A DNA stretch of 64,000 bases, from the NCBI RefSeq assembly GCF_022213955.1, contig NZ_JAKNTW010000002.1, positions 310,001 through 374,000 of the forward strand, in the 5' to 3' direction. The position numbers and the translations under genes were made by a program. Below are positions 1-64,000 of the stretch, one piece after another. The stretch's first letter is position 1; each line of letters begins with the position of its first letter. A model generated the notes under the pieces. It saw only the letters and a list, made by a program, of their open reading frames with translations. It did no database searches and had not been told where the DNA came from. The stretch comes from Dolomitihabitans soli (GTDB lineage Bacteria; Actinomycetota; Actinomycetes; Streptosporangiales; Streptosporangiaceae).

Positions 1-1769
1 TGGAAGGTCGTGGCGCTCTGCGAACGGCCCAGGATCTGGATGTTCTGCGTACGGGTGCCCCACGAGGAGTCGGGGTTGAGCTTCAGCACGACCGAGCTGA
101 CGTCGGCGTTGGCGCCGAGCTTGACGGTCAGCGTGTTCGGGAACGCGCCCGAGTTGGCCTCCCAGTAGGTGGCCACGTCGTTGTCGTTCGCGTTGGCCGC
201 GACGAACGAGTGCACGTGGCCGGACTCGGCCATCTCCTTGCCGATCGCCAGGTTCGTGCCGGGGCCGCCGGTTCCCGTCCTGGTCACGGTGTTGCTGTTG
301 GCCGACCGGTTGCCCGCCGCGTCCCTGGCCCGCACGAAGTACGTCACGGTCGCCGACGCCGGCTGGTCGTCGGTGTAGGTCAGCACGTTGCCGACGCTTG
401 CCCGCAGCTGGCCGTTGGCGTAGACGTCGTAGCCGGTGACGCCCACGTTGTCGGTCGAGGCGGTCCAGGTCAGCCGGATCTGGCCGGTGGCCGGCTGGGT
501 GTAGGCGAGGTTGCCGGGCACCGACGGGTTCTCGGTGTCACCGCCCTGCTCGCCCTGGCGGGTCACGGCGTTGCTGTCGCCCGACTGGTTGCCCGCCGCG
601 TCCTTGGCCCGCACCTGGTAGGTGACGGTCGCGGTCGCGGGCTGGGTGTCGGTGTAGGTGAGCACGTTGCCGACACTGGCCCGCAGCTGACCGTTGGCGT
701 AGACGTCGTAGCCGGTGACGCCCACGTTGTCGGTCGAGGCGGTCCAGGTCAGCCGGATCTGGGTGCCCGAGGGCTGGGTGTAGGCGAGGTTGCCGGGCAC
801 GGTCGGGGCCTGGTTGTCGGCGCCGGCGGGGCCGTACACCTCGAACTCGGAGATCTGGCCGGCCGCCCAGCCGGTGTTGGCGGTGATGTTCAGCCGTACG
901 TACCGCGTGGTGACGGCGTTGAAGTTGATCGTCACCGTGTTGCCGCCGGCCGGGTTGAACACGTACGCCGCCGACCCGGAGATGTCGGTGAACGCCGAGC
1001 CGTTCGTGCTGCCCTGGACGGCGAGCGTCTGGGTGCGGCTGGGCCAGCCGGAGACCGGCAGTTTCAGCACGACGCGGCTGACGCCGACGGCGGCGCCGAG
1101 GTCGACCTGGAGCCACTCGGGGAAGACGTTGTTGTTGCTCTCCCAGTAGCTGGCCTGGTTGCCGTCGCCCGCGTTGCTCGCGACGTAGTTCTGCGAGACG
1201 CTGCTGGCGGTCATGATCTTGCCCGCGGCGAGGTTGCCGGAGCCGGGCCCGCCCGCGGTGCCGTAGATCTCGAACTCGGCGAGCTGCGCGGCCGGCCAGC
1301 CGGTGTTCGCCGTGACGTGCACGCGCACGTACCGGGTGGTCACGGCGGTGAAGTCGATCGTCACCGCGTTGCCGGTCGCCGGGTTGAAGGTACGGCCCGC
1401 CGACGCGACGATCGTGTTGTAGGTCGTGCCGTCGCCGCTGCCCTGGATCGACAGGGTCTGGGTACGGGTGGCCCACTCGGCCGGGGGCGGGACCTTCAGG
1501 ACGATCTGGTCGATGCCGGTCGCCGTGCCGAGGTCGATCGTGGCCGTCTGGGGAAGGGCGTTGTTGGCGCTCTCCCAGTAGGTGGCCTGGTTGCCGTCGT
1601 TGATGGAGGCCACGGCGTGGCCGGCGGTGGCGCTGCTCGCCGAGGCCGTCTTGCCGAGGGCGATGTTGGGGCCGCCCGCCGCGGCTGCCGGTACGACCGA
1701 CCCCGCGACGACCAGACCGGCGGCGACCACGGTCGCCACCCAGCGTAACGGTCCGTGCATCTTTCTCAT
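1..1769 (-). CDS. Secreted multidomain carbohydrate-binding protein (discoidin and FN3 repeats), 3' end outside window
   Basis: The frame runs off the left edge; 589 residues are visible. It starts with ATG at 1769 and a Sec signal peptide (basic MRKMH, hydrophobic core, Ala-rich cleavage region near residue 30). Then follow two F5/8 type C (discoidin, CBM32-like) domains, about residues 32-165 and 172-312, each opening with an NxAxGK-type motif and ending in an EFE(I/V)YG strand. Two FN3 domains of exactly 93 residues follow (about 318-501), then the start of a third discoidin domain. Such arrays normally sit on extracellular glycoside hydrolases and target them to polysaccharide; the catalytic domain, if there is one, lies outside the window, so no enzyme class is assigned. 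The FN3 repeats are almost identical in DNA (period 279 bp), which suggests recent duplication or gene conversion. Confidence 0.85.
   Translation of the reverse strand, partial: MRKMHGPLRWVATVVAAGLVVAGSVVPAAAAGGPNIALGKTASASSATAGHAVASINDGNQATYWESANNALPQTATIDLGTATGIDQIVLKVPPPAEWATRTQTLSIQGSGDGTTYNTIVASAGRTFNPATGNAVTIDFTAVTTRYVRVHVTANTGWPAAQLAEFEIYGTAGGPGSGNLAAGKIMTASSVSQNYVASNAGDGNQASYWESNNNVFPEWLQVDLGAAVGVSRVVLKLPVSGWPSRTQTLAVQGSTNGSAFTDISGSAAYVFNPAGGNTVTINFNAVTTRYVRLNITANTGWAAGQISEFEVYGPAGADNQAPTVPGNLAYTQPSGTQIRLTWTASTDNVGVTGYDVYANGQLRASVGNVLTYTDTQPATATVTYQVRAKDAAGNQSGDSNAVTRQGEQGGDTENPSVPGNLAYTQPATGQIRLTWTASTDNVGVTGYDVYANGQLRASVGNVLTYTDDQPASATVTYFVRARDAAGNRSANSNTVTRTGTGGPGTNLAIGKEMAESGHVHSFVAANANDNDVATYWEANSGAFPNTLTVKLGANADVSSVVLKLNPDSSWGTRTQNIQILGRSQSATTF
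267..824 (-). repeat. Two near-identical 279-bp direct repeats encoding tandem FN3 domains
   Basis: The block around 412-510 recurs around 691-789 with only a few differences, period 279 bp (93 codons). The repeat keeps frame and matches the FN3 domain boundary, so it is a coding duplication. Such a repeat could change copy number by recombination. Confidence 0.8.
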
Positions 1770-1939
1770 TCGCGTTCTTCTATCTCTCGTCAAGCACGAC
1801 AGGGTCGGGGCGGAAAGGCATGCGCCTTCACCGCACACGGATGGGGGCAGGCACATGGACGCCAGGGCATCCCTGAAGTTGCGAGGAACAGCGAGAAAAT
1901 GAACGTCGCTTTGCACGATTCTTGCGTAGCGTTGGCCAA

Positions 1940-1968
1940 AGGTTACATACGCGCTACGGTCGCGTCAA
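1940..1968 (-). promoter_or_regulatory. Sigma-70-type promoter for the discoidin protein; rest of 1770-2069 holds no gene
   Basis: On the minus strand TTGACG (1963-1968) and TAACCT (1940-1945) are separated by 17 bp, close to the housekeeping consensus. The predicted start lies about 165 bp upstream of the ATG at 1769, giving a long leader. The remaining sequence between 1770 and 2069 contains no supportable gene. A short palindrome GCCCACTGTGGGC at 2024-2036, just past the LacI stop codon, might act as a weak terminator. Confidence 0.55.
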
Positions 1969-2069
1969 CGGGTGTGAAACAGCTTTCTGCACCGGCCCCA
2001 GACCGGCCGTGACAAGACGTCAGGCCCACTGTGGGCGGACGGGTCGCCGGGCCAGGAAAGCGGGGCGGC

Positions 2070-3071
2070 CTACGGCGCGGGAGCGGTGGAGTCGCGCCGG
2101 ATCAGCTCTATCGGGCCGTCCAGCACCTCGGCCACGACGTCGTCGGGCCCCAGGCTGCCGAGCAGGGTCACCCCGCGCCGGCCGAGCTCGGTCAGCGGCA
2201 TCCGGACCGTGGTGAGGGCGGGATGGAGGTGACCGGCGAGTTCCAGGTCGTGCACGGCGACGATCGACACGTCCCGGGGGATCTCCAGGCCGGCCGTACG
2301 AACGGCTCCCATCGCGCCGATGGCGGAGGCGACGTTGGCCACGAACACCGCCGTGGGCGGCTCGGCGGCGGCGAGCAGCGCGGCCATCGCCACGGCCCCG
2401 CCCGCCGGCGTGTAGTCGGCCGCCACGACGAGACCCGCGGGCAGGCCCGCGTCGCGCATCGCCGCCGCGTACCCCGCCGACCTGCGCGCGGCCGTGTCGG
2501 CGCCGGCCGGGCCCGCGAGGTGGGCGATGCGACGGTGGCCGAGGCTCACCAGGTGCTCCACCGCCAGTGCGGCGGCCCGCTCGTCATCGAGAACGACGTA
2601 CCGCCGGACGGCCCGGCTGCGGTGGTTGAGCATGATCCACGGAATGGCCGCGTCGTCGAGCCGGGCGGCGAGGCCGGACTCGTCCCCGGCCCCGGCCAGC
2701 AGCAGGCCGTCGATGCGGCCCTGCCCGAGCCGGTCCAGGTACCCGCCGAGCCCGGCGGCCGTGGCGCTGCCGGTGACGAGCACACAGCCCTGCGCCGCCG
2801 CCTCGGCCTCGGCGCCCTTGATGATCTCGGCGTAGACGGGGTTGGCGAAGTCGGGGATGAACAGCCCGAACATGTACGCCCGAGCCGTACGCAGGCTCCG
2901 CGCCGCGACGTTGGGACGGTAGCCCAGCTGCTCGATCGCCGCCAGCACCCGCTCCCGGGTCTCCGGCCGGATGCTGAGCGTCGGGTCCTTGTTGACGACG
3001 CGGGAGATGACGGCCCGGTCGACCCGCGCGAGCGCGGCGACGTCGGTGAGGGTGACGCGGGAGCCTTTCAC
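2070..3071 (-). CDS. LacI-family transcriptional regulator
   Basis: 333 residues. An N-terminal HTH (about residues 7-26, with the LacI-type VISRVVN recognition segment) and hinge are followed by a periplasmic-binding-protein-like effector domain (GLFIPDFANPVYAEI, then GHRRIAHLAGP). The GTG at 3071 is chosen because it overlaps the stop of the upstream gene as GTGA and puts the HTH at the usual place; earlier in-frame codons would add a low-complexity N-terminus. It is the last gene of the minus-strand catabolic operon, so it is probably an autoregulated repressor whose ligand is the substrate or an intermediate. Its best candidate operator is the palindrome at 9802-9817. Confidence 0.93.
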   Translation of the reverse strand: MKGSRVTLTDVAALARVDRAVISRVVNKDPTLSIRPETRERVLAAIEQLGYRPNVAARSLRTARAYMFGLFIPDFANPVYAEIIKGAEAEAAAQGCVLVTGSATAAGLGGYLDRLGQGRIDGLLLAGAGDESGLAARLDDAAIPWIMLNHRSRAVRRYVVLDDERAAALAVEHLVSLGHRRIAHLAGPAGADTAARRSAGYAAAMRDAGLPAGLVVAADYTPAGGAVAMAALLAAAEPPTAVFVANVASAIGAMGAVRTAGLEIPRDVSIVAVHDLELAGHLHPALTTVRMPLTELGRRGVTLLGSLGPDDVVAEVLDGPIELIRRDSTAPAP

Positions 3072-4153
3072 GAGGCCCCCGGCCGCCGGCTCTCGCCGGT
3101 GTCCATCGAGCGGTAGAGCGCGTCCAGCAGGCGCAGGGTGCCGAGGTTGTCCGCCCCGGAGGTCTCCGGCTGCCCGCCCTCGGCGACCGCCCTGAGCAGC
3201 GATTTCATCGGCCCGGCCATCGCGTCCGGCAGCCACCGCGTGGTCACCGGGTACGGCAGCCAGCCGTCGGTGGGCAGCGCACGGCTGTGCACCTCCAGCG
3301 TGTCGGGCCGGCCGTGCGGATAGTCGTACAGCAGGCCGAGGGTGCCCTTGACGGCGCCCTCGGTCCCGTCGACGCGGAACGACGCCTCCTGGTCACCGGT
3401 GCGGTTCTCATGCGTGACGTGCACCAGCGCGCGCACGTCACCCGGGTAGACCAGGGTGCTCATGGTGCGGGTCTCGCCCTTGGCGAGCTGGCCGGGCGTA
3501 CGGCTGCCGGCGCAGAAGACGATCTCGGGATCGCCGAGGATCGACCGGATCGCGTCCAGGTAGTGGATGGAGTGGTAGACGATCTCCAGGCGGTCGGTGG
3601 TGACCAGCCAGTCCCACGCGCTCCAGTCGGTGAGGATGTTCACGGTGAACGTCATCGCCGTCGGCTCGCCGATCCAGCCCGCCCGGACCATGGCGCGGGC
3701 GGCGGCGATCCCCTCGTCGAACCGGAGCTGCTGGTTCACCGCGACCTTCAGCCCCCGGGCCGCGGCCAGCTCGACGATCTCCTCGCCGGTCGCCACGTCG
3801 GGCGCGAAGGGCTTCTGGCACAGCAGGTGCTTGCCGGCGGCCAGCGCCGCGCGGGCGATGTCCGGCTGCGCCTGTGGCGAGACGGCGACGTCGACCACGG
3901 CGACGCGCTCGTCCGCCAGCAGTTCCGCCAGCGAGCCGTACGTCTTCGGCACCCCGTGGCGGGCGGCCACCTCGGCGGCCCGGCCGGCGTCGAGGTCGAA
4001 CAGCCCGGTCACCTCCAGGCCGGCCTGCCGGTACGCGGGCAGGTGGGCCACGTCCACGATGGCCCCGGCGCCGACGACGGCGACCGGCAGCCGGTGCGCC
4101 GCAGGGATGGTGAGGTCGGCCGCGGCGGCGATCGGCGCGAAGATGTCGATCAC
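3068..4153 (-). CDS. Gfo/Idh/MocA-family NAD(P)-dependent oxidoreductase
   Basis: 361 residues. The N-terminal Rossmann fold has GAGAI within VAVVGAGAIVDVAHLPAYR (about residues 24-42). The family's EKP motif appears as QKP in LLCQKPFAPD (about residue 113), and a YHSIHYLD segment fits the conserved catalytic histidine region. The family oxidises sugars, inositols and sugar derivatives with NAD(P). The gene overlaps the upstream amidohydrolase by ATGA and the downstream LacI gene by GTGA, so translation is probably coupled. The Glu-to-Gln change in EKP is tolerated in some relatives. Cytoplasmic; the substrate cannot be read from the sequence. Confidence 0.9.
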   Translation of the reverse strand: MIDIFAPIAAAADLTIPAAHRLPVAVVGAGAIVDVAHLPAYRQAGLEVTGLFDLDAGRAAEVAARHGVPKTYGSLAELLADERVAVVDVAVSPQAQPDIARAALAAGKHLLCQKPFAPDVATGEEIVELAAARGLKVAVNQQLRFDEGIAAARAMVRAGWIGEPTAMTFTVNILTDWSAWDWLVTTDRLEIVYHSIHYLDAIRSILGDPEIVFCAGSRTPGQLAKGETRTMSTLVYPGDVRALVHVTHENRTGDQEASFRVDGTEGAVKGTLGLLYDYPHGRPDTLEVHSRALPTDGWLPYPVTTRWLPDAMAGPMKSLLRAVAEGGQPETSGADNLGTLRLLDALYRSMDTGESRRPGAS

Positions 4154-4998
4154 GATGCCTCCCGGATGCCGTAGAAGCGGGCCGCGGTGCCGCCGAGCAC
4201 CGCCGCGCGGTCGGCGGCGGGCAGCCCGGCCAGGACCTTACCCGTCTCCCGCCACACCTTCGCATAGTCGCCCGCGAGCAGCGCCACCGGCCAGTCGCCG
4301 CCGAACATCAGCCGGTCGGGACCGAACACCTCCAGCGCGTGGTCCACGTACGGCCGCAGGTCGTCGGCGGTCCAGGTCCCGGCGTCCGCCGCCGTGTTCA
4401 GCCCGGAGACCTTGGCGTGCACCCCCGGGCACTCGGCGGCGGCGGCGATCAGCGTCGCCCAGGGCTCCCACCCCCGCTCCTTGATCGGCGGCTTCGCGAG
4501 ATGGTCGATCACCATCCGCAGGCCGGGCACCCGCTCGGCCAGCACCGGCACGTGCGCCAGATGCCGCGGCAGCACCGCGACCACGTCGAACGGCAGGCCG
4601 GCGGCGGCGAGCAGCCCGAGGCCCTCGATCACCGACTCCTGGAGCAGCCAGTCGGGGTCCGGCTCGTCGTGGACGAGGTGCCGCACCCCGGCGAACCGGG
4701 GATGCCGCCGGTACCGCTCCAGCGCCCCGGCCGCCTCGTCCGGCCGGTGCAGCGGCACCCAGCCCACCACCGCGCCGACGAAGTCGTGCTCGTCCGCCTG
4801 CGCCAGCATCGCGTCGGTGTCCTGGTAGGAATCCATCGACTGCACCAGAACCGTGCGGTCGATCCCCGCCGCGGCGAGCTGGGGAATGAGCTCCGCCGGC
4901 TCGAAGGTGCGGTGGATGGGTCCGGACTCCGGCGTCAACCAGGGGTAGGAACCCGTCTCCAGGTTCCAGAAGTGCTGATGGGCGTCGACGACGGGCAT
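4150..4998 (-). CDS. Amidohydrolase-2 family hydrolase (fuconolactonase-like)
   Basis: 282 residues. It opens with VVDAHQHFW, the metal-binding HxH of amidohydrolase-2/COG3618 TIM-barrel enzymes, and has MVIDHLAKPP and MFGGDWPVALL, which place the later His and Asp ligands. Characterised relatives include L-fuconolactonase and L-rhamnonolactonase, which open sugar-acid lactones, and 2-pyrone-4,6-dicarboxylate lactonase. A lactonase beside two dehydrogenases (SDR and Gfo/Idh/MocA) would fit oxidative sugar or cyclic-acid degradation, but the PDC-lactonase alternative is equally compatible with the cycloisomerase-like lyase nearby. It starts 10 bp after the VOC gene and overlaps the next gene by 4 bp. 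Confidence 0.88.
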   Translation of the reverse strand: MPVVDAHQHFWNLETGSYPWLTPESGPIHRTFEPAELIPQLAAAGIDRTVLVQSMDSYQDTDAMLAQADEHDFVGAVVGWVPLHRPDEAAGALERYRRHPRFAGVRHLVHDEPDPDWLLQESVIEGLGLLAAAGLPFDVVAVLPRHLAHVPVLAERVPGLRMVIDHLAKPPIKERGWEPWATLIAAAAECPGVHAKVSGLNTAADAGTWTADDLRPYVDHALEVFGPDRLMFGGDWPVALLAGDYAKVWRETGKVLAGLPAADRAAVLGGTAARFYGIREAS

Positions 4999-5008
4999 CC
5001 CGGCCTCC

Positions 5009-5482
5009 TCAGAGGGTCGATCGTTCGAGCGGGGGCTGCACGAGTTCCAGGGTGATCTCGTCGGGGTCGAGGAAGTAACAGGCGAACCCGCCCGCGTTCA
5101 CGCCCGCCGTGATCTCCGCCGGTGCGGAGACGAAGGACACCCCGGCCGCCGACAGCCGCGCGTGCTCGGCGCGGGCGTCCTCGACGGTGAGCGCCAGGTG
5201 CGCCGCGCCGGGCAGGTGACGAGCCGGGTCCCGGCCCACGCCCTTCGGCCGGACGTACTCGACCAGCTCCAGGTCATGCGTGGAGACACCGCGGGGCTGG
5301 CCGGGCACCGCGAGTTGCGCGACGCGCAGGACGGCGTCCGGATAGCCGACGAGCCTGCGGGTGTAGTCGTTGTCCTGCACCTGGCGGTGCACCAGGACGA
5401 ACCCGAGCAGGTCACGGTAGAACGCCACGGACCTGTCGAGGTCGGCGACCGTGAAGGAGAAATGCCAGACGCCCCTCAACAC
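5009..5482 (-). CDS. VOC-superfamily (glyoxalase/dioxygenase fold) protein
   Basis: 157 residues with two beta-alpha-beta-beta-beta modules: FSFTVADLDRSVAFYRDLLGF at the start, AHLALTVEDARAEHARL in the middle and FLDPDEITLELVQPP at the end. The His at residue 7, a second His near the centre and the C-terminal Glu match typical metal ligands. VOC members include epimerases, ring-cleaving dioxygenases and lyases; the layout here is closest to methylmalonyl-CoA-epimerase/lactoylglutathione-lyase-like proteins. The GTG at 5482 (or the TTG right after it) is the start. A 69-bp gap follows the E1beta stop, the longest in this operon. Confidence 0.88.
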   Translation of the reverse strand: MLRGVWHFSFTVADLDRSVAFYRDLLGFVLVHRQVQDNDYTRRLVGYPDAVLRVAQLAVPGQPRGVSTHDLELVEYVRPKGVGRDPARHLPGAAHLALTVEDARAEHARLSAAGVSFVSAPAEITAGVNAGGFACYFLDPDEITLELVQPPLERSTL

Positions 5483-5551
5483 GACTCCCGGGTGGACACG
5501 GCCGACGAAGGTACGGCGGTTCCCAGGCCGAACGCGAACGGCCAGGGCGTC

Positions 5552-6544
5552 TCAGTGCCGGACAAGAGCGCGCACCTCCGCCGTGATGCGAGCGGAGTCG
5601 GGCACCAGCGCCCGCGCCAGGACCTGGGCGGCGGGCATCCGCACGTCGGGGGTGCCGATCCGGACCGGCGGCGCGAGCAGCGGCACCCCCGCCCCGGCGA
5701 CGCGGGCCACGACCTCCGCGCCGAAGCCGCCGGTCACGTTCGCCTCGTGCACGACCACGAGCCTGCGGGTACGGCGAGCGCTCTCGACGACGGCCTCGGT
5801 GTCGAACGGGTTGAGCCAGGGCGTCTCCAGCACCTCGGCCTCGATCCCCTCACGGGCCAGGGCCTCGGCCGCCTCCAGCACGCGCTGAGTGATCGCGCCC
5901 CAGGTGACGATGGTGACGTCCCAGCCGGCCCGGCGGATGCGCGCCCCGCCCAGCGGCAGCACCGGGCCGCCGACCCGCACCCGCTCCTTCGGGCCGGAGT
6001 ACAGGGTGCGGTTCTCGACCACCAGGACCGGATCGTCGCAGTGCACCGCGGTGACCAGCAGGTCGTAGGCGTCCTGCGGGGTGCTGGGCATGACCACTCG
6101 CAGGCCCGGCACGTGCAGGAACAGCGCCTCCAGACACTGCGAGTGCTGCGCGCACGCGCCCGGCGCGTTGCCCTGCTGGGTGCGGATCGTCATCGGAGCA
6201 CTCAGCCGGCCGCCCGACACGTAGCGAACGTTGGCCGCCTGGTTGACGATCTGGTCGAGCGCGACCAGCGAGAAATCGGCCCACATGATCTCGACGATCG
6301 GGCGGCGGCCCATCATCGCCGCGCCCACGGCGCTGCCGAGGATCGCCGACTCGCTGATCGGAGTATCGAACACCCGGTCGCCGTGCCGTTTACGCAGCCC
6401 CCGGGTAACGCCGAAGACGCCCCCGGGCACGCCGACGTCCTCGCCGTAGACGAGGGTCTCCGGCAGTTCCGCCATCAGCCGGTGCAGAGCCGCGTTGACG
6501 GCCTCGCCGTACGAGAGCTCGCGGGCTTCCACGAGGTCAGGCAT
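5552..6544 (-). CDS. TPP-dependent 2-oxoacid dehydrogenase E1 component, beta subunit
   Basis: 330 residues, transketolase-like pyrimidine-binding plus C-terminal domains. It shows LVYGEDVGVPGGVFGVTRGL, DTPISESAILGSAVGAAM and EIMWADF, typical of pyruvate/branched-chain/acetoin dehydrogenase E1beta. It should pair with the E1alpha encoded upstream and decarboxylate a 2-oxo acid (or cleave an acetoin-like ketol) with TPP. No E2 or E3 gene lies nearby, so either another complex's E2/E3 is borrowed or the pair works without them. The ATG at 6544 is chosen because it aligns with family N-termini. The preceding 150 bp hold two extra copies of this same start region. Confidence 0.92.
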   Translation of the reverse strand: MPDLVEARELSYGEAVNAALHRLMAELPETLVYGEDVGVPGGVFGVTRGLRKRHGDRVFDTPISESAILGSAVGAAMMGRRPIVEIMWADFSLVALDQIVNQAANVRYVSGGRLSAPMTIRTQQGNAPGACAQHSQCLEALFLHVPGLRVVMPSTPQDAYDLLVTAVHCDDPVLVVENRTLYSGPKERVRVGGPVLPLGGARIRRAGWDVTIVTWGAITQRVLEAAEALAREGIEAEVLETPWLNPFDTEAVVESARRTRRLVVVHEANVTGGFGAEVVARVAGAGVPLLAPPVRIGTPDVRMPAAQVLARALVPDSARITAEVRALVRH

Positions 6545-6611
6545 ACAGACACCCCCTCGCGTTGACGGCCTCGCCGTACCCGAGACCACGGGCTTCCACG
6601 AGGTCAGGCAT
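6537..6611 (-). CDS. 24-codon mini-ORF (junction copy 2) between E1alpha and E1beta
   Basis: ATG at 6611 opens a 24-residue frame beginning MPDLVEARGLGYGEAV and ending CLYA. Its TGA (6537-6539) lies inside the ATGCCTGA of the true E1beta start, an 8-nt overlap. It duplicates the E1beta N-terminus but falls out of frame after residue 17. I infer that its role, if any, is to pass ribosomes on to E1beta by termination-reinitiation; a stable peptide product is unlikely. Confidence 0.5.
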   Translation of the reverse strand: MPDLVEARGLGYGEAVNARGCLYA

Positions 6612-6678
6612 ACAGGCGCCCCCTCACGCTCACGGCCTCGCCATACCCGAGACCACGGGCTTCCACGAGATCAGGCAT
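6604..6678 (-). CDS. 24-codon mini-ORF (junction copy 3) overlapping the E1alpha stop
   Basis: ATG at 6678 lies in the ATGCCTGA that also holds the E1alpha stop (6671-6673). The 24-residue frame begins MPDLVEARGLGYGEAV, ends RLYA, and stops at 6604-6606 inside the start context of the next mini-ORF. It is the first link in the chain E1alpha, mini-ORF, mini-ORF, E1beta, each joined by an 8-nt overlap. A by-product of the 67-bp duplications, possibly a tuning element for E1beta output. Confidence 0.5.
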   Translation of the reverse strand: MPDLVEARGLGYGEAVSVRGRLYA

Positions 6679-7618
6679 ACAGGTGCTCCCTGGCGGTCGC
6701 GGGGTCGGCGGGGGGTGCGGCGAGCGCGGACGTGGCGGCGCGTTCCATCTCGGCCCGTGCCGCGCCCTCCACCGCGTCGACGGCGGAGGCGGGCACCCCG
6801 TCGGCGAGCAGTCCTTCGCGCAGCCGGACGATCGGCTCCCGGCGTCCGATCCGGTCCAGTTCACCGGGCTGCCGGTAGGTCTCGGCGTCGCCGATGTAGT
6901 GGCCGACCAGGCGCTCGGTCATGCACTCCAGCAGGGTCGGGCCGCCGCCCTCGCGGGCCACCTCCAGCGCGTCGCGCACGTGGAAGCGGACCGCCTCGGC
7001 GTCGTTGCCGTCGATCCGGTGACCGGGCATGCCGTACGCCGCGGCGCGGTCGGCCAGACGCGGGGCGCGCACCATGTCGCGGATCGGGGTCAGCTCGGAG
7101 TAGCGGTTGTTCTCGCAGATGAAGAGCACGGGCAGGGCGAAGGCGGCGGCGAAGTTCATCGCCTCGTGCACCGCGCCCTGGTTCATCGCACCGTCGCCGA
7201 AGACGGTGACGGCGGCGCGGTTCGAACCGTCGAACCGACCGGCCAGCGCGGCCCCGCAGGCGATCGGCGCACCGGCGCCCACGATGGAGTTCTCCCCGTG
7301 GAAGCCGTACTCGGCGGCCGTGAAGTAGGCGGAGCCGCCCCTGCCGCCGTTGACACCGGTGGCCCGGCCCATCAGCTCGGCGAAGAGAGGTTCGGCGGGA
7401 ACGCCCCTGGCCAGCGCCCAGCCGTGACCGCGGTAGGTCGCGAACAACGCGTCCTGCGGCTCCAGCACGTCGCACGCGCCGGCCGGGATGGCCTCCTGCC
7501 CGACGCACAGATGCACGGACCCCACGATCGGGCCCTCGGCGCGCAGGTCGCGCACCTTCTCCTCGAACGCGCGGATCCGCCACATGGTCAGCAGATCCGC
7601 GAGCCGCCGCTCACTCAA
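6671..7618 (-). CDS. TPP-dependent 2-oxoacid dehydrogenase E1 component, alpha subunit
   Basis: 315 residues from the TTG at 7618, which follows an AGGGG ribosome binding site and overlaps the upstream lyase stop (TTGAGTGA). The TPP-binding motif GDGAMNQG starts at residue 141 and ends in ENNRYSE; HLCVGQEAIPAG and TYRGHGWALARG are typical of pyruvate/acetoin dehydrogenase E1alpha. A downstream ATG (7585) would remove the first 11 residues. It forms the catalytic heterotetramer with E1beta. The C-terminal REHLYA codons are part of the 67-bp unit that has been triplicated downstream. Confidence 0.92.
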   Translation of the reverse strand: MSERRLADLLTMWRIRAFEEKVRDLRAEGPIVGSVHLCVGQEAIPAGACDVLEPQDALFATYRGHGWALARGVPAEPLFAELMGRATGVNGGRGGSAYFTAAEYGFHGENSIVGAGAPIACGAALAGRFDGSNRAAVTVFGDGAMNQGAVHEAMNFAAAFALPVLFICENNRYSELTPIRDMVRAPRLADRAAAYGMPGHRIDGNDAEAVRFHVRDALEVAREGGGPTLLECMTERLVGHYIGDAETYRQPGELDRIGRREPIVRLREGLLADGVPASAVDAVEGAARAEMERAATSALAAPPADPATAREHLYA

Positions 7619-9008
7619 CGTCGTTCCCCTCACCGGTCTCGATCCCGTCACCCCTGCCGCTCCGCCAGGCCGCGAGGGCGGCGGCGCAGACCGTCTCGGC
7701 GTCGCCGAGGTAGGACTCGGGCAGGATGGGCAGCACGCCCAAACTCGTGAGGTCACCGGGCGCGGCCACCTCGCGCAGGGCGTCGGCCAGCGCGAGCCCG
7801 CGCGCCCGCGCCTCGTGCGCCGCCCGGTAGACCAGGTCGTGCGCCTTCTCACGGCCGAGTACGGGGGCCAGGCGCATCATGTACGCCTCTGCCATGATCA
7901 GGCCGCCGTCGGCGTCGAGGTTGGCGCGCATGGTCTGGGGAAAGACCCGCAGGCCGGCGGCGACCTCGGCGGCGGTGGCGAGCGCGCCCGCGCCCAGTTC
8001 GGCGAGCAGCGGCACGAGGTACCACTCCACCTGCCACTCGCCGGCCGCCCTCTCGTGACCGGCCTCCATCGCCCGGAACAGCCCGGAGCTGAGCGCCCCC
8101 GCCGTCCCCGACATGCCGATGACGGCCTCGCAACCGATCGGGTTGGCCTTCTGCGGCATCGTGGAGGACGCGCCGCGATGATGGCCGCCCGCCTCCCGGA
8201 CCTCGGCGATCTCGGTCCTGGACAGGTCCACGACCTCGCGGGCGAAGCGCGCCGCGGTCGCCGCGAGGCTCGCGCAGGTCACGCCGAACTCGGCGATGCC
8301 GTCCCTGGCCACATGCCACGGCACCGCGGTGGTGCGCAGGCCCAGCCGTTCGGCCATGCCCTCGCGCACGGCTGAGGACCGCTCCCCCAGCGCCGCTGAG
8401 GTGCCGCCCGCGCCGAACAGCGAGACGACCCGCACCTGCCGCGCGGCGCTCGCGAGCCGTTCGCGCTGCCGGGTCGCCTCCGCCAGCAGCACCGCCGCCT
8501 TCGCGCCGAACGTCGTGGGCACGGCCTGCTGGGCGTGGGTGCGGGCGGCGACGACGGTGCCGGCGTGCGCGGCCACCAGCCGGTCGAGCGCGCCGCCGAA
8601 GGAGTCGAGCAGTACGGCTAGGCGGTCGAGCGCCTCGCCCATCTGCAGGGCGAGGGCGGTGTCCATGATGTCCTGCGTGGTCGCGCCGTAGTGGACGCGG
8701 CCGTCAGGCCCTGCGGGCAGGGCCGCCGCGATCATGCGGACCAGCGGCAGGATGGGGTAGCCGACGTTCGCCGCTTCGAGCCAGAGGCGTTCGACGTCGA
8801 TGTTCGCCGGCACACAGGCCGCGGCGACGGCTTCCGCGTCGGCCGCGGTGATGACGCCCGCGTCGGCCTGGGCGCGGGCGAGCGCCGCCTCGGCGCGCAG
8901 CCAGGCGAGCACGGTGCGGTCGGCCGAGAAGATCTCGGCCATGGCGTCGTCGCCGAAGAGCTCGGGGAGCAGTTTGAAGGTCTGCCGGGTGCCGCGGGTG
9001 GCGTGCAA
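7611..9008 (-). CDS. 3-carboxy-cis,cis-muconate cycloisomerase / adenylosuccinate lyase family enzyme
   Basis: 465 residues from a TTG at 9008, two bases after the SDR stop, with GGAG upstream. Family motifs are HYGATTQDIMDTA (about 106-118), THAQQAVPTTFG, and the fumarate-lyase signature SSTMPQKANPIG (281-292) containing the mobile catalytic loop. The N-terminus (LLPELFGDDAMAEIFS) resembles PcaB-type 3-carboxymuconate cycloisomerases more than purine-pathway lyases, and there is no purine gene nearby. It probably adds or eliminates across a C-C/C-N or C-C/C-O bond of a dicarboxylic intermediate. The start codon is the least certain part: the frame stays open upstream into the SDR gene. Confidence 0.85.
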   Translation of the reverse strand: MHATRGTRQTFKLLPELFGDDAMAEIFSADRTVLAWLRAEAALARAQADAGVITAADAEAVAAACVPANIDVERLWLEAANVGYPILPLVRMIAAALPAGPDGRVHYGATTQDIMDTALALQMGEALDRLAVLLDSFGGALDRLVAAHAGTVVAARTHAQQAVPTTFGAKAAVLLAEATRQRERLASAARQVRVVSLFGAGGTSAALGERSSAVREGMAERLGLRTTAVPWHVARDGIAEFGVTCASLAATAARFAREVVDLSRTEIAEVREAGGHHRGASSTMPQKANPIGCEAVIGMSGTAGALSSGLFRAMEAGHERAAGEWQVEWYLVPLLAELGAGALATAAEVAAGLRVFPQTMRANLDADGGLIMAEAYMMRLAPVLGREKAHDLVYRAAHEARARGLALADALREVAAPGDLTSLGVLPILPESYLGDAETVCAAALAAWRSGRGDGIETGEGNDVE

Positions 9009-9010
9009 GG

Positions 9011-9769
9011 TCAGTTCATCTCCAGTCCGCCGTCGACGTTCAGCGCCTGGCCGGTGACGAAGGAGGCCAGGTCGCTGGCGAGGAAGAGCACCGCCGAGGC
9101 GACCTCTTCGGGACGGCCCGCCCGCCGTAGCGGCGCACGCTCGCTGACCTCCTTCAGGAAATCGGCCCCCGCGCCGCCGCCGAACCGCCGGTCGCGGTCG
9201 TTGATGATGTCGTCCCACATGGCGGTGCGGAAGACCCCCGGGCAGACCGCGTTCACCCGGACGGGTGCGAGCGCCTCGGCCGCCGACTTCGTCAGGGAGA
9301 TCAACGCCGTCTTGGCGGCCGAGTAGTGCGCCGCGTTGGGACGGCCCGAGCGGGCGGCGACGGAGGCGAGCGTCACGATCGAACCGCCGCCCTGCCCGGC
9401 CATCCGCCGTCCGACGGCCTGGGTGAGCCAGAACGTCGCGTTCAGGTTGACGTCGATGACGCGAAGCCATTCGCCGGCCTCGATGTCGAGCAGCGGCGTG
9501 GTGTGCATGATCCCCGCGCAGTTCACCAGCACGTCGATCCGGTCGAGCCCGGCCGCCAGCGCCGCGGCCTGGGCCGGGTCGGTGAGGTCGGCCGCCCAGG
9601 CCCGCGCGCCGAGGGTGGCCGCCGCCTCGGTGAGCCGCGGCCCCGCGAGGTCGGAGAGCACGACGTCCGCTCCCGCGTCGGCCAGTGCGCGCCCGCAGGC
9701 GAACCCCAGACCTCCCGCGCCGCCCGTGACGAGGGCCGTACGGCCGGCCAGGTCGATCGTGACAGCCAT
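9011..9769 (-). CDS. Short-chain dehydrogenase/reductase (first gene of catabolic operon)
   Basis: 252 residues. Classical SDR: TGGAGGLGFACG cofactor loop near the N-terminus, NCAGIM, catalytic Ser in TLASVAAR, YSAAK (YxxxK), PGVFRT, and the C-terminal VDGGLEMN. It oxidises or reduces a hydroxy/keto substrate with NAD(P). The ATG at 9769 follows a GAAGGGG ribosome binding site. It is the promoter-proximal gene of the minus-strand operon reaching to LacI at 2070, and its leader carries a 16-bp palindromic operator, so its expression is probably substrate-inducible. Confidence 0.92.
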   Translation of the reverse strand: MAVTIDLAGRTALVTGGAGGLGFACGRALADAGADVVLSDLAGPRLTEAAATLGARAWAADLTDPAQAAALAAGLDRIDVLVNCAGIMHTTPLLDIEAGEWLRVIDVNLNATFWLTQAVGRRMAGQGGGSIVTLASVAARSGRPNAAHYSAAKTALISLTKSAAEALAPVRVNAVCPGVFRTAMWDDIINDRDRRFGGGAGADFLKEVSERAPLRRAGRPEEVASAVLFLASDLASFVTGQALNVDGGLEMN

Positions 9770-9801
9770 CCCGATGGCCCCTTCAGTCGGCCGAGCAGTC
9801 C

Positions 9802-9817
9802 GGTCAATCGATTGACC
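9802..9817. promoter_or_regulatory. Perfect 16-bp palindrome, candidate LacI operator
   Basis: GGTCAATCGATTGACC is fully self-complementary with a central CG and AT-rich flanks, as in LacI/GalR operators. Base pairing continues at outer positions with one mismatch. It lies immediately downstream of the predicted -10 box of the SDR operon, a position where a bound repressor blocks transcription. The LacI gene that ends this operon is the obvious candidate ligand. It lies 180 bp upstream of the divergent acetyltransferase gene and may not affect it. Confidence 0.65.
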
Positions 9818-9819
9818 AG

Positions 9820-9848
9820 AACATAACAGCGGCCCACAAAGCAAACAA
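9820..9848 (-). promoter_or_regulatory. Promoter of the eight-gene catabolic operon
   Basis: Reading the minus strand, TTGTTT (9843-9848) and TATGTT (9820-9825) are separated by 17 bp. The palindrome at 9802-9817 begins 2 bp after the -10 box. No other promoter-like pair is evident in the tight junctions downstream, so this is likely the main promoter for SDR through LacI. Confidence 0.55.
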
Positions 9849-9996
9849 GAGGACAACCAAAGCCCTCAAACTCTCACGACGTAATTTGCACTTCATGGCA
9901 CCGACCCGAGCGGAGGGCCATGCAGGCCGGCTCGGGCCGGAAGAGTTGTCAAAATCCAGTGGTAGGCGGATCTCGGGGTATGCACAATCATCAGTT

Positions 9997-10806
9997 ATGT
10001 CGATGACGCCCCTGACCGGCCCGATGTGTACGCGCGAATCACTCGCCGCCGAGCTGCGTGAGATTGGTGTTCTCCCTGGTGAGACCCTTCTCGTGCACTC
10101 CTCCCTCAGCTCGCTCGGCTGGGTCTGCGGCGGTCCTGAGGCCGTCGTTCAGGCGCTGCTCGATGCCCTTGGTGACGACGGGACTTTGGTGGTGCCGACG
10201 CTCTCGGGGGACAACTCGGATCCGGCGACATGGGGCAATCCGCCGGTCCCTGAGACATGGTGGGCGGATATCCGTGCATCGATGCCGCCCTATGACCCGC
10301 GCACGACACCCACCCGCGGTGTCGGTGTCATCCCGGAGACAGTCCGCAATTGGCCGGGCGCCGTCCGCAGCGCCCATCCGCAGACTTCTTTCGCGGCCCT
10401 GGGTCCGCGCGCCGCTGCGATCGTGGCCGGCCACACGCTGGACTGCCAACTCGGCGAGCGAAGCCCGCTCGCACGGCTGGAGGAAGCAAGGGCGCGGATC
10501 CTGCTCCTAGGCGTGGGCTTCGCATCGTGCACGGCGTTCCATCTGGCCGAGTATCGGATCCCCGCGCCACAGGTCGATAACTCCTTCGCGGTCATGACCC
10601 CGCAGGGACGCCGTTGGAGTACCGTCCGTGACATTTCGATCAGCGAGGAGCGCTTCGGTGATCTGGGGGCGGCCTTCGAAAAGGAGCGCCCGGTGTTCCA
10701 GGGCAAGGTGGGCGCGGCCGAGACTCGGCTGTTCTCCCTGGCTGACACTGTCGCATTCGCCGAGGTCTGGCTGGCCGAGCACCGGCCGCGTACCGCCTCG
10801 ACCTGA
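9997..10806 (+). CDS. AAC(3)-family aminoglycoside N-acetyltransferase-like protein
   Basis: 269 residues. LLVHSSLSSLGWVCGGPEAVVQALLDALG near the N-terminus and DGTLVVPTLSGD are hallmark segments of the aminoglycoside 3-N-acetyltransferase/antibiotic NAT family; HLAEYRIP lies in the later conserved region. The family transfers acetyl from acetyl-CoA to the 3-amino group of aminoglycosides, although many actinomycete members have no tested drug substrate. ATG 9997 or 10003 begins the conserved domain within about 15 residues; no clear ribosome binding site precedes either. It stands alone, divergent from the catabolic operon. Confidence 0.85.
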   Translation: MSMTPLTGPMCTRESLAAELREIGVLPGETLLVHSSLSSLGWVCGGPEAVVQALLDALGDDGTLVVPTLSGDNSDPATWGNPPVPETWWADIRASMPPYDPRTTPTRGVGVIPETVRNWPGAVRSAHPQTSFAALGPRAAAIVAGHTLDCQLGERSPLARLEEARARILLLGVGFASCTAFHLAEYRIPAPQVDNSFAVMTPQGRRWSTVRDISISEERFGDLGAAFEKERPVFQGKVGAAETRLFSLADTVAFAEVWLAEHRPRTAST

Positions 10807-10823
10807 TGTCCCGCTCTCGGGCC

Positions 10824-11717
10824 TCAGCTTCGTGGCACCTGGTAGAGGGCGCCGTCGCCCCAGGTGGCGGTGTGCAGGACTCCGTCCGGGTCGGCGGCCA
10901 GCGCCACCGGGGAGCCGAGCCCCGACATCACCGCCACGGCCTGGCCGTCCCTTTCGATCCGCTTGATCTGGCCGCCGGACAAGTCCACGGCGAACAGGCG
11001 GTCGTCGCGGTCGACGACCATGCCCACGCCCAGGCCTTGGAAATCGTCGGAGAACGGCTCCGCCTCGCCGTCGCGCGTGATCCGGGAGACCACGCCGCCG
11101 ACGTAGTTGGACACGTAAATCGTTCCTGCGGAGTCCTCGACGACCCCGACCGGCGTGTTGAGGCCACCCGCCACGCGGCTGACCGCGCCGTCCGGGGCGA
11201 CGCGCATGATCTCGTCGCTGGCCCTGTTGCAGACCAGCAGGTTGCCCCGGGAGTCGAAACTGATCCCCGCGGGGGTGTGGAAACCGGTGGCGAAGGTCTG
11301 TCGTTCTCCGGAGGGCATCACCCGGTGGATGACGTCGTCGGAGTAGCCGGCGACGTACAGATTGCCCTTGCCGTCGATGGCCAGGCCCGACGGAGAGGAG
11401 ATCTCGGCGAAGGTGGAGCGGCGTCCATCGGACGTGATGCGCTCCACCGTTCCCGCGGACCAGTTGGACACGTACACGCTGCCGTCCGGGCCGTAGACCA
11501 TGCCGGTCGGGGCGGAGAAGTCGGTGTACAGCGGAGAGCCGGGGGTGGCCGGGGACCCAGGAGAGGCGGGGGTCCCGGTGGTGGCCAGGCTGGACGCCGG
11601 CGTACCGGCCCGCGGCTGTCCGCCGTCACCGGCGCATGCCGACAGGGCGGTCATCAGCAGGGCGCCCGCGACCAGCACGCGCGGCCCGTTCAAGCCGGAG
11701 GCGAAGGGGAACCGCAT
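10824..11717 (-). CDS. NHL/SMP-30-like beta-propeller lipoprotein
   Basis: 297 residues. The signal peptide ends in a lipobox LSAC followed by AGDGG, so it should be a membrane-anchored extracellular lipoprotein, then a Pro/Thr/Ser-rich spacer (about 30-65). The rest is a regular propeller with repeated blades such as PTGMVYGPDGSVYVSN, PSGLAIDGKGNLYVAG and PAGISFDSRGNLLVCN, the pattern of NHL, gluconolactonase and virginiamycin-B-lyase-like proteins. It starts 2 bp after the CMD gene and ends the MerR operon. Ligand or reaction unknown; a binding or sensing role is as likely as catalysis. Confidence 0.85.
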   Translation of the reverse strand: MRFPFASGLNGPRVLVAGALLMTALSACAGDGGQPRAGTPASSLATTGTPASPGSPATPGSPLYTDFSAPTGMVYGPDGSVYVSNWSAGTVERITSDGRRSTFAEISSPSGLAIDGKGNLYVAGYSDDVIHRVMPSGERQTFATGFHTPAGISFDSRGNLLVCNRASDEIMRVAPDGAVSRVAGGLNTPVGVVEDSAGTIYVSNYVGGVVSRITRDGEAEPFSDDFQGLGVGMVVDRDDRLFAVDLSGGQIKRIERDGQAVAVMSGLGSPVALAADPDGVLHTATWGDGALYQVPRS

Positions 11718-11719
11718 GA

Positions 11720-12133
11720 TCAGACCTCCCCGGTACGACCCGCGCCGACGGGCAGCAGGCCCCGTTCGGCGAACACACGCTTGGCCACGAAGACGGCGTT
11801 GAGCGCCTTCGGGAAACCGCAGTACACGCTGCTGTGGATCAGCGCCTCGACGATCTCCTCGGGCGTCAGCCCCACGTTCAGCGCGGCGTTGAGATGGACC
11901 TCAAGTTGCGGCTCGCAACCACCGAGGGCGGTCAGCACGCCGATGGTGACCAGCTGCCGCTGCCGCGGCCGCAGCCCCGGCCTGGCGTAGATGTCGCCGA
12001 AGCCGTAAGACACGATGTGCCTGGCCAGATCAGGCGCGATGTCGCGCAGGGATTCAACGACCCGGTGACCGCTCTCCCCATCCACCGTGTCCAAGACCTT
12101 AAGGCCGCGCGCATATCGTTCGTCTTCCATCAT
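11720..12133 (-). CDS. Carboxymuconolactone decarboxylase (CMD) family protein
   Basis: 137 residues, the usual size. PGLRPRQRQLVTIGVLTALGG, then QLEVHLNAALNVGLTPEEIVEALIHSSVYCGFPKALNA, match the all-helical CMD core. The AhpD-type CxxC pair is not present, so this is the decarboxylase-like branch rather than the peroxidase-like one. Its start overlaps the MerR stop (ATGA), so the two are probably co-translated. A role in reactive-carbonyl or aromatic metabolism is possible, but the MerR-controlled setting does not identify the substrate. Confidence 0.88.
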   Translation of the reverse strand: MMEDERYARGLKVLDTVDGESGHRVVESLRDIAPDLARHIVSYGFGDIYARPGLRPRQRQLVTIGVLTALGGCEPQLEVHLNAALNVGLTPEEIVEALIHSSVYCGFPKALNAVFVAKRVFAERGLLPVGAGRTGEV

Positions 12134-12540
12134 CGCTCTCCTTCCAGCAGTTCCTCATAGTGGGCGATCTTGGTATCCAGGGCACGGTTGTTCTCCCGCA
12201 AACTGCGGATGCGCCTGTCGACGCCGTCGCGGTGCTCGCGCAGCAGGGCCAGGCGCTCTGCCACGCTCGCGTCCCCCTCGCGGCGCAGCCCGGCGAAGCG
12301 CTGCATGTTGGCGATCGACATGCCCGTGTCGCGCAGGCGGAGCAGGAAGGCCAGCCAGTCCATGTCGACGGCCGCGTACCGCCGGACGCCGCCGGCTGTG
12401 CGGCGCACGCTGTCGATGAGGCCGGCTTTCTCGTAGTACCGCAGGGTGTCGGCCGACAGACCCGTACACCGGGCGACCTCGGCGATGGGCAGCGTCTCAT
12501 CCTCGTCGAGGGCGGGAGCCGCCGGTGATGTCATGGTCAT
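12130..12540 (-). CDS. MerR-family transcriptional regulator
   Basis: 136 residues. The HTH begins at about residue 17 (LPIAEVARCTGLSADTLRYYEKAGLI), followed by the second wing and a long dimerisation helix ending in NNRALDTKIAHYEELLEGER. No cysteine pattern of metal-sensing MerR proteins is present, which suggests an organic or redox-independent signal. The ATG at 12540 sits about 7 bp after the predicted -10 box, so the mRNA is probably leaderless. It is first in an operon with CMD and NHL-lipoprotein genes and should autoregulate through the palindrome in its own promoter. Confidence 0.92.
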   Translation of the reverse strand: MTMTSPAAPALDEDETLPIAEVARCTGLSADTLRYYEKAGLIDSVRRTAGGVRRYAAVDMDWLAFLLRLRDTGMSIANMQRFAGLRREGDASVAERLALLREHRDGVDRRIRSLRENNRALDTKIAHYEELLEGER

Positions 12541-12547
12541 GGCGGTA

Positions 12548-12578
12548 ACGCTAGAAGTTGGAGCGCGCTCCAACGCAA
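12548..12578 (-). promoter_or_regulatory. MerR-type promoter with 19-bp spacer and 18-bp operator palindrome
   Basis: On the minus strand TTGCGT (12573-12578) and TAGCGT (12548-12553) are 19 bp apart, the over-long spacing that MerR regulators correct by twisting DNA. The spacer holds the perfect palindrome GTTGGAGCGCGCTCCAAC (12557-12574). The ATG at 12540 lies at the expected transcription start. Confidence 0.8.
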
Positions 12579-12617
12579 GCCCGCTTGGGGGGCGTCACGG
12601 ATGCCGGGGCAGGGCGC

Positions 12618-12633
12618 CACTTGACCTCAAGTG
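12618..12633. promoter_or_regulatory. Inverted repeat upstream of the LLM oxidoreductase gene
   Basis: CACTTGACCTCAAGTG has 7-bp inverted arms around a CC centre and includes a TTGACC -35-like box at 12621-12626. The 12579-12687 gap between the MerR and LLM genes therefore probably holds a regulated promoter for the LLM gene. The arms differ from the MerR palindrome, so the regulator is probably a different one. Confidence 0.45.
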
Positions 12634-12687
12634 CCCTTCATCTTTCAAGCTGGATCACACGGCGCATCGGTGTGAAGGGGAACAGAG

Positions 12688-13614
12688 ATGGCAGAATTGA
12701 AGATCGGCATCAGCCTGCCCACGATGGCGGAGGTCCTGCCGCTGGGGCCGGGGGCGGTGGCCGAGGCGGCACGCCGGGCCGAGAGCTCCGGTCTGGATTC
12801 GGTGGGAGCGGCCGACGTGCTCATCGGCGACGGCACGGTGTCGCTGGAGAGCATCGCCGTGGTGGCCACCGCCGCCGCCGTCACCCAGCGGGTGAGCCTG
12901 GACTTCGGCGTGCTGTCGTTGCCGACCCGCCCCACCGCCATGCTGGCCGCGCAGATCCAGACGTTGCAGTATCTCTCACAGGGCCGGATCCGGCTGGGTG
13001 TCGGGCTCGGCGGCTTCGCCGGATCACCGTTCTGGGCGGCCGTGAACGCGCCCGCGAAGGGACGCGGCCGGCTCGTCGACGTAGCGCTGGAGGAACTGCC
13101 CCGGCTGATCGCGGGCGAGCCCACCCCGGTCGGACCCGGCCCCGATCAGCCGATCGTCACGCTGGCTCCCGGAACCCCGGTGCCGCCGATCATGATCGGC
13201 GGTGGCGACGGCGACGCCGTGCTCCGGCGGGTCGTCGCGCACGGCGACTTCTGGCTGCCGTCGTTCATGACCCCCGGCCAGGTCGCCGCCGCGGCGGCCC
13301 GCCTGCGCGACCTCGCCGAGTCGAGCGGACGGCGGCGGCCGCCGGGCATCCAGATCGGGGTGCACGCCGTCCTGGGTGACGACCCTGCGGACCGCACCGC
13401 ACGCGAGGCCATGTGGCGCGAACTCGGACCGGCCTTCGCGATGACGCCTGAGCAGATCGCCGAGGCCACGATCACCGGCGGGCCGGCGGAGGCCGCCGAA
13501 CGCCTGGCCGCCTACGCCGAGGTGGGCATCGACGAGGTGGGCATCGGCGTGCACAGTGGCGATTATCTGCGCCAGCTCGATCTCATCGCCGAGGTCCGCG
13601 CCCTGCTGCGCTGA
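12688..13614 (+). CDS. LLM-class (F420- or FMN-dependent) oxidoreductase
   Basis: 308 residues with a luciferase-like TIM barrel: KIGISLPT at the N-terminus, AARRAESSGLDSVGAADVL, then QIQTLQYLSQGRIRLGVGLGG, the most diagnostic segment, and IMIGGGDGDAVLRRVVAHGDFWLPS. In actinomycetes most such stand-alone proteins use F420, but the cofactor cannot be proven here. The ATG at 12688 follows a GAAGGGGAA ribosome binding site. It is a single gene between the divergent MerR operon and the MFS gene. Substrate unknown. Confidence 0.88.
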   Translation: MAELKIGISLPTMAEVLPLGPGAVAEAARRAESSGLDSVGAADVLIGDGTVSLESIAVVATAAAVTQRVSLDFGVLSLPTRPTAMLAAQIQTLQYLSQGRIRLGVGLGGFAGSPFWAAVNAPAKGRGRLVDVALEELPRLIAGEPTPVGPGPDQPIVTLAPGTPVPPIMIGGGDGDAVLRRVVAHGDFWLPSFMTPGQVAAAAARLRDLAESSGRRRPPGIQIGVHAVLGDDPADRTAREAMWRELGPAFAMTPEQIAEATITGGPAEAAERLAAYAEVGIDEVGIGVHSGDYLRQLDLIAEVRALLR

Positions 13615-13897
13615 GCCTGACGTCGTGCCCGTTCTCCGGCGGAGGGCTCTCTGCGCCGCCGAGAGTCGCTGGGCTGAATTCTCGGTGCCGGGAAGGCCAC
13701 GTCCAGGCTCTCGCGTGAACGTCCCCGGCCCCCGACCGTGCGGCGCGGCGTGTGTCACACCTGGGAGATCACACGCAGGCTCTCACCACGCGCACCGAGC
13801 CCTACCGCCACACCGGCGGCCAGGGAAATGATCATTGACGAATTCTGTCGGATGGCCCATCTAAGTTGGTGCCAGTCGCTGTTTTGGAGGAGCCGTA
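13615..13897. promoter_or_regulatory. Intergenic region with candidate promoter for the MFS gene
   Basis: No gene is supportable here. TTGACG at 13835-13840 is followed after 17 bp by CATCTA (13858-13863), a weak -10 box, and the MFS gene starts 35 bp later behind GGAGGAG. A partial hairpin (CTCT/AGAG arms around 13651-13667) could end LLM transcription. Confidence 0.35.
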
Positions 13898-15283
13898 ATG
13901 ACTGAACCGACCGTTGCCGGTGGAGGCGCCTCGCCATGGCTCCGCGGGCCGCTCCGGCCGTTCCAGCACGGGCAGTATCGCTTGCTCGTCGGCTCCCTGA
14001 CGGCGTCCATGCTGGGCGAAGGTCTGTGGCTGATGGCCATGGTGTGGCAGGTGATCGCGCTTGACGGCGGAGCCGCCGAGCTCTCGATCGTCTCAACCGG
14101 CGCGGCGGTGGGCATGGTCGCCACGGTCCTGCTCGGCGGAGTGGTCGCCGACCGGGTCCCGCAACGCCGGATCCTGCTGATCACCGAACTGCTCCTGGCG
14201 GGCGCGGCCATCCTGACCGCGACGCTCGCGCTGCTCGGGATGATCGACATCTGGTACCTCGCCGCGGTCGCGTTCCTCCGGGGCGTCGGCTCCGGCTTCT
14301 ACTACCCGGCCTACTCCGCGATGCTGCCCTCCATCGTGCCGGCCGACCACCTGCTCGCCGCCAACGGCGTCGAGGGCACGTTGCGGCCGATCATCATGCA
14401 GGCCGGCGGCCCCGCCATCGCCAGCTTCCTGGTGGCGGCCTACTCGCCGGGCGCCGCGCTGGCGGTGGGCGCCGTGGCACAGGTGGTCGCGACGATCTTC
14501 CTGGTCCTGCTGCGCCCCGTTCCGGTACGGCGTGACCCGAGCGCGGACGAGTCGCGGCATCCCGTCCGGTCGATGCTGATCGACGTGCGCGAGGGCTTCG
14601 TCTACATGGTCAAGACGCCGTGGCTGCTCGCGACGCTGGTCTTCGCCTCGCTGATGATCCTCGTGACGATGGGCCCGATGGAGGTCCTGATCCCGTTCGC
14701 GGTCAAGGACGGCGCCGGCGGCGGGCCGAAGGAGCACGCCATCGTGATGGCCGCCTTCGGCGTCAGCGGTGCGCTGGCCTCGCTGGCGATGGCGTCCCGC
14801 AAGTTGCCGAAGCGCTACCTGACCACGATGAACCTGATGTGGGGCATCGCCTGCCTGCCGTTCATCCTGATCGGGCTGGCCAACGACGTCTGGTTGATCG
14901 CCCTCGGCGCGTTCATCCTCGGCGCGCTGTTCAGCGCACCGATGGTGATCTGGGGCACGCTGCTGCAGCGCCGGGTGCCGCCGGCCCTGCTCGGCCGGGT
15001 GTCGAGCCTCGACTTCTTCGTCTCGCTCGTCTTCATGCCGGTGTCGATGGCGCTCGCCGGTCCGGTCAGCATCGCGATCGGCCTCGTCCCGACGTTCGTC
15101 ATCGCCGGCATCCTGCCGCTTCCCATCGCGATCCTGGCGATCGTGCTCGCCCGGATGCCGGCCGACGAGCTGGCACACCCGCTCGACCAGGAGGCCGACG
15201 ACTCCGGCGACTCCGAACCGGAAGACACCGGCGCCGGCGAGCCCGGCGGGGAGGAGCCCCGGGCGGCGTCGTCCACGCACTGA
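13898..15283 (+). CDS. MFS-type exporter
   Basis: 461 residues and about 12 hydrophobic segments. The loop-2/3 signature appears as GGVVADRVPQRRILL (about 81-95), with RGVGSGFYYPAYSAMLPSIVP in TM4-5, as in the MFS_3/EntS-like efflux group that exports siderophores, macrolides or other small molecules. The C-terminal 30 residues are acidic and low-complexity. GGAGGAGCC precedes the ATG. No dedicated regulator or biosynthetic partner is adjacent, so the cargo is unknown. Its stop codon lies inside the first copy of a 50-bp direct repeat. Confidence 0.9.
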   Translation: MTEPTVAGGGASPWLRGPLRPFQHGQYRLLVGSLTASMLGEGLWLMAMVWQVIALDGGAAELSIVSTGAAVGMVATVLLGGVVADRVPQRRILLITELLLAGAAILTATLALLGMIDIWYLAAVAFLRGVGSGFYYPAYSAMLPSIVPADHLLAANGVEGTLRPIIMQAGGPAIASFLVAAYSPGAALAVGAVAQVVATIFLVLLRPVPVRRDPSADESRHPVRSMLIDVREGFVYMVKTPWLLATLVFASLMILVTMGPMEVLIPFAVKDGAGGGPKEHAIVMAAFGVSGALASLAMASRKLPKRYLTTMNLMWGIACLPFILIGLANDVWLIALGAFILGALFSAPMVIWGTLLQRRVPPALLGRVSSLDFFVSLVFMPVSMALAGPVSIAIGLVPTFVIAGILPLPIAILAIVLARMPADELAHPLDQEADDSGDSEPEDTGAGEPGGEEPRAASSTH

Positions 15284-15377
15284 TCACCGTCACACAGCCC
15301 GCCGCCGTACGGCGAGGGCCCGCATCGCACTGATCACCGTCACACGGCCCGCCGCCGCGCGGGCGAGGGCCCGCGTC
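15277..15377 (+). repeat. Tandem 50-bp direct repeat at the end of the MFS gene; remainder of 15378-15528 empty
   Basis: A 50-bp unit beginning GCACTGATCACCGTCACAC (15277) recurs at 15327 with four or five changes. The MFS stop TGA (15281-15283) is in copy 1 and is duplicated in copy 2. No gene is evident from 15284 to 15528; the sequence resembles non-coding or decayed coding DNA. Confidence 0.75.
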
Positions 15378-15528
15378 GCATGGCCGCCGAAGCTGATGAC
15401 CTTCGCCTTCCTGCTCGCCGCGATGGCGAGCGGGGACGGCGGACGCAGCCCGCCTTCCGCCGATGGTCACCGTGTGCCGGCAGAAGCAGTGCCGGCCTGG
15501 AGCCTTCACGAGAACTTTGTCTTCGTTG

Positions 15529-15557
15529 TTGACGATGTTCTATGGCTCCACTAACGT
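15529..15557 (+). promoter_or_regulatory. Promoter upstream of the small HTH gene
   Basis: TTGACG (15529-15534) and TAACGT (15552-15557) are spaced by 17 bp, a near-consensus sigma-70 promoter. The predicted start leaves a leader of about 105 nt before the ATG at 15669. Confidence 0.6.
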
Positions 15558-15668
15558 CGTCTCCATCAGAGACGGTTTTCAACGCATCCTGGCGACGCGA
15601 GAAATCCGGCTTGGGCGTGGTAGTAATGAGATCCGCTGAGGAGGCCGGAAAGACAAGTTGGGTGCACC

Positions 15669-16046
15669 ATGACCGAGCGCTATCTCGGCGTCATCGGCCT
15701 CGCCGACGCGCTGGGGGTGAGCCGGCACGCGGTGCACAAGTGGCGCTCCCGCTATCCCCGCGATTCGAACCACCCGTTTCCCGAACCCGACGTCGAGGTC
15801 GACGAGTCTCCCGGCTGGCGGGCTGAGCGGCTGGCGGAGATAGTTCGGTGGCGCGATGGCCTGCCGGGTCGCGGCACAGGCGGCGGCCGTCCTTCCGTCG
15901 CACGCCAGGAGTACCTCAGGCAAGCGGCGATTCGCGGCCTGGACCGGAGCGAGGCGATGCGCGCCCTCGTCACGTTCACCGAAGAGTTTCCCGAGATGAC
16001 CGAGCCGGAGCTCTGCGCCTGGCTCGTCGACAGCTGGCGCAAGTAG
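15669..16046 (+). CDS. Small helix-turn-helix DNA-binding protein
   Basis: 125 residues. The N-terminus VIGLADALGVSRHAVHKWRSRYP is an excisionase/AlpA-like winged HTH, with FPEPDVEV and GWRAERLAEIVRWR forming the wing region as in MerR-like DNA-binding domains, then GLPGRGTGGGRP. The C-terminal 50 residues look helical and acidic. Such proteins are common in actinomycete genomes and act as small regulators or as excisionase relatives; no integrase or phage gene is nearby, so a chromosomal regulator is more likely. It precedes the serine hydrolase by 39 bp and may be co-transcribed with it. Confidence 0.75.
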   Translation: MTERYLGVIGLADALGVSRHAVHKWRSRYPRDSNHPFPEPDVEVDESPGWRAERLAEIVRWRDGLPGRGTGGGRPSVARQEYLRQAAIRGLDRSEAMRALVTFTEEFPEMTEPELCAWLVDSWRK

Positions 16047-16085
16047 CGCGTCCGGCGACACCACGTACACGGAAGGCGATGACGC

Positions 16086-17270
16086 ATGCCCGAAATCGGC
16101 GGGCACACCGCACCTGGATTCGAAGAAGTACGTACGGCGTTCGCGGCCAATCTGGCCGGCGACCAGGAGGTGGGCGCCGCGGTCGGCGTCTACCTGCATG
16201 GCCGGAAGGTCGTCGACCTGTGGGGCGGGATGGCCGACCCCGAGAACGGCCGCCGCTGGGAGCGCGACACCCTGCAGGTCGTGTACTCCACCACCAAGGG
16301 CGTCACGGCCGCCTGCGCGCACCTGTTGTCCCAGCGGGGCGAACTCGACCTCGACGCACCCGTCGCCGAGTACTGGCCGGAGTTCGCGGCGAACGGCAAG
16401 CAGCACATCCCGGTCCGCTGGCTGCTCACCCACCAGGCCGGGTTACCGACGATCGACCATCCGATCACCCCGGCGGAGGCGATCGCCTGGGACCCGATGG
16501 TGACCGCACTCGCCGCTCAGCGCCCGTCCTGGGAGCCGGGCACCGAACACGGCTACCACGGGCTCACGTACGGCTGGCTGGTCGGAGAAGTCGTCCGCCG
16601 GGTGACCGGCCGCAGCCTCGGCACGTTCCTCGCGGAGGAGATCGCCGCACCTCTCGGCCTGGACCTGTGGATCGGGCTGCCGAAGGCCGAACGGCATCGG
16701 GTTAGCCGGATCATCACCGACCCGCTCGAGTTCGGGACGCCGGCCCAGATCGACCTGGACGCCCTTCCCGACCCCGTGCGCGCGGTGATGGCGGCCTACA
16801 CCGATCCGACGTCGTTGACCGTACGGTCGCTCACCGTCGTCCAGCCTCCGCTGGACCACAACGACCCCGACGAGCAGTCGGCCGAGATGCCCTCGACCAA
16901 CGGCATCTGCACGGCCCGCGCGCTGGCCCGCTTCTACGCCGCGCTCATCGGAGAGGTCGACGGGCACCGCATACTCGAACCCGGCACCCTGGCCGCGGCG
17001 ACCGCGGAGCAGGTCAGTGGCACCGACCGCATCCTGCGCGTACCCGTTCGGATCGGCACCGGTTTCGGACTGCCGACACCCGACGCGTTCTGGTACAGCC
17101 CGACCGCCTTCGGGTTTCCCGGTCTCGGCGGATCGCTCGGCTTCGCCGATCCGGCGACCGGCCTCGCGTTCGGCTATGTCATGAACCGCATTCAGGAGAA
17201 CCCGCCGAACCTGAGAGCCGCCGCCCTCCTCAGCGCGGTCCAGAACGCGATGAAGGCCACAGCCCGCTAA
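16086..17270 (+). CDS. Serine hydrolase of the class C beta-lactamase/esterase (EstB) family
   Basis: 394 residues. The nucleophile motif SxxK is STTK at 68-71 in VVYSTTKGVTAAC; LLTHQAGLP and EPGTEHGYHGLTYGWLVGEVVRRVTG follow, with the conserved Tyr, and GFPGLGGSLGFADPATGLAFGYVMNR stands for the third motif. There is no signal peptide, so it should be a cytoplasmic esterase/peptidase-like enzyme rather than a secreted beta-lactamase. It follows the small HTH gene on the same strand and is convergent with the methyltransferase gene. Substrate unknown. Confidence 0.9.
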   Translation: MPEIGGHTAPGFEEVRTAFAANLAGDQEVGAAVGVYLHGRKVVDLWGGMADPENGRRWERDTLQVVYSTTKGVTAACAHLLSQRGELDLDAPVAEYWPEFAANGKQHIPVRWLLTHQAGLPTIDHPITPAEAIAWDPMVTALAAQRPSWEPGTEHGYHGLTYGWLVGEVVRRVTGRSLGTFLAEEIAAPLGLDLWIGLPKAERHRVSRIITDPLEFGTPAQIDLDALPDPVRAVMAAYTDPTSLTVRSLTVVQPPLDHNDPDEQSAEMPSTNGICTARALARFYAALIGEVDGHRILEPGTLAAATAEQVSGTDRILRVPVRIGTGFGLPTPDAFWYSPTAFGFPGLGGSLGFADPATGLAFGYVMNRIQENPPNLRAAALLSAVQNAMKATAR

Positions 17271-17367
17271 GGACCTGCGCCTGTTTTCGTGTGGCGGGCG
17301 GACCTCAACTCTTGACGGACTCTGCGATCTGCAGGGCGGCCTGGGCGGGCGTGAGGTGCGCCCCTGC

Positions 17368-18015
17368 CTAGGCTTTACGGGCGAGCAGTTGAATCGCCTG
17401 GAATTGCCGTCGGTCGGTGGGCTGAGGCTCGCGAACCATCCGGGCCACCTCGGCCAACCCGGACTTGCGCAGCATCGCGGCGAGGTGGTCAGGCGACCAC
17501 CGATAGGCCAGGGCGACCGCGTGATCGAAGACCTGCGTCAGGTGAGACGGATCCTCGCTTGCCGAAAAGCCGAGCAGAAGGTGGCCGCCAGGTGCCAGCA
17601 CGCGGTGGAACTCCGCCAAGATGACGGGGAGTTCCTCCGGCGGAGTGTGGATGATGGACCAACGTGAGAGTGCGCCGCCAAGCACACCGTCAGCGATGTC
17701 CAACGCGGCCATCGAGCCCACGTCGAACCGCAGGCCCGGATAGGCCTGTCGAGCCAACTCGATCATCGCAGGAGAGGCATCGACACCGAACGCCGCCAGC
17801 CCCAGCTCGTCCAGATAGGCGGTGATATGGCCAGGCCCACACCCCAGGTCCGCGACCTGACCGTCCCCACTCGCACTTACGACCTCGGCGAAGACACCCA
17901 AGATCGCGCGGTCCAGGGGACTGTCACGCAGCGTGTCCCGGAACAGCTGCGCATAAGTGGGGGCAGCAGCGTCGTAACCCTCGCGGGTGACGCTGAGGGC
18001 ATCGTGTTCGACCAT
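17368..18015 (-). CDS. Class I SAM-dependent methyltransferase
   Basis: 215 residues from the ATG at 18015. Motif I is VADLGCGPGHITAYL, the acidic residue after beta2 is in AFGVDASPAMIELARQAYP, and later motifs appear as GGALSRWSIIHTPPEELPVILAEFHRVLAPGGHLLLGF. This is the UbiE/Methyltransf_11 type acting on small molecules. The frame stays open upstream, but 18015 places the conserved REGYDAAAPTYAQLF segment at the usual distance. Single gene, convergent with the serine hydrolase. Acceptor unknown. Confidence 0.9.
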   Translation of the reverse strand: MVEHDALSVTREGYDAAAPTYAQLFRDTLRDSPLDRAILGVFAEVVSASGDGQVADLGCGPGHITAYLDELGLAAFGVDASPAMIELARQAYPGLRFDVGSMAALDIADGVLGGALSRWSIIHTPPEELPVILAEFHRVLAPGGHLLLGFSASEDPSHLTQVFDHAVALAYRWSPDHLAAMLRKSGLAEVARMVREPQPTDRRQFQAIQLLARKA

Positions 18016-18185
18016 GCTCGCGACAGTAGTAGTTCCCGGCCCCGAGGCGAATCGACCTGGGCATGCCCGAGAGCCGACGCTCTGCCGGACGTTCAAGCCA
18101 CACCACCGTCCACCTCGGCATACCCGACTTCCGGAGTAATGCCGGACGTCATGATGCCGAGCTGTGACGGTGGTGCCGCTTCGAA

Positions 18186-18548
18186 TCAGTAGTGTCTGTC
18201 CAGGGCTTCAACGAGGGTGCGGAGTTCGCGCGCCCGCCGCCGGGTCATCGCCAGCATCACCGCTTCGAGGTACTCGCGGGCCTGCCGCGGGTCGCCGCAA
18301 CAGGCCCACTCCGTGCAGCCCTCGCTCTCGTAGTCCCACAGGCGTCGATTCGGCTGGTGGACGAAGCTTCTCCAGCGCACCATCGCCGACTCGATCGAGC
18401 CAGGCCACAGGTACTTCTTCTGACGCTCGATCCGTCGGATCTCTGCGAGTGCCTTCGAGGACAGACCGTGAATGGTCGTGATGTCGTCTTGCAACCGGGG
18501 CCGGCGCGGAAGGTCGGCACGGACGCGGCCAAGCCGTTTACGCGGCAT
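18186..18548 (-). CDS. Conserved-looking hypothetical protein, 120 aa
   Basis: The first 20 residues are highly basic (MPRKRLGRVRADLPRRPR). The middle has a WPGSIESAMVRWRSFVHQPNRRLWDYESEGCTEW-like Trp-rich stretch with a nearby CCG, and the end is an Arg-rich helix (MTRRRARELRTLVEALDRHY). No transmembrane segment or signal peptide. I do not recognise a named family; small proteins with similar basic ends occur in Streptomyces. Codon usage (strong third-position GC) supports real coding. It stands alone. Confidence 0.6.
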   Translation of the reverse strand: MPRKRLGRVRADLPRRPRLQDDITTIHGLSSKALAEIRRIERQKKYLWPGSIESAMVRWRSFVHQPNRRLWDYESEGCTEWACCGDPRQAREYLEAVMLAMTRRRARELRTLVEALDRHY

Positions 18549-18695
18549 CGGCCTTTCTGATGATCGTCATGCCAGACATCTTCCCATCAGAGGCTCCATC
18601 CGACCAGGATTACCGATGACGCCCGGCCTTCCTCATGAGTCGGATGGAGCCGCTCGTCGAGCCGGACCGCCAGGACGAGCCGCTATCGTGCAGCC

Positions 18696-19237
18696 GTGAC
18701 CGGTTCCGGGCGTCCGCTGCTCTTCCTCGATGTCGACGGACCACTCATTCCCTTCGGCGCGCCGCAGCAGTATCCGACCTATCAAGCGAGTCCCGAACCA
18801 CAGGAACCGACTCGAATCCGCTTCTGGCCAGGATCAATCCCATGCACGGGCCCCGGTTGGCGGCACTACCGTGCGATCTGGTCTGGGCCACGACATGGAT
18901 GGCTGACGCGAACGAGTGCATCGCACCACGGATCGGCCTGCCGCAGCTGAAAGTGGTGATCTGGCCGGAATCATCCGACACCGACGAGCAGGACGAGCGG
19001 AACGGGCTGCACTGGAAGACCCGCGCTCTCGTCGACTGGGCAGCAGGGCGCTCATTCGCCTGGGTCGATGACGAGATTACGAGCACTGATCGAACCTGGG
19101 TGTCCGCACACCATCGCGGACATGCTCTGCTCCATCGTGTCGACCCCCGTCAGGGCCTGACCGACTGTGACTACGCCGCTCTCAACGAGTGGCTGCAGAG
19201 GACCATCGGGGCGCCGCCATCGCATGGTTCGGCGTGA
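18696..19237 (+). pseudogene. HAD-like hydrolase gene broken by a frameshift
   Basis: The first part (GTG at 18696) encodes MTGSGRPLLFLDVDGPLIPFG, the HAD motif I region (DVDG). Near 18800-18830 coding moves to another frame, which continues NPLLARINPMHGPRLAALP, LVWATTWMADANECIAP (motif II-like), LHWKTRALV and FAWVDDEI (motif IV-like) to the stop at 19237. Joining the two frames gives one actinobacterial HAD-domain protein of about 180 residues. The shift corresponds to a missing base (or two extra). It may be a true pseudogene, a sequencing error, or less likely programmed frameshifting; no slippery heptamer is obvious. Confidence 0.75.
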
Positions 19238-19371
19238 AACCGGCCACGAGTCCAGTCAAGTACACCTCGCCCGACTTCTGCAGATTTCCTCTGGCGACGC
19301 CCTGGCTCCGCGAAAACGGCGGATTTCGTGAAGGCCCCAACCGTTCACCCCCTCTGGAGCGTCTTGTCTAC

Positions 19372-19857
19372 ATGACGGATTCCGAGGCGTTCGAGGCCTT
19401 CGTCGTCGCCTGGCACCCGCGGCTGCTGCGTGCCGCCATCCTCATCAGCGGTGACAGGCATCTGGCCGAGGACGTGCTCCAAGATGCCCTGATCAAATTG
19501 GCGCGCCGCTGGTCGAAAGTGCATACCGACCCGGTCAGCTACGTGCGTACCACCCTGTACAGGGACGTGGCGTCCAGGTGGCGGAGGCGACGGGAATTCG
19601 CCTACGGGGAGCCGCCCGAGCAGGCGGATCACGACATCTCGGGAGCTTCGGACCTGAAGGTGGTGTTCGCCCGCGCGCTGGCCAGGTTGTCGGTGAAGCA
19701 GCGGGCGGTGCTGGTGCTGCGCTTCTACGAGGACCTGCCCGTCGGGGAGGTCGCCGCGATCCTCCGGGTCTCGTCCGGGACGGTGAAGAGCCAGACGCAC
19801 GCGGCGCTGAAGCGGTTACGCGAGGTCGCTCCCGAGCTGGAAGAGGTTTTCATATGA
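19372..19857 (+). CDS. SigE-family ECF RNA polymerase sigma factor
   Basis: 161 residues, the usual size of SigE-like ECF sigmas. Region 2 reads AFVVAWHPRLLRAAILISGDRHLAEDVLQDALIKLARRW; region 4 reads LSVKQRAVLVLRFYEDLPVGEVAAILRVSSGTVKSQTHAALKRLRE. The ATG at 19372 gives the standard N-terminus (MTDSEAFEAFV). Its stop overlaps the start of the next gene (ATGA), pairing it with a membrane protein that probably controls it. The signal and target promoters are not visible. Confidence 0.93.
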   Translation: MTDSEAFEAFVVAWHPRLLRAAILISGDRHLAEDVLQDALIKLARRWSKVHTDPVSYVRTTLYRDVASRWRRRREFAYGEPPEQADHDISGASDLKVVFARALARLSVKQRAVLVLRFYEDLPVGEVAAILRVSSGTVKSQTHAALKRLREVAPELEEVFI

Positions 19858-21032
19858 CGGACCAGAGGCTGCGGGAGCTCTTCAGTGATCTCGCCGAGAC
19901 TCTGCCGGAGGGGCCGTCCCGCGCGGGCGAGCTGTGGCGGCAGGGCACGCGGAGCCGTACCCGCCGCCGGTGGAGGGTGGCCGCGGCGGCCGCGACGGTC
20001 ACCGCGCTCGTCGTGGTGGGGATCGCCGTGTCCCCGGAGTCGGTCGAGCGCGGCATCACCGTGTATCCCAGCGTCACGCCCCCGCTCACGCCCACGATCC
20101 CGCCGACCCCCGCCACGGACACGGCGCCGCCGCCCAGCGGCGAGGAGGCGCTGCCCACGCTGGCGACCGCGCTGCCGGAGAAGTGGGCCGACATCCCCGT
20201 CGTGACCGCGGTTTCCGGACCTGTCCTGGCGCTGGCCGAGTTCGGCGACGGGCGGATCTACATGATGAAATCCGGCGGCCGCATCCCTCTCGATGTGAAG
20301 CTGGGTGATTCCGTGGACTCGGCCGGCAACGGCGGGACGCCGCTGAAGCCCAACTCGCTCGCCCCCGACGGGACGATGGCCGCCTTCCCGCAGAAGGACG
20401 AGGTGGTGGTCGTCGACCTCGTGATCGGCCGGGCCAGGCGCTACCCGGTGCCGGGGTTCAACGAGGTGGTGCTCTGGCGCGGCGGGCAACTCCTCGTCGA
20501 GCAGGAGGAGGCGAACTACCTGCTCGACTTGGCCACGGGGAAGGTACGGCGGCAGCCGTACAAGGGCTTCACGGGTGTCGCGGGCTACCGCGACCTCAGG
20601 ATCGTCTCGCCCGACGAAGGCGGCTGGACGGTCATCCAGGAGGGCGGGTCGGAGGTGGGGCTGGGCGTCCAGGACATCACCGACGAGGGCAGCATGCCCG
20701 TGGGCATCCTGGGCAACCACGGATGGCAGCGCGACGGCCTCGTCGCCAGGTCCGCGTTGGCCCACTCCGACCAGGCGAAGCGAGCCGACGTGGTCGTCGT
20801 GGCCGACGTCGCCACGGGACGGGTGGTCAGGACGCTGCTCCTGCCTTGGGGCGATTCTCCTGACATGAGGTGCGGGAAGGCCGGCTGCCCCGTGCGCGGC
20901 TGGATCAGCCGGGACACAGTGATCATCGAGAGCGAGGACAGGCTGCTCGGCTGGAACATCAACACCGGCGCGCTGTCACGGGTCGCCGACCTGCCCAAGG
21001 GTGTGACCGCCTACTCCCTGCGCAGTGGGTGA
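19854..21032 (+). CDS. Single-pass membrane protein with extracytoplasmic beta-propeller, putative sigma-factor partner
   Basis: 392 residues. A 40-residue cytoplasmic N-terminus (MTDQRLRELFSDLAETLPEG...) is followed by an Arg-rich stretch, one transmembrane helix (about 41-59), a Pro/Thr linker (about 72-100) and a beta-rich extracytoplasmic region with propeller-like repeats. This matches the partner proteins usually encoded next to SigE-family sigma factors. There is no HxxxCxxC zinc anti-sigma motif, so anti-sigma activity is inferred from position and topology only. Translation is coupled to the sigma gene through the ATGA overlap. Confidence 0.75.
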   Translation: MTDQRLRELFSDLAETLPEGPSRAGELWRQGTRSRTRRRWRVAAAAATVTALVVVGIAVSPESVERGITVYPSVTPPLTPTIPPTPATDTAPPPSGEEALPTLATALPEKWADIPVVTAVSGPVLALAEFGDGRIYMMKSGGRIPLDVKLGDSVDSAGNGGTPLKPNSLAPDGTMAAFPQKDEVVVVDLVIGRARRYPVPGFNEVVLWRGGQLLVEQEEANYLLDLATGKVRRQPYKGFTGVAGYRDLRIVSPDEGGWTVIQEGGSEVGLGVQDITDEGSMPVGILGNHGWQRDGLVARSALAHSDQAKRADVVVVADVATGRVVRTLLLPWGDSPDMRCGKAGCPVRGWISRDTVIIESEDRLLGWNINTGALSRVADLPKGVTAYSLRSG

Positions 21033-21152
21033 GCGGCCGAGCGCCGCGTCCATCGGCACGGAGGAGGCTGGACAGGTCCCAGGATCGAGGCCGGCTCGGC
21101 GAAGTCCAGGGACCTGTTGATAGATCGGCCCGGGGGCGATTAGCCTGTATAT

Positions 21153-21566
21153 ATGAATAGCTCTTCAGACGAGCGACTGATGGACATCGACGGGTGCACG
21201 GTCCGGGTGGTGGACGCGCCCCGGGTCGCCGTGGTGCGCGAACGGATGCCCGACGCGGCGGACCTGACGGACACCGCGGAGGTGTTCGGGCTGCTGGCCG
21301 ACCCGGGCAGGCTGCGTCTGCTGGTCGCTCTGCTGGAAGGCGAGCTGTGCGTGTGCGATCTCGCCGCGGTGACCGGGCAGAGCGAATCGGCCGCGTCGCA
21401 CGCGCTGCGGCTGCTGCGGGCACACCGCATCGTCGCGGTCCGCCGTACCGGACGGATGGCCTACTACCGCCTTGAGGACGCTCATGTGCGGATGCTGCTC
21501 GATCTGGCGGTCGCGCACACCGAGCACACCCAGGCCATCCACCCCGAACGCGACGGGAACCACTGA
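21153..21566 (+). CDS. ArsR/SmtB-family metal-responsive repressor
   Basis: 137 residues. ELCVCDLA (about 65-72) is the alpha3 metal site; the HTH is QSESAASHALRLLRAHRIV; the C-terminal helix DAHVRMLLDLAVAHTEHTQ has the D-x-H ... H-x2-H spacing of the alpha5 zinc/nickel/cobalt site of SmtB/NmtR-like proteins. Both sites are present, and the gene overlaps a CDF exporter by one base, so it is probably a Zn/Co/Ni-type efflux repressor. The ATG at 21153 lies inside the likely operator and has no ribosome binding site; ATG 21180 is an alternative start. Confidence 0.9.
   Translation: MNSSSDERLMDIDGCTVRVVDAPRVAVVRERMPDAADLTDTAEVFGLLADPGRLRLLVALLEGELCVCDLAAVTGQSESAASHALRLLRAHRIVAVRRTGRMAYYRLEDAHVRMLLDLAVAHTEHTQAIHPERDGNH
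21154..21167. promoter_or_regulatory. Candidate ArsR/SmtB operator
   Basis: TGAATAGCTCTTCA has the TGAA-N6-TTCA core of SmtB-type operators and follows a TATATA stretch unusual in this GC-rich DNA. It overlaps the first annotated codons of the ArsR gene, which either makes the mRNA leaderless or shifts the true start to 21180. Confidence 0.55.
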
Positions 21567-22465
21567 TGGGCGCCGGGCACGGGCACGGGCACGCCGGAGC
21601 ACGTCACCGGTGGCGGCTCGCGGTCGCCTTCGCCCTGGTCGGCCTCTATTTCGTGGTCGAGCTGGTCTACGGGCTGCTGTCCGGGTCGCTGGCGTTGCTC
21701 TCCGACGCCGGGCACATGGCCGCCGACGTGGTGACCCTGGGCGCCGCGCTGGTGGCCACCCGGATCGCCGCACGACCCGACACCACCGGACGCCGCAGCT
21801 ACGGCTCCTACCGGGCGGAGGTGTTCGCCTCCCTGCTGGCCGTCGTGCTGATGCTGGTCGTCGCGGTGTACGTCGTCGTCGAGGCCGTGGGCCGTATCGG
21901 CGGCACGGCCGAGGTCTCCTCCGGGCCGATGCTCGTCGTGGGCGCGCTGGGCCTGCTCGTCAACGTCATCGCGTTGCTGCTGCTCCGCTCGGGAGCCGCG
22001 GAGAGCCTGAACGTGAAGGGCGCCTACCTGGAGGTGGTGGCCGACACCGCCGGCTCCGTCGGTGTCATCGCCGCCGGCTGGCTGGTGGCCGCCACCGGCC
22101 AGGCCGTATGGGACACGCTGGTCGCCCTGGCCATCGGCGCCTTCGTCGCCGTCCGCGCGATCTCGCTCGGCCGGCAGGTCTTCGCCGTACTGGGCCAGCA
22201 CGTCCCGGCCGGCATGGACCCGGCCGCCGTGGCCGGCGACCTCGCCACCATCAACGGCGTGCGCGACGTCCACGACCTGCACCTGTGGACCCTGACGTCC
22301 GGCATGCACGTGGCGACCGCCCACCTGGTGACCGTCGACCAGGCCGACCACCACGCCGTGCTCGACCAGGCCCGCCACCTCCTGCGCGAACGTCACGGCG
22401 TCGCCCACGCCACCCTCCAGGTCGAACCCGCCGACCACATCGGATGCGACGAACTGGGCTGGTGA
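21566..22465 (+). CDS. Cation diffusion facilitator (CDF) metal exporter
   Basis: 299 residues. His-rich N-terminus (GHGHGHAGARH), six transmembrane helices and a C-terminal cytoplasmic domain (VRDVHDLHLWTLTSGMHVATAHLV) as in CzcD/ZitB-like CDF proteins. The TM2 site HxxxD is H50-D54 (LSDAGHMAAD). The TM5 partner, usually HxxxD, is ExxxD here (E156-D160 in YLEVVADTAGS), which may alter metal preference. It exchanges cytoplasmic Zn2+, Co2+ or Ni2+ for protons. It is co-transcribed with the ArsR gene (TGATG overlap). Confidence 0.92.
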   Translation: MGAGHGHGHAGARHRWRLAVAFALVGLYFVVELVYGLLSGSLALLSDAGHMAADVVTLGAALVATRIAARPDTTGRRSYGSYRAEVFASLLAVVLMLVVAVYVVVEAVGRIGGTAEVSSGPMLVVGALGLLVNVIALLLLRSGAAESLNVKGAYLEVVADTAGSVGVIAAGWLVAATGQAVWDTLVALAIGAFVAVRAISLGRQVFAVLGQHVPAGMDPAAVAGDLATINGVRDVHDLHLWTLTSGMHVATAHLVTVDQADHHAVLDQARHLLRERHGVAHATLQVEPADHIGCDELGW

Positions 22466-22504
22466 GCAGGACCTGCCCGCCTGCCCCTCGTCGCCACCGG
22501 GCCG

Positions 22505-23743
22505 CTACAGCGCCGCCTCCGCCGCGGTCGCGACGTTCATGCGGATGATGTCGAGCGCGAGCCCGTAGTCGATGCGGTCGAGCGTGTCGTCGGCGGTGTG
22601 CACGTTCTCGTTGGCGCCGTCCGCGCCCTCGATGGTGAGCACCGCGGGGATCAACGCGTCGATGAACGGCACATGATCGCTGTTGAACGGATTGAGCGAG
22701 GTCTGGACGGAGAGCGTGGTGTACGTCCCCGCGGCGGCGGCCAGGTCGTCGATGAGTACCTGGGACACCTCGGCGCCCTCCAGCAGCACGGTCGGCGTCG
22801 CCGTGTTGAGCGTCGCGATCATGTCCATGTTGATGACCATGCGGATGTCGACGCGTTCCTCGGGTCTCAGGGCCGAGACGTACTGCCTGCTGCCGAACAG
22901 CCCCTGCTCCTCCCCGCCGAACAGGATCAGGCGCAGGTCCTGCCGTATGTCCAGCCCCGCGAGCACGCGTGCGATCTCCAGCAGGCCGGCGGCGCCGCTG
23001 GCGTTGTCGTCGGCGCCGGGCGCCGGCGCGGCGGGACCGCCGGCCAGGTTGATCGAGTCCAGGTGGGCCGTGACCACGACGATCTCGCGAGGCAGGCGAT
23101 GCGCAGCCAGCCGGTTGGCGACGACGTTGAAGCTCTGTCCGGACCCGACGGTGATCGGAACCAGCTCGGCCAGGTAGCCGAACCCCTGCAGCCGGTCCCG
23201 GGCTCGGCTCGCCACAGCAGGGAAACCGGCGCTCAGCGAGTGCCGGGTGCCGAAGTCCACCAGCTCGGTCAGGAACTCCCGGTAATCGTCCTTCGACACC
23301 TGGTCCACCAAGGCCTGGATCTCCGGGATCGGCGCACGGACGTCCGGGGTCACGGTCCGGAAGGCGACGGCGCCGGCGGGCAGCGGCTCCACCCGGTAGC
23401 AGACGTCGGCACGGGGCGGGATCTGCCCGAGCCGCCGCTCATCGATGCTGACGACGAGGTAGCGGCCCTTGTCCACCAGCACGGGGACGTCGGGGTGCTC
23501 ATGCTGGAACACGCGTCCCACCTGTGTCACCAGACGCAGATCCCCGGCCTGCCCCGGCGCGGGACGCTCCTCCAGGGAGAGCCCCGTGAGGCGGACGCGC
23601 TCGTGCGCCCGATCCCAGAGCTCGTCGTCCGCGGTCCAGTACAGCATGGTGTCACCGAGGCGGGTCCAGTTCAGACCGGGCGTCGTGACCCGCGCCGTGG
23701 TCTGGTCCCGGTCGACGGGCAGGAGTACGGTGCCGAGCTTCAT
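22505..23743 (-). CDS. M28-family zinc aminopeptidase
   Basis: 412 residues. The di-zinc M28 ligands are all visible: H227 and D229 (TAHLDS), the bridging Asp in GADDNASG (about 245), catalytic Glu278/Glu279 (GGEEQG), D307 (INMDMI) and H382 (ENVHTADDT). The first 150 residues form a separate beta-rich N-terminal region. No signal peptide or lipobox is present, unusual for M28 peptidases of actinomycetes, which are mostly secreted. It is the last of three minus-strand genes (M43 protease, small beta-rich protein, M28). It may trim N-terminal residues of peptides in the cytosol. Confidence 0.9.
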   Translation of the reverse strand: MKLGTVLLPVDRDQTTARVTTPGLNWTRLGDTMLYWTADDELWDRAHERVRLTGLSLEERPAPGQAGDLRLVTQVGRVFQHEHPDVPVLVDKGRYLVVSIDERRLGQIPPRADVCYRVEPLPAGAVAFRTVTPDVRAPIPEIQALVDQVSKDDYREFLTELVDFGTRHSLSAGFPAVASRARDRLQGFGYLAELVPITVGSGQSFNVVANRLAAHRLPREIVVVTAHLDSINLAGGPAAPAPGADDNASGAAGLLEIARVLAGLDIRQDLRLILFGGEEQGLFGSRQYVSALRPEERVDIRMVINMDMIATLNTATPTVLLEGAEVSQVLIDDLAAAAGTYTTLSVQTSLNPFNSDHVPFIDALIPAVLTIEGADGANENVHTADDTLDRIDYGLALDIIRMNVATAAEAAL

Positions 23744-23762
23744 GGCTCTTCCCTCGCACAGA

Positions 23763-24080
23763 TCATTTGGCGACAGTGAGCACGCCGTCCACGCAGGAGA
23801 GTACGTTCAACTCGTACGGCCTGCCATGCCCTTGGGGAAAGGTGACCTGGATACGACCGTCCGGCTGGGCTCGCCAGCGACCGACCATCTCTCGTGGACG
23901 ATCGTCCGGGCCGGGACGAAGTTCGACGTACGTCCCGTCCGCCCGGAACTCCAGCCCCCGCCGCACGCGCCGCGCGGGGCGGAAAGGGTGATCGCGAGGA
24001 CGATAGACCGCCGTGGTCTCGGTGTCCTCCTCGAAGGAGTGGAGCCAGGCGCCGATGACGCCGGGCGGCGCGTCGTTCAC
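23763..24080 (-). CDS. Small beta-rich (lipocalin-like) hypothetical protein
   Basis: 105 residues: GAWLHSFEEDTETTAVYRP at the start, LEFRADGTYVELRPGPDDRP in the middle, GRWRAQPDGRIQVTFPQG, and a C-terminal NVLSCVDGVLTVAK. The pattern (GxW, FxxDGxY, GxW, IxVxF) resembles small lipocalin-like domains. It lacks a signal peptide. It lies between the M43 and M28 peptidase genes with gaps of 34 and 19 bp, so it is probably in the same operon. It could be a substrate-binding or inhibitor-like partner; no function can be assigned. Confidence 0.65.
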   Translation of the reverse strand: MNDAPPGVIGAWLHSFEEDTETTAVYRPRDHPFRPARRVRRGLEFRADGTYVELRPGPDDRPREMVGRWRAQPDGRIQVTFPQGHGRPYELNVLSCVDGVLTVAK

Positions 24081-24114
24081 GCGTCGACCTCCGCCGGGCC
24101 CGGTGGTGACCCGA

Positions 24115-25239
24115 TCATTTGCCGGTGTCGCCGGTGACCAGGCCGAGCGCCGACCGGATGTCGGTCAGGATCTCGTTGGTCAGCCGTTCGCTGTCGTGCA
24201 GCAACCGCTCCACCTCGCCGTTGTGCGCGGGCTGCTGCTGCGCGGGAACCGCCGCGACGGCCGCCGCCGGGGACGTCGCGGCTGCCGGGGCGGGCATCCG
24301 CATCACCTGCCCGACCAGGAGCGATGCCCGGGTCCCTTCCAGGCAGGCGTTCATCCGCGTGGCCTGTCCCTGGGTGAACATGAACATGGCCGCGTCGTCG
24401 GTGTAGTCCATGTAGTTCATGAACATGTCGCCGTGGGGGCCGTTGTCGCAGGTGATGCGGGGGAAGGTCGGGACGCCGGTGTTCGAGTCCGCCTGGTTCG
24501 GCGTGTCGGCGACCTTGTCGTCGCTGGTGCACGCGCCGTCGTCGTCGCCCCAGATGTGGTACAGGTCCAGCCAGTGGCCGATCTCGTGCGTCGCGGTGCG
24601 GCCGCCGTCGAAGGGAGCCGCCGCCGTGCCGGTGGTCCCGAAGGCGGAGTGCAGGATGACGACGCCGTCGGTCTGTGGCGGACCGCCGGGGAACTGGGCG
24701 TAGCCGAGGAGGGAGCCGCCCAGCTGGCACACCCACATGTTGAGGTACTGGTCACTCGGCCAGGGGTCGGACCCGCCGGTGGCGCTGGCCTTGACGCCGT
24801 TGTCCCAGGAGAAGCTGAGCTGGTCGGTCGGGACCCGGATGATTCCGTCGGTCGGTTCGCCGTTGGGATCGAGCGTCGCGAGCTGGAACTCGACCTTGAT
24901 GTCCGCCACCAGCGGTTTCCACACCGCCGGCACGTTTCCCACGTCGGAGTTGGTTGCGCGGAAATCCTTGTTGAGGACCTCGATCTGACTGTGGATCTGC
25001 GCGTCGCCGATGTTCAGCTCAGGAGTCTTCGGGTTGTAGACCACGTGGACGACGACGGGCAGGGTGACCACTTCGGTACGCAGGGAGGCGCGACGGCCGC
25101 GCTCGTACTGCAACGCCCGGTTCTCGATCGCGGCGCGCCGCGATCGGTAGGTCATGCTCTCGTTGAGCAACTGGCGGTGGACGAGCATGGTGGCGCACAG
25201 GTCACGGCTCGGCGGCTGCGGAGATCCGTATTCGGTCAT
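24115..25239 (-). CDS. M43-like (pappalysin/cytophagalysin) zinc metalloprotease
   Basis: 374 residues. Extended zinc motif HEIGHWLDLYH (H218-H228), followed by WGDDDGAC..D(K)VADTPNQ, and the Met-turn region MNYMDYTDD, all diagnostic for M43 metzincins. A C-terminal Ala/Pro-rich linker leads to a short helical tail. M43 proteases are normally secreted; here the N-terminus (MTEYGSPQPPSRDL) has no signal peptide. It is the first gene of the three-gene operon and is divergent from the 39-codon peptide gene and YcaO. Processing of a peptide in the cell is a possibility, not a demonstrated role. Confidence 0.88.
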   Translation of the reverse strand: MTEYGSPQPPSRDLCATMLVHRQLLNESMTYRSRRAAIENRALQYERGRRASLRTEVVTLPVVVHVVYNPKTPELNIGDAQIHSQIEVLNKDFRATNSDVGNVPAVWKPLVADIKVEFQLATLDPNGEPTDGIIRVPTDQLSFSWDNGVKASATGGSDPWPSDQYLNMWVCQLGGSLLGYAQFPGGPPQTDGVVILHSAFGTTGTAAAPFDGGRTATHEIGHWLDLYHIWGDDDGACTSDDKVADTPNQADSNTGVPTFPRITCDNGPHGDMFMNYMDYTDDAAMFMFTQGQATRMNACLEGTRASLLVGQVMRMPAPAAATSPAAAVAAVPAQQQPAHNGEVERLLHDSERLTNEILTDIRSALGLVTGDTGK

Positions 25240-25481
25240 GAGAATCCTTCCCGAGTGGAACCGGGTGGCTCACCCGGTCCGGAGCACCCCTGGCACGTCT
25301 GAAACGCTCTGCGCCCGACGTACCCACCCTCGAATCCCCTTCAAGCTCCCAAAATCGCAAATAACCGACTAATGCGAATTTTCCCGATTAGGAGGGCCGC
25401 TCGGGAGCTTGGCGCTCTGGTTTACCGATGGCGCCGCCGGGCATTTGTGCCCCTGTACTTCCGCGAACGGAGGTGAGTCTC
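25240..25481. promoter_or_regulatory. Divergent control region between M43 operon and peptide/YcaO genes
   Basis: This gap is more AT-rich than its surroundings around 25348-25392. For the minus strand, TTGAAG (25339-25344) and TACGTC (25317-25322) are 16 bp apart, a possible promoter. A CTAAT/ATTAG inverted repeat (25369-25391) may bind a regulator. I find no convincing -35/-10 pair for the plus-strand peptide gene. Confidence 0.35.
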
Positions 25482-25601
25482 ATGGGACATATTGTGGACT
25501 TCTCCACAGCCGAATCGCTCGACAGAAGCGCCCAGGAACTGACCGGGGCCGAGCGTGAGCGCCTGGAGGAATTCCTTCAGGAAACGAACGGCGAAGGCTG
25601 A
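25482..25601 (+). CDS. 39-aa peptide, candidate precursor for the adjacent YcaO enzyme
   Basis: The ATG at 25482 is preceded by GGAGGTGA with 6-bp spacing, one of the best ribosome binding sites in the window. The 39-residue product starts MGHIVDFSTAES, has an amphipathic acidic segment LTGAERERLEEFLQE (20-34) and ends TNGEG. It is acidic (ten Asp/Glu against three Arg), has no Cys, several Ser/Thr, and a C-terminal Gly-rich end. It ends 102 bp before the YcaO gene on the same strand. RiPP precursors often pair an acidic helical leader with a short C-terminal core; here the core would be very short, so it may instead be a helper peptide. Not recognised as a known family. Confidence 0.65.
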   Translation: MGHIVDFSTAESLDRSAQELTGAERERLEEFLQETNGEG

Positions 25602-25703
25602 GCAACGGCACGACCCGCAACCGAAACGATGGGCATGGGATCGGTTCTCCCATGCCCATGGTCACCGGCCATCCTCGAATCGACGCCGGCGGGAGGTCAA
25701 GGA

Positions 25704-26999
25704 ATGGCGGGACGGGGTTCGGTGACGGAGGGGATGCGCGGCCCGCCGTCCGAGCCGGAGCGTGTCGTGTCGCTGGGAGAGGCCGAGCGACGGGCGCTGG
25801 CGGCACTGGCCGCCTTGGACCTGCGGCCGGAACTCGCCGACCTGGGGCGGGGCGGCGATCCGACCGCCTGGTGGTGCCGCCTGCTCGCCGGCGACGGGGA
25901 CCTGCCGCCGACGGCGCGGGGAATGGGGAAGGGACGGCCCGACGAGGCGCGTGTGGGAGCGCTGTTCGAGGCCCTTGAGCACTACCTCACCGGCCCGGCC
26001 GGGTTCGATCCCGCGGCAGTGGAGATGGCCACGCCCGCCGAGATCGCCGCCGGGCCGCTGCGGGACGATCCCTGTGCCGTACTGCTGGCCGGGATGCCCG
26101 CCGAGCGGCTGGCCTGCCACCGCTATCGCCCCCTGCGAGGAGGCCGGGAGGCGCTGATGCCGCTGTTCCTGTCGGCTCCCTGGTATGTCGACGCCGGCCG
26201 CCTGCGCGAGCTGGCCGGGGACGCCTGCGACTACGGCCAGTTGATGCGCTACAGCTGCAACAGCGGCTCGGCCGTCGGCGTCACCGCTGAGGAGGCACTG
26301 CTGCACGCCCTCAACGAGGTCATCGAACGGGACGCCTTCTCCCTGCTCCTGGTGCGGTCCTTCCTCCGCCGCGGCGGCTTCCGGCCCACCGTGATCGACC
26401 CGGCGACGCTCCCGGCCGAGCCGGCCCGTGCGTACGCGGCGGCCGGGGAGCTCACCGGCGCTCCGGTGTACCTGCTGGACATCACCAGCGACCTCGGGGT
26501 GCCGACCATGCTCGCCTACACCGCCCCCACCGTCCGTCACCCGCACCGGCGCGGTGCGGGAACCTCGCTGAACCCCGGCTACGCCGCTTGGCGCGCCCTC
26601 ACCGAACTCGTCCAGACCACCCTTGGCGAAAGCCTGTCCCGCCACCCGCCACGCGGAGAACCGGCGGGGCTGGCCGCCTATCCCGCGCTGCACGCGTGCG
26701 GACGGTTCGACCTCACCGGCACCCTGCGCGGCGCCCGTACCGTCCCGTTCGCCGCGGGGCGCCGGGTTCCCGGTCCTCCACACGCCCAGTTGCGCGAGGT
26801 GGTCGCCATCCTGACCGCGCACGGCCACACGCCTTACCACCGGACGGTGACCGCCCTCCCCGGTGAGATCACCGCCGTGCACGCGGTCGTGCCGGGCCTG
26901 GAACGCTTCATGCTGATCACGGACGGTAACCTCGTCCTGCCGGGACTCCGGGGCCGGGCCGCCGCCGATGTCCACTCCGCCGGTGTCCTCAGAGGGTGA
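25704..26999 (+). CDS. YcaO-domain protein (ATP-dependent peptide backbone modifying enzyme)
   Basis: 431 residues from the ATG at 25704, 7 bp after GGAGG. ATP/Mg-binding motifs of YcaO are intact: FEALEHY (88-94), CNSGSAVGVTAEEALLHALNEVIERDAF (about 185-212) and AGTSLNPGYAAWRALTELVQTTL (about 285-307, E301 and Q304). YcaO enzymes activate backbone amides with ATP to form azolines, thioamides or amidines. There is no fused or adjacent E1-like/RRE partner, no dehydrogenase and no TfuA in the window, and no Pro-rich C-terminus, so it would be a stand-alone type. The 39-codon ORF upstream is the candidate substrate. Confidence 0.88.
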   Translation: MAGRGSVTEGMRGPPSEPERVVSLGEAERRALAALAALDLRPELADLGRGGDPTAWWCRLLAGDGDLPPTARGMGKGRPDEARVGALFEALEHYLTGPAGFDPAAVEMATPAEIAAGPLRDDPCAVLLAGMPAERLACHRYRPLRGGREALMPLFLSAPWYVDAGRLRELAGDACDYGQLMRYSCNSGSAVGVTAEEALLHALNEVIERDAFSLLLVRSFLRRGGFRPTVIDPATLPAEPARAYAAAGELTGAPVYLLDITSDLGVPTMLAYTAPTVRHPHRRGAGTSLNPGYAAWRALTELVQTTLGESLSRHPPRGEPAGLAAYPALHACGRFDLTGTLRGARTVPFAAGRRVPGPPHAQLREVVAILTAHGHTPYHRTVTALPGEITAVHAVVPGLERFMLITDGNLVLPGLRGRAAADVHSAGVLRG

Positions 27000-27133
27000 C
27001 CGGGGCCCGTTTCCGTGCCGATGCCGACGGTTGGCCTGCACATGGATCGGATCAACTGTTTTACCGCCAAAACAACCTTTCGCTTTATGGTTTTTTAGTG
27101 CCTTTTCATGTCACTCAACCGCATAATGGCTTT

Positions 27134-29287
27134 ATGGCGGCACGACACTGGCAACAGAGTCCCAAGGCCAAGGCTTCGGTAGTGGTGGGCCTTTTGTTAC
27201 TGGCTCTCGCGGCCGTCCTCCTATTCCTGGCCCCCAAACTTCCGATGGGCGGGATAGCCGTCGGGTTCGTGTCGATCGTGTCGGCGACGGCCAGCGTGGT
27301 GGCACTCGGGAACGGGATGCTGCAGTTGTTCTCCTGGTGGCGTAAGTCCACCCGGCCCGCGTCCGCCCCCACGACCACCGACATCGAGAAGGCCAAGGAC
27401 ATCCTCGCGGGCCTGGTGACCGAGCAGTGGAGGAACGAGACGGTCCTGCGGTCGCTCGGCGATCCCGAGCCCATGCCGGTGCCCTGGCGGTCGACCGAAC
27501 ACGAAGAGCTGGTCGACCATCCCGACCTGATCGCCAAAGGCGTCCTGGCCTTCCCCAACCTCGACGTGCACATCGCCACCATGGCCGACGACTTCCGCGC
27601 GCTGCGCTGCCGGCGCCTGGTCATCCTCGGCGGGCCGGGAACGGGCAAGACGACCCTGGCCGTGCAACTGCTCCTGGAACTCCTGAAGACACGGCAGCCC
27701 GATGAGCCCGTTCCCGTGCTGTTCTCGGCGGCACGCTGGGACAACGAGGCCCATCCTCAGTTGCGGGACTGGCTCGCGGCGAGCCTGGCGCTGGACTATC
27801 CCGCGCTGCGCGCCGAAGATCTCGGTCCGGACACCCCGAGAACGCTGGCGAGCCGCGGTGAGGTGCTGCCCGTCATCGACGGGCTGGACGAGTTGTCCGA
27901 CCAGGCCCGCGCCGACATGCTCGCGGCGCTGAACCGGTCGATGTGCGAATCCGACCAGGTGATCCTCACCTGCCGCACGGCCCAGTTCGCCGAATCCGTC
28001 GAAGCGCTGGACGATGTGCTCAGCGCGGCGGCGGTCATCGAGCCGCAGCCCCTCTCCCCCGGCGTGGCGGCCGACTACCTGCAGGCGTGCCTCTCCCGCC
28101 GGTCCCACCGCAACTGGCCCGCCGTCCTGGACGCGTTGCGCACGACCACCGCACCCGCGCTGGCCGAGGTCGCCTCCACGCCCCTGGGACTCTGGCTGAT
28201 CCGCGCCACCTACATCGCCCCCGGCAAGGATCCGAGCCCGCTGCTGGACCTCGGACGCCGGACCGCGCCCGAGCTGACCGACCACCTGTGCGACCAGCTC
28301 ATCCCCGCCCTCGTCGGCGCGCGTCCGCCCGCCGACGCCCCGGCCCAGCCGTTCCGGCCGCAGCACGCCTGGAACCCCGAGCAGGTGGACCGCTGGCTGA
28401 CCTACCTCTCCCGCCAGCTCATGCTCAGCGGCGAGGACACCCACGACGTGGCCTGGTGGCACCTGGCGCGCTACACCCCCAGCCGTTGGGTACGGCTGGC
28501 GGTCAGCGTCGCGTGCGGGCTCGTGGTCGCGGTCGTGATCGGCATGCTGACGGCGAACCCGCTCGCCGGCGCGGTGACCGGAATCCTGTCCGGGCTGGTG
28601 GTCATGGTCATGATCGGTTCATGGTTCACCGAGTCGCCCGGCTATGCCGACTTCCAGCTCAGGGGACGGCTCCCCCTCATCCTCCGCTCCCTGCGGGACG
28701 GACTGATCGTCGGCATCCTGGGGGCACTCGTGGGCTGGTTCATGGGGCGGCCCTATGGCGCCGGTCTCTACGCCGCGACCCAGATCGGCCTGTTGTCCGG
28801 GCTCGGCTTCGTGTTCGTACTCGGCCTGATCCGATGGGTCGAGCATCCCACCCCCGCCACCACGGCGAGATCTCCTCGCTCGACCTGGCAGGCCGACCGG
28901 AATCTCACCCTCATCCGGACGATCAGCGGGCTCCTGATCGGCACCCTGGTGGCGGTCATCGGGCTCCGCGACGTGCTGGCGTGGGACACCGCGCTCGTGG
29001 GCGGACTCGTGCTGGGGCTGCTCTTCGGGCTCATGCTGGGCAGTCACCACGCCTGGCTGGCCTACAAGCTGACCATTCCCCGGCTCGCCACCAGGGGAAG
29101 GCTGCCGCTGCGGGCGATGAACTTCCTCGACGACGCCCACCGGCTGGGCCTGCTGCGGACCGAGGGGCCCTTCTACCAGTTCCGGCACGTCGAACTGCAG
29201 CAGCACCTCGCCCGGTCCCGGGAGCGGCCCCCCAGCGGCACGGATCAGGAGGGCCGCGGCACCCGCGGGCCCGTCGCGAGGTCGTGA
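27134..29287 (+). CDS. Membrane NACHT-domain NTPase
   Basis: 717 residues. Two N-terminal transmembrane helices (about 14-60), then NACHT: Walker A GGPGTGKTT (166-174), Walker B LPVIDGLDEL (245-254), sensor-like LTCRT, and a winged region. The C-terminal third carries several further transmembrane helices (starting RWVRLAVSVACGLVVAVVIG) and ends in FRHVELQQHLA. NACHT is a STAND-type NTPase found in animal innate immunity and bacterial antiphage (bNACHT) proteins; this membrane-embedded type occurs in actinomycetes with no known role. The start lies in unusually AT-rich DNA without a clear ribosome binding site (GTG 27098 is an alternative). Its 3' end overlaps the convergent GMC gene by 43 bp. 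Confidence 0.85.
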   Translation: MAARHWQQSPKAKASVVVGLLLLALAAVLLFLAPKLPMGGIAVGFVSIVSATASVVALGNGMLQLFSWWRKSTRPASAPTTTDIEKAKDILAGLVTEQWRNETVLRSLGDPEPMPVPWRSTEHEELVDHPDLIAKGVLAFPNLDVHIATMADDFRALRCRRLVILGGPGTGKTTLAVQLLLELLKTRQPDEPVPVLFSAARWDNEAHPQLRDWLAASLALDYPALRAEDLGPDTPRTLASRGEVLPVIDGLDELSDQARADMLAALNRSMCESDQVILTCRTAQFAESVEALDDVLSAAAVIEPQPLSPGVAADYLQACLSRRSHRNWPAVLDALRTTTAPALAEVASTPLGLWLIRATYIAPGKDPSPLLDLGRRTAPELTDHLCDQLIPALVGARPPADAPAQPFRPQHAWNPEQVDRWLTYLSRQLMLSGEDTHDVAWWHLARYTPSRWVRLAVSVACGLVVAVVIGMLTANPLAGAVTGILSGLVVMVMIGSWFTESPGYADFQLRGRLPLILRSLRDGLIVGILGALVGWFMGRPYGAGLYAATQIGLLSGLGFVFVLGLIRWVEHPTPATTARSPRSTWQADRNLTLIRTISGLLIGTLVAVIGLRDVLAWDTALVGGLVLGLLFGLMLGSHHAWLAYKLTIPRLATRGRLPLRAMNFLDDAHRLGLLRTEGPFYQFRHVELQQHLARSRERPPSGTDQEGRGTRGPVARS

Positions 29288-31662
29288 TAGACGTCCCACA
29301 ACTCGCCGAGGAACAACGTGCCGAACCGCGCCAGGCCGGCCGGCCCGTCAGGTCCCGAGGTGCGGAACGTCGTGAGCTGGCGGAGGAAGTCGGGCAGGCG
29401 GATCGTGATGACGCCCGCGGCGACCACGGGGGCCGCTGCGTCCCCGGCGGGCGCCGTGTGCCCGCGCAGCACACGGAGGTGGAGGGTCGAGGTGTCGCGC
29501 CACACGTCGGCCCCGGGGTCGTCGCGCACGTCCTTGTGCCCGACGAGGGTCAGCGGTGTGCCATCGCCGGCGAAGTGGAGGCGGTAGAGCATCCGCCGGT
29601 GCGCCGGGTCCTCGTCCCGCACGAAGAGGTTGAACCACCCCGCCGTCACCGGCAGGCGTTCGCCGCCGAGTTCGGCGCAGCTCACCCATCCGGTCACGGC
29701 GGCCTCGTGCCCGGCCTCCGCCACGAAGCGGTCGACGTCGTCGGTCCTGATGGTCAGGTGGACCATCAGCCGATGGCCGTTCGCGCGGCCCAGCCGTTCG
29801 CCCTCGACGGGGTCGGTGACGCCGGGCGCGACGTGGCCGCGCATCTCCTCGGTGAAGCTCAGGCCGGTGGTCTCCGCCGGCGCGGCGGGCCGTACGCCGG
29901 CGGCGGAGGCAGCGGTGTGGCGGGCCGGGTGGGGTTCCGCGTCGAGGATGTGCTCGCACGCCCGGTCGGAGAGCGCGGCGATGGTCAGGGAGGGGTTGGT
30001 GCCCACCGGGCCGGGCATGGACGCGCCGTCGAGCACGTACAGGCCCGGATAGCCGAAAACCTGGCCGTACTCGTCGACGACGCCTTCGCCGGGGTGCCGT
30101 CCCATCGGGGCGCCGCCGAGCGGGTGCACCGTGATCACCCTGCGGGTCCGCCACAGCGGGCTGTCCTGGTAGCCGGCGTTCAGCACCCGGGCGATGTCCC
30201 GCATGGTGATGCGCATCTGGGTGAAGAAGGCCATGGAGGTGCTGGTCGTCCAGTCGACGTCGAGGTAGCCCCGGCGCAGGCGCATGACCCCGTCGGGCAC
30301 GTCCCGGCCCATCCCGAGCAGTCCCAGCGACCCGTCGGAGAGGCGCCCGTCGCCGATCAGCGCGGCCAGCTCCGCGTTGATCCGGGTCTGCGGGGACCGG
30401 GTGAGAGCCGCCCTGGCCCTGCCGAGAACGAAGAGACCGGCACGCCTGAGCTGGCCGCGCACCCCGGCGAGCTCCGCCAGCCACTCCACGAAGGGCGGGT
30501 AACCGGCGTCCTCGACGTAGAAGCCTCGCCGGCCCGGTGTCGTACGGCCGGCGTCGGCGGCGTCCGGCACCCGGATCGCACCGGTGATCACCGGCCCGCG
30601 ACTGCCCTCCAGCGACAGATGGCGGCCGGCGTCGTCGCGGGCGCGCACGATCATGGTGAACAGGTCGCCGTTGCCGCAGAACCGGGTGCCGAGCCGGTGA
30701 CTGAGGCCGGGGAACGCCGCCTTGCAGGTCAGCAGCAGGTAGGTGGTGCCGAGCGTGCCCGCGGCCAGGACGAGCCGGTCGCACGTGATGGTGTGCGAAG
30801 GCAGCCGCCGGGTACGGGTGCGCCGCCCTTCGTTCCGGGGATCGTGCACCACGTACCGTACGACGTAGCCGCCGCCGGGGGCCGGGGCCAGCGCTCGCAC
30901 CTCGTGCAGGGTGCGGAGGTCGGCGCCGGCGTGCCGGGCGGCCGACAGGTAGGTGTGGTCGAGGGAGTTCTTCGCGCCGTCGTTGCACCCCAGGTCGCAC
31001 TCGCCGCGCAGCCTGCACGTGGTCCGCGGCAGCCCGTGCAGGTTGCCGTACCCGGGATCGGGGATGGGCAGGCCGGGGACCGGATCGGCACCGGGCTCCG
31101 GGGCGAAGGCGACCGCCAGCGGGGGCAGCTCCCACTCCAGCCCGAGCCGCTCGGCGGTCTCCCGCATCATCCGGGTCTTGGCCGTCGTGTCGTAGGGCGG
31201 CAGGTCGAGGGGGTAGCGCTGGGCCTGCAGCATCCGTTCCACGGCGTCGTAGTGCGGGTCGAGGTCGGCGCGGGACACCGGCCAGTTCTCGTAGCCGCCG
31301 CCGGGCAGCGGGCTTTCCCGCACGAACCACCGTTCGGGCTTGCGCAGCAGGACGTTGGCGTAGATGAGGGAGCCGCCGCCGAGCCCGCTGGACACGGCCG
31401 CCCCGGTGCCGCGGAAGCTCCACAGGTCGAACAGGCCGTACAGGCCCTCGCTCGGGTCCCACAGGTTGCGGCTCATCGCGGCGGGCGCGCGCGGGAAGGA
31501 ACCCGGAGGGTACGGCTTGCCGCGCTCCAGCACGACCACCCGCTTGCCGGCCGCCGCGAACCGGTAGGCCGCCACGGCTCCGCCGAATCCCGAGCCCACG
31601 ATCACGACGTCGGTGTGCTCGTTGTCAGGAGGGCTTCCCTGGTGACGACGATAATCGTTCAT
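29245..31662 (-). CDS. GMC-family FAD oxidoreductase (cholesterol-oxidase-like)
   Basis: 805 residues. FAD-binding VVIVGSGFGGAVAAYRF (19-35), GGGSLIYANV, a Cys-containing GLPRTTCRLRGECDLGCNDGAKNSLD insert, and the C-terminal GMC motif VHPLGGAPMGRHP ... LYVLDGASMPGPVGTNPSLTIAALSDRACEHIL. About 240 extra C-terminal residues form a beta-rich domain seen in fused cholesterol-oxidase-like proteins. The N-terminus has no signal peptide. AAGGGGAGCGGA precedes the ATG. Divergent from the alpha/beta hydrolase operon and probably part of the same pathway, oxidising a sterol or other lipid alcohol. Confidence 0.9.
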   Translation of the reverse strand: MNDYRRHQGSPPDNEHTDVVIVGSGFGGAVAAYRFAAAGKRVVVLERGKPYPPGSFPRAPAAMSRNLWDPSEGLYGLFDLWSFRGTGAAVSSGLGGGSLIYANVLLRKPERWFVRESPLPGGGYENWPVSRADLDPHYDAVERMLQAQRYPLDLPPYDTTAKTRMMRETAERLGLEWELPPLAVAFAPEPGADPVPGLPIPDPGYGNLHGLPRTTCRLRGECDLGCNDGAKNSLDHTYLSAARHAGADLRTLHEVRALAPAPGGGYVVRYVVHDPRNEGRRTRTRRLPSHTITCDRLVLAAGTLGTTYLLLTCKAAFPGLSHRLGTRFCGNGDLFTMIVRARDDAGRHLSLEGSRGPVITGAIRVPDAADAGRTTPGRRGFYVEDAGYPPFVEWLAELAGVRGQLRRAGLFVLGRARAALTRSPQTRINAELAALIGDGRLSDGSLGLLGMGRDVPDGVMRLRRGYLDVDWTTSTSMAFFTQMRITMRDIARVLNAGYQDSPLWRTRRVITVHPLGGAPMGRHPGEGVVDEYGQVFGYPGLYVLDGASMPGPVGTNPSLTIAALSDRACEHILDAEPHPARHTAASAAGVRPAAPAETTGLSFTEEMRGHVAPGVTDPVEGERLGRANGHRLMVHLTIRTDDVDRFVAEAGHEAAVTGWVSCAELGGERLPVTAGWFNLFVRDEDPAHRRMLYRLHFAGDGTPLTLVGHKDVRDDPGADVWRDTSTLHLRVLRGHTAPAGDAAAPVVAAGVITIRLPDFLRQLTTFRTSGPDGPAGLARFGTLFLGELWDVYHDLATGPRVPRPS

Positions 31663-31683
31663 TCCGCTCCCCTTCGGCCGACC

Positions 31684-31732
31684 TTGTCAAGTCGCGGGGG
31701 GAGGGCACACAATAAAATGGTAACCGACCGGT
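31684..31732 (+). promoter_or_regulatory. Candidate promoter and operator for the lipid-oxidation operon
   Basis: TTGTCA (31684-31689) and CACAAT (31708-31713) are 18 bp apart. The inverted repeat ACCGACCGGT (31723-31732) covers the transcription start region and the GTG start of the hydrolase, and resembles TetR-type half sites. No TetR gene is in the window. Confidence 0.35.
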
Positions 31733-32870
31733 GAGCCAAGCACCGGAGTCAGTAGTCCAGATCAGGGCAATCCGGCTCGTCAAGCCCGGGATCGCGGCGA
31801 TCAACATGGATGGACCACTCGCTACACGGGAACGCGTCATCCCTTTCACCGCCGGTGACGGCATGAATCTCAACCTCGTCAATGTGCGGGGGAACAGTCC
31901 GCCCGCAAAGTCCCCGGTCATCGTCGTCCACGGTGCGGGAGTGCGGTCAGGGGTGTTCCGCGCCCCCGTGCCCACGAACCTCGTGGACGCGCTCGTCGCC
32001 CACGGACACGACGTCTGGCTGGAGGACTGGCGGGCCAGCATCGACCTGCCGCCCAACGCCTGGACCCTCGACCAGGCGGCGCTGCACGACCATCCCGCCG
32101 CCGTGCGCAAGGTCATCGAGGAGACCGGGGCGGACCGGATCAAGGCGATCATCCACTGCCAGGGCTCCACCTCGTTCATGATGTCCGCCTGCGCCGGGCT
32201 GGTCCCCCAGGTCGACACGATCATCACGAACGCGGTGTCCCTGCACACGGTCGTGCCACGGTGGTCACGGGCCAAGCTCCGGTACGCCGTGCCGCTCGCC
32301 GCCCGGTTCCTGTCCTACCTCGACCCCTCCTGGGGAGATCGTCCGCCACCGGGCGCGGCCAAGGCGATCACCCTGCTGGTCAAGGCCGCCCACCACGAGT
32401 GCGCCAGCACGGTGTGCAAGCTGGTGAGCTTCACCTACGGCAGCGGATTCCCGGCCCTGTGGCGGCACGAGAACGTCGGCGCCGGCACGCACGACTCCTG
32501 GATCCCGCACGAGTTCGGCCCGGTGCCGCTGACGTTCTTCCGGCAGATGGACCGATGCGTACGGCGCGGCCACCTCGTCGCCTACGAACACCTCGACGGC
32601 CTGCCGGACGACTACACCGCCCAGGAGCCCCAGACGGACGCCCGCGTCGTCTTCCTGACCGGGGACCTGAACCGCTGCTTCCTGCCCGAGAGCCAGCGCC
32701 GGTCCTACGACTTCTTCGCGGGCCACCACCCCCGCCACCACGCCCTGCACATCCTGCCGGGCTACAGCCACCTGGACGTCTTCTTCGGCGATCGCGCCCA
32801 TCGCGACGTCTTCCCACTGATCATCGAGGAACTGGCCGGTTCCCCGACGCGCCACCGGGAGGGATCTTGA
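31731..32870 (+). CDS. Alpha/beta-hydrolase-fold protein with Cys at the nucleophile elbow
   Basis: 379 residues from a GTG at 31731. VIVVHGAGVRSGVFRAP forms the oxyanion region, and AIIHCQGSTSF (about 139-149) is the nucleophile elbow in which Cys143 replaces the usual Ser (GxSxG read as IHCQG). PGYSHLDVFFG near the end holds the catalytic His. A Cys nucleophile is seen in dienelactone hydrolases and in hydrolase-like proteins associated with GMC oxidases. First gene of the operon divergent from the GMC oxidase; its end overlaps the next gene (TTGA). Confidence 0.85.
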   Translation: MSQAPESVVQIRAIRLVKPGIAAINMDGPLATRERVIPFTAGDGMNLNLVNVRGNSPPAKSPVIVVHGAGVRSGVFRAPVPTNLVDALVAHGHDVWLEDWRASIDLPPNAWTLDQAALHDHPAAVRKVIEETGADRIKAIIHCQGSTSFMMSACAGLVPQVDTIITNAVSLHTVVPRWSRAKLRYAVPLAARFLSYLDPSWGDRPPPGAAKAITLLVKAAHHECASTVCKLVSFTYGSGFPALWRHENVGAGTHDSWIPHEFGPVPLTFFRQMDRCVRRGHLVAYEHLDGLPDDYTAQEPQTDARVVFLTGDLNRCFLPESQRRSYDFFAGHHPRHHALHILPGYSHLDVFFGDRAHRDVFPLIIEELAGSPTRHREGS

Positions 32871-33784
32871 GCTCATTCTCGGCGGGACACCGGCGTACGG
32901 CCGGCCGCTTCGCCAACGTCGACGGCATCCCCTTCCGCATGCCGGTGGGGACCCGGGGCAGCCCGGCCTTGCTGGCCGCCTACACCATCGACCCGGAGGA
33001 GGCGCGGGCCGTACTTCCGGCGGAGCTGCGTCCCTACCGGATGCTCGGCGGCGGGGTGCTGCTGATCGGGGTCGTCGACTACCGGGACACCACGATCGGC
33101 ACCTATGTGGAGTTCTGCATCGGAATCCTGTGCACCCGGAGTTCCCGGCCGGCGCCGCCCCTGCTGCCGCTGCTGCTCGGTTCCTTCTTCGGCACCGGCG
33201 TCTACATCTATGACCTGCCCGTGAGCACCGAGATCTCGGTGAAGGGCGGGCGCGGCATCTGGGGCATGCCCAAACGGCGGGCCAACCTCGACTTCGTCAT
33301 CGGCGACACCACGGTGAGCAGCCAGTACGACCTCGACGGGCAGATGGTCATGCGCGTCGACGTCCCCCGCCCTGCGCGGACACGGCTGCCGTTGCGGTTC
33401 AGCGGCGTCGGGTACGGATGCTTCCGCGGCATGCTCGCCAAATCGTCGATCTCGATGCGCGGCCGGATGGGCGTGACCTGGGGAGGCGGCCCCGGCAGCC
33501 GCCTGCTCATCGGCGACCACGAGCGGGTGGCGTGGTTGAAGCGGCTGGGCGTCCCGGACCGGCCGCTCCTGACGGCCTTCGTCCCGTCGATGCACGGCAC
33601 GCTCGACGACCACGTGGAGACGTGGTTCCTCACCTCGGACTCCGCGCCCGCGCCGGCCGAGGACGGCCTGGAGAGCCTGGTCGGCATGGGGCTCGGCCAG
33701 GACCGGCTGCCGCCTCCCGACCGCGCCCACAGCGACCGTCTGCTGGGGATGCCCGGATCGCGCGAACACATCGTGAGCAGGTGA
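32867..33784 (+). CDS. Acetoacetate-decarboxylase-like protein
   Basis: 305 residues from the TTG at 32867, which overlaps the hydrolase stop and follows GGGAGGG. GRGIWGMPKRRANLDF (about 129-143) contains the Lys (K136) matching the Schiff-base lysine of acetoacetate decarboxylase, and LLGGGVLLIGVVDYRDTTIGTY-like strands match the family core. Members decarboxylate beta-keto acids or run aldol/hydratase chemistry. In this cluster a beta-keto acid from a lipid chain is a plausible substrate. Overlap with the patatin gene (GTGA) indicates co-translation. Confidence 0.82.
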   Translation: MSSFSAGHRRTAGRFANVDGIPFRMPVGTRGSPALLAAYTIDPEEARAVLPAELRPYRMLGGGVLLIGVVDYRDTTIGTYVEFCIGILCTRSSRPAPPLLPLLLGSFFGTGVYIYDLPVSTEISVKGGRGIWGMPKRRANLDFVIGDTTVSSQYDLDGQMVMRVDVPRPARTRLPLRFSGVGYGCFRGMLAKSSISMRGRMGVTWGGGPGSRLLIGDHERVAWLKRLGVPDRPLLTAFVPSMHGTLDDHVETWFLTSDSAPAPAEDGLESLVGMGLGQDRLPPPDRAHSDRLLGMPGSREHIVSR

Positions 33785-34689
33785 CCATCGTGAAGAGATC
33801 ACTCGTCCTGGCCGGCGGCGGCGCGAAGATCGGCTGGTCGTCCGGCGTCCTGCAGGTGCTGCTGGAGGAGTCGGACCTGGAGTTCGACCACATCGACGCC
33901 ACCAGCGGCTCGGTCTTCAACCTCGGCATGCTGCTGTCCGGCCGCTCCGCCGGGCAGATCGCCGACGCCTGGGGGAACGTCAGCCCACGGGACTTCCTCT
34001 CCTTCCACCCATGGTGGCGTTACCTGGCGTTCTGGACGCTGCCGTCGCTGCTCACCCAGGAGGCGGCGGTGCGCACGATCATTCCCAGATGGGGCATAGA
34101 CCTGGCGCGGATCAGAGCCTGCCGCGAGGTCGGCGGCCATCCGGTCACGGCCACCTTCAACGTGGTCGACTTCACCACGAAGCGGGTCAAGACCATCCCG
34201 CACCAGCAGATGGATCTCGACCACTTCCTCGCCGTCGACGCCGTCCCCGGCGTGGTCCCGCCGGTGGCCGGGGACGGCACACTCTACGTCGACGCCATGC
34301 TGCTCAAGGACGCCAACCTCACCGAAGCCGTACGGCAGGGCGCCGACGAGATCTGGGTGATCTGGGCGATCGAGGACCGGCCCGAGTGGCGCGGCGGATT
34401 CTGGAACCACTTCGGCCACATCTTCGAGATCTGCGCCACGGGCAACCTCAAGCGCGAACTCGACCAGATAGAGGAGATCAACAAGCGGGTCGCGGCCGGC
34501 ACCGCCGCGCCGGGGCAGCGCCACGTCACCGTGCACGTCGTCCGGCCGACCGGACCGATCCCGGTCGGCTACCTCTTCTTCCGCGGCAGGCGGCAGATGC
34601 GACCCACGATCGAGGCCGGCCGGGTCGCCGCCAGGGACTTCCTCGTCAGGACGGGGCACCTGCGCACGGCCACGCCGCAGCCGGTGTGA
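33781..34689 (+). CDS. Patatin-like phospholipase/acyl hydrolase
   Basis: 302 residues. Oxyanion loop GGGAKIG (12-18), nucleophile Ser42 in ATSGSVFN (GxSxG variant), and a later TLYVDAMLLKDANL supplying the catalytic Asp. Patatins release fatty acids from phospho- or glycolipids using a Ser-Asp dyad. Start GTG 33781 overlaps the preceding stop (GTGA); GTG 33790, behind AGGTGA, is a good alternative. No signal peptide. Its stop codon lies within a 20-bp tandem duplication. It could supply the fatty acid substrate for the heme peroxidase downstream. Confidence 0.88.
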   Translation: MTIVKRSLVLAGGGAKIGWSSGVLQVLLEESDLEFDHIDATSGSVFNLGMLLSGRSAGQIADAWGNVSPRDFLSFHPWWRYLAFWTLPSLLTQEAAVRTIIPRWGIDLARIRACREVGGHPVTATFNVVDFTTKRVKTIPHQQMDLDHFLAVDAVPGVVPPVAGDGTLYVDAMLLKDANLTEAVRQGADEIWVIWAIEDRPEWRGGFWNHFGHIFEICATGNLKRELDQIEEINKRVAAGTAAPGQRHVTVHVVRPTGPIPVGYLFFRGRRQMRPTIEAGRVAARDFLVRTGHLRTATPQPV

Positions 34690-34710
34690 ACACGCCGCAG
34701 CCGCTGTGAA
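34671..34710 (+). repeat. 20-bp tandem duplication across the patatin stop codon
   Basis: CACGCCGCAGCCGGTGTGAA (34671-34690) is repeated at 34691-34710 with one change. The patatin stop TGA is in copy 1 and its duplicate lies in copy 2, so the protein length is unaffected. Confidence 0.85.
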
Positions 34711-34732
34711 CGACGACACTTCAGGAGCAGCG

Positions 34733-34861
34733 ATGGACCACCACCAGAGCAGCACCAGGGTCACCGCGCACCGCGCGCTCGCCACCGTCCGTGAAACGGG
34801 GCGGGACACCTCGGCGGGGAGACCGCCTCGGCCAGGTCGGCGACCGGCGGGGAGCCGGTGA
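34733..34861 (+). CDS. 42-aa small ORF coupled to the peroxidase gene
   Basis: The ATG at 34733 follows AGGAGCAGCG, a strong ribosome binding site. The product begins MDHHQSSTRVTAHRALATVRE and turns Arg/Pro/Gly-rich at the end. Its TGA overlaps the ATG at 34861 of the heme peroxidase (TGATG), so translation may be coupled. It has no recognisable domain. It could be a leader cistron that delivers ribosomes to the peroxidase, or a small protein in its own right. Confidence 0.5.
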   Translation: MDHHQSSTRVTAHRALATVRETGRDTSAGRPPRPGRRPAGSR

Positions 34862-36849
34862 TGGGCCCGCGCAGGCCGGCCCGGCCCGGCACCGCGCCGC
34901 ACCCCGTCCCCAGAGCCCGCCAGGCCCCGGAACGGCCCCCGCCCACCGACCAGACGCCCACCAGCCAAACACGGGCCGACCAAACACGGGCCGACCAGAC
35001 GCTGACAGACCGGGCACGAGCCGTCGGCCGGGAGCGGCCCGTCGCCGGAGCGGGCTACCGTCAGTCGTGGTTCTGGACCGTCTACGACGACCTGGCCGCG
35101 GCGATCGACCGCCGGTTCGGCTGGGACCGGCTGCCCGCCCCGTTCGGCCTGGCCGTCCTGGTCGGGATCCGGAACCGGCTGCGCAAGCGGAACCTGTACG
35201 ACACCGGCCGCCTGCCCGCCGTGGACCAGCCGAGCCCGGGGCCCGACTCCGCCGACCACGACGTACGGCGGACCGCCGACGGCTCCTTCAACGACGTCGG
35301 CCATCCCACGATGGGCATGGCCGGGACCCGGTTCGGGAGGAACGTCCCGCTCGACCGTACGCACGCCGAACCGCCCATGCGGCTCATGACGCCGAATCCC
35401 CGCCTGGTCAGCCGCCGCCTCATGACGCGCACCCGGTTCCAGCCCGCCGAAAGCCTCAACGTCCTCGCGGCCGCCTGGCTACAGTTCATGATCAGGGACT
35501 GGTTCAGCCACGGGCGCAGCCCGTCCGAGGACCCGTGGACCATCCCGCTGGAGCCGGACGACGACTGGCCGCGACCACCGCTGACGATCCCTCGGGTCTG
35601 CCCCGACGCCACCCGGCCACCCGGGTACGACGGGCCCGTGACCTCGCTCAACACCGCGTCCTCCTGGTGGGACATGTCGCTGATCTACGGCAACGGCATC
35701 GAGGAGCAACGCGCCGTACGGACCGGCAGTGGGGGAAGGCTGCGTGCGCGGCCGCGCGGGGTCCGGCCGATGGCGGGCGGCGAGACCGATCCGGCCCTGG
35801 AACCGGGGTTCTGGCTCGGCCTGGTGATGTTGCACACGCTCTTCACCCGTGAGCACAACGCCATCTGCGACCGGCTGCACGCGGAGTACCCCGGCTGGGG
35901 CGACGACGAGTTGTTCGAGCGCGCCCGGCTGATCAACGCGGCGCTGGTGGCCAAGATCCATACCGTGGAGTGGACGCCGGCGGTGATCAGCCATCCCACC
36001 GCGGTGCTCGGCCTGCGGGCCAACTGGTGGGGGCTGGCCTCCGAGCGGATCACCAAGACGCTGGGGAGGCTCAGCCCGAACGAGACGATCAGTGGCATTC
36101 CGGGCTCGCCCACCGATCACTTCGGGGTTCCCTTCAGCATCACCGAGGAGTTCGTGGCCGTCTACCGGATGCATCCGCTGATGCCCGACGACTACAGCCT
36201 GCGCGCCGCGCTGGACGACTCCGGCATCCGCCGGTGCACCCTGCGCGACCTGGCCGGCCCGGCCGCCCTGGAGGTCGCCTCGGCCGTCCCCGCCGCGGAC
36301 CTGTTGTACTCCTTCGGGACCGAACACCCGGGGGCGATCGTCCTGCGCAACTTCCCGCGCACGTTGCAGGAGTTCCTGCGGCCGGACGGGCAACCGGTGG
36401 ACCTGGCGGCGACCGACATCCTGCGCTGCCGCGAACTGGGCGTGCCCCGCTACAACGAGTTCCGCAGGCTGCTCCACCTGACGCCCGCCCGCTCGTTCGA
36501 CACGCTCACGGACGATCCGGCGCTGGCGGCGACGCTGCACGAGGTGTACGAGGGACGGCTGGAGGACGTCGACCTGACCGTGGGGATGTTCGCCGAGCGG
36601 CGCCCGAAGGGATTCGCCTTCAGCGACACGGCCTTCCGCGTCTTCATCCTGATGGCCTCACGGAGGCTCAACAGCGACCGGTTCCTCACCACGGACTACG
36701 CCGAACGGGTGTACACCCGGACCGGCCTGGACTGGATCGCGGACACCACCATGATCTCGGTGCTCCTGCGCCACCACCCGGAACTCCGCCCGGCCCTGCA
36801 CCGCGTACCGAACGCCTTCGCCCCCTGGCGCCGCACGGGCCGCACGTGA
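34861..36849 (+). CDS. Animal-type heme peroxidase / fatty-acid oxygenase family protein
   Basis: 662 residues. A low-complexity Pro/Thr/Gln N-terminus (to about residue 50, with repeated QTRAD) precedes the catalytic domain. FMIRDWFSHG is the distal His region and LVMLHTLFTREHNAICDRL the proximal His helix of the peroxidase-cyclooxygenase superfamily; DMSLIYGNG and RNFPRTLQEF follow. The order of motifs is closest to the alpha-dioxygenase/PGHS-like branch, which oxygenates fatty acids. Next to patatin this suggests an oxylipin-forming step (inference). The start at 34861 has GGGGAG upstream; GTG 34858 is equally possible. Confidence 0.88.
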   Translation: MGPRRPARPGTAPHPVPRARQAPERPPPTDQTPTSQTRADQTRADQTLTDRARAVGRERPVAGAGYRQSWFWTVYDDLAAAIDRRFGWDRLPAPFGLAVLVGIRNRLRKRNLYDTGRLPAVDQPSPGPDSADHDVRRTADGSFNDVGHPTMGMAGTRFGRNVPLDRTHAEPPMRLMTPNPRLVSRRLMTRTRFQPAESLNVLAAAWLQFMIRDWFSHGRSPSEDPWTIPLEPDDDWPRPPLTIPRVCPDATRPPGYDGPVTSLNTASSWWDMSLIYGNGIEEQRAVRTGSGGRLRARPRGVRPMAGGETDPALEPGFWLGLVMLHTLFTREHNAICDRLHAEYPGWGDDELFERARLINAALVAKIHTVEWTPAVISHPTAVLGLRANWWGLASERITKTLGRLSPNETISGIPGSPTDHFGVPFSITEEFVAVYRMHPLMPDDYSLRAALDDSGIRRCTLRDLAGPAALEVASAVPAADLLYSFGTEHPGAIVLRNFPRTLQEFLRPDGQPVDLAATDILRCRELGVPRYNEFRRLLHLTPARSFDTLTDDPALAATLHEVYEGRLEDVDLTVGMFAERRPKGFAFSDTAFRVFILMASRRLNSDRFLTTDYAERVYTRTGLDWIADTTMISVLLRHHPELRPALHRVPNAFAPWRRTGRT

Positions 36850-36937
36850 CTGCCGGGCTCGGTGAGACTGCCGGGATCGGCGGCCTGCGCGGGCGCTCCG
36901 GCCAGGACCGCGGCCATTGCATCGGGAAGGGGCATCG

Positions 36938-38401
36938 ATGGTCCGGTGCTTGGTGACGGGGGCGACCGGCTACATCGGTGGCCGGCTGGTTCCCGAACTG
37001 CTCGCGGCCGGTCACGACGTCCGCTGCATGGTGCGGTCACCGGGAAGGCTGCGCGACCTGCCGTGGGCGGAGCGGACGGAGATCGCCCAGGCGGACGCGT
37101 CAGACCCCGGGCAGACCAGGGAGGCCTTGGAGGGGATCGAGGTCGCCTATTACCTGATCCACACGATGGGCACGTCGGGCGACTTCACCGAGGGGGACCG
37201 CCGGGCGGCCCACACCTTCGCCGCCGCCGCCGGGCAAGCCGGGGTACGGCGGATCGTCTATCTCGGCGGGCTCGCCTCCGGCGGGGGGACCTCCCCTCAC
37301 CTGCGCTCACGCACCGAGGTCGGCGAGATCTTCCTGCGGTACGGCGTGCCGGCGGTGGTGCTGCGGGCCGCCGTAATCATCGGGTCCGGTTCGGCGTCCT
37401 TCGAGATGCTGCGCCACCTGACCGAGCGACTACCGGTGATGACCACGCCCAGGTGGGTACGCAGCCGTACCCAGCCCATCGCCATCCGCGACGTACTGCG
37501 CTATCTGACCGGCTGGGCGAGCGTTCCCGGCGTGGTCAACCGGGCGTTCGACATCGGTGGCCCCGACGTGCTGACCTACGCCGACATGATGCGGGGATAC
37601 GCCGCCGAGGCGGGCCTGCCGCGGCGGGTGATCATCCCGTTGCCCATGCTCACCCCCGGGTTGTCCAGCCTTTGGGTCGGCCTGGTCACTCCGGTCCCGG
37701 CGGGCATCGCCCGGCCCCTGGTGGAGTCGTTGCGCAACGAGGCGGTCTGCGGTGAGCACGACATCGCGCACCACATCCCCGATCCGGCGGGCGGGCTGAT
37801 CGGATTTCGCCGGGCGGTGTCACTGGCGCTCATGAAGATCAAGGAGGCCGACGTCGCCACTCGCTGGTCCTCGGCCTCGACGCCCGGCGCGCCCAGCGAC
37901 CCGCTGCCCACCGACCCCGGCTGGGCGGGCGGCAGTCTCTACATCGACAAGCGCAGCAGGCCCGTCGAGGCCGATCCGGACGCGTTGTGGCAGATCATCG
38001 AAGGCATCGGCGGCGAGCGAGGCTGGTACTCCCTGCCCGTCGCATGGTGGACACGGGGATTCCTGGATCGGCTCGCCGGCGGCGTGGGGCTGCGCCGCGG
38101 CCGGCGAGACGCCGACCGGCTGCGGGTGGGCGACTCGGTCGACTTCTGGCGGGTGGAGGAGGTGGTGCCCGGCCGCCTCCTGCGACTCCGCGCCGAGATG
38201 CGCCTGCCCGGCCTCGCCTGGCTGGAACTGGGCGTCGTCCACGCGTACGGCCGGACCGTCTACACCCAGCGGGCGATCTTCCACCCTCGCGGGCTGCTCG
38301 GGCACCTCTACTGGCGAGCGCTCTCCCCTTTCCACGGACTGATCTTCGGCCAGATACCGATCCAGGTCGCGAGGGCCGCGGCCCAGACCTCATCGCGCTG
38401 A
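36938..38401 (+). CDS. NAD(P)-binding atypical SDR fused to a DUF2867 domain
   Basis: 487 residues. N-terminus MVRCLVTGATGYIGGRLVPELLAAGHDVRCMVRSP is an atypical SDR (NmrA-like) fold, with YLIHTMGTSGDF and RIVYLGGL. From about residue 330 the DUF2867 domain follows (WWTRGFLDRLAGGVGLRRGRRD, LRLRAEMRLPGLAWLEL). Such fusions are annotated as NAD-dependent epimerases of unknown substrate. GAAGGGG precedes the ATG. It ends the operon that begins at 31731 (88 bp after the peroxidase stop). Confidence 0.85.
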   Translation: MVRCLVTGATGYIGGRLVPELLAAGHDVRCMVRSPGRLRDLPWAERTEIAQADASDPGQTREALEGIEVAYYLIHTMGTSGDFTEGDRRAAHTFAAAAGQAGVRRIVYLGGLASGGGTSPHLRSRTEVGEIFLRYGVPAVVLRAAVIIGSGSASFEMLRHLTERLPVMTTPRWVRSRTQPIAIRDVLRYLTGWASVPGVVNRAFDIGGPDVLTYADMMRGYAAEAGLPRRVIIPLPMLTPGLSSLWVGLVTPVPAGIARPLVESLRNEAVCGEHDIAHHIPDPAGGLIGFRRAVSLALMKIKEADVATRWSSASTPGAPSDPLPTDPGWAGGSLYIDKRSRPVEADPDALWQIIEGIGGERGWYSLPVAWWTRGFLDRLAGGVGLRRGRRDADRLRVGDSVDFWRVEEVVPGRLLRLRAEMRLPGLAWLELGVVHAYGRTVYTQRAIFHPRGLLGHLYWRALSPFHGLIFGQIPIQVARAAAQTSSR

Positions 38402-38533
38402 CCGCCAGTTCGGCGCATGGAACGGTCCAGCCTGTATGCCCAACCGGGCTCCGGACCGCTCTCTGCCGTGGTCGATCGCGTGGATACCACGGCCGGTGAC
38501 GCGCGGGCAGGAGTCCCATAAATCCCTTTTGCC

Positions 38534-38563
38534 TTGACTGCACCAAATCTGGCCCACTAGCGT
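38534..38563 (+). promoter_or_regulatory. Promoter of the ABC transporter operon
   Basis: TTGACT (38534-38539) and TAGCGT (38558-38563) are 18 bp apart. The predicted start lies near 38570, leaving about 50 nt of leader before the GTG at 38622. No gene occurs between 38402 and 38621. Confidence 0.6.
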
Positions 38564-38581
38564 CACTCTCTACGATACATC

Positions 38582-38598
38582 GTCTCTCTGAGAGAGAC
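38582..38598. promoter_or_regulatory. 17-bp perfect inverted repeat in the ABC operon leader
   Basis: GTCTCTCT-G-AGAGAGAC has 8-bp fully complementary arms around one base and lies 12-28 bp downstream of the predicted transcription start. A repressor bound here would block elongation. The IclR protein encoded in the same operon is the natural candidate. Confidence 0.6.
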
Positions 38599-38621
38599 TG
38601 CAATAAGGGATGTGAACGCCC

Positions 38622-39554
38622 GTGAAGAGGGTGCAACTTGCGGCGGCGATGTTGGTGTCCGGGGTGACGCTCGTCGGTTGTTCGACGCCGACCGACGCCG
38701 TCCAGGACGATCAGGCGAAGAGCGGCCCGGTGAACAGCGAACAGGCCGACACGTTCCCGCAGATCGCGCCCAGTTCCGAGGTCGAAGCACTGCTTCCCGC
38801 CGGGTTGAAGAGCTCGAAGAAGATCACGATCGCGCTCAGCGCGGGTGCTCCGCCGACGTCGTTCATCGCGCCCGACGGCAAGACGAGCATGGGACTGAAC
38901 GCCGACATCGGGCGGGCGCTCGCCAGGACCATGGGAGTGGAGCCCACGCTCGTCTCGATCCCGCTCGACGGCATCATCCCCGGCCTGCAGTCGAAGAAGT
39001 ACGACATGGCCGTGGCGTCCATGTCGCCGAGCCCGGAGCGGCTCCAGGTCCTCGACATGGTCGCCTTCACCAAGGGCGGCTCCGCGATCGCCGTGCCCAC
39101 CGGCAACCCGGACAAGCTGACCTCGACGACCCTGTGCGGGCTCCAGGTGGGCGTCGCCGTTGGATCGTTCCAGGCCACGACCCGGCTGCCGAAGCTCAGC
39201 GAGGAGACGTGCACGAGCAACGGCAAGCCGGCCATCAAGGCGATGGAGTTGCCCGACCAGAGCCAGGTGCTGCTGGCCATGTCGAGTGGACGCGTCAAGG
39301 CGGCCATGGCCGACGGCCCGGTGCTCGGCTACGCGCAGAAGACCCGGAACGCCAAGTTCGAAATTCTGAAGGACGAGTCCAGCCTGACCTCGACCGGTGG
39401 CATGGCCGTCGTCAAGGGCGCCGAGCTGACCCCGGCGGTCGTCAAGGCGATGGAGGTCCTGCACGGGCTTCCCGAGTACAAGAAGATCTATGAGAAGTGG
39501 GGGATGGCCGGCTATGCCCTCCCCGCCGGCGAGCTGGGCCAGCTCAAGGGCTGA
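38622..39554 (+). CDS. ABC transporter substrate-binding lipoprotein (polar amino acid type)
   Basis: 310 residues. The signal peptide ends in lipobox TLVGC (Cys about 20), so the protein is anchored outside the membrane. The core is a type 3 solute-binding fold (ITIALSAGAPPTSFIAPDGKTSMGLNADIGRALARTMG; DMAVASMSPSPERLQVLDMVAF; STGGMAVVKGAEL). The GTG start at 38622 follows GGGATGTG. Members bind amino acids, opines or related small amines. The permease gene follows after 13 bp. Confidence 0.92.
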   Translation: MKRVQLAAAMLVSGVTLVGCSTPTDAVQDDQAKSGPVNSEQADTFPQIAPSSEVEALLPAGLKSSKKITIALSAGAPPTSFIAPDGKTSMGLNADIGRALARTMGVEPTLVSIPLDGIIPGLQSKKYDMAVASMSPSPERLQVLDMVAFTKGGSAIAVPTGNPDKLTSTTLCGLQVGVAVGSFQATTRLPKLSEETCTSNGKPAIKAMELPDQSQVLLAMSSGRVKAAMADGPVLGYAQKTRNAKFEILKDESSLTSTGGMAVVKGAELTPAVVKAMEVLHGLPEYKKIYEKWGMAGYALPAGELGQLKG

Positions 39555-39567
39555 GGCGAGCGAACCT

Positions 39568-40461
39568 GTGAGCGTTACCACCGGGGTCCGTCCGCGGACC
39601 CGCCGTCCCAGGAAGAAGAGCCCGTGGCGCTACGTCGCCATCGCGGTGATCCTCTTCATGGTGCTGTCGCTGGCCGACGTGGCGCTGACCAACCCGAACT
39701 TCGGGTGGCCGGTCGTGGGCCAGTACCTCTTCAGCGCCGTCATCCTGCACGGGCTCCTGCTGACGCTGGAGCTGACCGCCGTCGTCATGATCATCGGCTC
39801 CGTGCTGGGCGTCCTGCTGGCCATCATGCGGACGTCCTCCAACGAGTTCGTGGCCAGGGGCGCGTGGACCTACGTCTGGTTCTTCCGCGGCACCCCCCTG
39901 CTGATCCAGGTCATCTTCTGGTTCAACATCGCGGCCCTGTTCCCGGAGATCGAGCTGGCCGTGCCGTTCGGCCCGACACTCGTGGGCTTCGACGCCAACG
40001 CCCTCGTCACGCCGTGGACCGCGGCGGTGCTGGCGCTGTCGCTCAACGAGGGCGCGTACATGGCCGAGATCGTGCGCGGCGGCCTGCTGGGGGTCGACCG
40101 GGGCCAGTACGAGGCGGCACAGGCGCTCGGCATGCGGCCGAACAAGGTCTTCCGGATCATCATGCCGCAGGCCGTGCGCACCATCATCCCGCCCACCGCC
40201 AACCAGCTGGTGACCACATTCAAGAACACCGCGCTGGTCAGCGTCATCGGCCTCGCGGATCTCCTGCACAGCGCCCAGGTCGTCTACGCGCTGAACTACC
40301 AGACGATCCCGCTGCTCATCGTCGCGGCCTTCTGGTACCTGCTGCTCACCTCGCTGCTCAGTTACTTCCAGGCGCTGCTGGAACGCAAGTACTCCAAGGG
40401 GTACGCGCCCAGGTCGCGCCCGCAGGCCAAGTCCGAGCCCGCCGTACCGAAGGAGGTCTAG
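39568..40461 (+). CDS. ABC transporter permease (polar amino acid type)
   Basis: 297 residues from the GTG at 39568. A basic N-terminus ([15 protein letters not shown]) precedes about five to six transmembrane helices. The EAA loop reads [31 protein letters not shown], diagnostic of HisM/GlnP-type permeases, preceded by [16 protein letters not shown]. It should homodimerise with the ATPase encoded next, whose start overlaps its stop by one base. Confidence 0.93.
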
Positions 40462-41243
40462 TGGGAACACCGATGATCGTCCTGAACGGGATCCAGAAGC
40501 GGTTCGACTCCGTGCACGTCCTCAAGGGAGTCGACTACTCCGTGGCCGGGGGCTCGGTCAGCTGCCTCATCGGGCCGTCAGGCTCGGGCAAGTCCACGCT
40601 GCTGCGCTGCATCAACGGGCTGCAGCCCGCCGACGAGGGCGAGGTCTGGGTCGACGGCGACCTGATCGGCCTGCGGATCGAGGGCGACCACCTGATCCCC
40701 CTGTCGGAGAAGGAGGTCGCCGACCAGCGTCGCCAGATCGGCATGGTCTTCCAGCGGTTCAATCTCTTCCCGCACATGACCGCGCTGGAGAACGTCATGT
40801 CCGGGCCGCTGCGCGTCAACCGCGCCCAGAAGGCGGAGACCCGCGAGCTGGCCAGGCAGTTGCTCGACCGGGTGGGCCTGGCCGACCGGGGCGACCATTA
40901 CCCCAACGAGCTGTCGGGCGGGCAGCAGCAACGCGTCGCCATCGCCCGCGCCCTGGCGATGAAGCCCAAGGTCATGCTCTTCGACGAGCCGACCTCGGCG
41001 CTCGACCCCGAACTCGTGAACGAGGTGCTCTCGGTCATGCGCACCCTCGCCGCCGAGGGCATGACGATGATCGTCGTCACCCATGAGATGGGTTTCGCTC
41101 GCGAGGTCGCCGACCACGTGTGTTTCATGGACGATGGCGTCATCGTGGAGGAAGGCCACCCGGACGCGGTACTCGCCAATCCACAGACGGTGCGAGCACG
41201 AGAATTCCTGCGTAAGGCTGCCAACAGTGATCAACAGAATTGA
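40461..41243 (+). CDS. ABC transporter ATP-binding protein (polar amino acid type)
   Basis: 260 residues from a GTG that overlaps the permease TAG, behind AGGAGG. Walker [15 protein letters not shown]-loop [14 protein letters not shown], signature [15 protein letters not shown], Walker [15 protein letters not shown] and switch His in VVTHEMGFA are all intact, in the GlnQ/HisP pattern. An insert (about residues 66-85, [19 protein letters not shown]) is longer than in GlnQ. It energises import. Confidence 0.95.
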
Positions 41244-42411
41244 CATCCAGCGGGTACGTGATGAGACACCCGGCACCCGGAACCTGGTCCATCTGAACAA
41301 CGCCGGCTGCGCCCTGCCCCCCTCGGTCGTCGTCGACACGACGATGGACTACCTCCGGGCCGAGGCCGCCCACGGAGGTTACGAGGTCCAGCGCGAGCGC
41401 GCCGGCCAGATCGAGGCGACCTCCACCTCGCTGGCCCGCCTGATCGGCGCCGACCCGTCGGAGATCGCGCTGGCCGACAACGCGACACGCGCCTGGGACA
41501 TGGTGTTCTACGGCATGCGTCTCGCGCCGGGAGACCGGATCCTCACCTGCCGGTCCGAGTACGGCAGCAACGCCATCGCCTACCTGCAGCAGGCGAGGCG
41601 TTTCGGCGCCGAGGTCAAGGTCGTCGACGACGACCCGAGCGGGCAGATCGACCTCGATCTGCTGGAGGAGGAGCTGAAGGACGACAGGGTCAAGCTCGTG
41701 TCGATCACTCACGTCCCGACGCAGGGCGGCCTGATCAACCCGGCGGCGGCGGTCGGCGGGCTGGCTGAAGCCGCCGGAGTGCCCTTCCTGCTCGACGCCT
41801 GCCAGTCGGTCGGTCAACTGGCCCTGGACGTCGCCGACCTCAAGTGCGACGTGCTGACGGGAACCGGCCGGAAGTACCTGCGCGGGCCGCGCGGCACGGG
41901 CTTCCTGTACGTACGGGCGAGTGCCATGGACACGTTCGAGCCGGCCGTACTGGACAACGGGTCGGCGGTGTGGACGTCGCCCGCGGAGTTCGAGCTGAAC
42001 CCCGACGCCCGGCGTTATGAGACGTGGGAGAAGAACTACGCGGCCGTCGTCGGCCTGGGCGCGGCCGTGGACTACGCCCTTGACCTCGGGATGGACGCGA
42101 TCGAGGCCCGGGTGCTGGCACTCGGCGACCTGCTGCGGCGCACGCTCACCGGGATCGGCGGCGTCCAGGTGCACGACCTCGGCCAGAGCCGATGCGGGAT
42201 CGTGTCGTTCACCGTCGACGGCCTCACAGCCGACGCGGTGAAGAGCGCGCTGACCGGCCACGGGGTCAACGTGAGCGTCTCCAAGGCCACGTCGTCGCAG
42301 TGGGACCTGCCCACGCGGGGACTGGCCGATGTCGTCCGTGCCTCGGCGCACTACTACAACACGGAGTCGGAGATCGAGCACGTCGGCTCGCTGATCGCCG
42401 GACTCCGCTGA
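41227..42411 (+). CDS. Class V PLP-dependent aminotransferase-fold enzyme (lyase/epimerase-like)
   Basis: 394 residues. [12 protein letters not shown] at the N-terminus, [41 protein letters not shown] containing the PLP lysine, and [17 protein letters not shown] are the class V/CefD/NifS-like core. Relatives include isopenicillin-N epimerase, kynureninase-like and C-S lyases such as the ergothioneine-pathway lyase. GTG 41227 overlaps the ATPase gene by 17 bp, so the two are tightly coupled. Its position behind an amino-acid importer suggests cleavage or racemisation of the imported amino acid derivative. Confidence 0.88.
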
Positions 42412-42464
42412 CCGGGGGAATGGATGCGATGATCACTGGAGCCGACTCGCGACTGGAGGAAGAC

Positions 42465-43262
42465 GTGACAGAGGGGCCCGTCAAGCCGGTGTCGTTGCAG
42501 GGCGTGGACCGGGTGCTGACCGTGCTGGAGGCCTTCGTGGGGCAGGCCGAATGGCGCGTCTCCGATCTGGCCAAGCACCTGAACATGCACAAGGCGGTGA
42601 CCCACCGGATCGTCCGTTCTCTTGAGGCCCGGCACTTCCTGGAGCAGGCCGAAGCGCGCGGCTCCTACTCCCTCGGCCCGGCCGCGGTGGCGCTCGGCCG
42701 GGCGGCCGGCCGGCGGGCGCCGCGGACGGCCGCCCGGCGGCACCTGATCCGGCTGGCCGAGCAGACGGGCGAGGTCGTGCTCTTCTACACGCTCAGGGGG
42801 CATCGGTACGTCTGCGTCGAACGGCTGGACATCAACGCGGAGACGGCGGTCACCGTGGAGATCGGCGACACCATCGGGCTGAACGCCGGAGCGGGGAAGA
42901 CCCTGCTGGCGTTCCAGGACGAGCGCTTCATCCAGGAGGTCCTCGGCGCGCCGCTGCCGCGTTACACCGACAGGACGCCGACCGATCCGGAGGTCATCCG
43001 GGGCCAGCTCGACCGGATCAGGGCCGAAGGGATCTGGACGAGCATCGGGGAGATCACCCCGCACACGGTCGGCGTGTCGGCTCCGGTCCGGGACACCGAG
43101 GAGTCGGTGCGGTACTGCGTCTGCGTGACGATGCCGGCCCGGACCGTGGACGACAGGCGGCTGGCCAGCCTGTCGGCAGCCGTTCAGGACACCGCCACGG
43201 CCGTGTCGCAGAGCTTGGGATACCGCGAGGGCGGCGTCGAAGGGGATCGGACGACCACATGA
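42465..43262 (+). CDS. IclR-family transcriptional regulator
   Basis: 265 residues from GTG 42465, preceded by GGAGGA; ATG 42420 would add 15 residues but has a poor ribosome binding site. The N-terminal winged HTH is SLQGVDRVLTVLEAFVGQAEWRVSDLAKHLNMHKAVTHRIVRSLEARHFL; the C-terminal IclR effector domain includes VCVERLDINAETAVTVEIGDTIGLNAGAGKTLLAF and a SVRYCVCVTMPA segment. It probably senses the transported compound and acts at the inverted repeat at 38582-38598. Its stop overlaps the next start (ATGA). Confidence 0.93.
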   Translation: MTEGPVKPVSLQGVDRVLTVLEAFVGQAEWRVSDLAKHLNMHKAVTHRIVRSLEARHFLEQAEARGSYSLGPAAVALGRAAGRRAPRTAARRHLIRLAEQTGEVVLFYTLRGHRYVCVERLDINAETAVTVEIGDTIGLNAGAGKTLLAFQDERFIQEVLGAPLPRYTDRTPTDPEVIRGQLDRIRAEGIWTSIGEITPHTVGVSAPVRDTEESVRYCVCVTMPARTVDDRRLASLSAAVQDTATAVSQSLGYREGGVEGDRTTT

Positions 43263-44437
43263 GGATCGCGTTCAAAGCCGCAACTGTGATCACGGACCTG
43301 CTCGCCGACGACGCCGTCGACGACGCGATCGTCCTCGTGGAGGACGATCGGATCGCCTGGGCCGGACCGGCCGCGGCGGCGCCCGGCGGGGAGTACCCGG
43401 TCGTCGACCTCGGCGAACGCGTCCTGCTGCCCGGGCTGATGGACGCGCACGTGCATCTGGCCTTCGACGCCGGCGCCGACCCGGTGGCGAGCATGCTCGC
43501 CAGGGACGAGGAGGCACGACTCGACGGGATGCGGCTCGCGGCACGGCAGCTGCTGGACAGCGGCGTGACCTTCGCCAGGGACCTGGGCGCGCCGTACGGG
43601 CTGTCGGTGCGGATCCGCGACGAGATCCGCGCCGGCACGACGCCGGGCCCCCGCCTGATGGTCGCCGGCCGGCCGCTGACCCGTCCGAACGGGCACTGCT
43701 GGTTCATGGGCAACGAGATCGACGGACCCGGCCAGGCCCGGGCCGCCGTCGCCGAGGAGGTCAAGGCGGGGGCCGATCTCGTCAAGGTCATGGTCACCGG
43801 GGGGCGGATGACCCACGGCACCGATCCGCTGCGGTTCGAGGTGTCGGAGGCGTCCCTGGCGGCGATCGTGGACGAGGCGCACCGGCTCGGCGTCACCGTC
43901 GCCGCGCATGCCCAGTCGACAGTGGGGGTCCGGGCGGCCGCCGCCGCGGGGGTCGACTCGGTGGAGCACGCGACGTTCATCTCACCCGAGGGCGGCGACG
44001 GCTACGACCCGGCCGTGGTCCGCGACCTGGTGAGCGCCGGCACCGGGGTCTGCCCCACGCTCGGGGTCGCCGGCGCGCACGCCCACCCCATCGCGTTCGA
44101 CGTCAGGGGCGGCTGGATCGCCCGGTTGCACGCCGCCGGCGTGCCGATCCTCGCGGGGACCGACTCCGGCATCCCGCGGCACCCCCACGCCGGCGGGGTC
44201 GTCGACGGGCTGCGCGGTCTCGTCGCCTCCGGCCTGTCGGTACGGCAGGCGCTGGCGGCGGCCACCGAGACCGGGATGCGAGCCGCCGGGCTGGAGAAGG
44301 CCGGCGCGGTGAAGCCCGGTTACCTGGCCGACCTGATCGCGGTCGACACGGACCCGCGTTCCGGCGTCGACGCGCTCCTCGACCCGGCGTTCGTCGTCGC
44401 GGCCGGCCGGGTCGTCAAGGACACCGTCCCGCGCTGA
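43259..44437 (+). CDS. Metal-dependent amidohydrolase (imidazolonepropionase/prolidase-like)
   Basis: 392 residues. LLPGLMDAHVHLAFDAG has HxH (H64, H66); VKVMVTGG carries the candidate carboxylated Lys; VTVAAHAQS and VEHATFI supply two His; ILAGTDSGIP the catalytic Asp. The C-terminus KPGYLADLIAVDTDP is typical of the dihydroorotase/imidazolonepropionase group. Cytoplasmic. With a class V PLP enzyme and an importer it probably forms a short catabolic route for an N-acyl or cyclic amide amino acid derivative; histidine-type or lactam substrates are possible. Confidence 0.9.
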   Translation: MRIAFKAATVITDLLADDAVDDAIVLVEDDRIAWAGPAAAAPGGEYPVVDLGERVLLPGLMDAHVHLAFDAGADPVASMLARDEEARLDGMRLAARQLLDSGVTFARDLGAPYGLSVRIRDEIRAGTTPGPRLMVAGRPLTRPNGHCWFMGNEIDGPGQARAAVAEEVKAGADLVKVMVTGGRMTHGTDPLRFEVSEASLAAIVDEAHRLGVTVAAHAQSTVGVRAAAAAGVDSVEHATFISPEGGDGYDPAVVRDLVSAGTGVCPTLGVAGAHAHPIAFDVRGGWIARLHAAGVPILAGTDSGIPRHPHAGGVVDGLRGLVASGLSVRQALAAATETGMRAAGLEKAGAVKPGYLADLIAVDTDPRSGVDALLDPAFVVAAGRVVKDTVPR

Positions 44438-44510
44438 CGTGGCCATCCGCCACCCGGCCCGCGGACGTGAGCTTCGCCGGGAAGCCGGCCGCTCGTCGGC
44501 ATTCCGGCCC

Positions 44511-44537
44511 TGACGCCGGGGGCCCGCGCCCCCGTCA
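44511..44537 (+). terminator. Hairpin terminator after the ABC/amidohydrolase operon; rest of 44438-44704 empty
   Basis: GGGGGC (44518-44523) and GCCCCC (44528-44533) enclose a CCGC loop, with outer TGAC/GTCA arms. It lies 74 bp after the amidohydrolase stop. There is no U-tract, as is usual in actinomycetes. No gene is visible in the remaining gap. Confidence 0.6.
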
Positions 44538-44704
44538 TGGGATTCATAAGGGCAGCATCACGGGTGGCGGGCCGTCAGTATTCACATCGATCGATCCCGC
44601 ATACAGCCCATGGGGCGCTGGCTGGCATGTGTGGACGCGCTGAAGATAGCTGAGGGACATTGGAGTCCGCGTCAAGCATGATTCTCACCTTGACTCGGAC
44701 TCCG

Positions 44705-45190
44705 TTATGTTCGTTTCGTGTGTCGCACATCGGAATTCAGCACGATCAACGAGCCGGAACCCTGCAGGCACCAGTTCGACATATCCAGGTGCGCGAATTC
44801 TTTCGCGTTCGGTTGGACGCTGCCTCCCGAGGCCATGAAGTGGTCTCCCTCAAGGAGGAGCGACCCGTCGGCCAGTCGAACACCCTTCTTGCCGTCTTTG
44901 ACAGCGGGTTCGACTCCGTCGCTCCATACGAGGACCCCGTGCACGCCCGCCCCGTATCGATTCTTGATGACCAGACATTTTCCTGCGCTGCTGTATTCTA
45001 GCTCGCCGGAGATCGAAGCTTGCATCTCGATCGGCATGACGTGCACCAAGATACGCGGATCAGCGCCGATGAAACGTGCCCTTGGCAGTGCCGGATCGCC
45101 TGTCTCGCCCGCCAGGATACCGCCGCATCCGCTGATCAGCAGAGTCAGAACTGCTAATCCGACACATGAACAAACCGTTCTGCGGGTCAT
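44705..45190 (-). CDS. Hypothetical secreted lipoprotein
   Basis: 161 residues from ATG 45190. Signal peptide MTRRTVCSCVGLAVLTLLISGCGG with lipobox ISGC, so it is predicted to be lipid-anchored outside the membrane. The mature part is beta-rich (IEMQASISGELEYSSAGKCLVIKNRYG; GVLVWSDGVEP; LADGSLLLEGDHFMASGG), with one further Cys pair possible. No known domain recognised. Its DNA is less GC-rich than most neighbours, which suggests weaker codon selection or acquisition. Single gene. Confidence 0.75.
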   Translation of the reverse strand: MTRRTVCSCVGLAVLTLLISGCGGILAGETGDPALPRARFIGADPRILVHVMPIEMQASISGELEYSSAGKCLVIKNRYGAGVHGVLVWSDGVEPAVKDGKKGVRLADGSLLLEGDHFMASGGSVQPNAKEFAHLDMSNWCLQGSGSLIVLNSDVRHTKRT

Positions 45191-45353
45191 CACCACTCCA
45201 GGGCAGAGCAAGGCCTACAGCACAACTCTATGACACAAGAAGCATGACGTTCTGCCATCCCACAGCACGGTGAGATGATCTCAGAAGAAACGATCCCGAT
45301 TTATACCTCAAACTTAATTGAACTGCCTGTCTTCGGCTTCCGCCCCTGATGGT

Positions 45354-46628
45354 CTACGGCTGGAGCAGCCGGGCGGGGACGGCGTCGGCCAGCGCCTTGT
45401 ATCCGGCCGGGTTGAAGTGCAGACCGTCGCCCACGTCGTACGCGGGCAGGAGGCGACGGGGGGCGGCGGGGTCGCGGGTCGCCTGGTCGAAGTCGAGCAC
45501 CGCGTCGAACCTGCCGCCGGTCCTGATCCACTCGTTGACGGTCTGCCGGGCCGCCTCGCGGTATCCCTCGGGGTCGTCGTAGGGGTCGTTGCCGCCGAAC
45601 GGGGTGAGGGTCGCGCCGTACACCTCGATGTCCTGGGCGTGGGCGCGGACGACGATCTGGTCGTAGGCGGCGATCAGATCGTCGGCGACCTGCTTCTGGG
45701 CGTCCTGGGTGGCTTCGGCGGTGCCGATGTCGTTGACGCCCTCGAAGACGACGAGCCATCTGACGCCGCTCTGCGCGAGCACGTCGCGGTCCAGCCGGGC
45801 CAGCGCATTGGGGCCCAGGCCGTCGTTCAGCACCCGGTTGCCGCCCGCCGCCTGGTTGGCGATGGCGACGCCGGCGGTCCGGGGGTCGTGCCGTAGCCGG
45901 CCTGCGAGCTGGTCGGGCCAGCGATCGTCGCGGTTCGTGGTGGCTCCTCTGCCGTCGGTCAGCGAGTCGCCCAGGAGGGCGAGCGCGGCGGCCCGCTCGG
46001 ACCGCACCTCGACGCCGCTGAGGAGGTACCAGTGGTCGACGGGGGTCGCCTCCCGCAGGTCCCCGGCTTCGACCTGGTCGCCCGGCGCCAAGTAGGAGGT
46101 GGTCCGGGAGCCGGGGTGCGAGGTGACGGCGTCGGACGCCAGTCCCTCGGCGAGGTGGACGGTCACGGTCAGCACGGAGCCGGGCGCCGGCGCGAGGTCC
46201 AGCGGGTCGGACACGATCTGCGCCCCGACCGGGACGATCGCGGAGGAACGGCTGTAGAAGGTCACGGGCCGGGCGGTCCCGGGCCGGATCGCGCTCACCC
46301 CGGACGTCCCACCGCTCGGGAGGGCCACGGTGACCCGGGTGAGAGGCAGCGGCGCACCTCCGAAGGCGTTGGAGAAACGCAGCCGCACCTGTCCTCCGCC
46401 CACCGAAACCCGCACGGTCTGCCGCAACGTGCTGTCGGCCAGAACCCCGCCTTCCCGCGTGTACGGCGGTGGCGGCATGTTGTCCGGCTCGGCGCGTTGC
46501 GGCATCGCCGTCCACGTGACTACCCATCGACCCGCCGACGGCATCACCCCGCGCCTGGGGAACGCGGTGGCCGTGGCCCCGATCTTCAGTGCCTTATCCA
46601 TGAACGGCTTCATCCTGTTTCTGACCAT
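45354..46628 (-). CDS. SGNH/GDSL-family hydrolase
   Basis: 424 residues. Block I ALLGDSLTDGRG, block III VVFEGVNDIG, block V DGLHFNPAGYKALAD, with an N-terminal beta domain (WVVTWTAMPQ...LRQTVRVSVGGGQVRLRFSNAFGG) as in actinomycete GDSL esterases that remove acyl or acetyl groups. These proteins are usually secreted, but no clear signal peptide follows the ATG at 46628; ATG 46613 or 46601 may be used instead. Candidate substrates are acetylated polysaccharides or lipids. It lies 240 bp beyond the end of the SARP gene, with a minisatellite in between. Confidence 0.85.
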   Translation of the reverse strand: MVRNRMKPFMDKALKIGATATAFPRRGVMPSAGRWVVTWTAMPQRAEPDNMPPPPYTREGGVLADSTLRQTVRVSVGGGQVRLRFSNAFGGAPLPLTRVTVALPSGGTSGVSAIRPGTARPVTFYSRSSAIVPVGAQIVSDPLDLAPAPGSVLTVTVHLAEGLASDAVTSHPGSRTTSYLAPGDQVEAGDLREATPVDHWYLLSGVEVRSERAAALALLGDSLTDGRGATTNRDDRWPDQLAGRLRHDPRTAGVAIANQAAGGNRVLNDGLGPNALARLDRDVLAQSGVRWLVVFEGVNDIGTAEATQDAQKQVADDLIAAYDQIVVRAHAQDIEVYGATLTPFGGNDPYDDPEGYREAARQTVNEWIRTGGRFDAVLDFDQATRDPAAPRRLLPAYDVGDGLHFNPAGYKALADAVPARLLQP

Positions 46629-46718
46629 TCTCGGCGGAGGCTTGGCTGGTCGGCGCGGACCGCGACAGGAGACGCCGCCGCTCGCCGGTCGCAGGTCGGC
46701 GCCCTGTTCCTGGGCGGG

Positions 46719-46850
46719 TTCTCAGGGTGGGGTTCTCAGGGTGGGGTTCTCAGGGTGGGGTTCTCAGGACGGGTTCTCAGGACGGGTTCTCAGGACGGGT
46801 TCTCAGGGCGAATTCCAGGGCGGGTTCTCAGGGTGGGTTCCAGGGTGGCC
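46719..46850. repeat. Minisatellite of 13-14-bp units (ten copies)
   Basis: Units begin at 46719, 46733, 46747, 46761, 46774, 46787, 46800, 46813, 46825 and 46838. The first three read TTCTCAGGGTGGGG, the next three TTCTCAGGACGGG, then variants. The blockwise homogeneity shows local copy-number expansion. It occupies most of the 46629-46868 gap between the SARP gene end and the SGNH start. Confidence 0.9.
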
Positions 46851-46868
46851 GTTCTGGAACGTCCGAGC

Positions 46869-49800
46869 TCAGGCGTGGTGCGGCACCGGCACCTCGTCCC
46901 AGTTCTGCTCGGCTCCCCGGGCGAACGCGACCGCGAAGTCCGCGTCGCTCATGGCCGCCCGGATGACGGCGGTGATGCGGTCGACATCGCCGCGCTCGGC
47001 GGCGGGGAGGGGGGATCCCACTGACGCGCGGGCCGCGGCGGCGGCTCCCAGCAGCCGGGTGGCATCCTCGTGGTGTCCGGCCAGCGCCCGCGCGCCGGCG
47101 AGTCCTTCCAGGGCCAGGGCGACGGCGCGCGGATCGCCGGTGTCACGGGCCGCGGCCAGCCCGTCCAGGTGCAGGGTCAGCGCGGCGTCCGCGTCGCCGC
47201 GCAACTCGGCGACGAAGCCGAGTTCGGCCAGAATCAGCGCCGCGCCGTTCTCGGCGTCGAACAGCCGGTTCCACTCCAGCCACCTGCCCAGATACGTCAC
47301 CGCCGCGTCGTACCGTCCTTGCCGCCGCGCGATGAGGGCCAGCCCCACCTCCGCGAACTCCTCGGCCGGTTTGTCACCCTGTTCCACGGCCAGCCGCCGG
47401 CCCTGCTCGTGGAACTTCTCGGCCTCGGCGAGATCGCCGGTCAGCAGGGCGATCCGGCCGAGCTCGGACCATCGCGTGGAGGCCTCGGTCCACAGCCCGA
47501 GACCTTCGGCGATGCGCAGCCCGTCCTGATGCCACGCGCGGGCCCGAGGGTAGTCTCCCGCTATCTCCGCGAGTCTGCCGAGCACGCCCATCGCCTGCGA
47601 CTGCCCCCACCGGTCGCCCACCTCGCGGAACAGTGCGAGGCTCTCCTCGCCGTGGCGTCGGGCGGAGACGAAGTCGCCGCGGACGTAACCTTGCGTGCTC
47701 CGGGTGACGAGAGCGGCGGCGATGCCCCACCGGTCGTCGAGGGCGCGGGACTCGGCCAGTGTCCGCTCGGTCAGTTCCTCGGCCACCGCCATGTCGCCGA
47801 ACCTGGTGAGGGCCAGGCCGAGGAACCAGCCGGGCCGGGTCCGCTCGTCCGGGTCGCGGATGTCCTCGTACAGCCTGGGCACGGACCGGCTCTGCCAGGC
47901 CGGGCTGGTCCGATCGCCGGACAGCATGCTCATGCCGGCCTGCCAGGCCACGATCCGCGAGCGGTCGCAGGCATCGCGGGCGGCTTCCTCGCCGCTCTCC
48001 GCGGGTGCCCCGCCGTACTGGTTCACGGCTTTCTCCTCCACGGCGAGAGGCACGGCCAGGGAGCGCTTGGCCTCGGTGAGCCGGCCGCGCAGGAACCAGT
48101 ACCAGACCAGCGCGTGGACGAGCCGCCGCGCGAGCCGCGCGTCGCCGTCGGCCGCGGCGCCGTCGAGCGCGCCGCGGAGATTGGCCGTCTCCGCGTCGAG
48201 ACGCCGCAGCCACAACTGCTGGTGGTCACCGCGCAGGAACGAGTCCGCCTGCTCGGCGAACGAGGTGTAGTAGCGGGCGTGGGCACGCCGTACCCGCTCA
48301 TGGTCGCCGGCGTCCCGCAGCCGTTCCAGGCAGTACGCCGCCACCGACTCGGGCAGCCGGTAGCGGGGGCCGTCGGGCTCGTGCGCGACGAGCACCAGGG
48401 AACGGCCGACGAGCCGGGCCAGCAGATCCACGACCTGGGCGAGCTTCACACCGGTTCCTGCGCAGACCGTCTCGGCGGCGTCCAGGGTGCAGCCGTCGGA
48501 ATGGATCGCGAGCCGGCGCAGCACGATCTGCTCGGCCGCGGTCAGCAGATCCCAGCTCCAGTCGATCATCGCCCGGAGGGTCTGCTGCCGTGCCGGAGCG
48601 TGCCGCCGGCCACCGGTGAGCAGCCGGAACCGGTCGTCCAGACGCTTGGCCAGCTCCTGCGCACCGAGGACGCGCATCCGGACGGCCGCCAGTTCGAGGG
48701 CGAGCGGAATCCCGTCCAACCGGCGGCAGATCGCGGCCACCGCCCGGACGTCGTCGTCGGAGAGGTCGAAACCGGCCGACGCGGCCGCGGCCCGGTCCAT
48801 GAACAGCCGGACCGCACCGGACCGCAGCGCCGCCGCCGGCGAGGCATCGGGTGCCGGCAGGTCCAGCGGCGGTACCGGCCTCAGCTGCTCGCCGGCGATG
48901 TCGAGTGGTTCCTGACTGGTCGCCAGGATCCGTACGCCCGGTGCGGCGGCCTGGAGCAGCGCCGCGGCCAGCCTGGCCGCGGGCTCGATGACGTGCTCAC
49001 AGTTGTCCAGGACCAGCAGCAGGCGCTTGCCGCGCAGAGCGTCGGCCAGCCGGCCGATCAGACCGCGCGGCGCCCCCGCCGGTGCGGGCCCCGAAGCGGT
49101 GTCGTCCCGGATCCCCAGGGTCGCGGCCACCACCTCGGCCAGTTCGTCCGTCGCCTCCGCCGCGGCGGAGCCGATGGTGCACGGATGCGCGGCCAGTTCC
49201 ACCAGCCACGTTCCGTCGGGGAAGGATTCCGCCAGCGTCGACGCGGTCTCCAGAGCCAGCCTGGTCTTGCCGACGCCGCCCGGACCGGTCAAGGTGACCA
49301 ACGGGCTCGACATCAGCAGGGAGCCCACCTCGGCCACGAACTCCGAGCGCCCGATCAGGTCGGTGAGCGGTGTCGGCAGGTTGGTGCGGGGACGCGGTCC
49401 GGCGGTCGCGGGTACGGCTCGCAGGCCGGGATCGTGGCGCAGGATCTCCTGGTGCAGTGCGGCGAGTTCGGCGCCCGGCCGCACACCGAGCTCCTCGTCC
49501 AGGCGGCGGCGTAGTTCGTGGTAACGGTCCAGGGCTTCGCTCTGGCGGCCCGCGCCGTACAGGGCACGCATCTGCGCCGCGCGCAGCCGTTCCCGCAGGG
49601 GGTGCCGGTCCGTCAGGTCGGCGAGCTCGCCGACCAGCGGGCCGTGTTCTCCCAGCTTCAGGCGGGCTTCGGCCTGTTCCTCGATCGCCAGCAGGCGCCG
49701 TTCCTCCAGCCGCGCGATCGCCACGCGGGTGAAGGGCTCGTCCGCGAAGTCGGCGAAGGCGGGGCCCCGCCACAGGGCCAGCGCCGAGGTCAGCAGGGAG

Positions 49801-50162
49801 ACCTGCGCTCGGGGATCCTCGGTCGTGAGCGCCTGAGCGGTCAGCGCCGTGAACCGGCTGCTGTCCACCGCGTCGTCGGTCACCCGCAACGCGTATCCCG
49901 GTGGGCGGTGGATCACCAGGTCGCGGCCCCCGCCCTGGGCCAGGGCGCGCCGCAGCCGCGACACGAGGGTCTGCAGCGAGCCTGCGGGATCGGCCGGCGG
50001 TTCGGTCCCCCACAGATCCTCGATCAGCCGGTCGGCCGAGACCACCAGTCCCGGCTCGGTCAGCAGCTCGGCGAGCAGCGCGCGAACCTTCGACTCCGGT
50101 ACGGCCACGGGATCGCCGTCGGCCGTCCAGACGGCCAGCGGACCCAGCACCCCGAAACGCAT
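46869..50162 (-). CDS. Large SARP/AfsR-type regulator (wHTH-BTAD-NB-ARC-TPR)
   Basis: 1097 residues. OmpR-like winged helix (1-95: FGVLGPLAVW...PGYALRV), bacterial transcriptional activation domain (about 100-245: FADEPFTRVAIARLEERRLLAIEEQAEARL), STAND NTPase with Walker A LTGPGGVGKTRLA (about 291-303) and LLLVLDNCEHV (Walker B), then C-terminal TPR-like helical repeats from about residue 640. AfsR-type proteins activate secondary metabolism or stress genes after ATP binding. No biosynthetic cluster is adjacent. It is divergent from SDR/DDN/PPOX genes, which may be targets. Confidence 0.92.
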   Translation of the reverse strand: MRFGVLGPLAVWTADGDPVAVPESKVRALLAELLTEPGLVVSADRLIEDLWGTEPPADPAGSLQTLVSRLRRALAQGGGRDLVIHRPPGYALRVTDDAVDSSRFTALTAQALTTEDPRAQVSLLTSALALWRGPAFADFADEPFTRVAIARLEERRLLAIEEQAEARLKLGEHGPLVGELADLTDRHPLRERLRAAQMRALYGAGRQSEALDRYHELRRRLDEELGVRPGAELAALHQEILRHDPGLRAVPATAGPRPRTNLPTPLTDLIGRSEFVAEVGSLLMSSPLVTLTGPGGVGKTRLALETASTLAESFPDGTWLVELAAHPCTIGSAAAEATDELAEVVAATLGIRDDTASGPAPAGAPRGLIGRLADALRGKRLLLVLDNCEHVIEPAARLAAALLQAAAPGVRILATSQEPLDIAGEQLRPVPPLDLPAPDASPAAALRSGAVRLFMDRAAAASAGFDLSDDDVRAVAAICRRLDGIPLALELAAVRMRVLGAQELAKRLDDRFRLLTGGRRHAPARQQTLRAMIDWSWDLLTAAEQIVLRRLAIHSDGCTLDAAETVCAGTGVKLAQVVDLLARLVGRSLVLVAHEPDGPRYRLPESVAAYCLERLRDAGDHERVRRAHARYYTSFAEQADSFLRGDHQQLWLRRLDAETANLRGALDGAAADGDARLARRLVHALVWYWFLRGRLTEAKRSLAVPLAVEEKAVNQYGGAPAESGEEAARDACDRSRIVAWQAGMSMLSGDRTSPAWQSRSVPRLYEDIRDPDERTRPGWFLGLALTRFGDMAVAEELTERTLAESRALDDRWGIAAALVTRSTQGYVRGDFVSARRHGEESLALFREVGDRWGQSQAMGVLGRLAEIAGDYPRARAWHQDGLRIAEGLGLWTEASTRWSELGRIALLTGDLAEAEKFHEQGRRLAVEQGDKPAEEFAEVGLALIARRQGRYDAAVTYLGRWLEWNRLFDAENGAALILAELGFVAELRGDADAALTLHLDGLAAARDTGDPRAVALALEGLAGARALAGHHEDATRLLGAAAAARASVGSPLPAAERGDVDRITAVIRAAMSDADFAVAFARGAEQNWDEVPVPHHA

Positions 50163-50301
50163 AGGTCCCAGGTTATCTCCGGCGGCCTCGCGGAGCCGCG
50201 TCAGCGCACCTCAAGCGGATCGACAGCCGACCGCCAGCGCCGATTCCCAGGATGGACTCCGCCGGACAAAGCAGGCGTCACACCTGACCAAGGAGTCACT
50301 G

Positions 50302-51063
50302 ATGAGCAGGTTCGCGGGGAAGAAGGCAGTCGTCACGGGCGGGACCCACGGAATGGGTCTCGCCATCGTCAAGGCGCTCCTCGAAGGCGGGGCCGAAGTC
50401 GTCCTCACCGGCCGCAACGAGAAGAACATCGAACAGGCGCGCACCGAGTTGGAGTCCGAGGCGGCGCACGTGGTGCGCTCCGACGCGGCGAGTATGGCCG
50501 ACATCACCGCCCTGGCCGAGATCACTCGTACCCGGCTTGGACGTGTCGACTACGTCTTCGTCAACCACGGCATCGCGGAGTTGCAGTCGCTGGAGGAGGT
50601 GACGGAGGCGTCCTGGGACCGGCACTTCGACATCAACACCAAGGGCTCCTTCTTCACCGTGCAGGCCCTGTCACCCCTGATCAACGACTACGGGGCGATC
50701 ATCTTCACCACCGTCGCCAACGATCTCGTCTTCCCGGGCATGAGTGCCTACTCCGGTTCGAAGGACGCGGTGCGCGCGTTCGCGCACGTACTGGCCGCGG
50801 AGTTCCTGCCCCGCGGGATCCGGGTGAACTCCGTCGCCCCCGGCTTCATCAAGACCCCCACCATGGGCGTCGCCGGGCTGACCGAGGAGGAGCGCCGTGA
50901 TTTCGAGAAGCAGGGTGATGAGACGACCCCGCTGAAGCGCAACGGCACGGTCGAGGAGGTCGCCGCGGCCGCGCTGTTCCTGGCCGCCGACGCGACCTTC
51001 ACCACCAACGTCGAACTGGCGGTCGACGGCGGATTCGCCCAGGGCCTGCTCGCCGCTCACTGA
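50302..51063 (+). CDS. Short-chain dehydrogenase/reductase
   Basis: 253 residues. TGGTHGMGLAIV cofactor loop, VNHGIAEL (NxxG variant), YSGSKDAVRAFAH (YxxxK), PGFIKTPTMG and a VDGGFAQG C-terminus. AAGGAGTCACTG precedes the ATG. It is the first of three plus-strand genes (SDR, DDN-like, PPOX-like) divergent from the SARP regulator. Members of this SDR branch reduce quinones, ketones or 3-oxoacyl groups with NADPH; specific substrate unknown. Confidence 0.92.
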   Translation: MSRFAGKKAVVTGGTHGMGLAIVKALLEGGAEVVLTGRNEKNIEQARTELESEAAHVVRSDAASMADITALAEITRTRLGRVDYVFVNHGIAELQSLEEVTEASWDRHFDINTKGSFFTVQALSPLINDYGAIIFTTVANDLVFPGMSAYSGSKDAVRAFAHVLAAEFLPRGIRVNSVAPGFIKTPTMGVAGLTEEERRDFEKQGDETTPLKRNGTVEEVAAAALFLAADATFTTNVELAVDGGFAQGLLAAH

Positions 51064-51122
51064 CACCGCGGTACCCGGTCCCCGCACGGGCGGGGACCGG
51101 TGGTCACGAAGGAGAACGACAC

Positions 51123-51569
51123 ATGTCAGATCTGCCCGCACCGCACGAAGTGGCCGACAGTCCCGACGCCTCGGTCGCCGAGCATGTTCGCCGGTATATC
51201 GCGACCCAAGGGAGAAGCGGTTATCTGGAGGGTGGAACGACCAATCTGATCCTCACCTACCAGGGCCGGAAATCCGGGAAGCGCTACCGCACCGGATTGT
51301 TCTTCGGAGAGGACGACGGCAGTTACGTCCTCGTCGCCTCCGGCTCCGCCATCACGCACACTCACCCCGGCTGGTATCTCAACCTCATGGCGAATCCTGA
51401 GGCCCAGGTGCAGGTCCTCGCGGAGGTGTTCGCCGTACGCGCGCGCACCGCCGTAGGCCAGGAGCGGGCGCGGCTCTGGAAGATGATGACCGATCTGGCT
51501 CCCGTTTACCACACCTATGAAGCCAAAACTCGCCGCGTGATCCCGGTGGTCGTCCTTGAACGCAGGTGA
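51123..51569 (+). CDS. Deazaflavin (F420)-dependent nitroreductase-family protein
   Basis: 148 residues. NLILTYQGRKSGKRYRTGLFFGEDDGSYVLVASGSAITHTHPGWYLNLMANPEAQVQV is the DDN/FDOR-A core, in which the GRKSG..R segment and the HPGWYxNL motif bind F420. Relatives reduce quinones and nitroimidazoles using F420H2. AAGGAGAACGAC precedes the ATG at 51123. It lies 59 bp after the SDR gene and is probably co-transcribed. Confidence 0.9.
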   Translation: MSDLPAPHEVADSPDASVAEHVRRYIATQGRSGYLEGGTTNLILTYQGRKSGKRYRTGLFFGEDDGSYVLVASGSAITHTHPGWYLNLMANPEAQVQVLAEVFAVRARTAVGQERARLWKMMTDLAPVYHTYEAKTRRVIPVVVLERR

Positions 51570-51623
51570 ATCGGCGGCGCTCATCCCAACCCACGATCTC
51601 ACCTACGGACGAGGACAGATCCC

Positions 51624-52106
51624 ATGGCCACGAAAACCAATGATTTCTCCAGCATTCAGGACACTTTCTTCGACTACATTCGGGACATCAAGTACGCCAC
51701 AATGATCACAGTCGACCGGCAGAATCGCCCTCGCGCCCGCGTGCTCCTTCCCGCCTGGGAAATCACCGACGGACGGCCGGTCGGCTGGCTCGCCGCCTAC
51801 CGGACCCCGATCAAGACCGCCCACCTGGCCGGCAACCCCCACACCACCTACTCCTACTGGAATGAACGGCAGAATGCCGTCTTCGTCGACAGCGTCTCGG
51901 TGTGGGCGGATGACGAGGCCGCCCGGCGGCACGCGTGGGAGCTGTATCTCACGGGTGGTCCGCCGGGAGTCGGCTACAACCCCGCCCGCTACTGGCCCGG
52001 AGGTTCCGGCGACCCCGACTATCACGTGATCCGAATCGAGCCCTGGCGCATCCAGCTCGTCCGGGGTTCCGACCTGCACAGCACCATCTGGCAGCCGGAC
52101 GCGTGA
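51624..52106 (+). CDS. Pyridoxamine-5'-phosphate-oxidase-fold (FMN/F420) protein
   Basis: 160 residues. IRDIKYATMITVDRQNRPRARVLLPAWEI and PVGWLAAYRTPIKTAHLAGNPHTTYSYWNERQ are the split-barrel core of the PPOX/FDOR-B group, followed by VSVWADDEAARRHAWELYLTGGPPGVGYNP. Such proteins bind FMN, F420 or heme. It follows the DDN-like gene by 54 bp. With SDR and DDN it could form a small reductive detoxification unit controlled by the divergent SARP regulator (inference). Confidence 0.85.
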   Translation: MATKTNDFSSIQDTFFDYIRDIKYATMITVDRQNRPRARVLLPAWEITDGRPVGWLAAYRTPIKTAHLAGNPHTTYSYWNERQNAVFVDSVSVWADDEAARRHAWELYLTGGPPGVGYNPARYWPGGSGDPDYHVIRIEPWRIQLVRGSDLHSTIWQPDA

Positions 52107-52110
52107 CCCG

Positions 52111-52148
52111 GTCGCCCTCGTGATGACCCCGCGGGCACCCGGGGCGAC
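52111..52148. terminator. Possible bidirectional terminator between PPOX and MFS genes
   Basis: GTCGCCC (52111-52117) and GGGCGAC (52142-52148) are complementary and lie between the convergent stop codons at 52106 and 52177. The 24-nt loop is long, so the call is weak. Confidence 0.35.
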
Positions 52149-52176
52149 GGCACGCGCGGACCGAACCCGTCGAGCG

Positions 52177-53412
52177 TCACGGCTGGTCGACGGGAGACTC
52201 CACGCGCCGAAGGTCGCGGATGGCCGGAACCGACAGCAGCAGCACGACCATGACCACCACCATCGCCGAGGAGAAGAAGAGGTACGGCCGGACCCCGACC
52301 TGCTCGCCGACCGGCCCGGCCATGGCTCTGCCCACGGGCTGCATGATGAGGGAGCCCGCCACGTCGTAGGCATGGACCCGGCCCAACACCGCCGGGGGGA
52401 TGTGGGTCTGCACACTGGTGTGGAACATGACCAGCCAGAAGGCCAGCGAGGCACCCGCGATCGCGTATCCGGACGCGATCAGCGGTGCCGGCAGGCCGAG
52501 GGCGACCGTGAGCGGGGCGAACACGAAGCCCGCCACGGCCACGGCGCCGCCGCGCAGCGGATACCGAGGCCGGATGCGGGTGGCGAGCACGCCGCCGAGG
52601 ACGCTGCCGACGCCGAGCGCCGACAAGGTGAGCCCGAACACCGACGAGCCGTACGTGGAGGTGATCGTGCTGTAACCGAGGGTCTGGTTGGGGCCGAAAG
52701 CGGTCAGCGAACCCAGCGCCCAGATCGCGATGACACCCCACAGCCAGGTTCGGGACCGGAACTCTCGCCACCCCTCGACGAGTTCGCGGCGCATCGAGGA
52801 CCGGGTCTCCGGCCGGACCCGCCCGAGGCCGCGCAGCCCCAGCAGGCACAGGCCGCTCACACCGAACGTCGCCGCGTCGACGGCGAGGACCGTGGCCGGT
52901 GAGGAGACGACGAGCAGCAGCCCGGCGAAAGCCGGACCGAGCACGATCATCAGCGACTCGGAGATCCGCAGGCACGCGTTGGCCTTCTGCACGTCCCTGG
53001 CGACCTGCGGGATGACGGTGGCCACGCCCGGCTGGAAGACGGCCGATCCCAGGCCGACCGCCATCAGCAGGAGGAGCACGAGCCAGAGGGGCGGTGTGGT
53101 CACGTAGAAGGAGGCGGCCAGGAGTCCCTGGACGGCGAGGCGAGCCGCATCGGCGCTCACCATCATCCGCTTGGGACCGAACCGGTCGGAAAGGACACCG
53201 CCGAATATCACACAAATTGCGAATGGCGCGATATGGGCGGCGAGAGCATAACCGACGCCACTCGGACCGTATCCTGATTCCAGCATGGCGGCGGTGATCG
53301 CCACGGGGAGCATCATGTCGCCGACCGCCGACGTGGTGCGCGCCATGAAGAAGAGAGTGAAATTGGTAGACCAAAGCCGATGGGAAAGTGGTGCTATCTG
53401 AACGGGAACCAC
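52177..53412 (-). CDS. MFS-type transporter
   Basis: 411 residues, about 12 transmembrane helices. Loop 2/3 reads GGVLSDRFGPKRMM; the second half has SALGVGSVLGGVLATRI and PAVLGRVHAYDVAGSL, as in the MFS_3/EntS-like exporters. The GTG at 53412 lacks a clear ribosome binding site, and a downstream ATG (about residue 23, MARTTSAVGD) is an alternative. It is convergent with the PPOX gene. Cargo unknown. The 232-bp gap upstream (53413-53644) holds no supported gene. Confidence 0.9.
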   Translation of the reverse strand: MVPVQIAPLSHRLWSTNFTLFFMARTTSAVGDMMLPVAITAAMLESGYGPSGVGYALAAHIAPFAICVIFGGVLSDRFGPKRMMVSADAARLAVQGLLAASFYVTTPPLWLVLLLLMAVGLGSAVFQPGVATVIPQVARDVQKANACLRISESLMIVLGPAFAGLLLVVSSPATVLAVDAATFGVSGLCLLGLRGLGRVRPETRSSMRRELVEGWREFRSRTWLWGVIAIWALGSLTAFGPNQTLGYSTITSTYGSSVFGLTLSALGVGSVLGGVLATRIRPRYPLRGGAVAVAGFVFAPLTVALGLPAPLIASGYAIAGASLAFWLVMFHTSVQTHIPPAVLGRVHAYDVAGSLIMQPVGRAMAGPVGEQVGVRPYLFFSSAMVVVMVVLLLSVPAIRDLRRVESPVDQP

Positions 53413-53644
53413 GGGGGGTGATGTTTCCTTACTCGCAAGGTATAGTCATGAAATTTCCGGAGAAACCGTGGGCTGCTGCCCTTCGTGCCCGCACACCAGA
53501 TCACGCAGCGCCCGCATGCCGACGGCGACGTCCACTGACTTCTCAGAATGAACGTCGCCGTCCTACCCGCCGAATCCTCCATCGACCGGTTCCGGAGATT
53601 TCGCAGGTGCGAGGTGCTGAGCGGGATAATCCGAGTGCCCCTTC

Positions 53645-54502
53645 CTACAACTCGACGAATACCGCGGACGCGTCGTCGTGCATTTTCCCGCGAGGGAACC
53701 TGGTACGGCCGGGATCGGAGAGTTCGATCTCCCTGACGGCGTCTATCAACCTGCGAGCGCCCTGCTTCTTCAGCGTCACGAACAGTTCCTCCCAGCTCCC
53801 GCGGCCGAACACCTCGGTCCACCGGCCGGCCCCGTCCGTGACGAGTCCCACGCTCCGCACCTGCGCCCTGGGCAGTCGTCCGTGGACCGCGCGCGCCGCC
53901 ACTCCGGGGTCGCCGGCGGCGGTGAAGAACCCGCCCTCCTTGTTGCGGAACCCGTCATCGACGAACTCCTGATGCGCCCGCATGGCGGCATGCCATTCTT
54001 CCGTGCCGGCCACGAACTTCCGGAGTCTCGCGTTCGACTCCTTGAACTCGGCCCGTGCGCGGACCTCGTCGAGCCGGGTGTCGATGATCGAGGAGAACGC
54101 GCCGTCCACGGACTCCATCAGGATCACCGTGTCGGCCAGCACCAGATACTCGGCTTCGTCGCCGCCCCAGCGCACGATCGCCACCGTCGCCTGAGGCGTC
54201 CGGACATGTCGCAGGTCACAGGTCGACACGTGTGCCGCCGCCGTACGCGAAACGGCTTCCGACAGGCACCGCCGGAGATCCCGATCATGGTGTGTCACCG
54301 CGAGGTCCAGCAGCGCGCCCCCGAGGCGCGCGACGAACCAGGCCGGATTGTGGACGCAGCCCGTCTCGCCGTACGCGGGCGGGCTCACACCGTCCAGGGC
54401 GATGGCGACCCCGCCGCCATCCGATGAGGGTACGGCAGCGCCGATGAAATCCTCGTTGAGGACGCCGCCGGCCGAAGGGACGCTCACCATGTCTATCCGC
54501 AT
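53645..54502 (-). CDS. PP2C-like protein phosphatase
   Basis: 285 residues. NEDFIGAAVPSSDGGGVAIALDGVSP gives the first Asp motif (ED...DG), EAEYLVLADTVILM a middle motif, VRSVGLVTDGAGRW the DG motif and the C-terminal MHDDASAVFVEL the final metal-binding DD. This is the layout of small actinobacterial PP2C-type Ser/Thr phosphatases. The PP2C C-terminal GxxDN is replaced by HDDAS. No kinase gene is adjacent. ATG 54502 or 54490 may start it. Cytoplasmic. Confidence 0.8.
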   Translation of the reverse strand: MRIDMVSVPSAGGVLNEDFIGAAVPSSDGGGVAIALDGVSPPAYGETGCVHNPAWFVARLGGALLDLAVTHHDRDLRRCLSEAVSRTAAAHVSTCDLRHVRTPQATVAIVRWGGDEAEYLVLADTVILMESVDGAFSSIIDTRLDEVRARAEFKESNARLRKFVAGTEEWHAAMRAHQEFVDDGFRNKEGGFFTAAGDPGVAARAVHGRLPRAQVRSVGLVTDGAGRWTEVFGRGSWEELFVTLKKQGARRLIDAVREIELSDPGRTRFPRGKMHDDASAVFVEL

Positions 54503-54530
54503 ATCCGTTTAATACTCCATTCCCTCGGTG

Positions 54531-54723
54531 GGCGCGGGCAACGGGAACGGCGGGCTTTCGGCGACCCGCCACCCCCTGGAACGCGGACACCGGCGGATCG
54601 CCGTCATCACCGGCCCCGGCTACGCGCTGTCCAGCCGGGCGCGGCTCGACGGCTACCGCGTCGCGCTGGACACGGCCGGGGTGCCCATCGACCAGGACCT
54701 GATCGGCCGGGGCGACTCCTCGC
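54531..54723 (+). pseudogene. Remnant of a LacI-family regulator (effector-domain fragment)
   Basis: The + strand encodes GGLSATRHPLERGHRRIAVITGP, then SSRARLDGYRVALDTAGVPIDQDLIGRGD, unmistakably the middle of a LacI/GalR effector domain. No HTH precedes it and the homology ends near 54723, so it is a degraded fragment. It indicates loss of a sugar-responsive regulator and perhaps its regulon here. The remaining 54503-54970 has no gene. Confidence 0.8.
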
Positions 54724-54970
54724 CCAGGGCGAACCGCTGCCGCAGAAACCGCGTCGAACTCGCCACCGAACGTCGTCCGCGAAAGCACCGCGCCTCCCGC
54801 ACGCTGACGGGTCTCCCCGTGGGCCCAGACGCCCGCGGGGAAGGTGACGGCTCAGTTCCCTGACGATGACGCGGCGGACATGGTTCAGGTCGTGCCGGGC
54901 CCAGGGCAGCTCTCGGCCGTACCTCCTCTGATCGACGTGTTACGGTTTCGGTCTGATCCGTAATTACCTA

Positions 54971-54999
54971 TTGACGTTAAAGATTGGCATTCTTAGGTT
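54971..54999 (+). promoter_or_regulatory. Near-consensus promoter giving a leaderless mRNA
   Basis: TTGACG (54971-54976), 17-bp AT-rich spacer, TAGGTT (54994-54999). The expected start, 7-8 bp on, coincides with the ATG at 55007, so the transcript should have no leader. Confidence 0.7.
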
Positions 55000-55006
55000 T
55001 TCGGGC

Positions 55007-57013
55007 ATGACCTTAATTCAGCGTCTGTCTGCTGCCGCACTGGCGGCCGCGACCCTGCTGGCCCTGGCCGCGCCCGCGAGCGCGCAGCCCGGCCGTACGC
55101 CCGAGGACCTGGGCGTGCCTCTCGAGGACGTCCTGCTGATCGGTGGCACGGCGGCCCCCGGCCCTGAAGGCAAGACCGTCCTGTGGGGCGCCTCCTCCGG
55201 CGCCCCCGCCCACCTCAACGCCGTCGATCCCGCCACCGGCGCCGAGGTGGGCAGATTCGACCTGCCCGGCGCGGGCGGTTCGTGGGCGGTCGAAGCGACG
55301 CCCGACGGCAGCGTCTACGTGGGCACGTACGGCCAGGGCAACCTGTTCCGCTGGACGGAGCAGGGCGGTATGAAGGACCTCGGCCGCCCGATCGCGTCGG
55401 AGAACTTCATCTGGTCGGTGGCGGCGGGCGAGGGCGCGACCGTCTACGGCGGCACCTCCCCGGGCGGCCGCCTGTTCTCCTACGATCCCGCGACCGGAGT
55501 GCGCGACTACGGCAAGCTGTCGCCGGCGCACGCGTACGTCCGCAGCGTCTCGTACGCGAACGGCAAGATCTACGCGGGCACCGAGGGGCCCGCCGCGGTT
55601 TTCGAGATCGACGCCGTCACCGGCGCGAGCAAGCAGCTCCCCACGCCGGACGGCCTGGATCCGGCAGACAAATGGGCTTATGACGTGAACGTCGCCGCGG
55701 GCTACGTGTACGTCCGTTACGGCGGCTCCTCCCCTGGACCCCTGCACGTCTGGGACATCGCCGCGGGCCGATGGAACGACGAGATCGACGTCGTGCACGG
55801 TCTGGACGTCTCGCCCCCGGACGAGGAAGGGCGGGTCTACCTGGTCAAGGGCGGCGAGCTGGTCCGCTACGACCCCAAGACCAAGGTCACCACGCCGACC
55901 GGCGTGCCGTTCGCCGGGCGGGTCGCCAACACGCGCGGCATCGGCTGGGCTGAGCTCGGCCTACCCGACTATCCGGGCAAAAGCATCGTCGGCCTGCTCT
56001 GGCGCGGCATGATGTTCCGCTACAACCCCCAGACCGGCGCCAAGTCGTTCATGCAGACAGGGGTCAGGGGCGAGGCGATCGACGTGACCGCGCTCACGGA
56101 GGGCCCGGACGGCCGCATGTACGCGGGCGGCTTCCTCAACGGCGGTTTCGCCGCGCTGAACGCCCAGACGGGCGAGCGCGAGGAGTTCCACACGTTCTCC
56201 CAGAGCGAGGACATGACCACCCACGACGGCAGGCTCTACATCGGCGCCTATCCCGAGGCCAGAGTCTACGCCTACGACCCGAAGCTGCCGTGGAACAGCA
56301 CCGAGTACTCCCCCAGCCCTGAGCCCGGCCCCGCGGCCAACCCGGCGAGACTGTTCGACTTCGCCGCCGACAAGCAGATCAGGCCCAGGGCCATCGTCTC
56401 CGCGGGCCGCTACCTCGCCACCGGAACCATGCCCGACCTCGGCCACCTCGGCGGTGTGCTGGCCCTGTGGGACACGAAGACGGGCACGCTGAAGCACGCC
56501 CAGCGCAACGTGATCAAGGACCAGAGCATCGTCTCGCTCGCCTACCGCGACGGCATCCTCTACGGCGGCACCTCCATTTACAGCGGCCAGTCGGCGACCC
56601 CGCCGACGCAGCCCGAGGCCAAGCTGTTCGCCTGGTCGGTGAAGGAGAACCGGCTGCTGTGGGAGTTCGTCCCCGCGCCGGGCAAGCCCGCCATCCCGGA
56701 GCTCACGTTCGACGCGCTGGGCAGGCTGTGGGGGATCGCCGGCGGCGAGGTGTTCGCGGTCAGCACCGCAGCCATGAAGGTGGTCAAGCGGGTCACCCTG
56801 TCGGGCAGCAAGAGCTCCACCGGCCGGCTCGCCTTCAACCCCCGCGATCTCGCCCTGTACGGCGCGCACGCCGGACAGTACGTCTTCAAGCTGAACCCGT
56901 TGACGGGGCAGCACACCGTGCTGAAGGAGGGCCCCGTGCACCAGCTCGCGGTGCACAAGTCGGGAGACGTCTACTTCGCGGAGGGCCCGCGCCTGTTCAG
57001 GCTGGCGCGCTAG
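55007..57013 (+). CDS. Secreted beta-propeller protein
   Basis: 668 residues. Sec signal peptide (MTLIQRLSAAALAAATLLALAAPASAQ) then about a dozen propeller blade repeats such as SYDPATGVRDYG, VFEIDAVTGASKQLP, VRYDPKTKVTTP and FRYNPQTGAKSFM. The sequence resembles PQQ/WD40-like secreted proteins but shows no catalytic signature. ATG 55007 is chosen because it matches the promoter position and starts the signal peptide. A neighbouring LacI remnant (54531-54723) suggests a former sugar-linked context, so polysaccharide binding or lyase-type activity is possible. Confidence 0.85.
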   Translation: MTLIQRLSAAALAAATLLALAAPASAQPGRTPEDLGVPLEDVLLIGGTAAPGPEGKTVLWGASSGAPAHLNAVDPATGAEVGRFDLPGAGGSWAVEATPDGSVYVGTYGQGNLFRWTEQGGMKDLGRPIASENFIWSVAAGEGATVYGGTSPGGRLFSYDPATGVRDYGKLSPAHAYVRSVSYANGKIYAGTEGPAAVFEIDAVTGASKQLPTPDGLDPADKWAYDVNVAAGYVYVRYGGSSPGPLHVWDIAAGRWNDEIDVVHGLDVSPPDEEGRVYLVKGGELVRYDPKTKVTTPTGVPFAGRVANTRGIGWAELGLPDYPGKSIVGLLWRGMMFRYNPQTGAKSFMQTGVRGEAIDVTALTEGPDGRMYAGGFLNGGFAALNAQTGEREEFHTFSQSEDMTTHDGRLYIGAYPEARVYAYDPKLPWNSTEYSPSPEPGPAANPARLFDFAADKQIRPRAIVSAGRYLATGTMPDLGHLGGVLALWDTKTGTLKHAQRNVIKDQSIVSLAYRDGILYGGTSIYSGQSATPPTQPEAKLFAWSVKENRLLWEFVPAPGKPAIPELTFDALGRLWGIAGGEVFAVSTAAMKVVKRVTLSGSKSSTGRLAFNPRDLALYGAHAGQYVFKLNPLTGQHTVLKEGPVHQLAVHKSGDVYFAEGPRLFRLAR

Positions 57014-57262
57014 CGATCCGGTCGGCGGAGACGATCGACCGTAGATCGGCCTCGGTGAGGTGAGGGCGTTCCGCTTCTGCCGCACCCGGGCCGATCGCCG
57101 ATCCTGCGACGTGTCCGCCGGGTGGTCGGCTCGTCGTCCGGCAGGCTGCGGTCCGGGAGGAACAGCCTGCCGTACGGGTGAACCCGACGGCACTCGCATG
57201 GGGGAGGCACCTCCCTCGCTGGGGGGAGTGCCGGTCTCCGCTCGGTGACTACCGTCGTAGTC
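57014..57262. promoter_or_regulatory. Intergenic region with hairpin and inverted repeat
   Basis: No gene is supported. GGCACCTCCC and GGGAGTGCC (57207-57233) can form a bulged stem resembling short inverted repeats found in Streptomyces intergenic DNA. TGACTAC-CGTC-GTAGTCA (57246-57263) has 7-bp arms and ends at the next start codon, a possible operator. Confidence 0.4.
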
Positions 57263-57715
57263 ATGATCGATTCTACTCACCGACGACGGTGGCCGGCGTA
57301 CGCCGTCGCGGTCCTGTTCCTCGGTTACGCCACGGGAAAAGCCGCCTTCGCGTCGCAAGCGAGACTCGGGTTCCCGGGTGGCCCGCCCGTGTCGGCCGCC
57401 GAGACCGCGGAGTACTTCCTGGACCCGGCCATCGGGCAGTGGTTCGCGACCGCGTCCGGCGTGCTGGGGGCGTGCGTCGCCCTCGCCACGGTGACGGCGC
57501 TGGGGCGCAGGGTGCCCAGAACGTTGATGCTGATCGTGCTGGGCGGGATGGTGCTGGCCGTGGGCTACGGCGCGGGCGTCATGATCGTGGACGGGTTCAT
57601 CGGCGTCGGCGTGGGCTGGCAGTGGTACCACGGCGTCCTCGGAGTCGTCGCGCTCGGGCTGTTCCTGGAGATGTTCCGGTCCTACGCGATGGAGACCAGA
57701 CGTGTCACGGGCTGA
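57263..57715 (+). CDS. Small membrane protein, four transmembrane helices
   Basis: 150 residues from the ATG at 57263 (GTG 57245 is an alternative). Four hydrophobic segments: PAYAVAVLFLGYATG, WFATASGVLGACVALATVTAL, LMLIVLGGMVLAVGYGAGVMIV and WYHGVLGVVALGLFLEMFR. No known domain recognised. It overlaps the next membrane-protein gene by 14 bp and forms a three-gene operon with it and the epoxide hydrolase. Confidence 0.75.
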   Translation: MIDSTHRRRWPAYAVAVLFLGYATGKAAFASQARLGFPGGPPVSAAETAEYFLDPAIGQWFATASGVLGACVALATVTALGRRVPRTLMLIVLGGMVLAVGYGAGVMIVDGFIGVGVGWQWYHGVLGVVALGLFLEMFRSYAMETRRVTG

Positions 57716-58247
57716 TCGGACGCGAGTGGGCGGGTACGGCGCGGCGGCGTGCTCCGCGCTCTACGGATCGATGAAGCTCGCCCAGGCGCTGGGGGCCAAT
57801 GCCCTCGCCGACAAGGACCCGCTGCCTCCGGAGCTGCGCGAACGGCTGCTCGCGCGTGATCCGCTGTTCGTGGCGAGCCACTGGGTGCTGGCCACCGCCG
57901 CGGTGGTCGGTGTCATCGTCGCGCTGGCCACCGTACGGCCCTGGGGTGTGGCCGCGCCGCGGCGGCTGCTGGTCGCGATCGCCTGGACGCTGGGAGCCTT
58001 CATGATCACCCGGGCGATCGCCGGTATCGTCGGCGACACGCTGCTGCTCACCGGGGTCCGCCCGGCGCCTGTCGAACATGCCGCGCTCGCTGTGGACCTG
58101 GCACGCTGGGATCTGCTGCTGTGGTCTCCGTTCTTCCTGCTCTGGGGGACATTCTGGGCGATGGCCGGATGGCGTGCATTCTGCATGTCGGACCGGTGCG
58201 CGGCGAACTTCCGGCGGAGACGGCCTTTCACCAGAATGAAGGCATGA
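57702..58247 (+). CDS. Membrane protein, possibly DUF3995-like
   Basis: 181 residues from GTG 57702. About four transmembrane helices: AAACSALYGSMKLAQALG, FVASHWVLATAAVVGVIVALATV, LLVAIAWTLGAFMITRAIAG and LLLWSPFFLLWGTFWAMAGWR. The pattern resembles DUF3995 proteins; function unknown. It overlaps the previous gene by 14 bp and the epoxide hydrolase by ATGA, so all three are probably co-translated. Confidence 0.7.
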   Translation: MSRADRTRVGGYGAAACSALYGSMKLAQALGANALADKDPLPPELRERLLARDPLFVASHWVLATAAVVGVIVALATVRPWGVAAPRRLLVAIAWTLGAFMITRAIAGIVGDTLLLTGVRPAPVEHAALAVDLARWDLLLWSPFFLLWGTFWAMAGWRAFCMSDRCAANFRRRRPFTRMKA

Positions 58248-59329
58248 GTTCAGACATCACTCCCTTCCGGATAGAGATCCCCCAGGCAGACCTGGACGAC
58301 CTCCAGACACGGCTCGACCTCGCCCGCTTCACCGACGAACTCCCCGACGCGTACGGCGTGAGCGTCAGTCGGGTCCGGCGGCTGGCCGAGTACTGGCGGA
58401 ACGGCTACGACTGGCGCGCCTGGGAGGCGCGGCTCAACGCCTATCCGCAGTTCACCACTGACATCGACGGGCAGCGGATCCACTTCCTGCACGTGCGATC
58501 CCCCAAGCAGGACGCGCTGCCGCTGATCCTCACCCACGGCTGGCCCGGTTCGATCGTGGAGTTCCTCAACGTCATCGAACCGCTGTCGAAGGACTTCCAC
58601 CTGGTGATCCCGTCGCTCCCCGGGTTCGGCTTCTCCGAGCCGACCACGGAGAGCGGCTGGGGCAACGTACGCACCGCGCGGGCCTGGGCGGAGCTGATGG
58701 AACGCCTCGGGTACGACCGCTACGGCGCGGTCGGCAACGACGCCGGTTCGATGATCTCGCCGGAGATCGGCCGTCTCGCCGCTTCCAACGTCGTGGGCGT
58801 GCACGTCACGCAGATCTTCTCCTTCCCCTCCGGCGACCCCGCGGAGTTCACGGACATGACCGAGGAGGAGCAGGCTGCGATGGGGGTGCTGCAGCAGTTC
58901 TGGGAGGAGATGGGCGCCTTCAACACGCTGCACTCGCAGCAGCCGCAGACGCTGGCCCACGCGCTCGCCGACTCGCCCGTTGGGTTGCTGGGCTGGAACG
59001 TCCAGCTGTTCGACTTCGACCTCGATGACGACTTCGTGCTCACCAACGTCGCGCTCTACTGGCTCACCGGCACCGCGGGCTCCTCGATCCGCTTCTACTA
59101 CGAGAACGCCAAGGCCGCGCCGCAACCGGCCGAACCCACCACGACGCCGATCGGGCTCGCCTCGGCCAAGGGCGACTTCCAGTCCATCCGGCGCTTCGCC
59201 GAGCGTGACCACAAGAACATCGCGCAGTGGCACACTCACGGCACCGGCGGGCACTACGCGGCCCACCTCGCCACCGCCGTCTACGCGGACGACGTTCGCG
59301 CGTTCTTCGCCGGTCTCCTCAAGGGGTAG
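58244..59329 (+). CDS. Epoxide hydrolase (microsomal EPHX1-like)
   Basis: 361 residues. N-terminal EHN domain (FRIEIPQADLDDLQTRLDLARF), then the alpha/beta hydrolase core: HGWPGSIVEFLNVIEPL (oxyanion), GNDAGSMISPEIG (nucleophile Asp), NAVxYW-like ring-opening Tyr region NVALYWLTGTAGSSIRFYYE and THGTGGHYAAH with the catalytic His. Members hydrolyse epoxides to diols. It is the last gene of a three-gene operon with two membrane proteins. Confidence 0.92.
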   Translation: MSSDITPFRIEIPQADLDDLQTRLDLARFTDELPDAYGVSVSRVRRLAEYWRNGYDWRAWEARLNAYPQFTTDIDGQRIHFLHVRSPKQDALPLILTHGWPGSIVEFLNVIEPLSKDFHLVIPSLPGFGFSEPTTESGWGNVRTARAWAELMERLGYDRYGAVGNDAGSMISPEIGRLAASNVVGVHVTQIFSFPSGDPAEFTDMTEEEQAAMGVLQQFWEEMGAFNTLHSQQPQTLAHALADSPVGLLGWNVQLFDFDLDDDFVLTNVALYWLTGTAGSSIRFYYENAKAAPQPAEPTTTPIGLASAKGDFQSIRRFAERDHKNIAQWHTHGTGGHYAAHLATAVYADDVRAFFAGLLKG

Positions 59330-59452
59330 CGGCGAGGCCGGCAGGCGGCAGGTCAGGGCGAGAACGGGGATCCAGGGTGATCGCCCACAGCCCGCCGTAC
59401 CGGACTGGATCTCCGCTCCGCCCGCCGCCTGCCAGGGGCTCCGGCATCGCGG

Positions 59453-61267
59453 TCAGCGGGGCACGGACGCGACCAGGGAGAACGTGCCGTCGCCCTGGTC
59501 GCCTGCCGTGAAGGTGCCGCCTGCGGACTCGACCCTGTCCGCCAGGCTCGCCAGCCCGCTGCCGGTCCCCTGCGGGGCTCGCGCCACACCGTCGTTGGCG
59601 ACGCGCAGCCGTACCGTCTTTCCGTCCGTCTCCACCTCGATCGTGCACAGCCGTGCGGCCGAGTGCCGGACGACGTTCGTGACGGCTTCGCGCACCACCA
59701 GGGCGAGCACCGGTGAAGCCTCCATGCCGACGGCGTCCACCTGGATCTCGACGCCGGCGGAGTCGAGCAGCGAGCGAGCGGACTCGATCTCCTCGACCAG
59801 GCTCAGCCGGGCGCCGCCAGAGGTGATCGAGCGCACGTCGGCGAGGCCCCGCACCGCCAGCGGGCGCACGTCCTCCAGCAGGAGCGCCGCCTTGCCGGGA
59901 TCGTGGCCGATCACCCGGAGGGCCAGCTCGGCCTTGAGGGTGATGGCCGACAGGCTGATGCCGAGCAGGTCGTGCACGTCCCTCGCCACCCGGAGCCGCT
60001 CGGCGACCACCGCGCTGCCGGCGATCTGCCGGCGTAGGCCGCGCAAGTGTGCGGCCGCCTCGGGGAACCGGTTGAACGCGAACACCCCGATGGCGATCCC
60101 GATCATCGACGCGACCTGGTAAAGCTCATAACCGCCCACCTCCGGATAGAGCCGGAACACATACCCGACGGCGACGGCGGCGACCGCGAACACGGGCACC
60201 GACCAGCGTGCGGGCAGCCACAGCAGGATGTTGGCCACGGACAGGCCGACCAGCGCCGCCATGCTGCCGTTGCCCAGGTAGAGGGCGGCGGCGCCGACGA
60301 TGAGGATGTGCAGCGGGAGCGTCCAGCGCCAAGCCGAAGGAGCCGAAGCCCTGGGGACGCCGTGGTAGAGCTGGAACGCGACGGCCAGGGCGGCGGCCAC
60401 GGCAGCCACGGCCCAGTGGCGTGGATCCGTGGTGCCGCGGTCGGCGACGTTGTTGAGCACGATGACGGACACGTTGACGGTCATCGCGGTGAGGGCCCAC
60501 CGGGAGAGCCCCGACGACTCGTCCGGCAGGTCGGTCCGGCCTGCGGGCAGCGGCTCGCGGGGTGCGGCGGCGACCGTTCTGGCCTCCGCGGCCGCCTCGC
60601 GGGAGATCTCCGCGATGCGGGTGAGCACGCCGGGGGTGAGCGGAGCCTGGCGAGACGCGCGCAGGATGTCGGCGAGCCGGGCGCCGATGGCCCTGCGCAG
60701 GTCGCCGGCCGCACGCAGGCGCTCGTTCGCCGCTTCCAGCCCGGCGAGCTGCCGGTTGGCCTCCTGGGTCTCGCTGAGTAACACGGCCAGCCGTACCAGG
60801 GCGAACAGCGTGAGCCCCATGTTCATGTCGATGACCGCGAAGCTGACGATCGTGGTGAGGTCGGGCCCGTGCAGTACGGCGGCCACCGAGGTGTCGGCCA
60901 GCAGCACCGCCCCGAACAGCAGCCATCCCGCCGGACCCGCGACGCTCAGCGGCATGGCGGCGGCCAGTGGCCCCGCGATGGGCCCCCACAGCATGGGGAA
61001 GGGCAGGTAGGGGCCGAAGGTCGCGACCCCGAGGACGGGTACGGCGCGGCGCCCACCCCGGACGACGAGAATGAAGAGGGCGACGACGGCCAGGACGAGG
61101 CCCAGGCAGACCCCGAGGGTGAGGGGCGAGGACTGCCCCAGGGCGTTCGCCATGGCGACGATGATCGTGAAGCGGGCCGGGATGATGAGAGCTATGTAGC
61201 CGAACACGAGCACCCAGCCTGTTGATGGCCTGAGCTGTGGCCACCTGCCTCCTTCGACTACCGTCAC
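59453..61267 (-). CDS. Sensor histidine kinase with a duplicated, partly dead phosphoacceptor module
   Basis: 604 residues. First half: about five transmembrane helices and a degenerate DHp, NERLRAAGDLRRAIGARLADIL (181-202), in which the His of the DLHD box is Arg191 and no ATPase domain follows. Second half: about five more helices, then the intact HisKA_3 DHp AERLRVARDVHDLLGISLSAI with H432, and HATPase (REAVTNVVRHS N box, GTGSGLASLADRV G box). This is a NarL/DesK-type sensor kinase; the duplicated membrane module may form a pseudo-dimer or sense two inputs. Start GTG 61267 is 23 bp from the divergent response regulator start. Signal unknown. Confidence 0.9.
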   Translation of the reverse strand: MTVVEGGRWPQLRPSTGWVLVFGYIALIIPARFTIIVAMANALGQSSPLTLGVCLGLVLAVVALFILVVRGGRRAVPVLGVATFGPYLPFPMLWGPIAGPLAAAMPLSVAGPAGWLLFGAVLLADTSVAAVLHGPDLTTIVSFAVIDMNMGLTLFALVRLAVLLSETQEANRQLAGLEAANERLRAAGDLRRAIGARLADILRASRQAPLTPGVLTRIAEISREAAAEARTVAAAPREPLPAGRTDLPDESSGLSRWALTAMTVNVSVIVLNNVADRGTTDPRHWAVAAVAAALAVAFQLYHGVPRASAPSAWRWTLPLHILIVGAAALYLGNGSMAALVGLSVANILLWLPARWSVPVFAVAAVAVGYVFRLYPEVGGYELYQVASMIGIAIGVFAFNRFPEAAAHLRGLRRQIAGSAVVAERLRVARDVHDLLGISLSAITLKAELALRVIGHDPGKAALLLEDVRPLAVRGLADVRSITSGGARLSLVEEIESARSLLDSAGVEIQVDAVGMEASPVLALVVREAVTNVVRHSAARLCTIEVETDGKTVRLRVANDGVARAPQGTGSGLASLADRVESAGGTFTAGDQGDGTFSLVASVPR

Positions 61268-61290
61268 CTGCGTTGTTTATCACGCTTAGT

Positions 61291-61905
61291 ATGCGCAGTG
61301 TGATTCGTGTACTCATCGCGGAGGATGTCCGGATACTCCGTGAGGCGCTGGTCGCCCTGCTTGGGTACGAGGAAGACATCGAGGTCGTGGCCCAGGTGGA
61401 GACGGGCGACGCGATCGTGCCCACGGCGCTGGCCCACCGGCCGGACGTCGCCGTGCTCGACATCGACCTGCCCATGCTCGACGGTCTGACCGCCGCCGCC
61501 GACCTGCACGCACGGCTGCCGGAATGCCGCGTGCTGATCCTCACCGCGCTGGGCAGGCCGAGCAACCTCCGGCGCGGGGTCGAGGCGCACGTGTCCGGCT
61601 TCATGCTCAAGGACTCCCGGCCACAGGATCTGGTGAACGCCATCCGCGACGTCGCGGCCGGCCGCCGGGTCGTCGACCAGCAACTCGCCTTCACCGCGCT
61701 CAGCTTCGCCGCCAGCCCGCTGACCGACCGTGAGGCCGACGTCCTGCGCCTGACCGGCGCCGGCGCCGCGCCCCGGGACATCGCCAAGGACCTGCACCTC
61801 AGTTACGGCACCGTGCGCAACTACCTCGCCTCCGCCGTGACCAAGCTGAACGCCCGCACCCGGCAGGACGCGGTCCGCATCGCCACCGAGGCGGGCTGGC
61901 TCTGA
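61291..61905 (+). CDS. NarL/FixJ-family response regulator
   Basis: 204 residues. Receiver: VIRVLIAEDVRILREALVALL with acidic pair, phosphoacceptor D57 in VAVLDIDLPMLDG, Thr in LILTALG and Lys in FMLKDSRPQDL. LuxR-type HTH: LTDREADVLRLTGAGAAPRDIAKDLHLSYGTVRNYLASAVTKLNARTRQDAV. It is divergent from its histidine kinase with 23 bp between starts. TTCGAC and TTTATC, 17 bp apart, precede ATG 61291 and suggest a leaderless transcript; GTG 61300 is an alternative start. Confidence 0.93.
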   Translation: MRSVIRVLIAEDVRILREALVALLGYEEDIEVVAQVETGDAIVPTALAHRPDVAVLDIDLPMLDGLTAAADLHARLPECRVLILTALGRPSNLRRGVEAHVSGFMLKDSRPQDLVNAIRDVAAGRRVVDQQLAFTALSFAASPLTDREADVLRLTGAGAAPRDIAKDLHLSYGTVRNYLASAVTKLNARTRQDAVRIATEAGWL

Positions 61906-61920
61906 GGGCTCGGCCCCGAG

Positions 61921-61966
<46 letters not shown>

Positions 61967-62013
61967 ACGAACGGTAGTTCCACGCCGTCGATGTGTATGT
62001 TTCGGGACATCTT

Positions 62014-62152
62014 CGAAACTTTCATCGCGCCGTCTCGGGCCAGATCGACTGAATATGACATCTGACCAAGTGCAATGCTTCTCTGAGCCAAGCCGAGGAC
62101 TTTCGGAAACTTTCGGGAATCGTTGACAGTTCGGAGGAGCCGGGCGAACACT
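62014..62152 (+). promoter_or_regulatory. Xylanase control region with two GAAACTTTC boxes and promoter
   Basis: GAAACTTTC occurs at 62015-62023 and 62106-62114, both as imperfect palindromes with CG flanks (CGAAACTTTC; CGGAAACTTTCGG). Similar elements upstream of Streptomyces xylanase genes bind regulators. TTGACA (62123-62128) and AACACT (62147-62152), 18 bp apart, form a likely promoter just downstream of the second box. The leader to ATG 62349 is about 190 nt. Confidence 0.6.
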
Positions 62153-62207
62153 GTCGCCATCGGCAGACCTCAACCACTGCCGATCCGGGTCACCCGCCGC
62201 GACCTGA

Positions 62208-63344
<1,137 letters not shown>

Positions 63345-63370
63345 CCCCGGACACCCGAAACGTCGCACCT

Positions 63371-63401
63371 GTGGCGCGGCGGCCCATGGCCACCGCGCCA
63401 C
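63371..63401. terminator. Strong bidirectional hairpin terminator
   Basis: GTGGCGCGG (63371-63379) pairs with CCGCGCCAC (63393-63401); within the loop GGCC-CAT-GGCC adds four more pairs after one C/A mismatch. It lies between the convergent xylanase and hydrolase genes and can serve both. Confidence 0.75.
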
Positions 63402-63496
63402 CCTGCTGCCGGCCGGTGACCACCGCGCGGCCGCGGCACCTGGTGAACCGGAGCCGCACACCAGGTGGTGGGTTGTGAGGTCCGGTCGACCGTCGT

Positions 63497-64000
63497 TCAG
63501 CTGGCGTGCAGAACTGCGCGCAGTGGGGTGGCGAACAGGTCTGGGTTATCGGCGAAGCCGGTGTGATCGCCGGGGAACATCGTGGGCTCGATGCCCAGTG
63601 CCGCGGCGAGTGCCCTGGCGGTGTGGTCGCATTCCTGCCCTGCCGAGTCGTCGCCGATGCCGACCACGATGCGGGTCTTGATCGAGCGGAGAGTGTCGAG
63701 GTCGGGCCGCCAGTGGTTGGTCCCGCGCAGTTCATGGGCGAACCACCGGCGTTCGTCGGCGACCGCCTGCGGGTCCCGTTCGCCGCCGAACAGGTGCTCC
63801 AGCGCGCCTTCGGGCATCGCGATGTCGGCGTCGGCCATGAACTTGGCCCAGGCGCCGATGACGTCGCCGGCAAGGTAGGTGGCGATGACCTCCTCGGTCT
63901 GCGCGTGGATCCGGTCGCGGTTGTCGAGCAGCTCGACCAGAGGGGGTTCGTGAGCGATGACGGTGTGGACCTGCTCGGGGTGGGTTTGAGCTAGGGCGAG
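63497..64000 (-). CDS. Alpha/beta-hydrolase-fold protein, C-terminal part (runs off right edge)
   Basis: The last 167 residues of a minus-strand protein; the N-terminus and nucleophile elbow lie beyond the window. The visible part starts LALAQTHPEQVHTVIAHEPP (just after a typical nucleophile helix), continues VIATYLAGDVIGAWAKFMADADIAMPEG, IKTRIVVGIGDDSAGQ (catalytic Asp region) and ends PGDHTGFADNPDLF, where the His is the catalytic histidine. Typical of cytoplasmic esterase/peroxidase-like hydrolases. Substrate unknown. Confidence 0.85.
   Translation of the reverse strand, partial: LALAQTHPEQVHTVIAHEPPLVELLDNRDRIHAQTEEVIATYLAGDVIGAWAKFMADADIAMPEGALEHLFGGERDPQAVADERRWFAHELRGTNHWRPDLDTLRSIKTRIVVGIGDDSAGQECDHTARALAAALGIEPTMFPGDHTGFADNPDLFATPLRAVLHAS

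What the first reader, a model, noticed from the sequence alone, without database searches (positions are those of the whole stretch)
25482..26999. Possible RiPP-type locus: 39-codon peptide ORF upstream of a stand-alone YcaO enzyme
A 39-residue acidic, helix-prone peptide with a near-perfect ribosome binding site lies 102 bp upstream of a YcaO protein whose ATP-binding motifs are intact. No E1-like, RRE, TfuA or dehydrogenase partner is present. The peptide has no Cys, so azoline formation from Cys is excluded; thioamidation, amidine formation or Ser/Thr azolines remain possible. The peptide does not match a precursor family I know.
Basis: partly seen in the sequence, partly recalled or inferred. 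Interest (0 to 1): 0.8.

Follow-up and report, generated by a model that had tools for sequence, protein, structure and literature searches.

The report
Minimal bottromycin-type peptide gene pair
A 39-residue peptide gene and the stand-alone YcaO enzyme gene beside it form a conserved pair in soil actinobacteria; the enzyme belongs to the family that builds the antibiotic bottromycin, so the pair probably makes an unknown N-terminally modified peptide, usually next to a gene for an immune-type (NACHT) ATPase.

Summary
In detail: a 39-codon ORF (25482-25601) with a strong ribosome-binding site lies 102 bp before a stand-alone YcaO gene (25704-26999). It is not a chance ORF: the peptide is under purifying selection beside nearly every close YcaO ortholog, and 185 sampled family genomes without the enzyme lack it. 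Distant members of the YcaO clade carry other short M-[Gly/Ala] peptides in the same place (9 of 10; controls 5 of 157; other YcaOs 0 of 23). A tree joins the clade with both bottromycin YcaOs (100/99) apart from 28 other actinobacterial YcaOs; BtmF, the macroamidine-forming one, nests inside or is its sister. Best reading: a minimal bottromycin-type RiPP with an N-terminal core after Met removal, a C-terminal helical follower, and a YcaO acting alone, probably forming an amidine with the Gly2 amine. The chemistry is inferred. Peptide homology to BotA is not significant, and bottromycin's methylases, P450, M17 peptidase, Cys and second YcaO are absent. A membrane NACHT ATPase follows in most close loci, and varied degradative enzymes flank many; both are unexplained.

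The parts
25469..25476 (+). Shine-Dalgarno sequence GGAGGTGA of the peptide gene
   Evidence: sequence; G-rich sites precede the ATG of the orthologous peptide genes
25482..25601 (+). Peptide gene, 39 aa, MGHIVDFSTAESLDRSAQELTGAERERLEEFLQETNGEG: candidate precursor
25485..25502 (+). Proposed start of the core: Gly2-His3-Ile4-Val5-Asp6-Phe7, with Gly2 as N-terminus after Met removal (inferred)
   Evidence: G2 and D6 invariant, residue 7 always Phe/Tyr, residue 5 always aliphatic in 22 orthologs
25512..25598 (+). Proposed C-terminal follower (ESLD...Q.LT..E...L..L); helix predicted for residues 22-37 (25545-25592)
25629..25659 (+). 12-bp stem-loop between peptide and ycaO genes (ATGGGCATGGGA...TCCCATGCCCAT), possible attenuator; no U-run on this strand; similar one in L037 and between BotA and BtmE, but absent where the genes overlap
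   Evidence: z only -1.67
25704..26999 (+). Stand-alone YcaO enzyme, 431 aa, bottromycin-type clade
27134..29287 (+). NACHT STAND NTPase, 717 aa, 8 TM-like segments by hydropathy (about 2 before, 6 after the NACHT domain); same-strand gene downstream of ycaO in most close loci
24115..25239 (-). Peptidase M43-like protein, divergent; effector-like neighbour, functional association not shown
   Evidence: homologs also beside the module in L005 and L074
23763..24080 (-). Small conserved protein (105 aa), no Pfam match, also near the module in L005, L044, L045, L074
22505..23743 (-). Peptidase M28; flanking, functional association not shown
   Evidence: a protein read from its sequence as M28-like also flanks the pair in L037

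Best explanation
This is a minimal bottromycin-type RiPP operon. The peptide is a leaderless precursor: after ordinary methionine aminopeptidase removes Met1 (M-G-H/N should be a normal substrate, unlike the M-G-P of bottromycin), Gly2 is the N-terminus of the core, and the acidic C-terminal helix is a follower that the YcaO binds directly, so no E1-like, RRE or TfuA partner is needed. The YcaO uses ATP to activate a backbone amide near the N-terminus; by kinship with BtmF the free Gly amine most likely attacks it to give an amidine, perhaps a macroamidine at residue 5, an aliphatic position as in bottromycin. A protease then frees the core. SHOWN: gene pair, co-occurrence, selection, predicted YcaO fold and motifs, tree position. 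INFERRED: core and follower boundaries, amidine chemistry, follower removal, and any link of the product to the downstream NACHT NTPase.
For: Peptide beside all close YcaOs examined except one. 15 of 201 family genomes have it, all among the 16 with the YcaO, 14 adjacent. Purifying selection. The YcaO ORF overlaps the peptide stop by 11-14 nt in 13 of 21 loci measured, which suggests an operon. 9 of 10 distant clade YcaOs have an SD-preceded M-[G/A] short ORF upstream, against 5 of 157 control genes (P 9e-11) and 0 of 23 other YcaOs (P 3e-7); the same rule finds BotA. The clade HMM scores BtmF 192 bits, against 45 or less for the genome's other YcaOs. Tree: clade plus BtmE plus BtmF against 28 other YcaOs at 100/99, BtmF inside; kept without BtmE and long branches, 100/100. 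Coil then helix in the peptide model. BtmF role and Gly1 attack on the Val4-Val5 amide: PMC5103208.
Against: Peptide-to-BotA similarity is not significant (HMM 1.3 bits, reached by 7% of shuffles; hhalign P 0.063), and no match to the bottromycin precursor model NF033414 was reported. BtmF needs the amidohydrolase BtmI for efficient cyclisation in vivo, and none is adjacent here (nearest Amidohydro_1 17 kb away). The N-terminal region is well conserved in the close group, unusual for an antibiotic core. No dedicated exporter or tailoring enzyme is conserved. In genome G028 the peptide sits with NACHT and the YcaO is 198 kb away.
Confidence: 0.66

Rival explanations
1. Conflict or immune module: the (modified) peptide is the ligand, trigger or inhibitor of the membrane NACHT STAND NTPase, and the flanking proteases, nuclease and lipases are its effectors. 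YcaO modification sets the peptide's activity. Compatible with the best explanation but different in purpose.
For: NACHT follows in most close loci; its close orthologs (61% identity or more) occur only in genomes with peptide and YcaO (12 genomes); G028 keeps peptide plus NACHT without an adjacent YcaO. Flanking genes include trypsin-like proteases (8 loci), two fused to Endonuclease_NS, plus subtilases, M43, patatin and haem peroxidase. PMC7159879 describes trypsin + NucA (+S8, STAND) conflict systems.
Against: The nearest relative with peptide and YcaO (L037) lacks NACHT, as do distant clade members. Flanking enzymes vary and some loci have none; the control scan covered only NACHT-paralog loci. 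Only weak partial PADLOC matches.
Confidence: 0.25
2. The peptide is not a substrate but a small partner or activator of the YcaO, which modifies another protein (as MJ1094-type YcaO is thought to act on McrA).
For: Well conserved N-terminus within the close group, D6/SLD/Q/LT fixed; acidic helical peptide; no product-tailoring genes conserved.
Against: The N-terminal sequence differs wholly between subgroups of one YcaO clade while M-[G/A] stays; the bottromycin YcaOs in the same clade act on such a peptide.
Confidence: 0.15
3. The YcaO makes an oxazoline or a thioamide on the peptide rather than an amidine.
For: Ser12 and Thr21 are invariant in the close group; BtmE, the probable thiazoline-forming bottromycin YcaO, also falls in the wider clade; one distant group has Cys3.
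Against: Thr21/Glu24 fit a helix-cap motif, so their conservation may have another reason; no conserved Cys in the close group; no TfuA or dehydrogenase beside it; BtmF is closer than BtmE.
Confidence: 0.17

Closest known systems
Bottromycin biosynthesis (BtmD/BotA precursor, BtmF macroamidine YcaO, BtmE YcaO)
   Same: Short leaderless precursor starting M-G, C-terminal acidic part, partner-less YcaO of the same clade, precursor gene before the YcaO gene; M-G-x-V-V-x-(F/Y) spacing shared by eye
   Different: One YcaO, no Cys, no radical-SAM methylases, P450, M17 peptidase or amidohydrolase beside it; peptide similarity not significant; a NACHT gene follows
Streptamidine / 'Network 1' RiPPs (PMC8442711)
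   Same: Actinobacterial stand-alone YcaO with a short peptide; amidine product
   Different: Streptamidine's core lies inside a leader-core-follower precursor from a family with an ALV motif, and its major cluster type has a hydrolase, dehydrogenase and transporters; none of these here
MJ1094-type YcaO (McrA thioamidation family)
   Same: Closest solved structures by fold and sequence
   Different: Only remote identity; TIGR03266 scores 54 bits against a cut-off of 365
Trypsin + NucA-type conflict systems (System 3, PMC7159879)
   Same: In related loci, flanking Trypsin_2-Endonuclease_NS fusions, subtilases and a STAND NTPase gene
   Different: The word YcaO does not occur in that paper; the window itself has M43 and M28 rather than trypsin/NucA

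Membership tests
Bottromycins | Precursor recognised by NF033414 | tested here: not met
   no NF033414 match; HMM and hhalign comparison with BotA not significant
Bottromycins | Leaderless precursor, M-G start, C-terminal follower | tested here: inconclusive
   M-G invariant, coil then helix; the follower role needs biochemistry
Bottromycins | Partner-less YcaO of the BtmE/BtmF clade | tested here: met
   100/99 and 100/100 splits from 28 and 25 other YcaOs
Bottromycins | Second YcaO, radical-SAM methylases, P450, M17 peptidase in the cluster | tested here: not met
   none among the neighbours identified; the genome's other YcaOs lie on other contigs
Bottromycins | Macroamidine product | not testable with these tools
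   needs co-expression and MS/MS
Azol(in)e RiPPs (TOMM/LAP) | E1-like or Ocin-ThiF partner, Cys/Ser/Thr-rich core, TOMM_cyclo_SagD model | tested here: not met
   no such neighbour seen; no Cys; SagD model 66 bits against a cut-off of 219
Thioamitides | TfuA partner and thioviridamide-type precursor | tested here: not met
   no TfuA neighbour seen; NF033415 14 bits against a cut-off of 40
Streptamidine Network 1 | Precursor with ALV motif | tested here: not met
   no ALV in the conserved part of the peptide or its orthologs; motif from PMC8442711
bNACHT / STAND defence | NACHT NTPase with intact Walker A that defends against phage | tested here: inconclusive
   NACHT 2e-10, GGPGTGKT present; defence not tested; only weak partial PADLOC hits

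The most novel reading that the evidence does not exclude
A three-gene immune-type system in which a bottromycin-type YcaO makes an N-terminally cyclised peptide that a membrane NACHT NTPase senses or is held inactive by, with varied degradative enzymes as effectors: a RiPP used as an internal signal of a bacterial NLR-like protein.
Probability: 0.15. Interest if true: 0.88.

Novelty: new variant of a known kind. Interest (0 to 1): 0.62.

Why it matters
Bottromycin has been a rather isolated chemotype. These data place its macroamidine YcaO with a broader clade whose members sit beside short M-[Gly/Ala] peptides of several unrelated core types. That gives a handle for predicting precursors by position (N-terminal core, C-terminal follower) and a two-gene system, without methylases or a second YcaO, for asking what such a YcaO needs. 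The steady NACHT neighbour in the close group raises a testable question: whether a RiPP can serve as ligand or trigger of a bacterial NLR-like ATPase.

Tried and rejected
Pfam and PADLOC on the peptide gave nothing; NCBIfam gave only a sub-threshold thioviridamide match. Homology of the peptide to BotA was tested and is not claimed. The intergenic hairpin looked like a conserved attenuator, but in most orthologs the genes overlap, and its z-score is -1.67. A strict script first found peptides at only 5 of 10 distant YcaOs, because the YcaO start had been placed too far upstream; with the conserved ER anchor it is 9 of 10. The idea that NACHT proteins of this family generally accompany RiPP enzymes was rejected: 15 paralog loci had no YcaO. 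The bottromycin precursor model found nothing in 395 genomes of the class; the search of one large genus of the class, taken to be Streptomyces, found two. No amidohydrolase partner is adjacent. Literature searches for YcaO with NACHT, for stand-alone YcaOs and for YcaO in Streptosporangiaceae found no description of this pair; supplementary files of the RiPPER study could not be read, and it may list these peptides.

Full report
1. Observation. The window carries ATG 25482 - stop 25601, 39 codons (MGHIVDFSTAESLDRSAQELTGAERERLEEFLQETNGEG), SD GGAGGTGA 5 nt upstream, then 102 bp, then a stand-alone YcaO gene 25704-26999. The YcaO matches Pfam PF02624 end to end and keeps the nucleotide-site residues seen in solved YcaOs. 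An AlphaFold model built from 18 orthologs is confident (pLDDT 86, pTM 0.88), and its 41 best PDB matches are all YcaO-domain chains, MJ1094 first.

2. The peptide is real. tblastn finds it upstream of all 14 orthologs fetched from named genomes (Nonomuraea, Microtetraspora, Acrocarpospora, Rhizohabitans, Spongiactinospora and others). Over 22 orthologs pN/pS is 0.41, pN<pS in every pair, and substitutions concentrate at third positions. M1, G2, D6, S12, L13, D14, Q18, L20, T21 and E24 are fixed, M1 apart from one GTG start. In 13 of 21 loci measured the YcaO ORF starts 11-14 nt before the peptide's end. In 201 genomes of the family, 15 have the peptide and all are among the 16 with the YcaO; 14 pairs are adjacent, and the 185 genomes without the YcaO have no peptide. 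The profile was built from some of the same loci, so the informative part is the absence elsewhere. The sixteenth (G076) has a divergent M-G peptide (L034). The one non-adjacent case, G028, has peptide and NACHT together with no detectable YcaO remnant in the 1.2 kb between them, and its YcaO 198 kb away on the same contig without a peptide.

3. Distant members. Ten more distant clade YcaOs (roughly 33-45% identity to this one where measured) were examined without using peptide similarity. Nine have an SD-preceded ATG-Gly/Ala ORF of 28-62 codons just upstream, against 5 of 157 control genes (Fisher P 9e-11) and 0 of 23 YcaOs outside the clade (P 3e-7). The sequences fall into unrelated types: MGAAYEPAF... 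and MGFFGAHWG...; M(A/G)C(A/W)... with an acidic C-terminus; MGNSNSNG.... What stays constant is a small second residue, which allows Met removal, and usually an acidic or helix-prone C-terminal part. The tenth (L057) could be matched only from residue 145 of its query.

4. Kinship. Two bottromycin clusters were found through NF033414 in a genus taken to be Streptomyces and fetched; both encode MGPVVVFDCMTADFLNDDPNNAELSALEMEELESWGAWDGEATS. The YcaO directly after the precursor is taken as BtmE and the next, overlapping one as BtmF, from the published order btmC-M and the overlap of btmE to btmJ (PMC7113386). The clade HMM scores BtmF 192 and 184 bits, BtmE 37 and 42, and the genome's other YcaOs 45 or less. 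In a maximum-likelihood tree of 56 YcaO domains, the clade, BtmE and BtmF form one side of a 100/99 branch against 28 other actinobacterial YcaOs, with BtmF next to the MGNSNSNG group (91/99). Without BtmE and three long branches the split is 100/100; the AU test does not reject BtmF as sister to the clade rather than inside it (p 0.08). BtmE sits on a long branch, so its place is less sure.

5. Mechanism. In bottromycin, BtmF with BtmI forms the macroamidine by attack of Gly1 on the Val4-Val5 amide after Met removal; M-G-P needs the M17 peptidase because ordinary aminopeptidases cut it poorly (PMC5103208). Here M-G-H/N/R/K should be cut by ordinary MetAP (general knowledge), consistent with no peptidase of that kind. 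The residue equivalent to Val4 of the bottromycin core (precursor residue 5) is aliphatic in all 22 orthologs and residue 7 is always Phe/Tyr, matching positions read by eye from BotA. The peptide model is coil to residue 21 and helix 22-37. I therefore favour amidine formation at the N-terminus with the helix as follower. This is inference from kinship and architecture; no sequence test here can show the reaction. The BotA resemblance itself is not significant.

6. Surroundings. A NACHT NTPase with about eight TM-like segments follows the YcaO in most close loci. Its orthologs at 61% identity or more occur only in genomes with the peptide and YcaO, while a wide paralog family (34-51%) brings the total to 69 of 201 genomes; 15 such paralog loci show no YcaO. 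The closest relative (L037) and the distant groups lack it, so it is probably an addition of the close group. Flanking genes in many loci are degradative enzymes of different families (trypsin-like in 8 loci, two with Endonuclease_NS; M43, M28, patatin, haem peroxidase, subtilase, lipase-like). A Pfam scan of the flanks of NACHT-paralog loci did not list trypsin-like or Endonuclease_NS among its top 25 families. This recalls trypsin-NucA conflict systems (PMC7159879) but is not a membership claim.

7. Verdict. The pair is a new variant of the bottromycin type of RiPP system: same YcaO clade and apparently the same core-first layout, without most bottromycin genes and with a new NACHT neighbour. 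It is not filed as a bottromycin. The RiPPER survey of stand-alone actinobacterial YcaOs (PMC8442711) recognises bottromycin and Network 1 precursors; whether its supplement lists this peptide could not be checked.

Noticed in passing
L074:5907-7328 (G028 C6): Peptide and NACHT genes intact but 1.2 kb without a detectable YcaO between them; the genome's clade YcaO is 198 kb away (L043) without a peptide beside it.
   Followed up: partly
L048, L075, L076, L077, L078: Clade members with M(A/G)C... peptides have a homologous gene just upstream, divergent (L048:4690-5739 family), read from sequence as a SAM methyltransferase; L078 also has LanB-like genes nearby by sequence.
   Followed up: no
L056 and L058 (also L079): Peptides starting MGNSNSNG beside YcaOs that are the nearest relatives of BtmF in the tree; in L079 a transporter-like gene follows.
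   Followed up: no
L007:9628-11658, L040:9548-11512: Trypsin-like protease fused to a DNA/RNA non-specific endonuclease directly downstream of the NACHT gene.
   Followed up: partly
window 29245-34689: GMC oxidoreductase, alpha/beta hydrolase, acetoacetate decarboxylase-like and patatin genes follow the NACHT gene; a homolog of the oxidoreductase ORF (77% identity) also adjoins the G028 locus.
   Followed up: no
L092-L106 flanks (alignment A4): The flanks of NACHT paralogs include single CHAT (caspase-like), M64 peptidase and WD40 proteins, themselves typical of conflict systems; not assigned to loci one by one.
   Followed up: no
window ~43421-44419: Amidohydrolase-family gene 17 kb from the YcaO; bottromycin uses such an enzyme, but nothing links this one to the pair.
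   Followed up: partly
L002:7378-9669 and 10091-12316: Two tandem NACHT genes after the YcaO.
   Followed up: no
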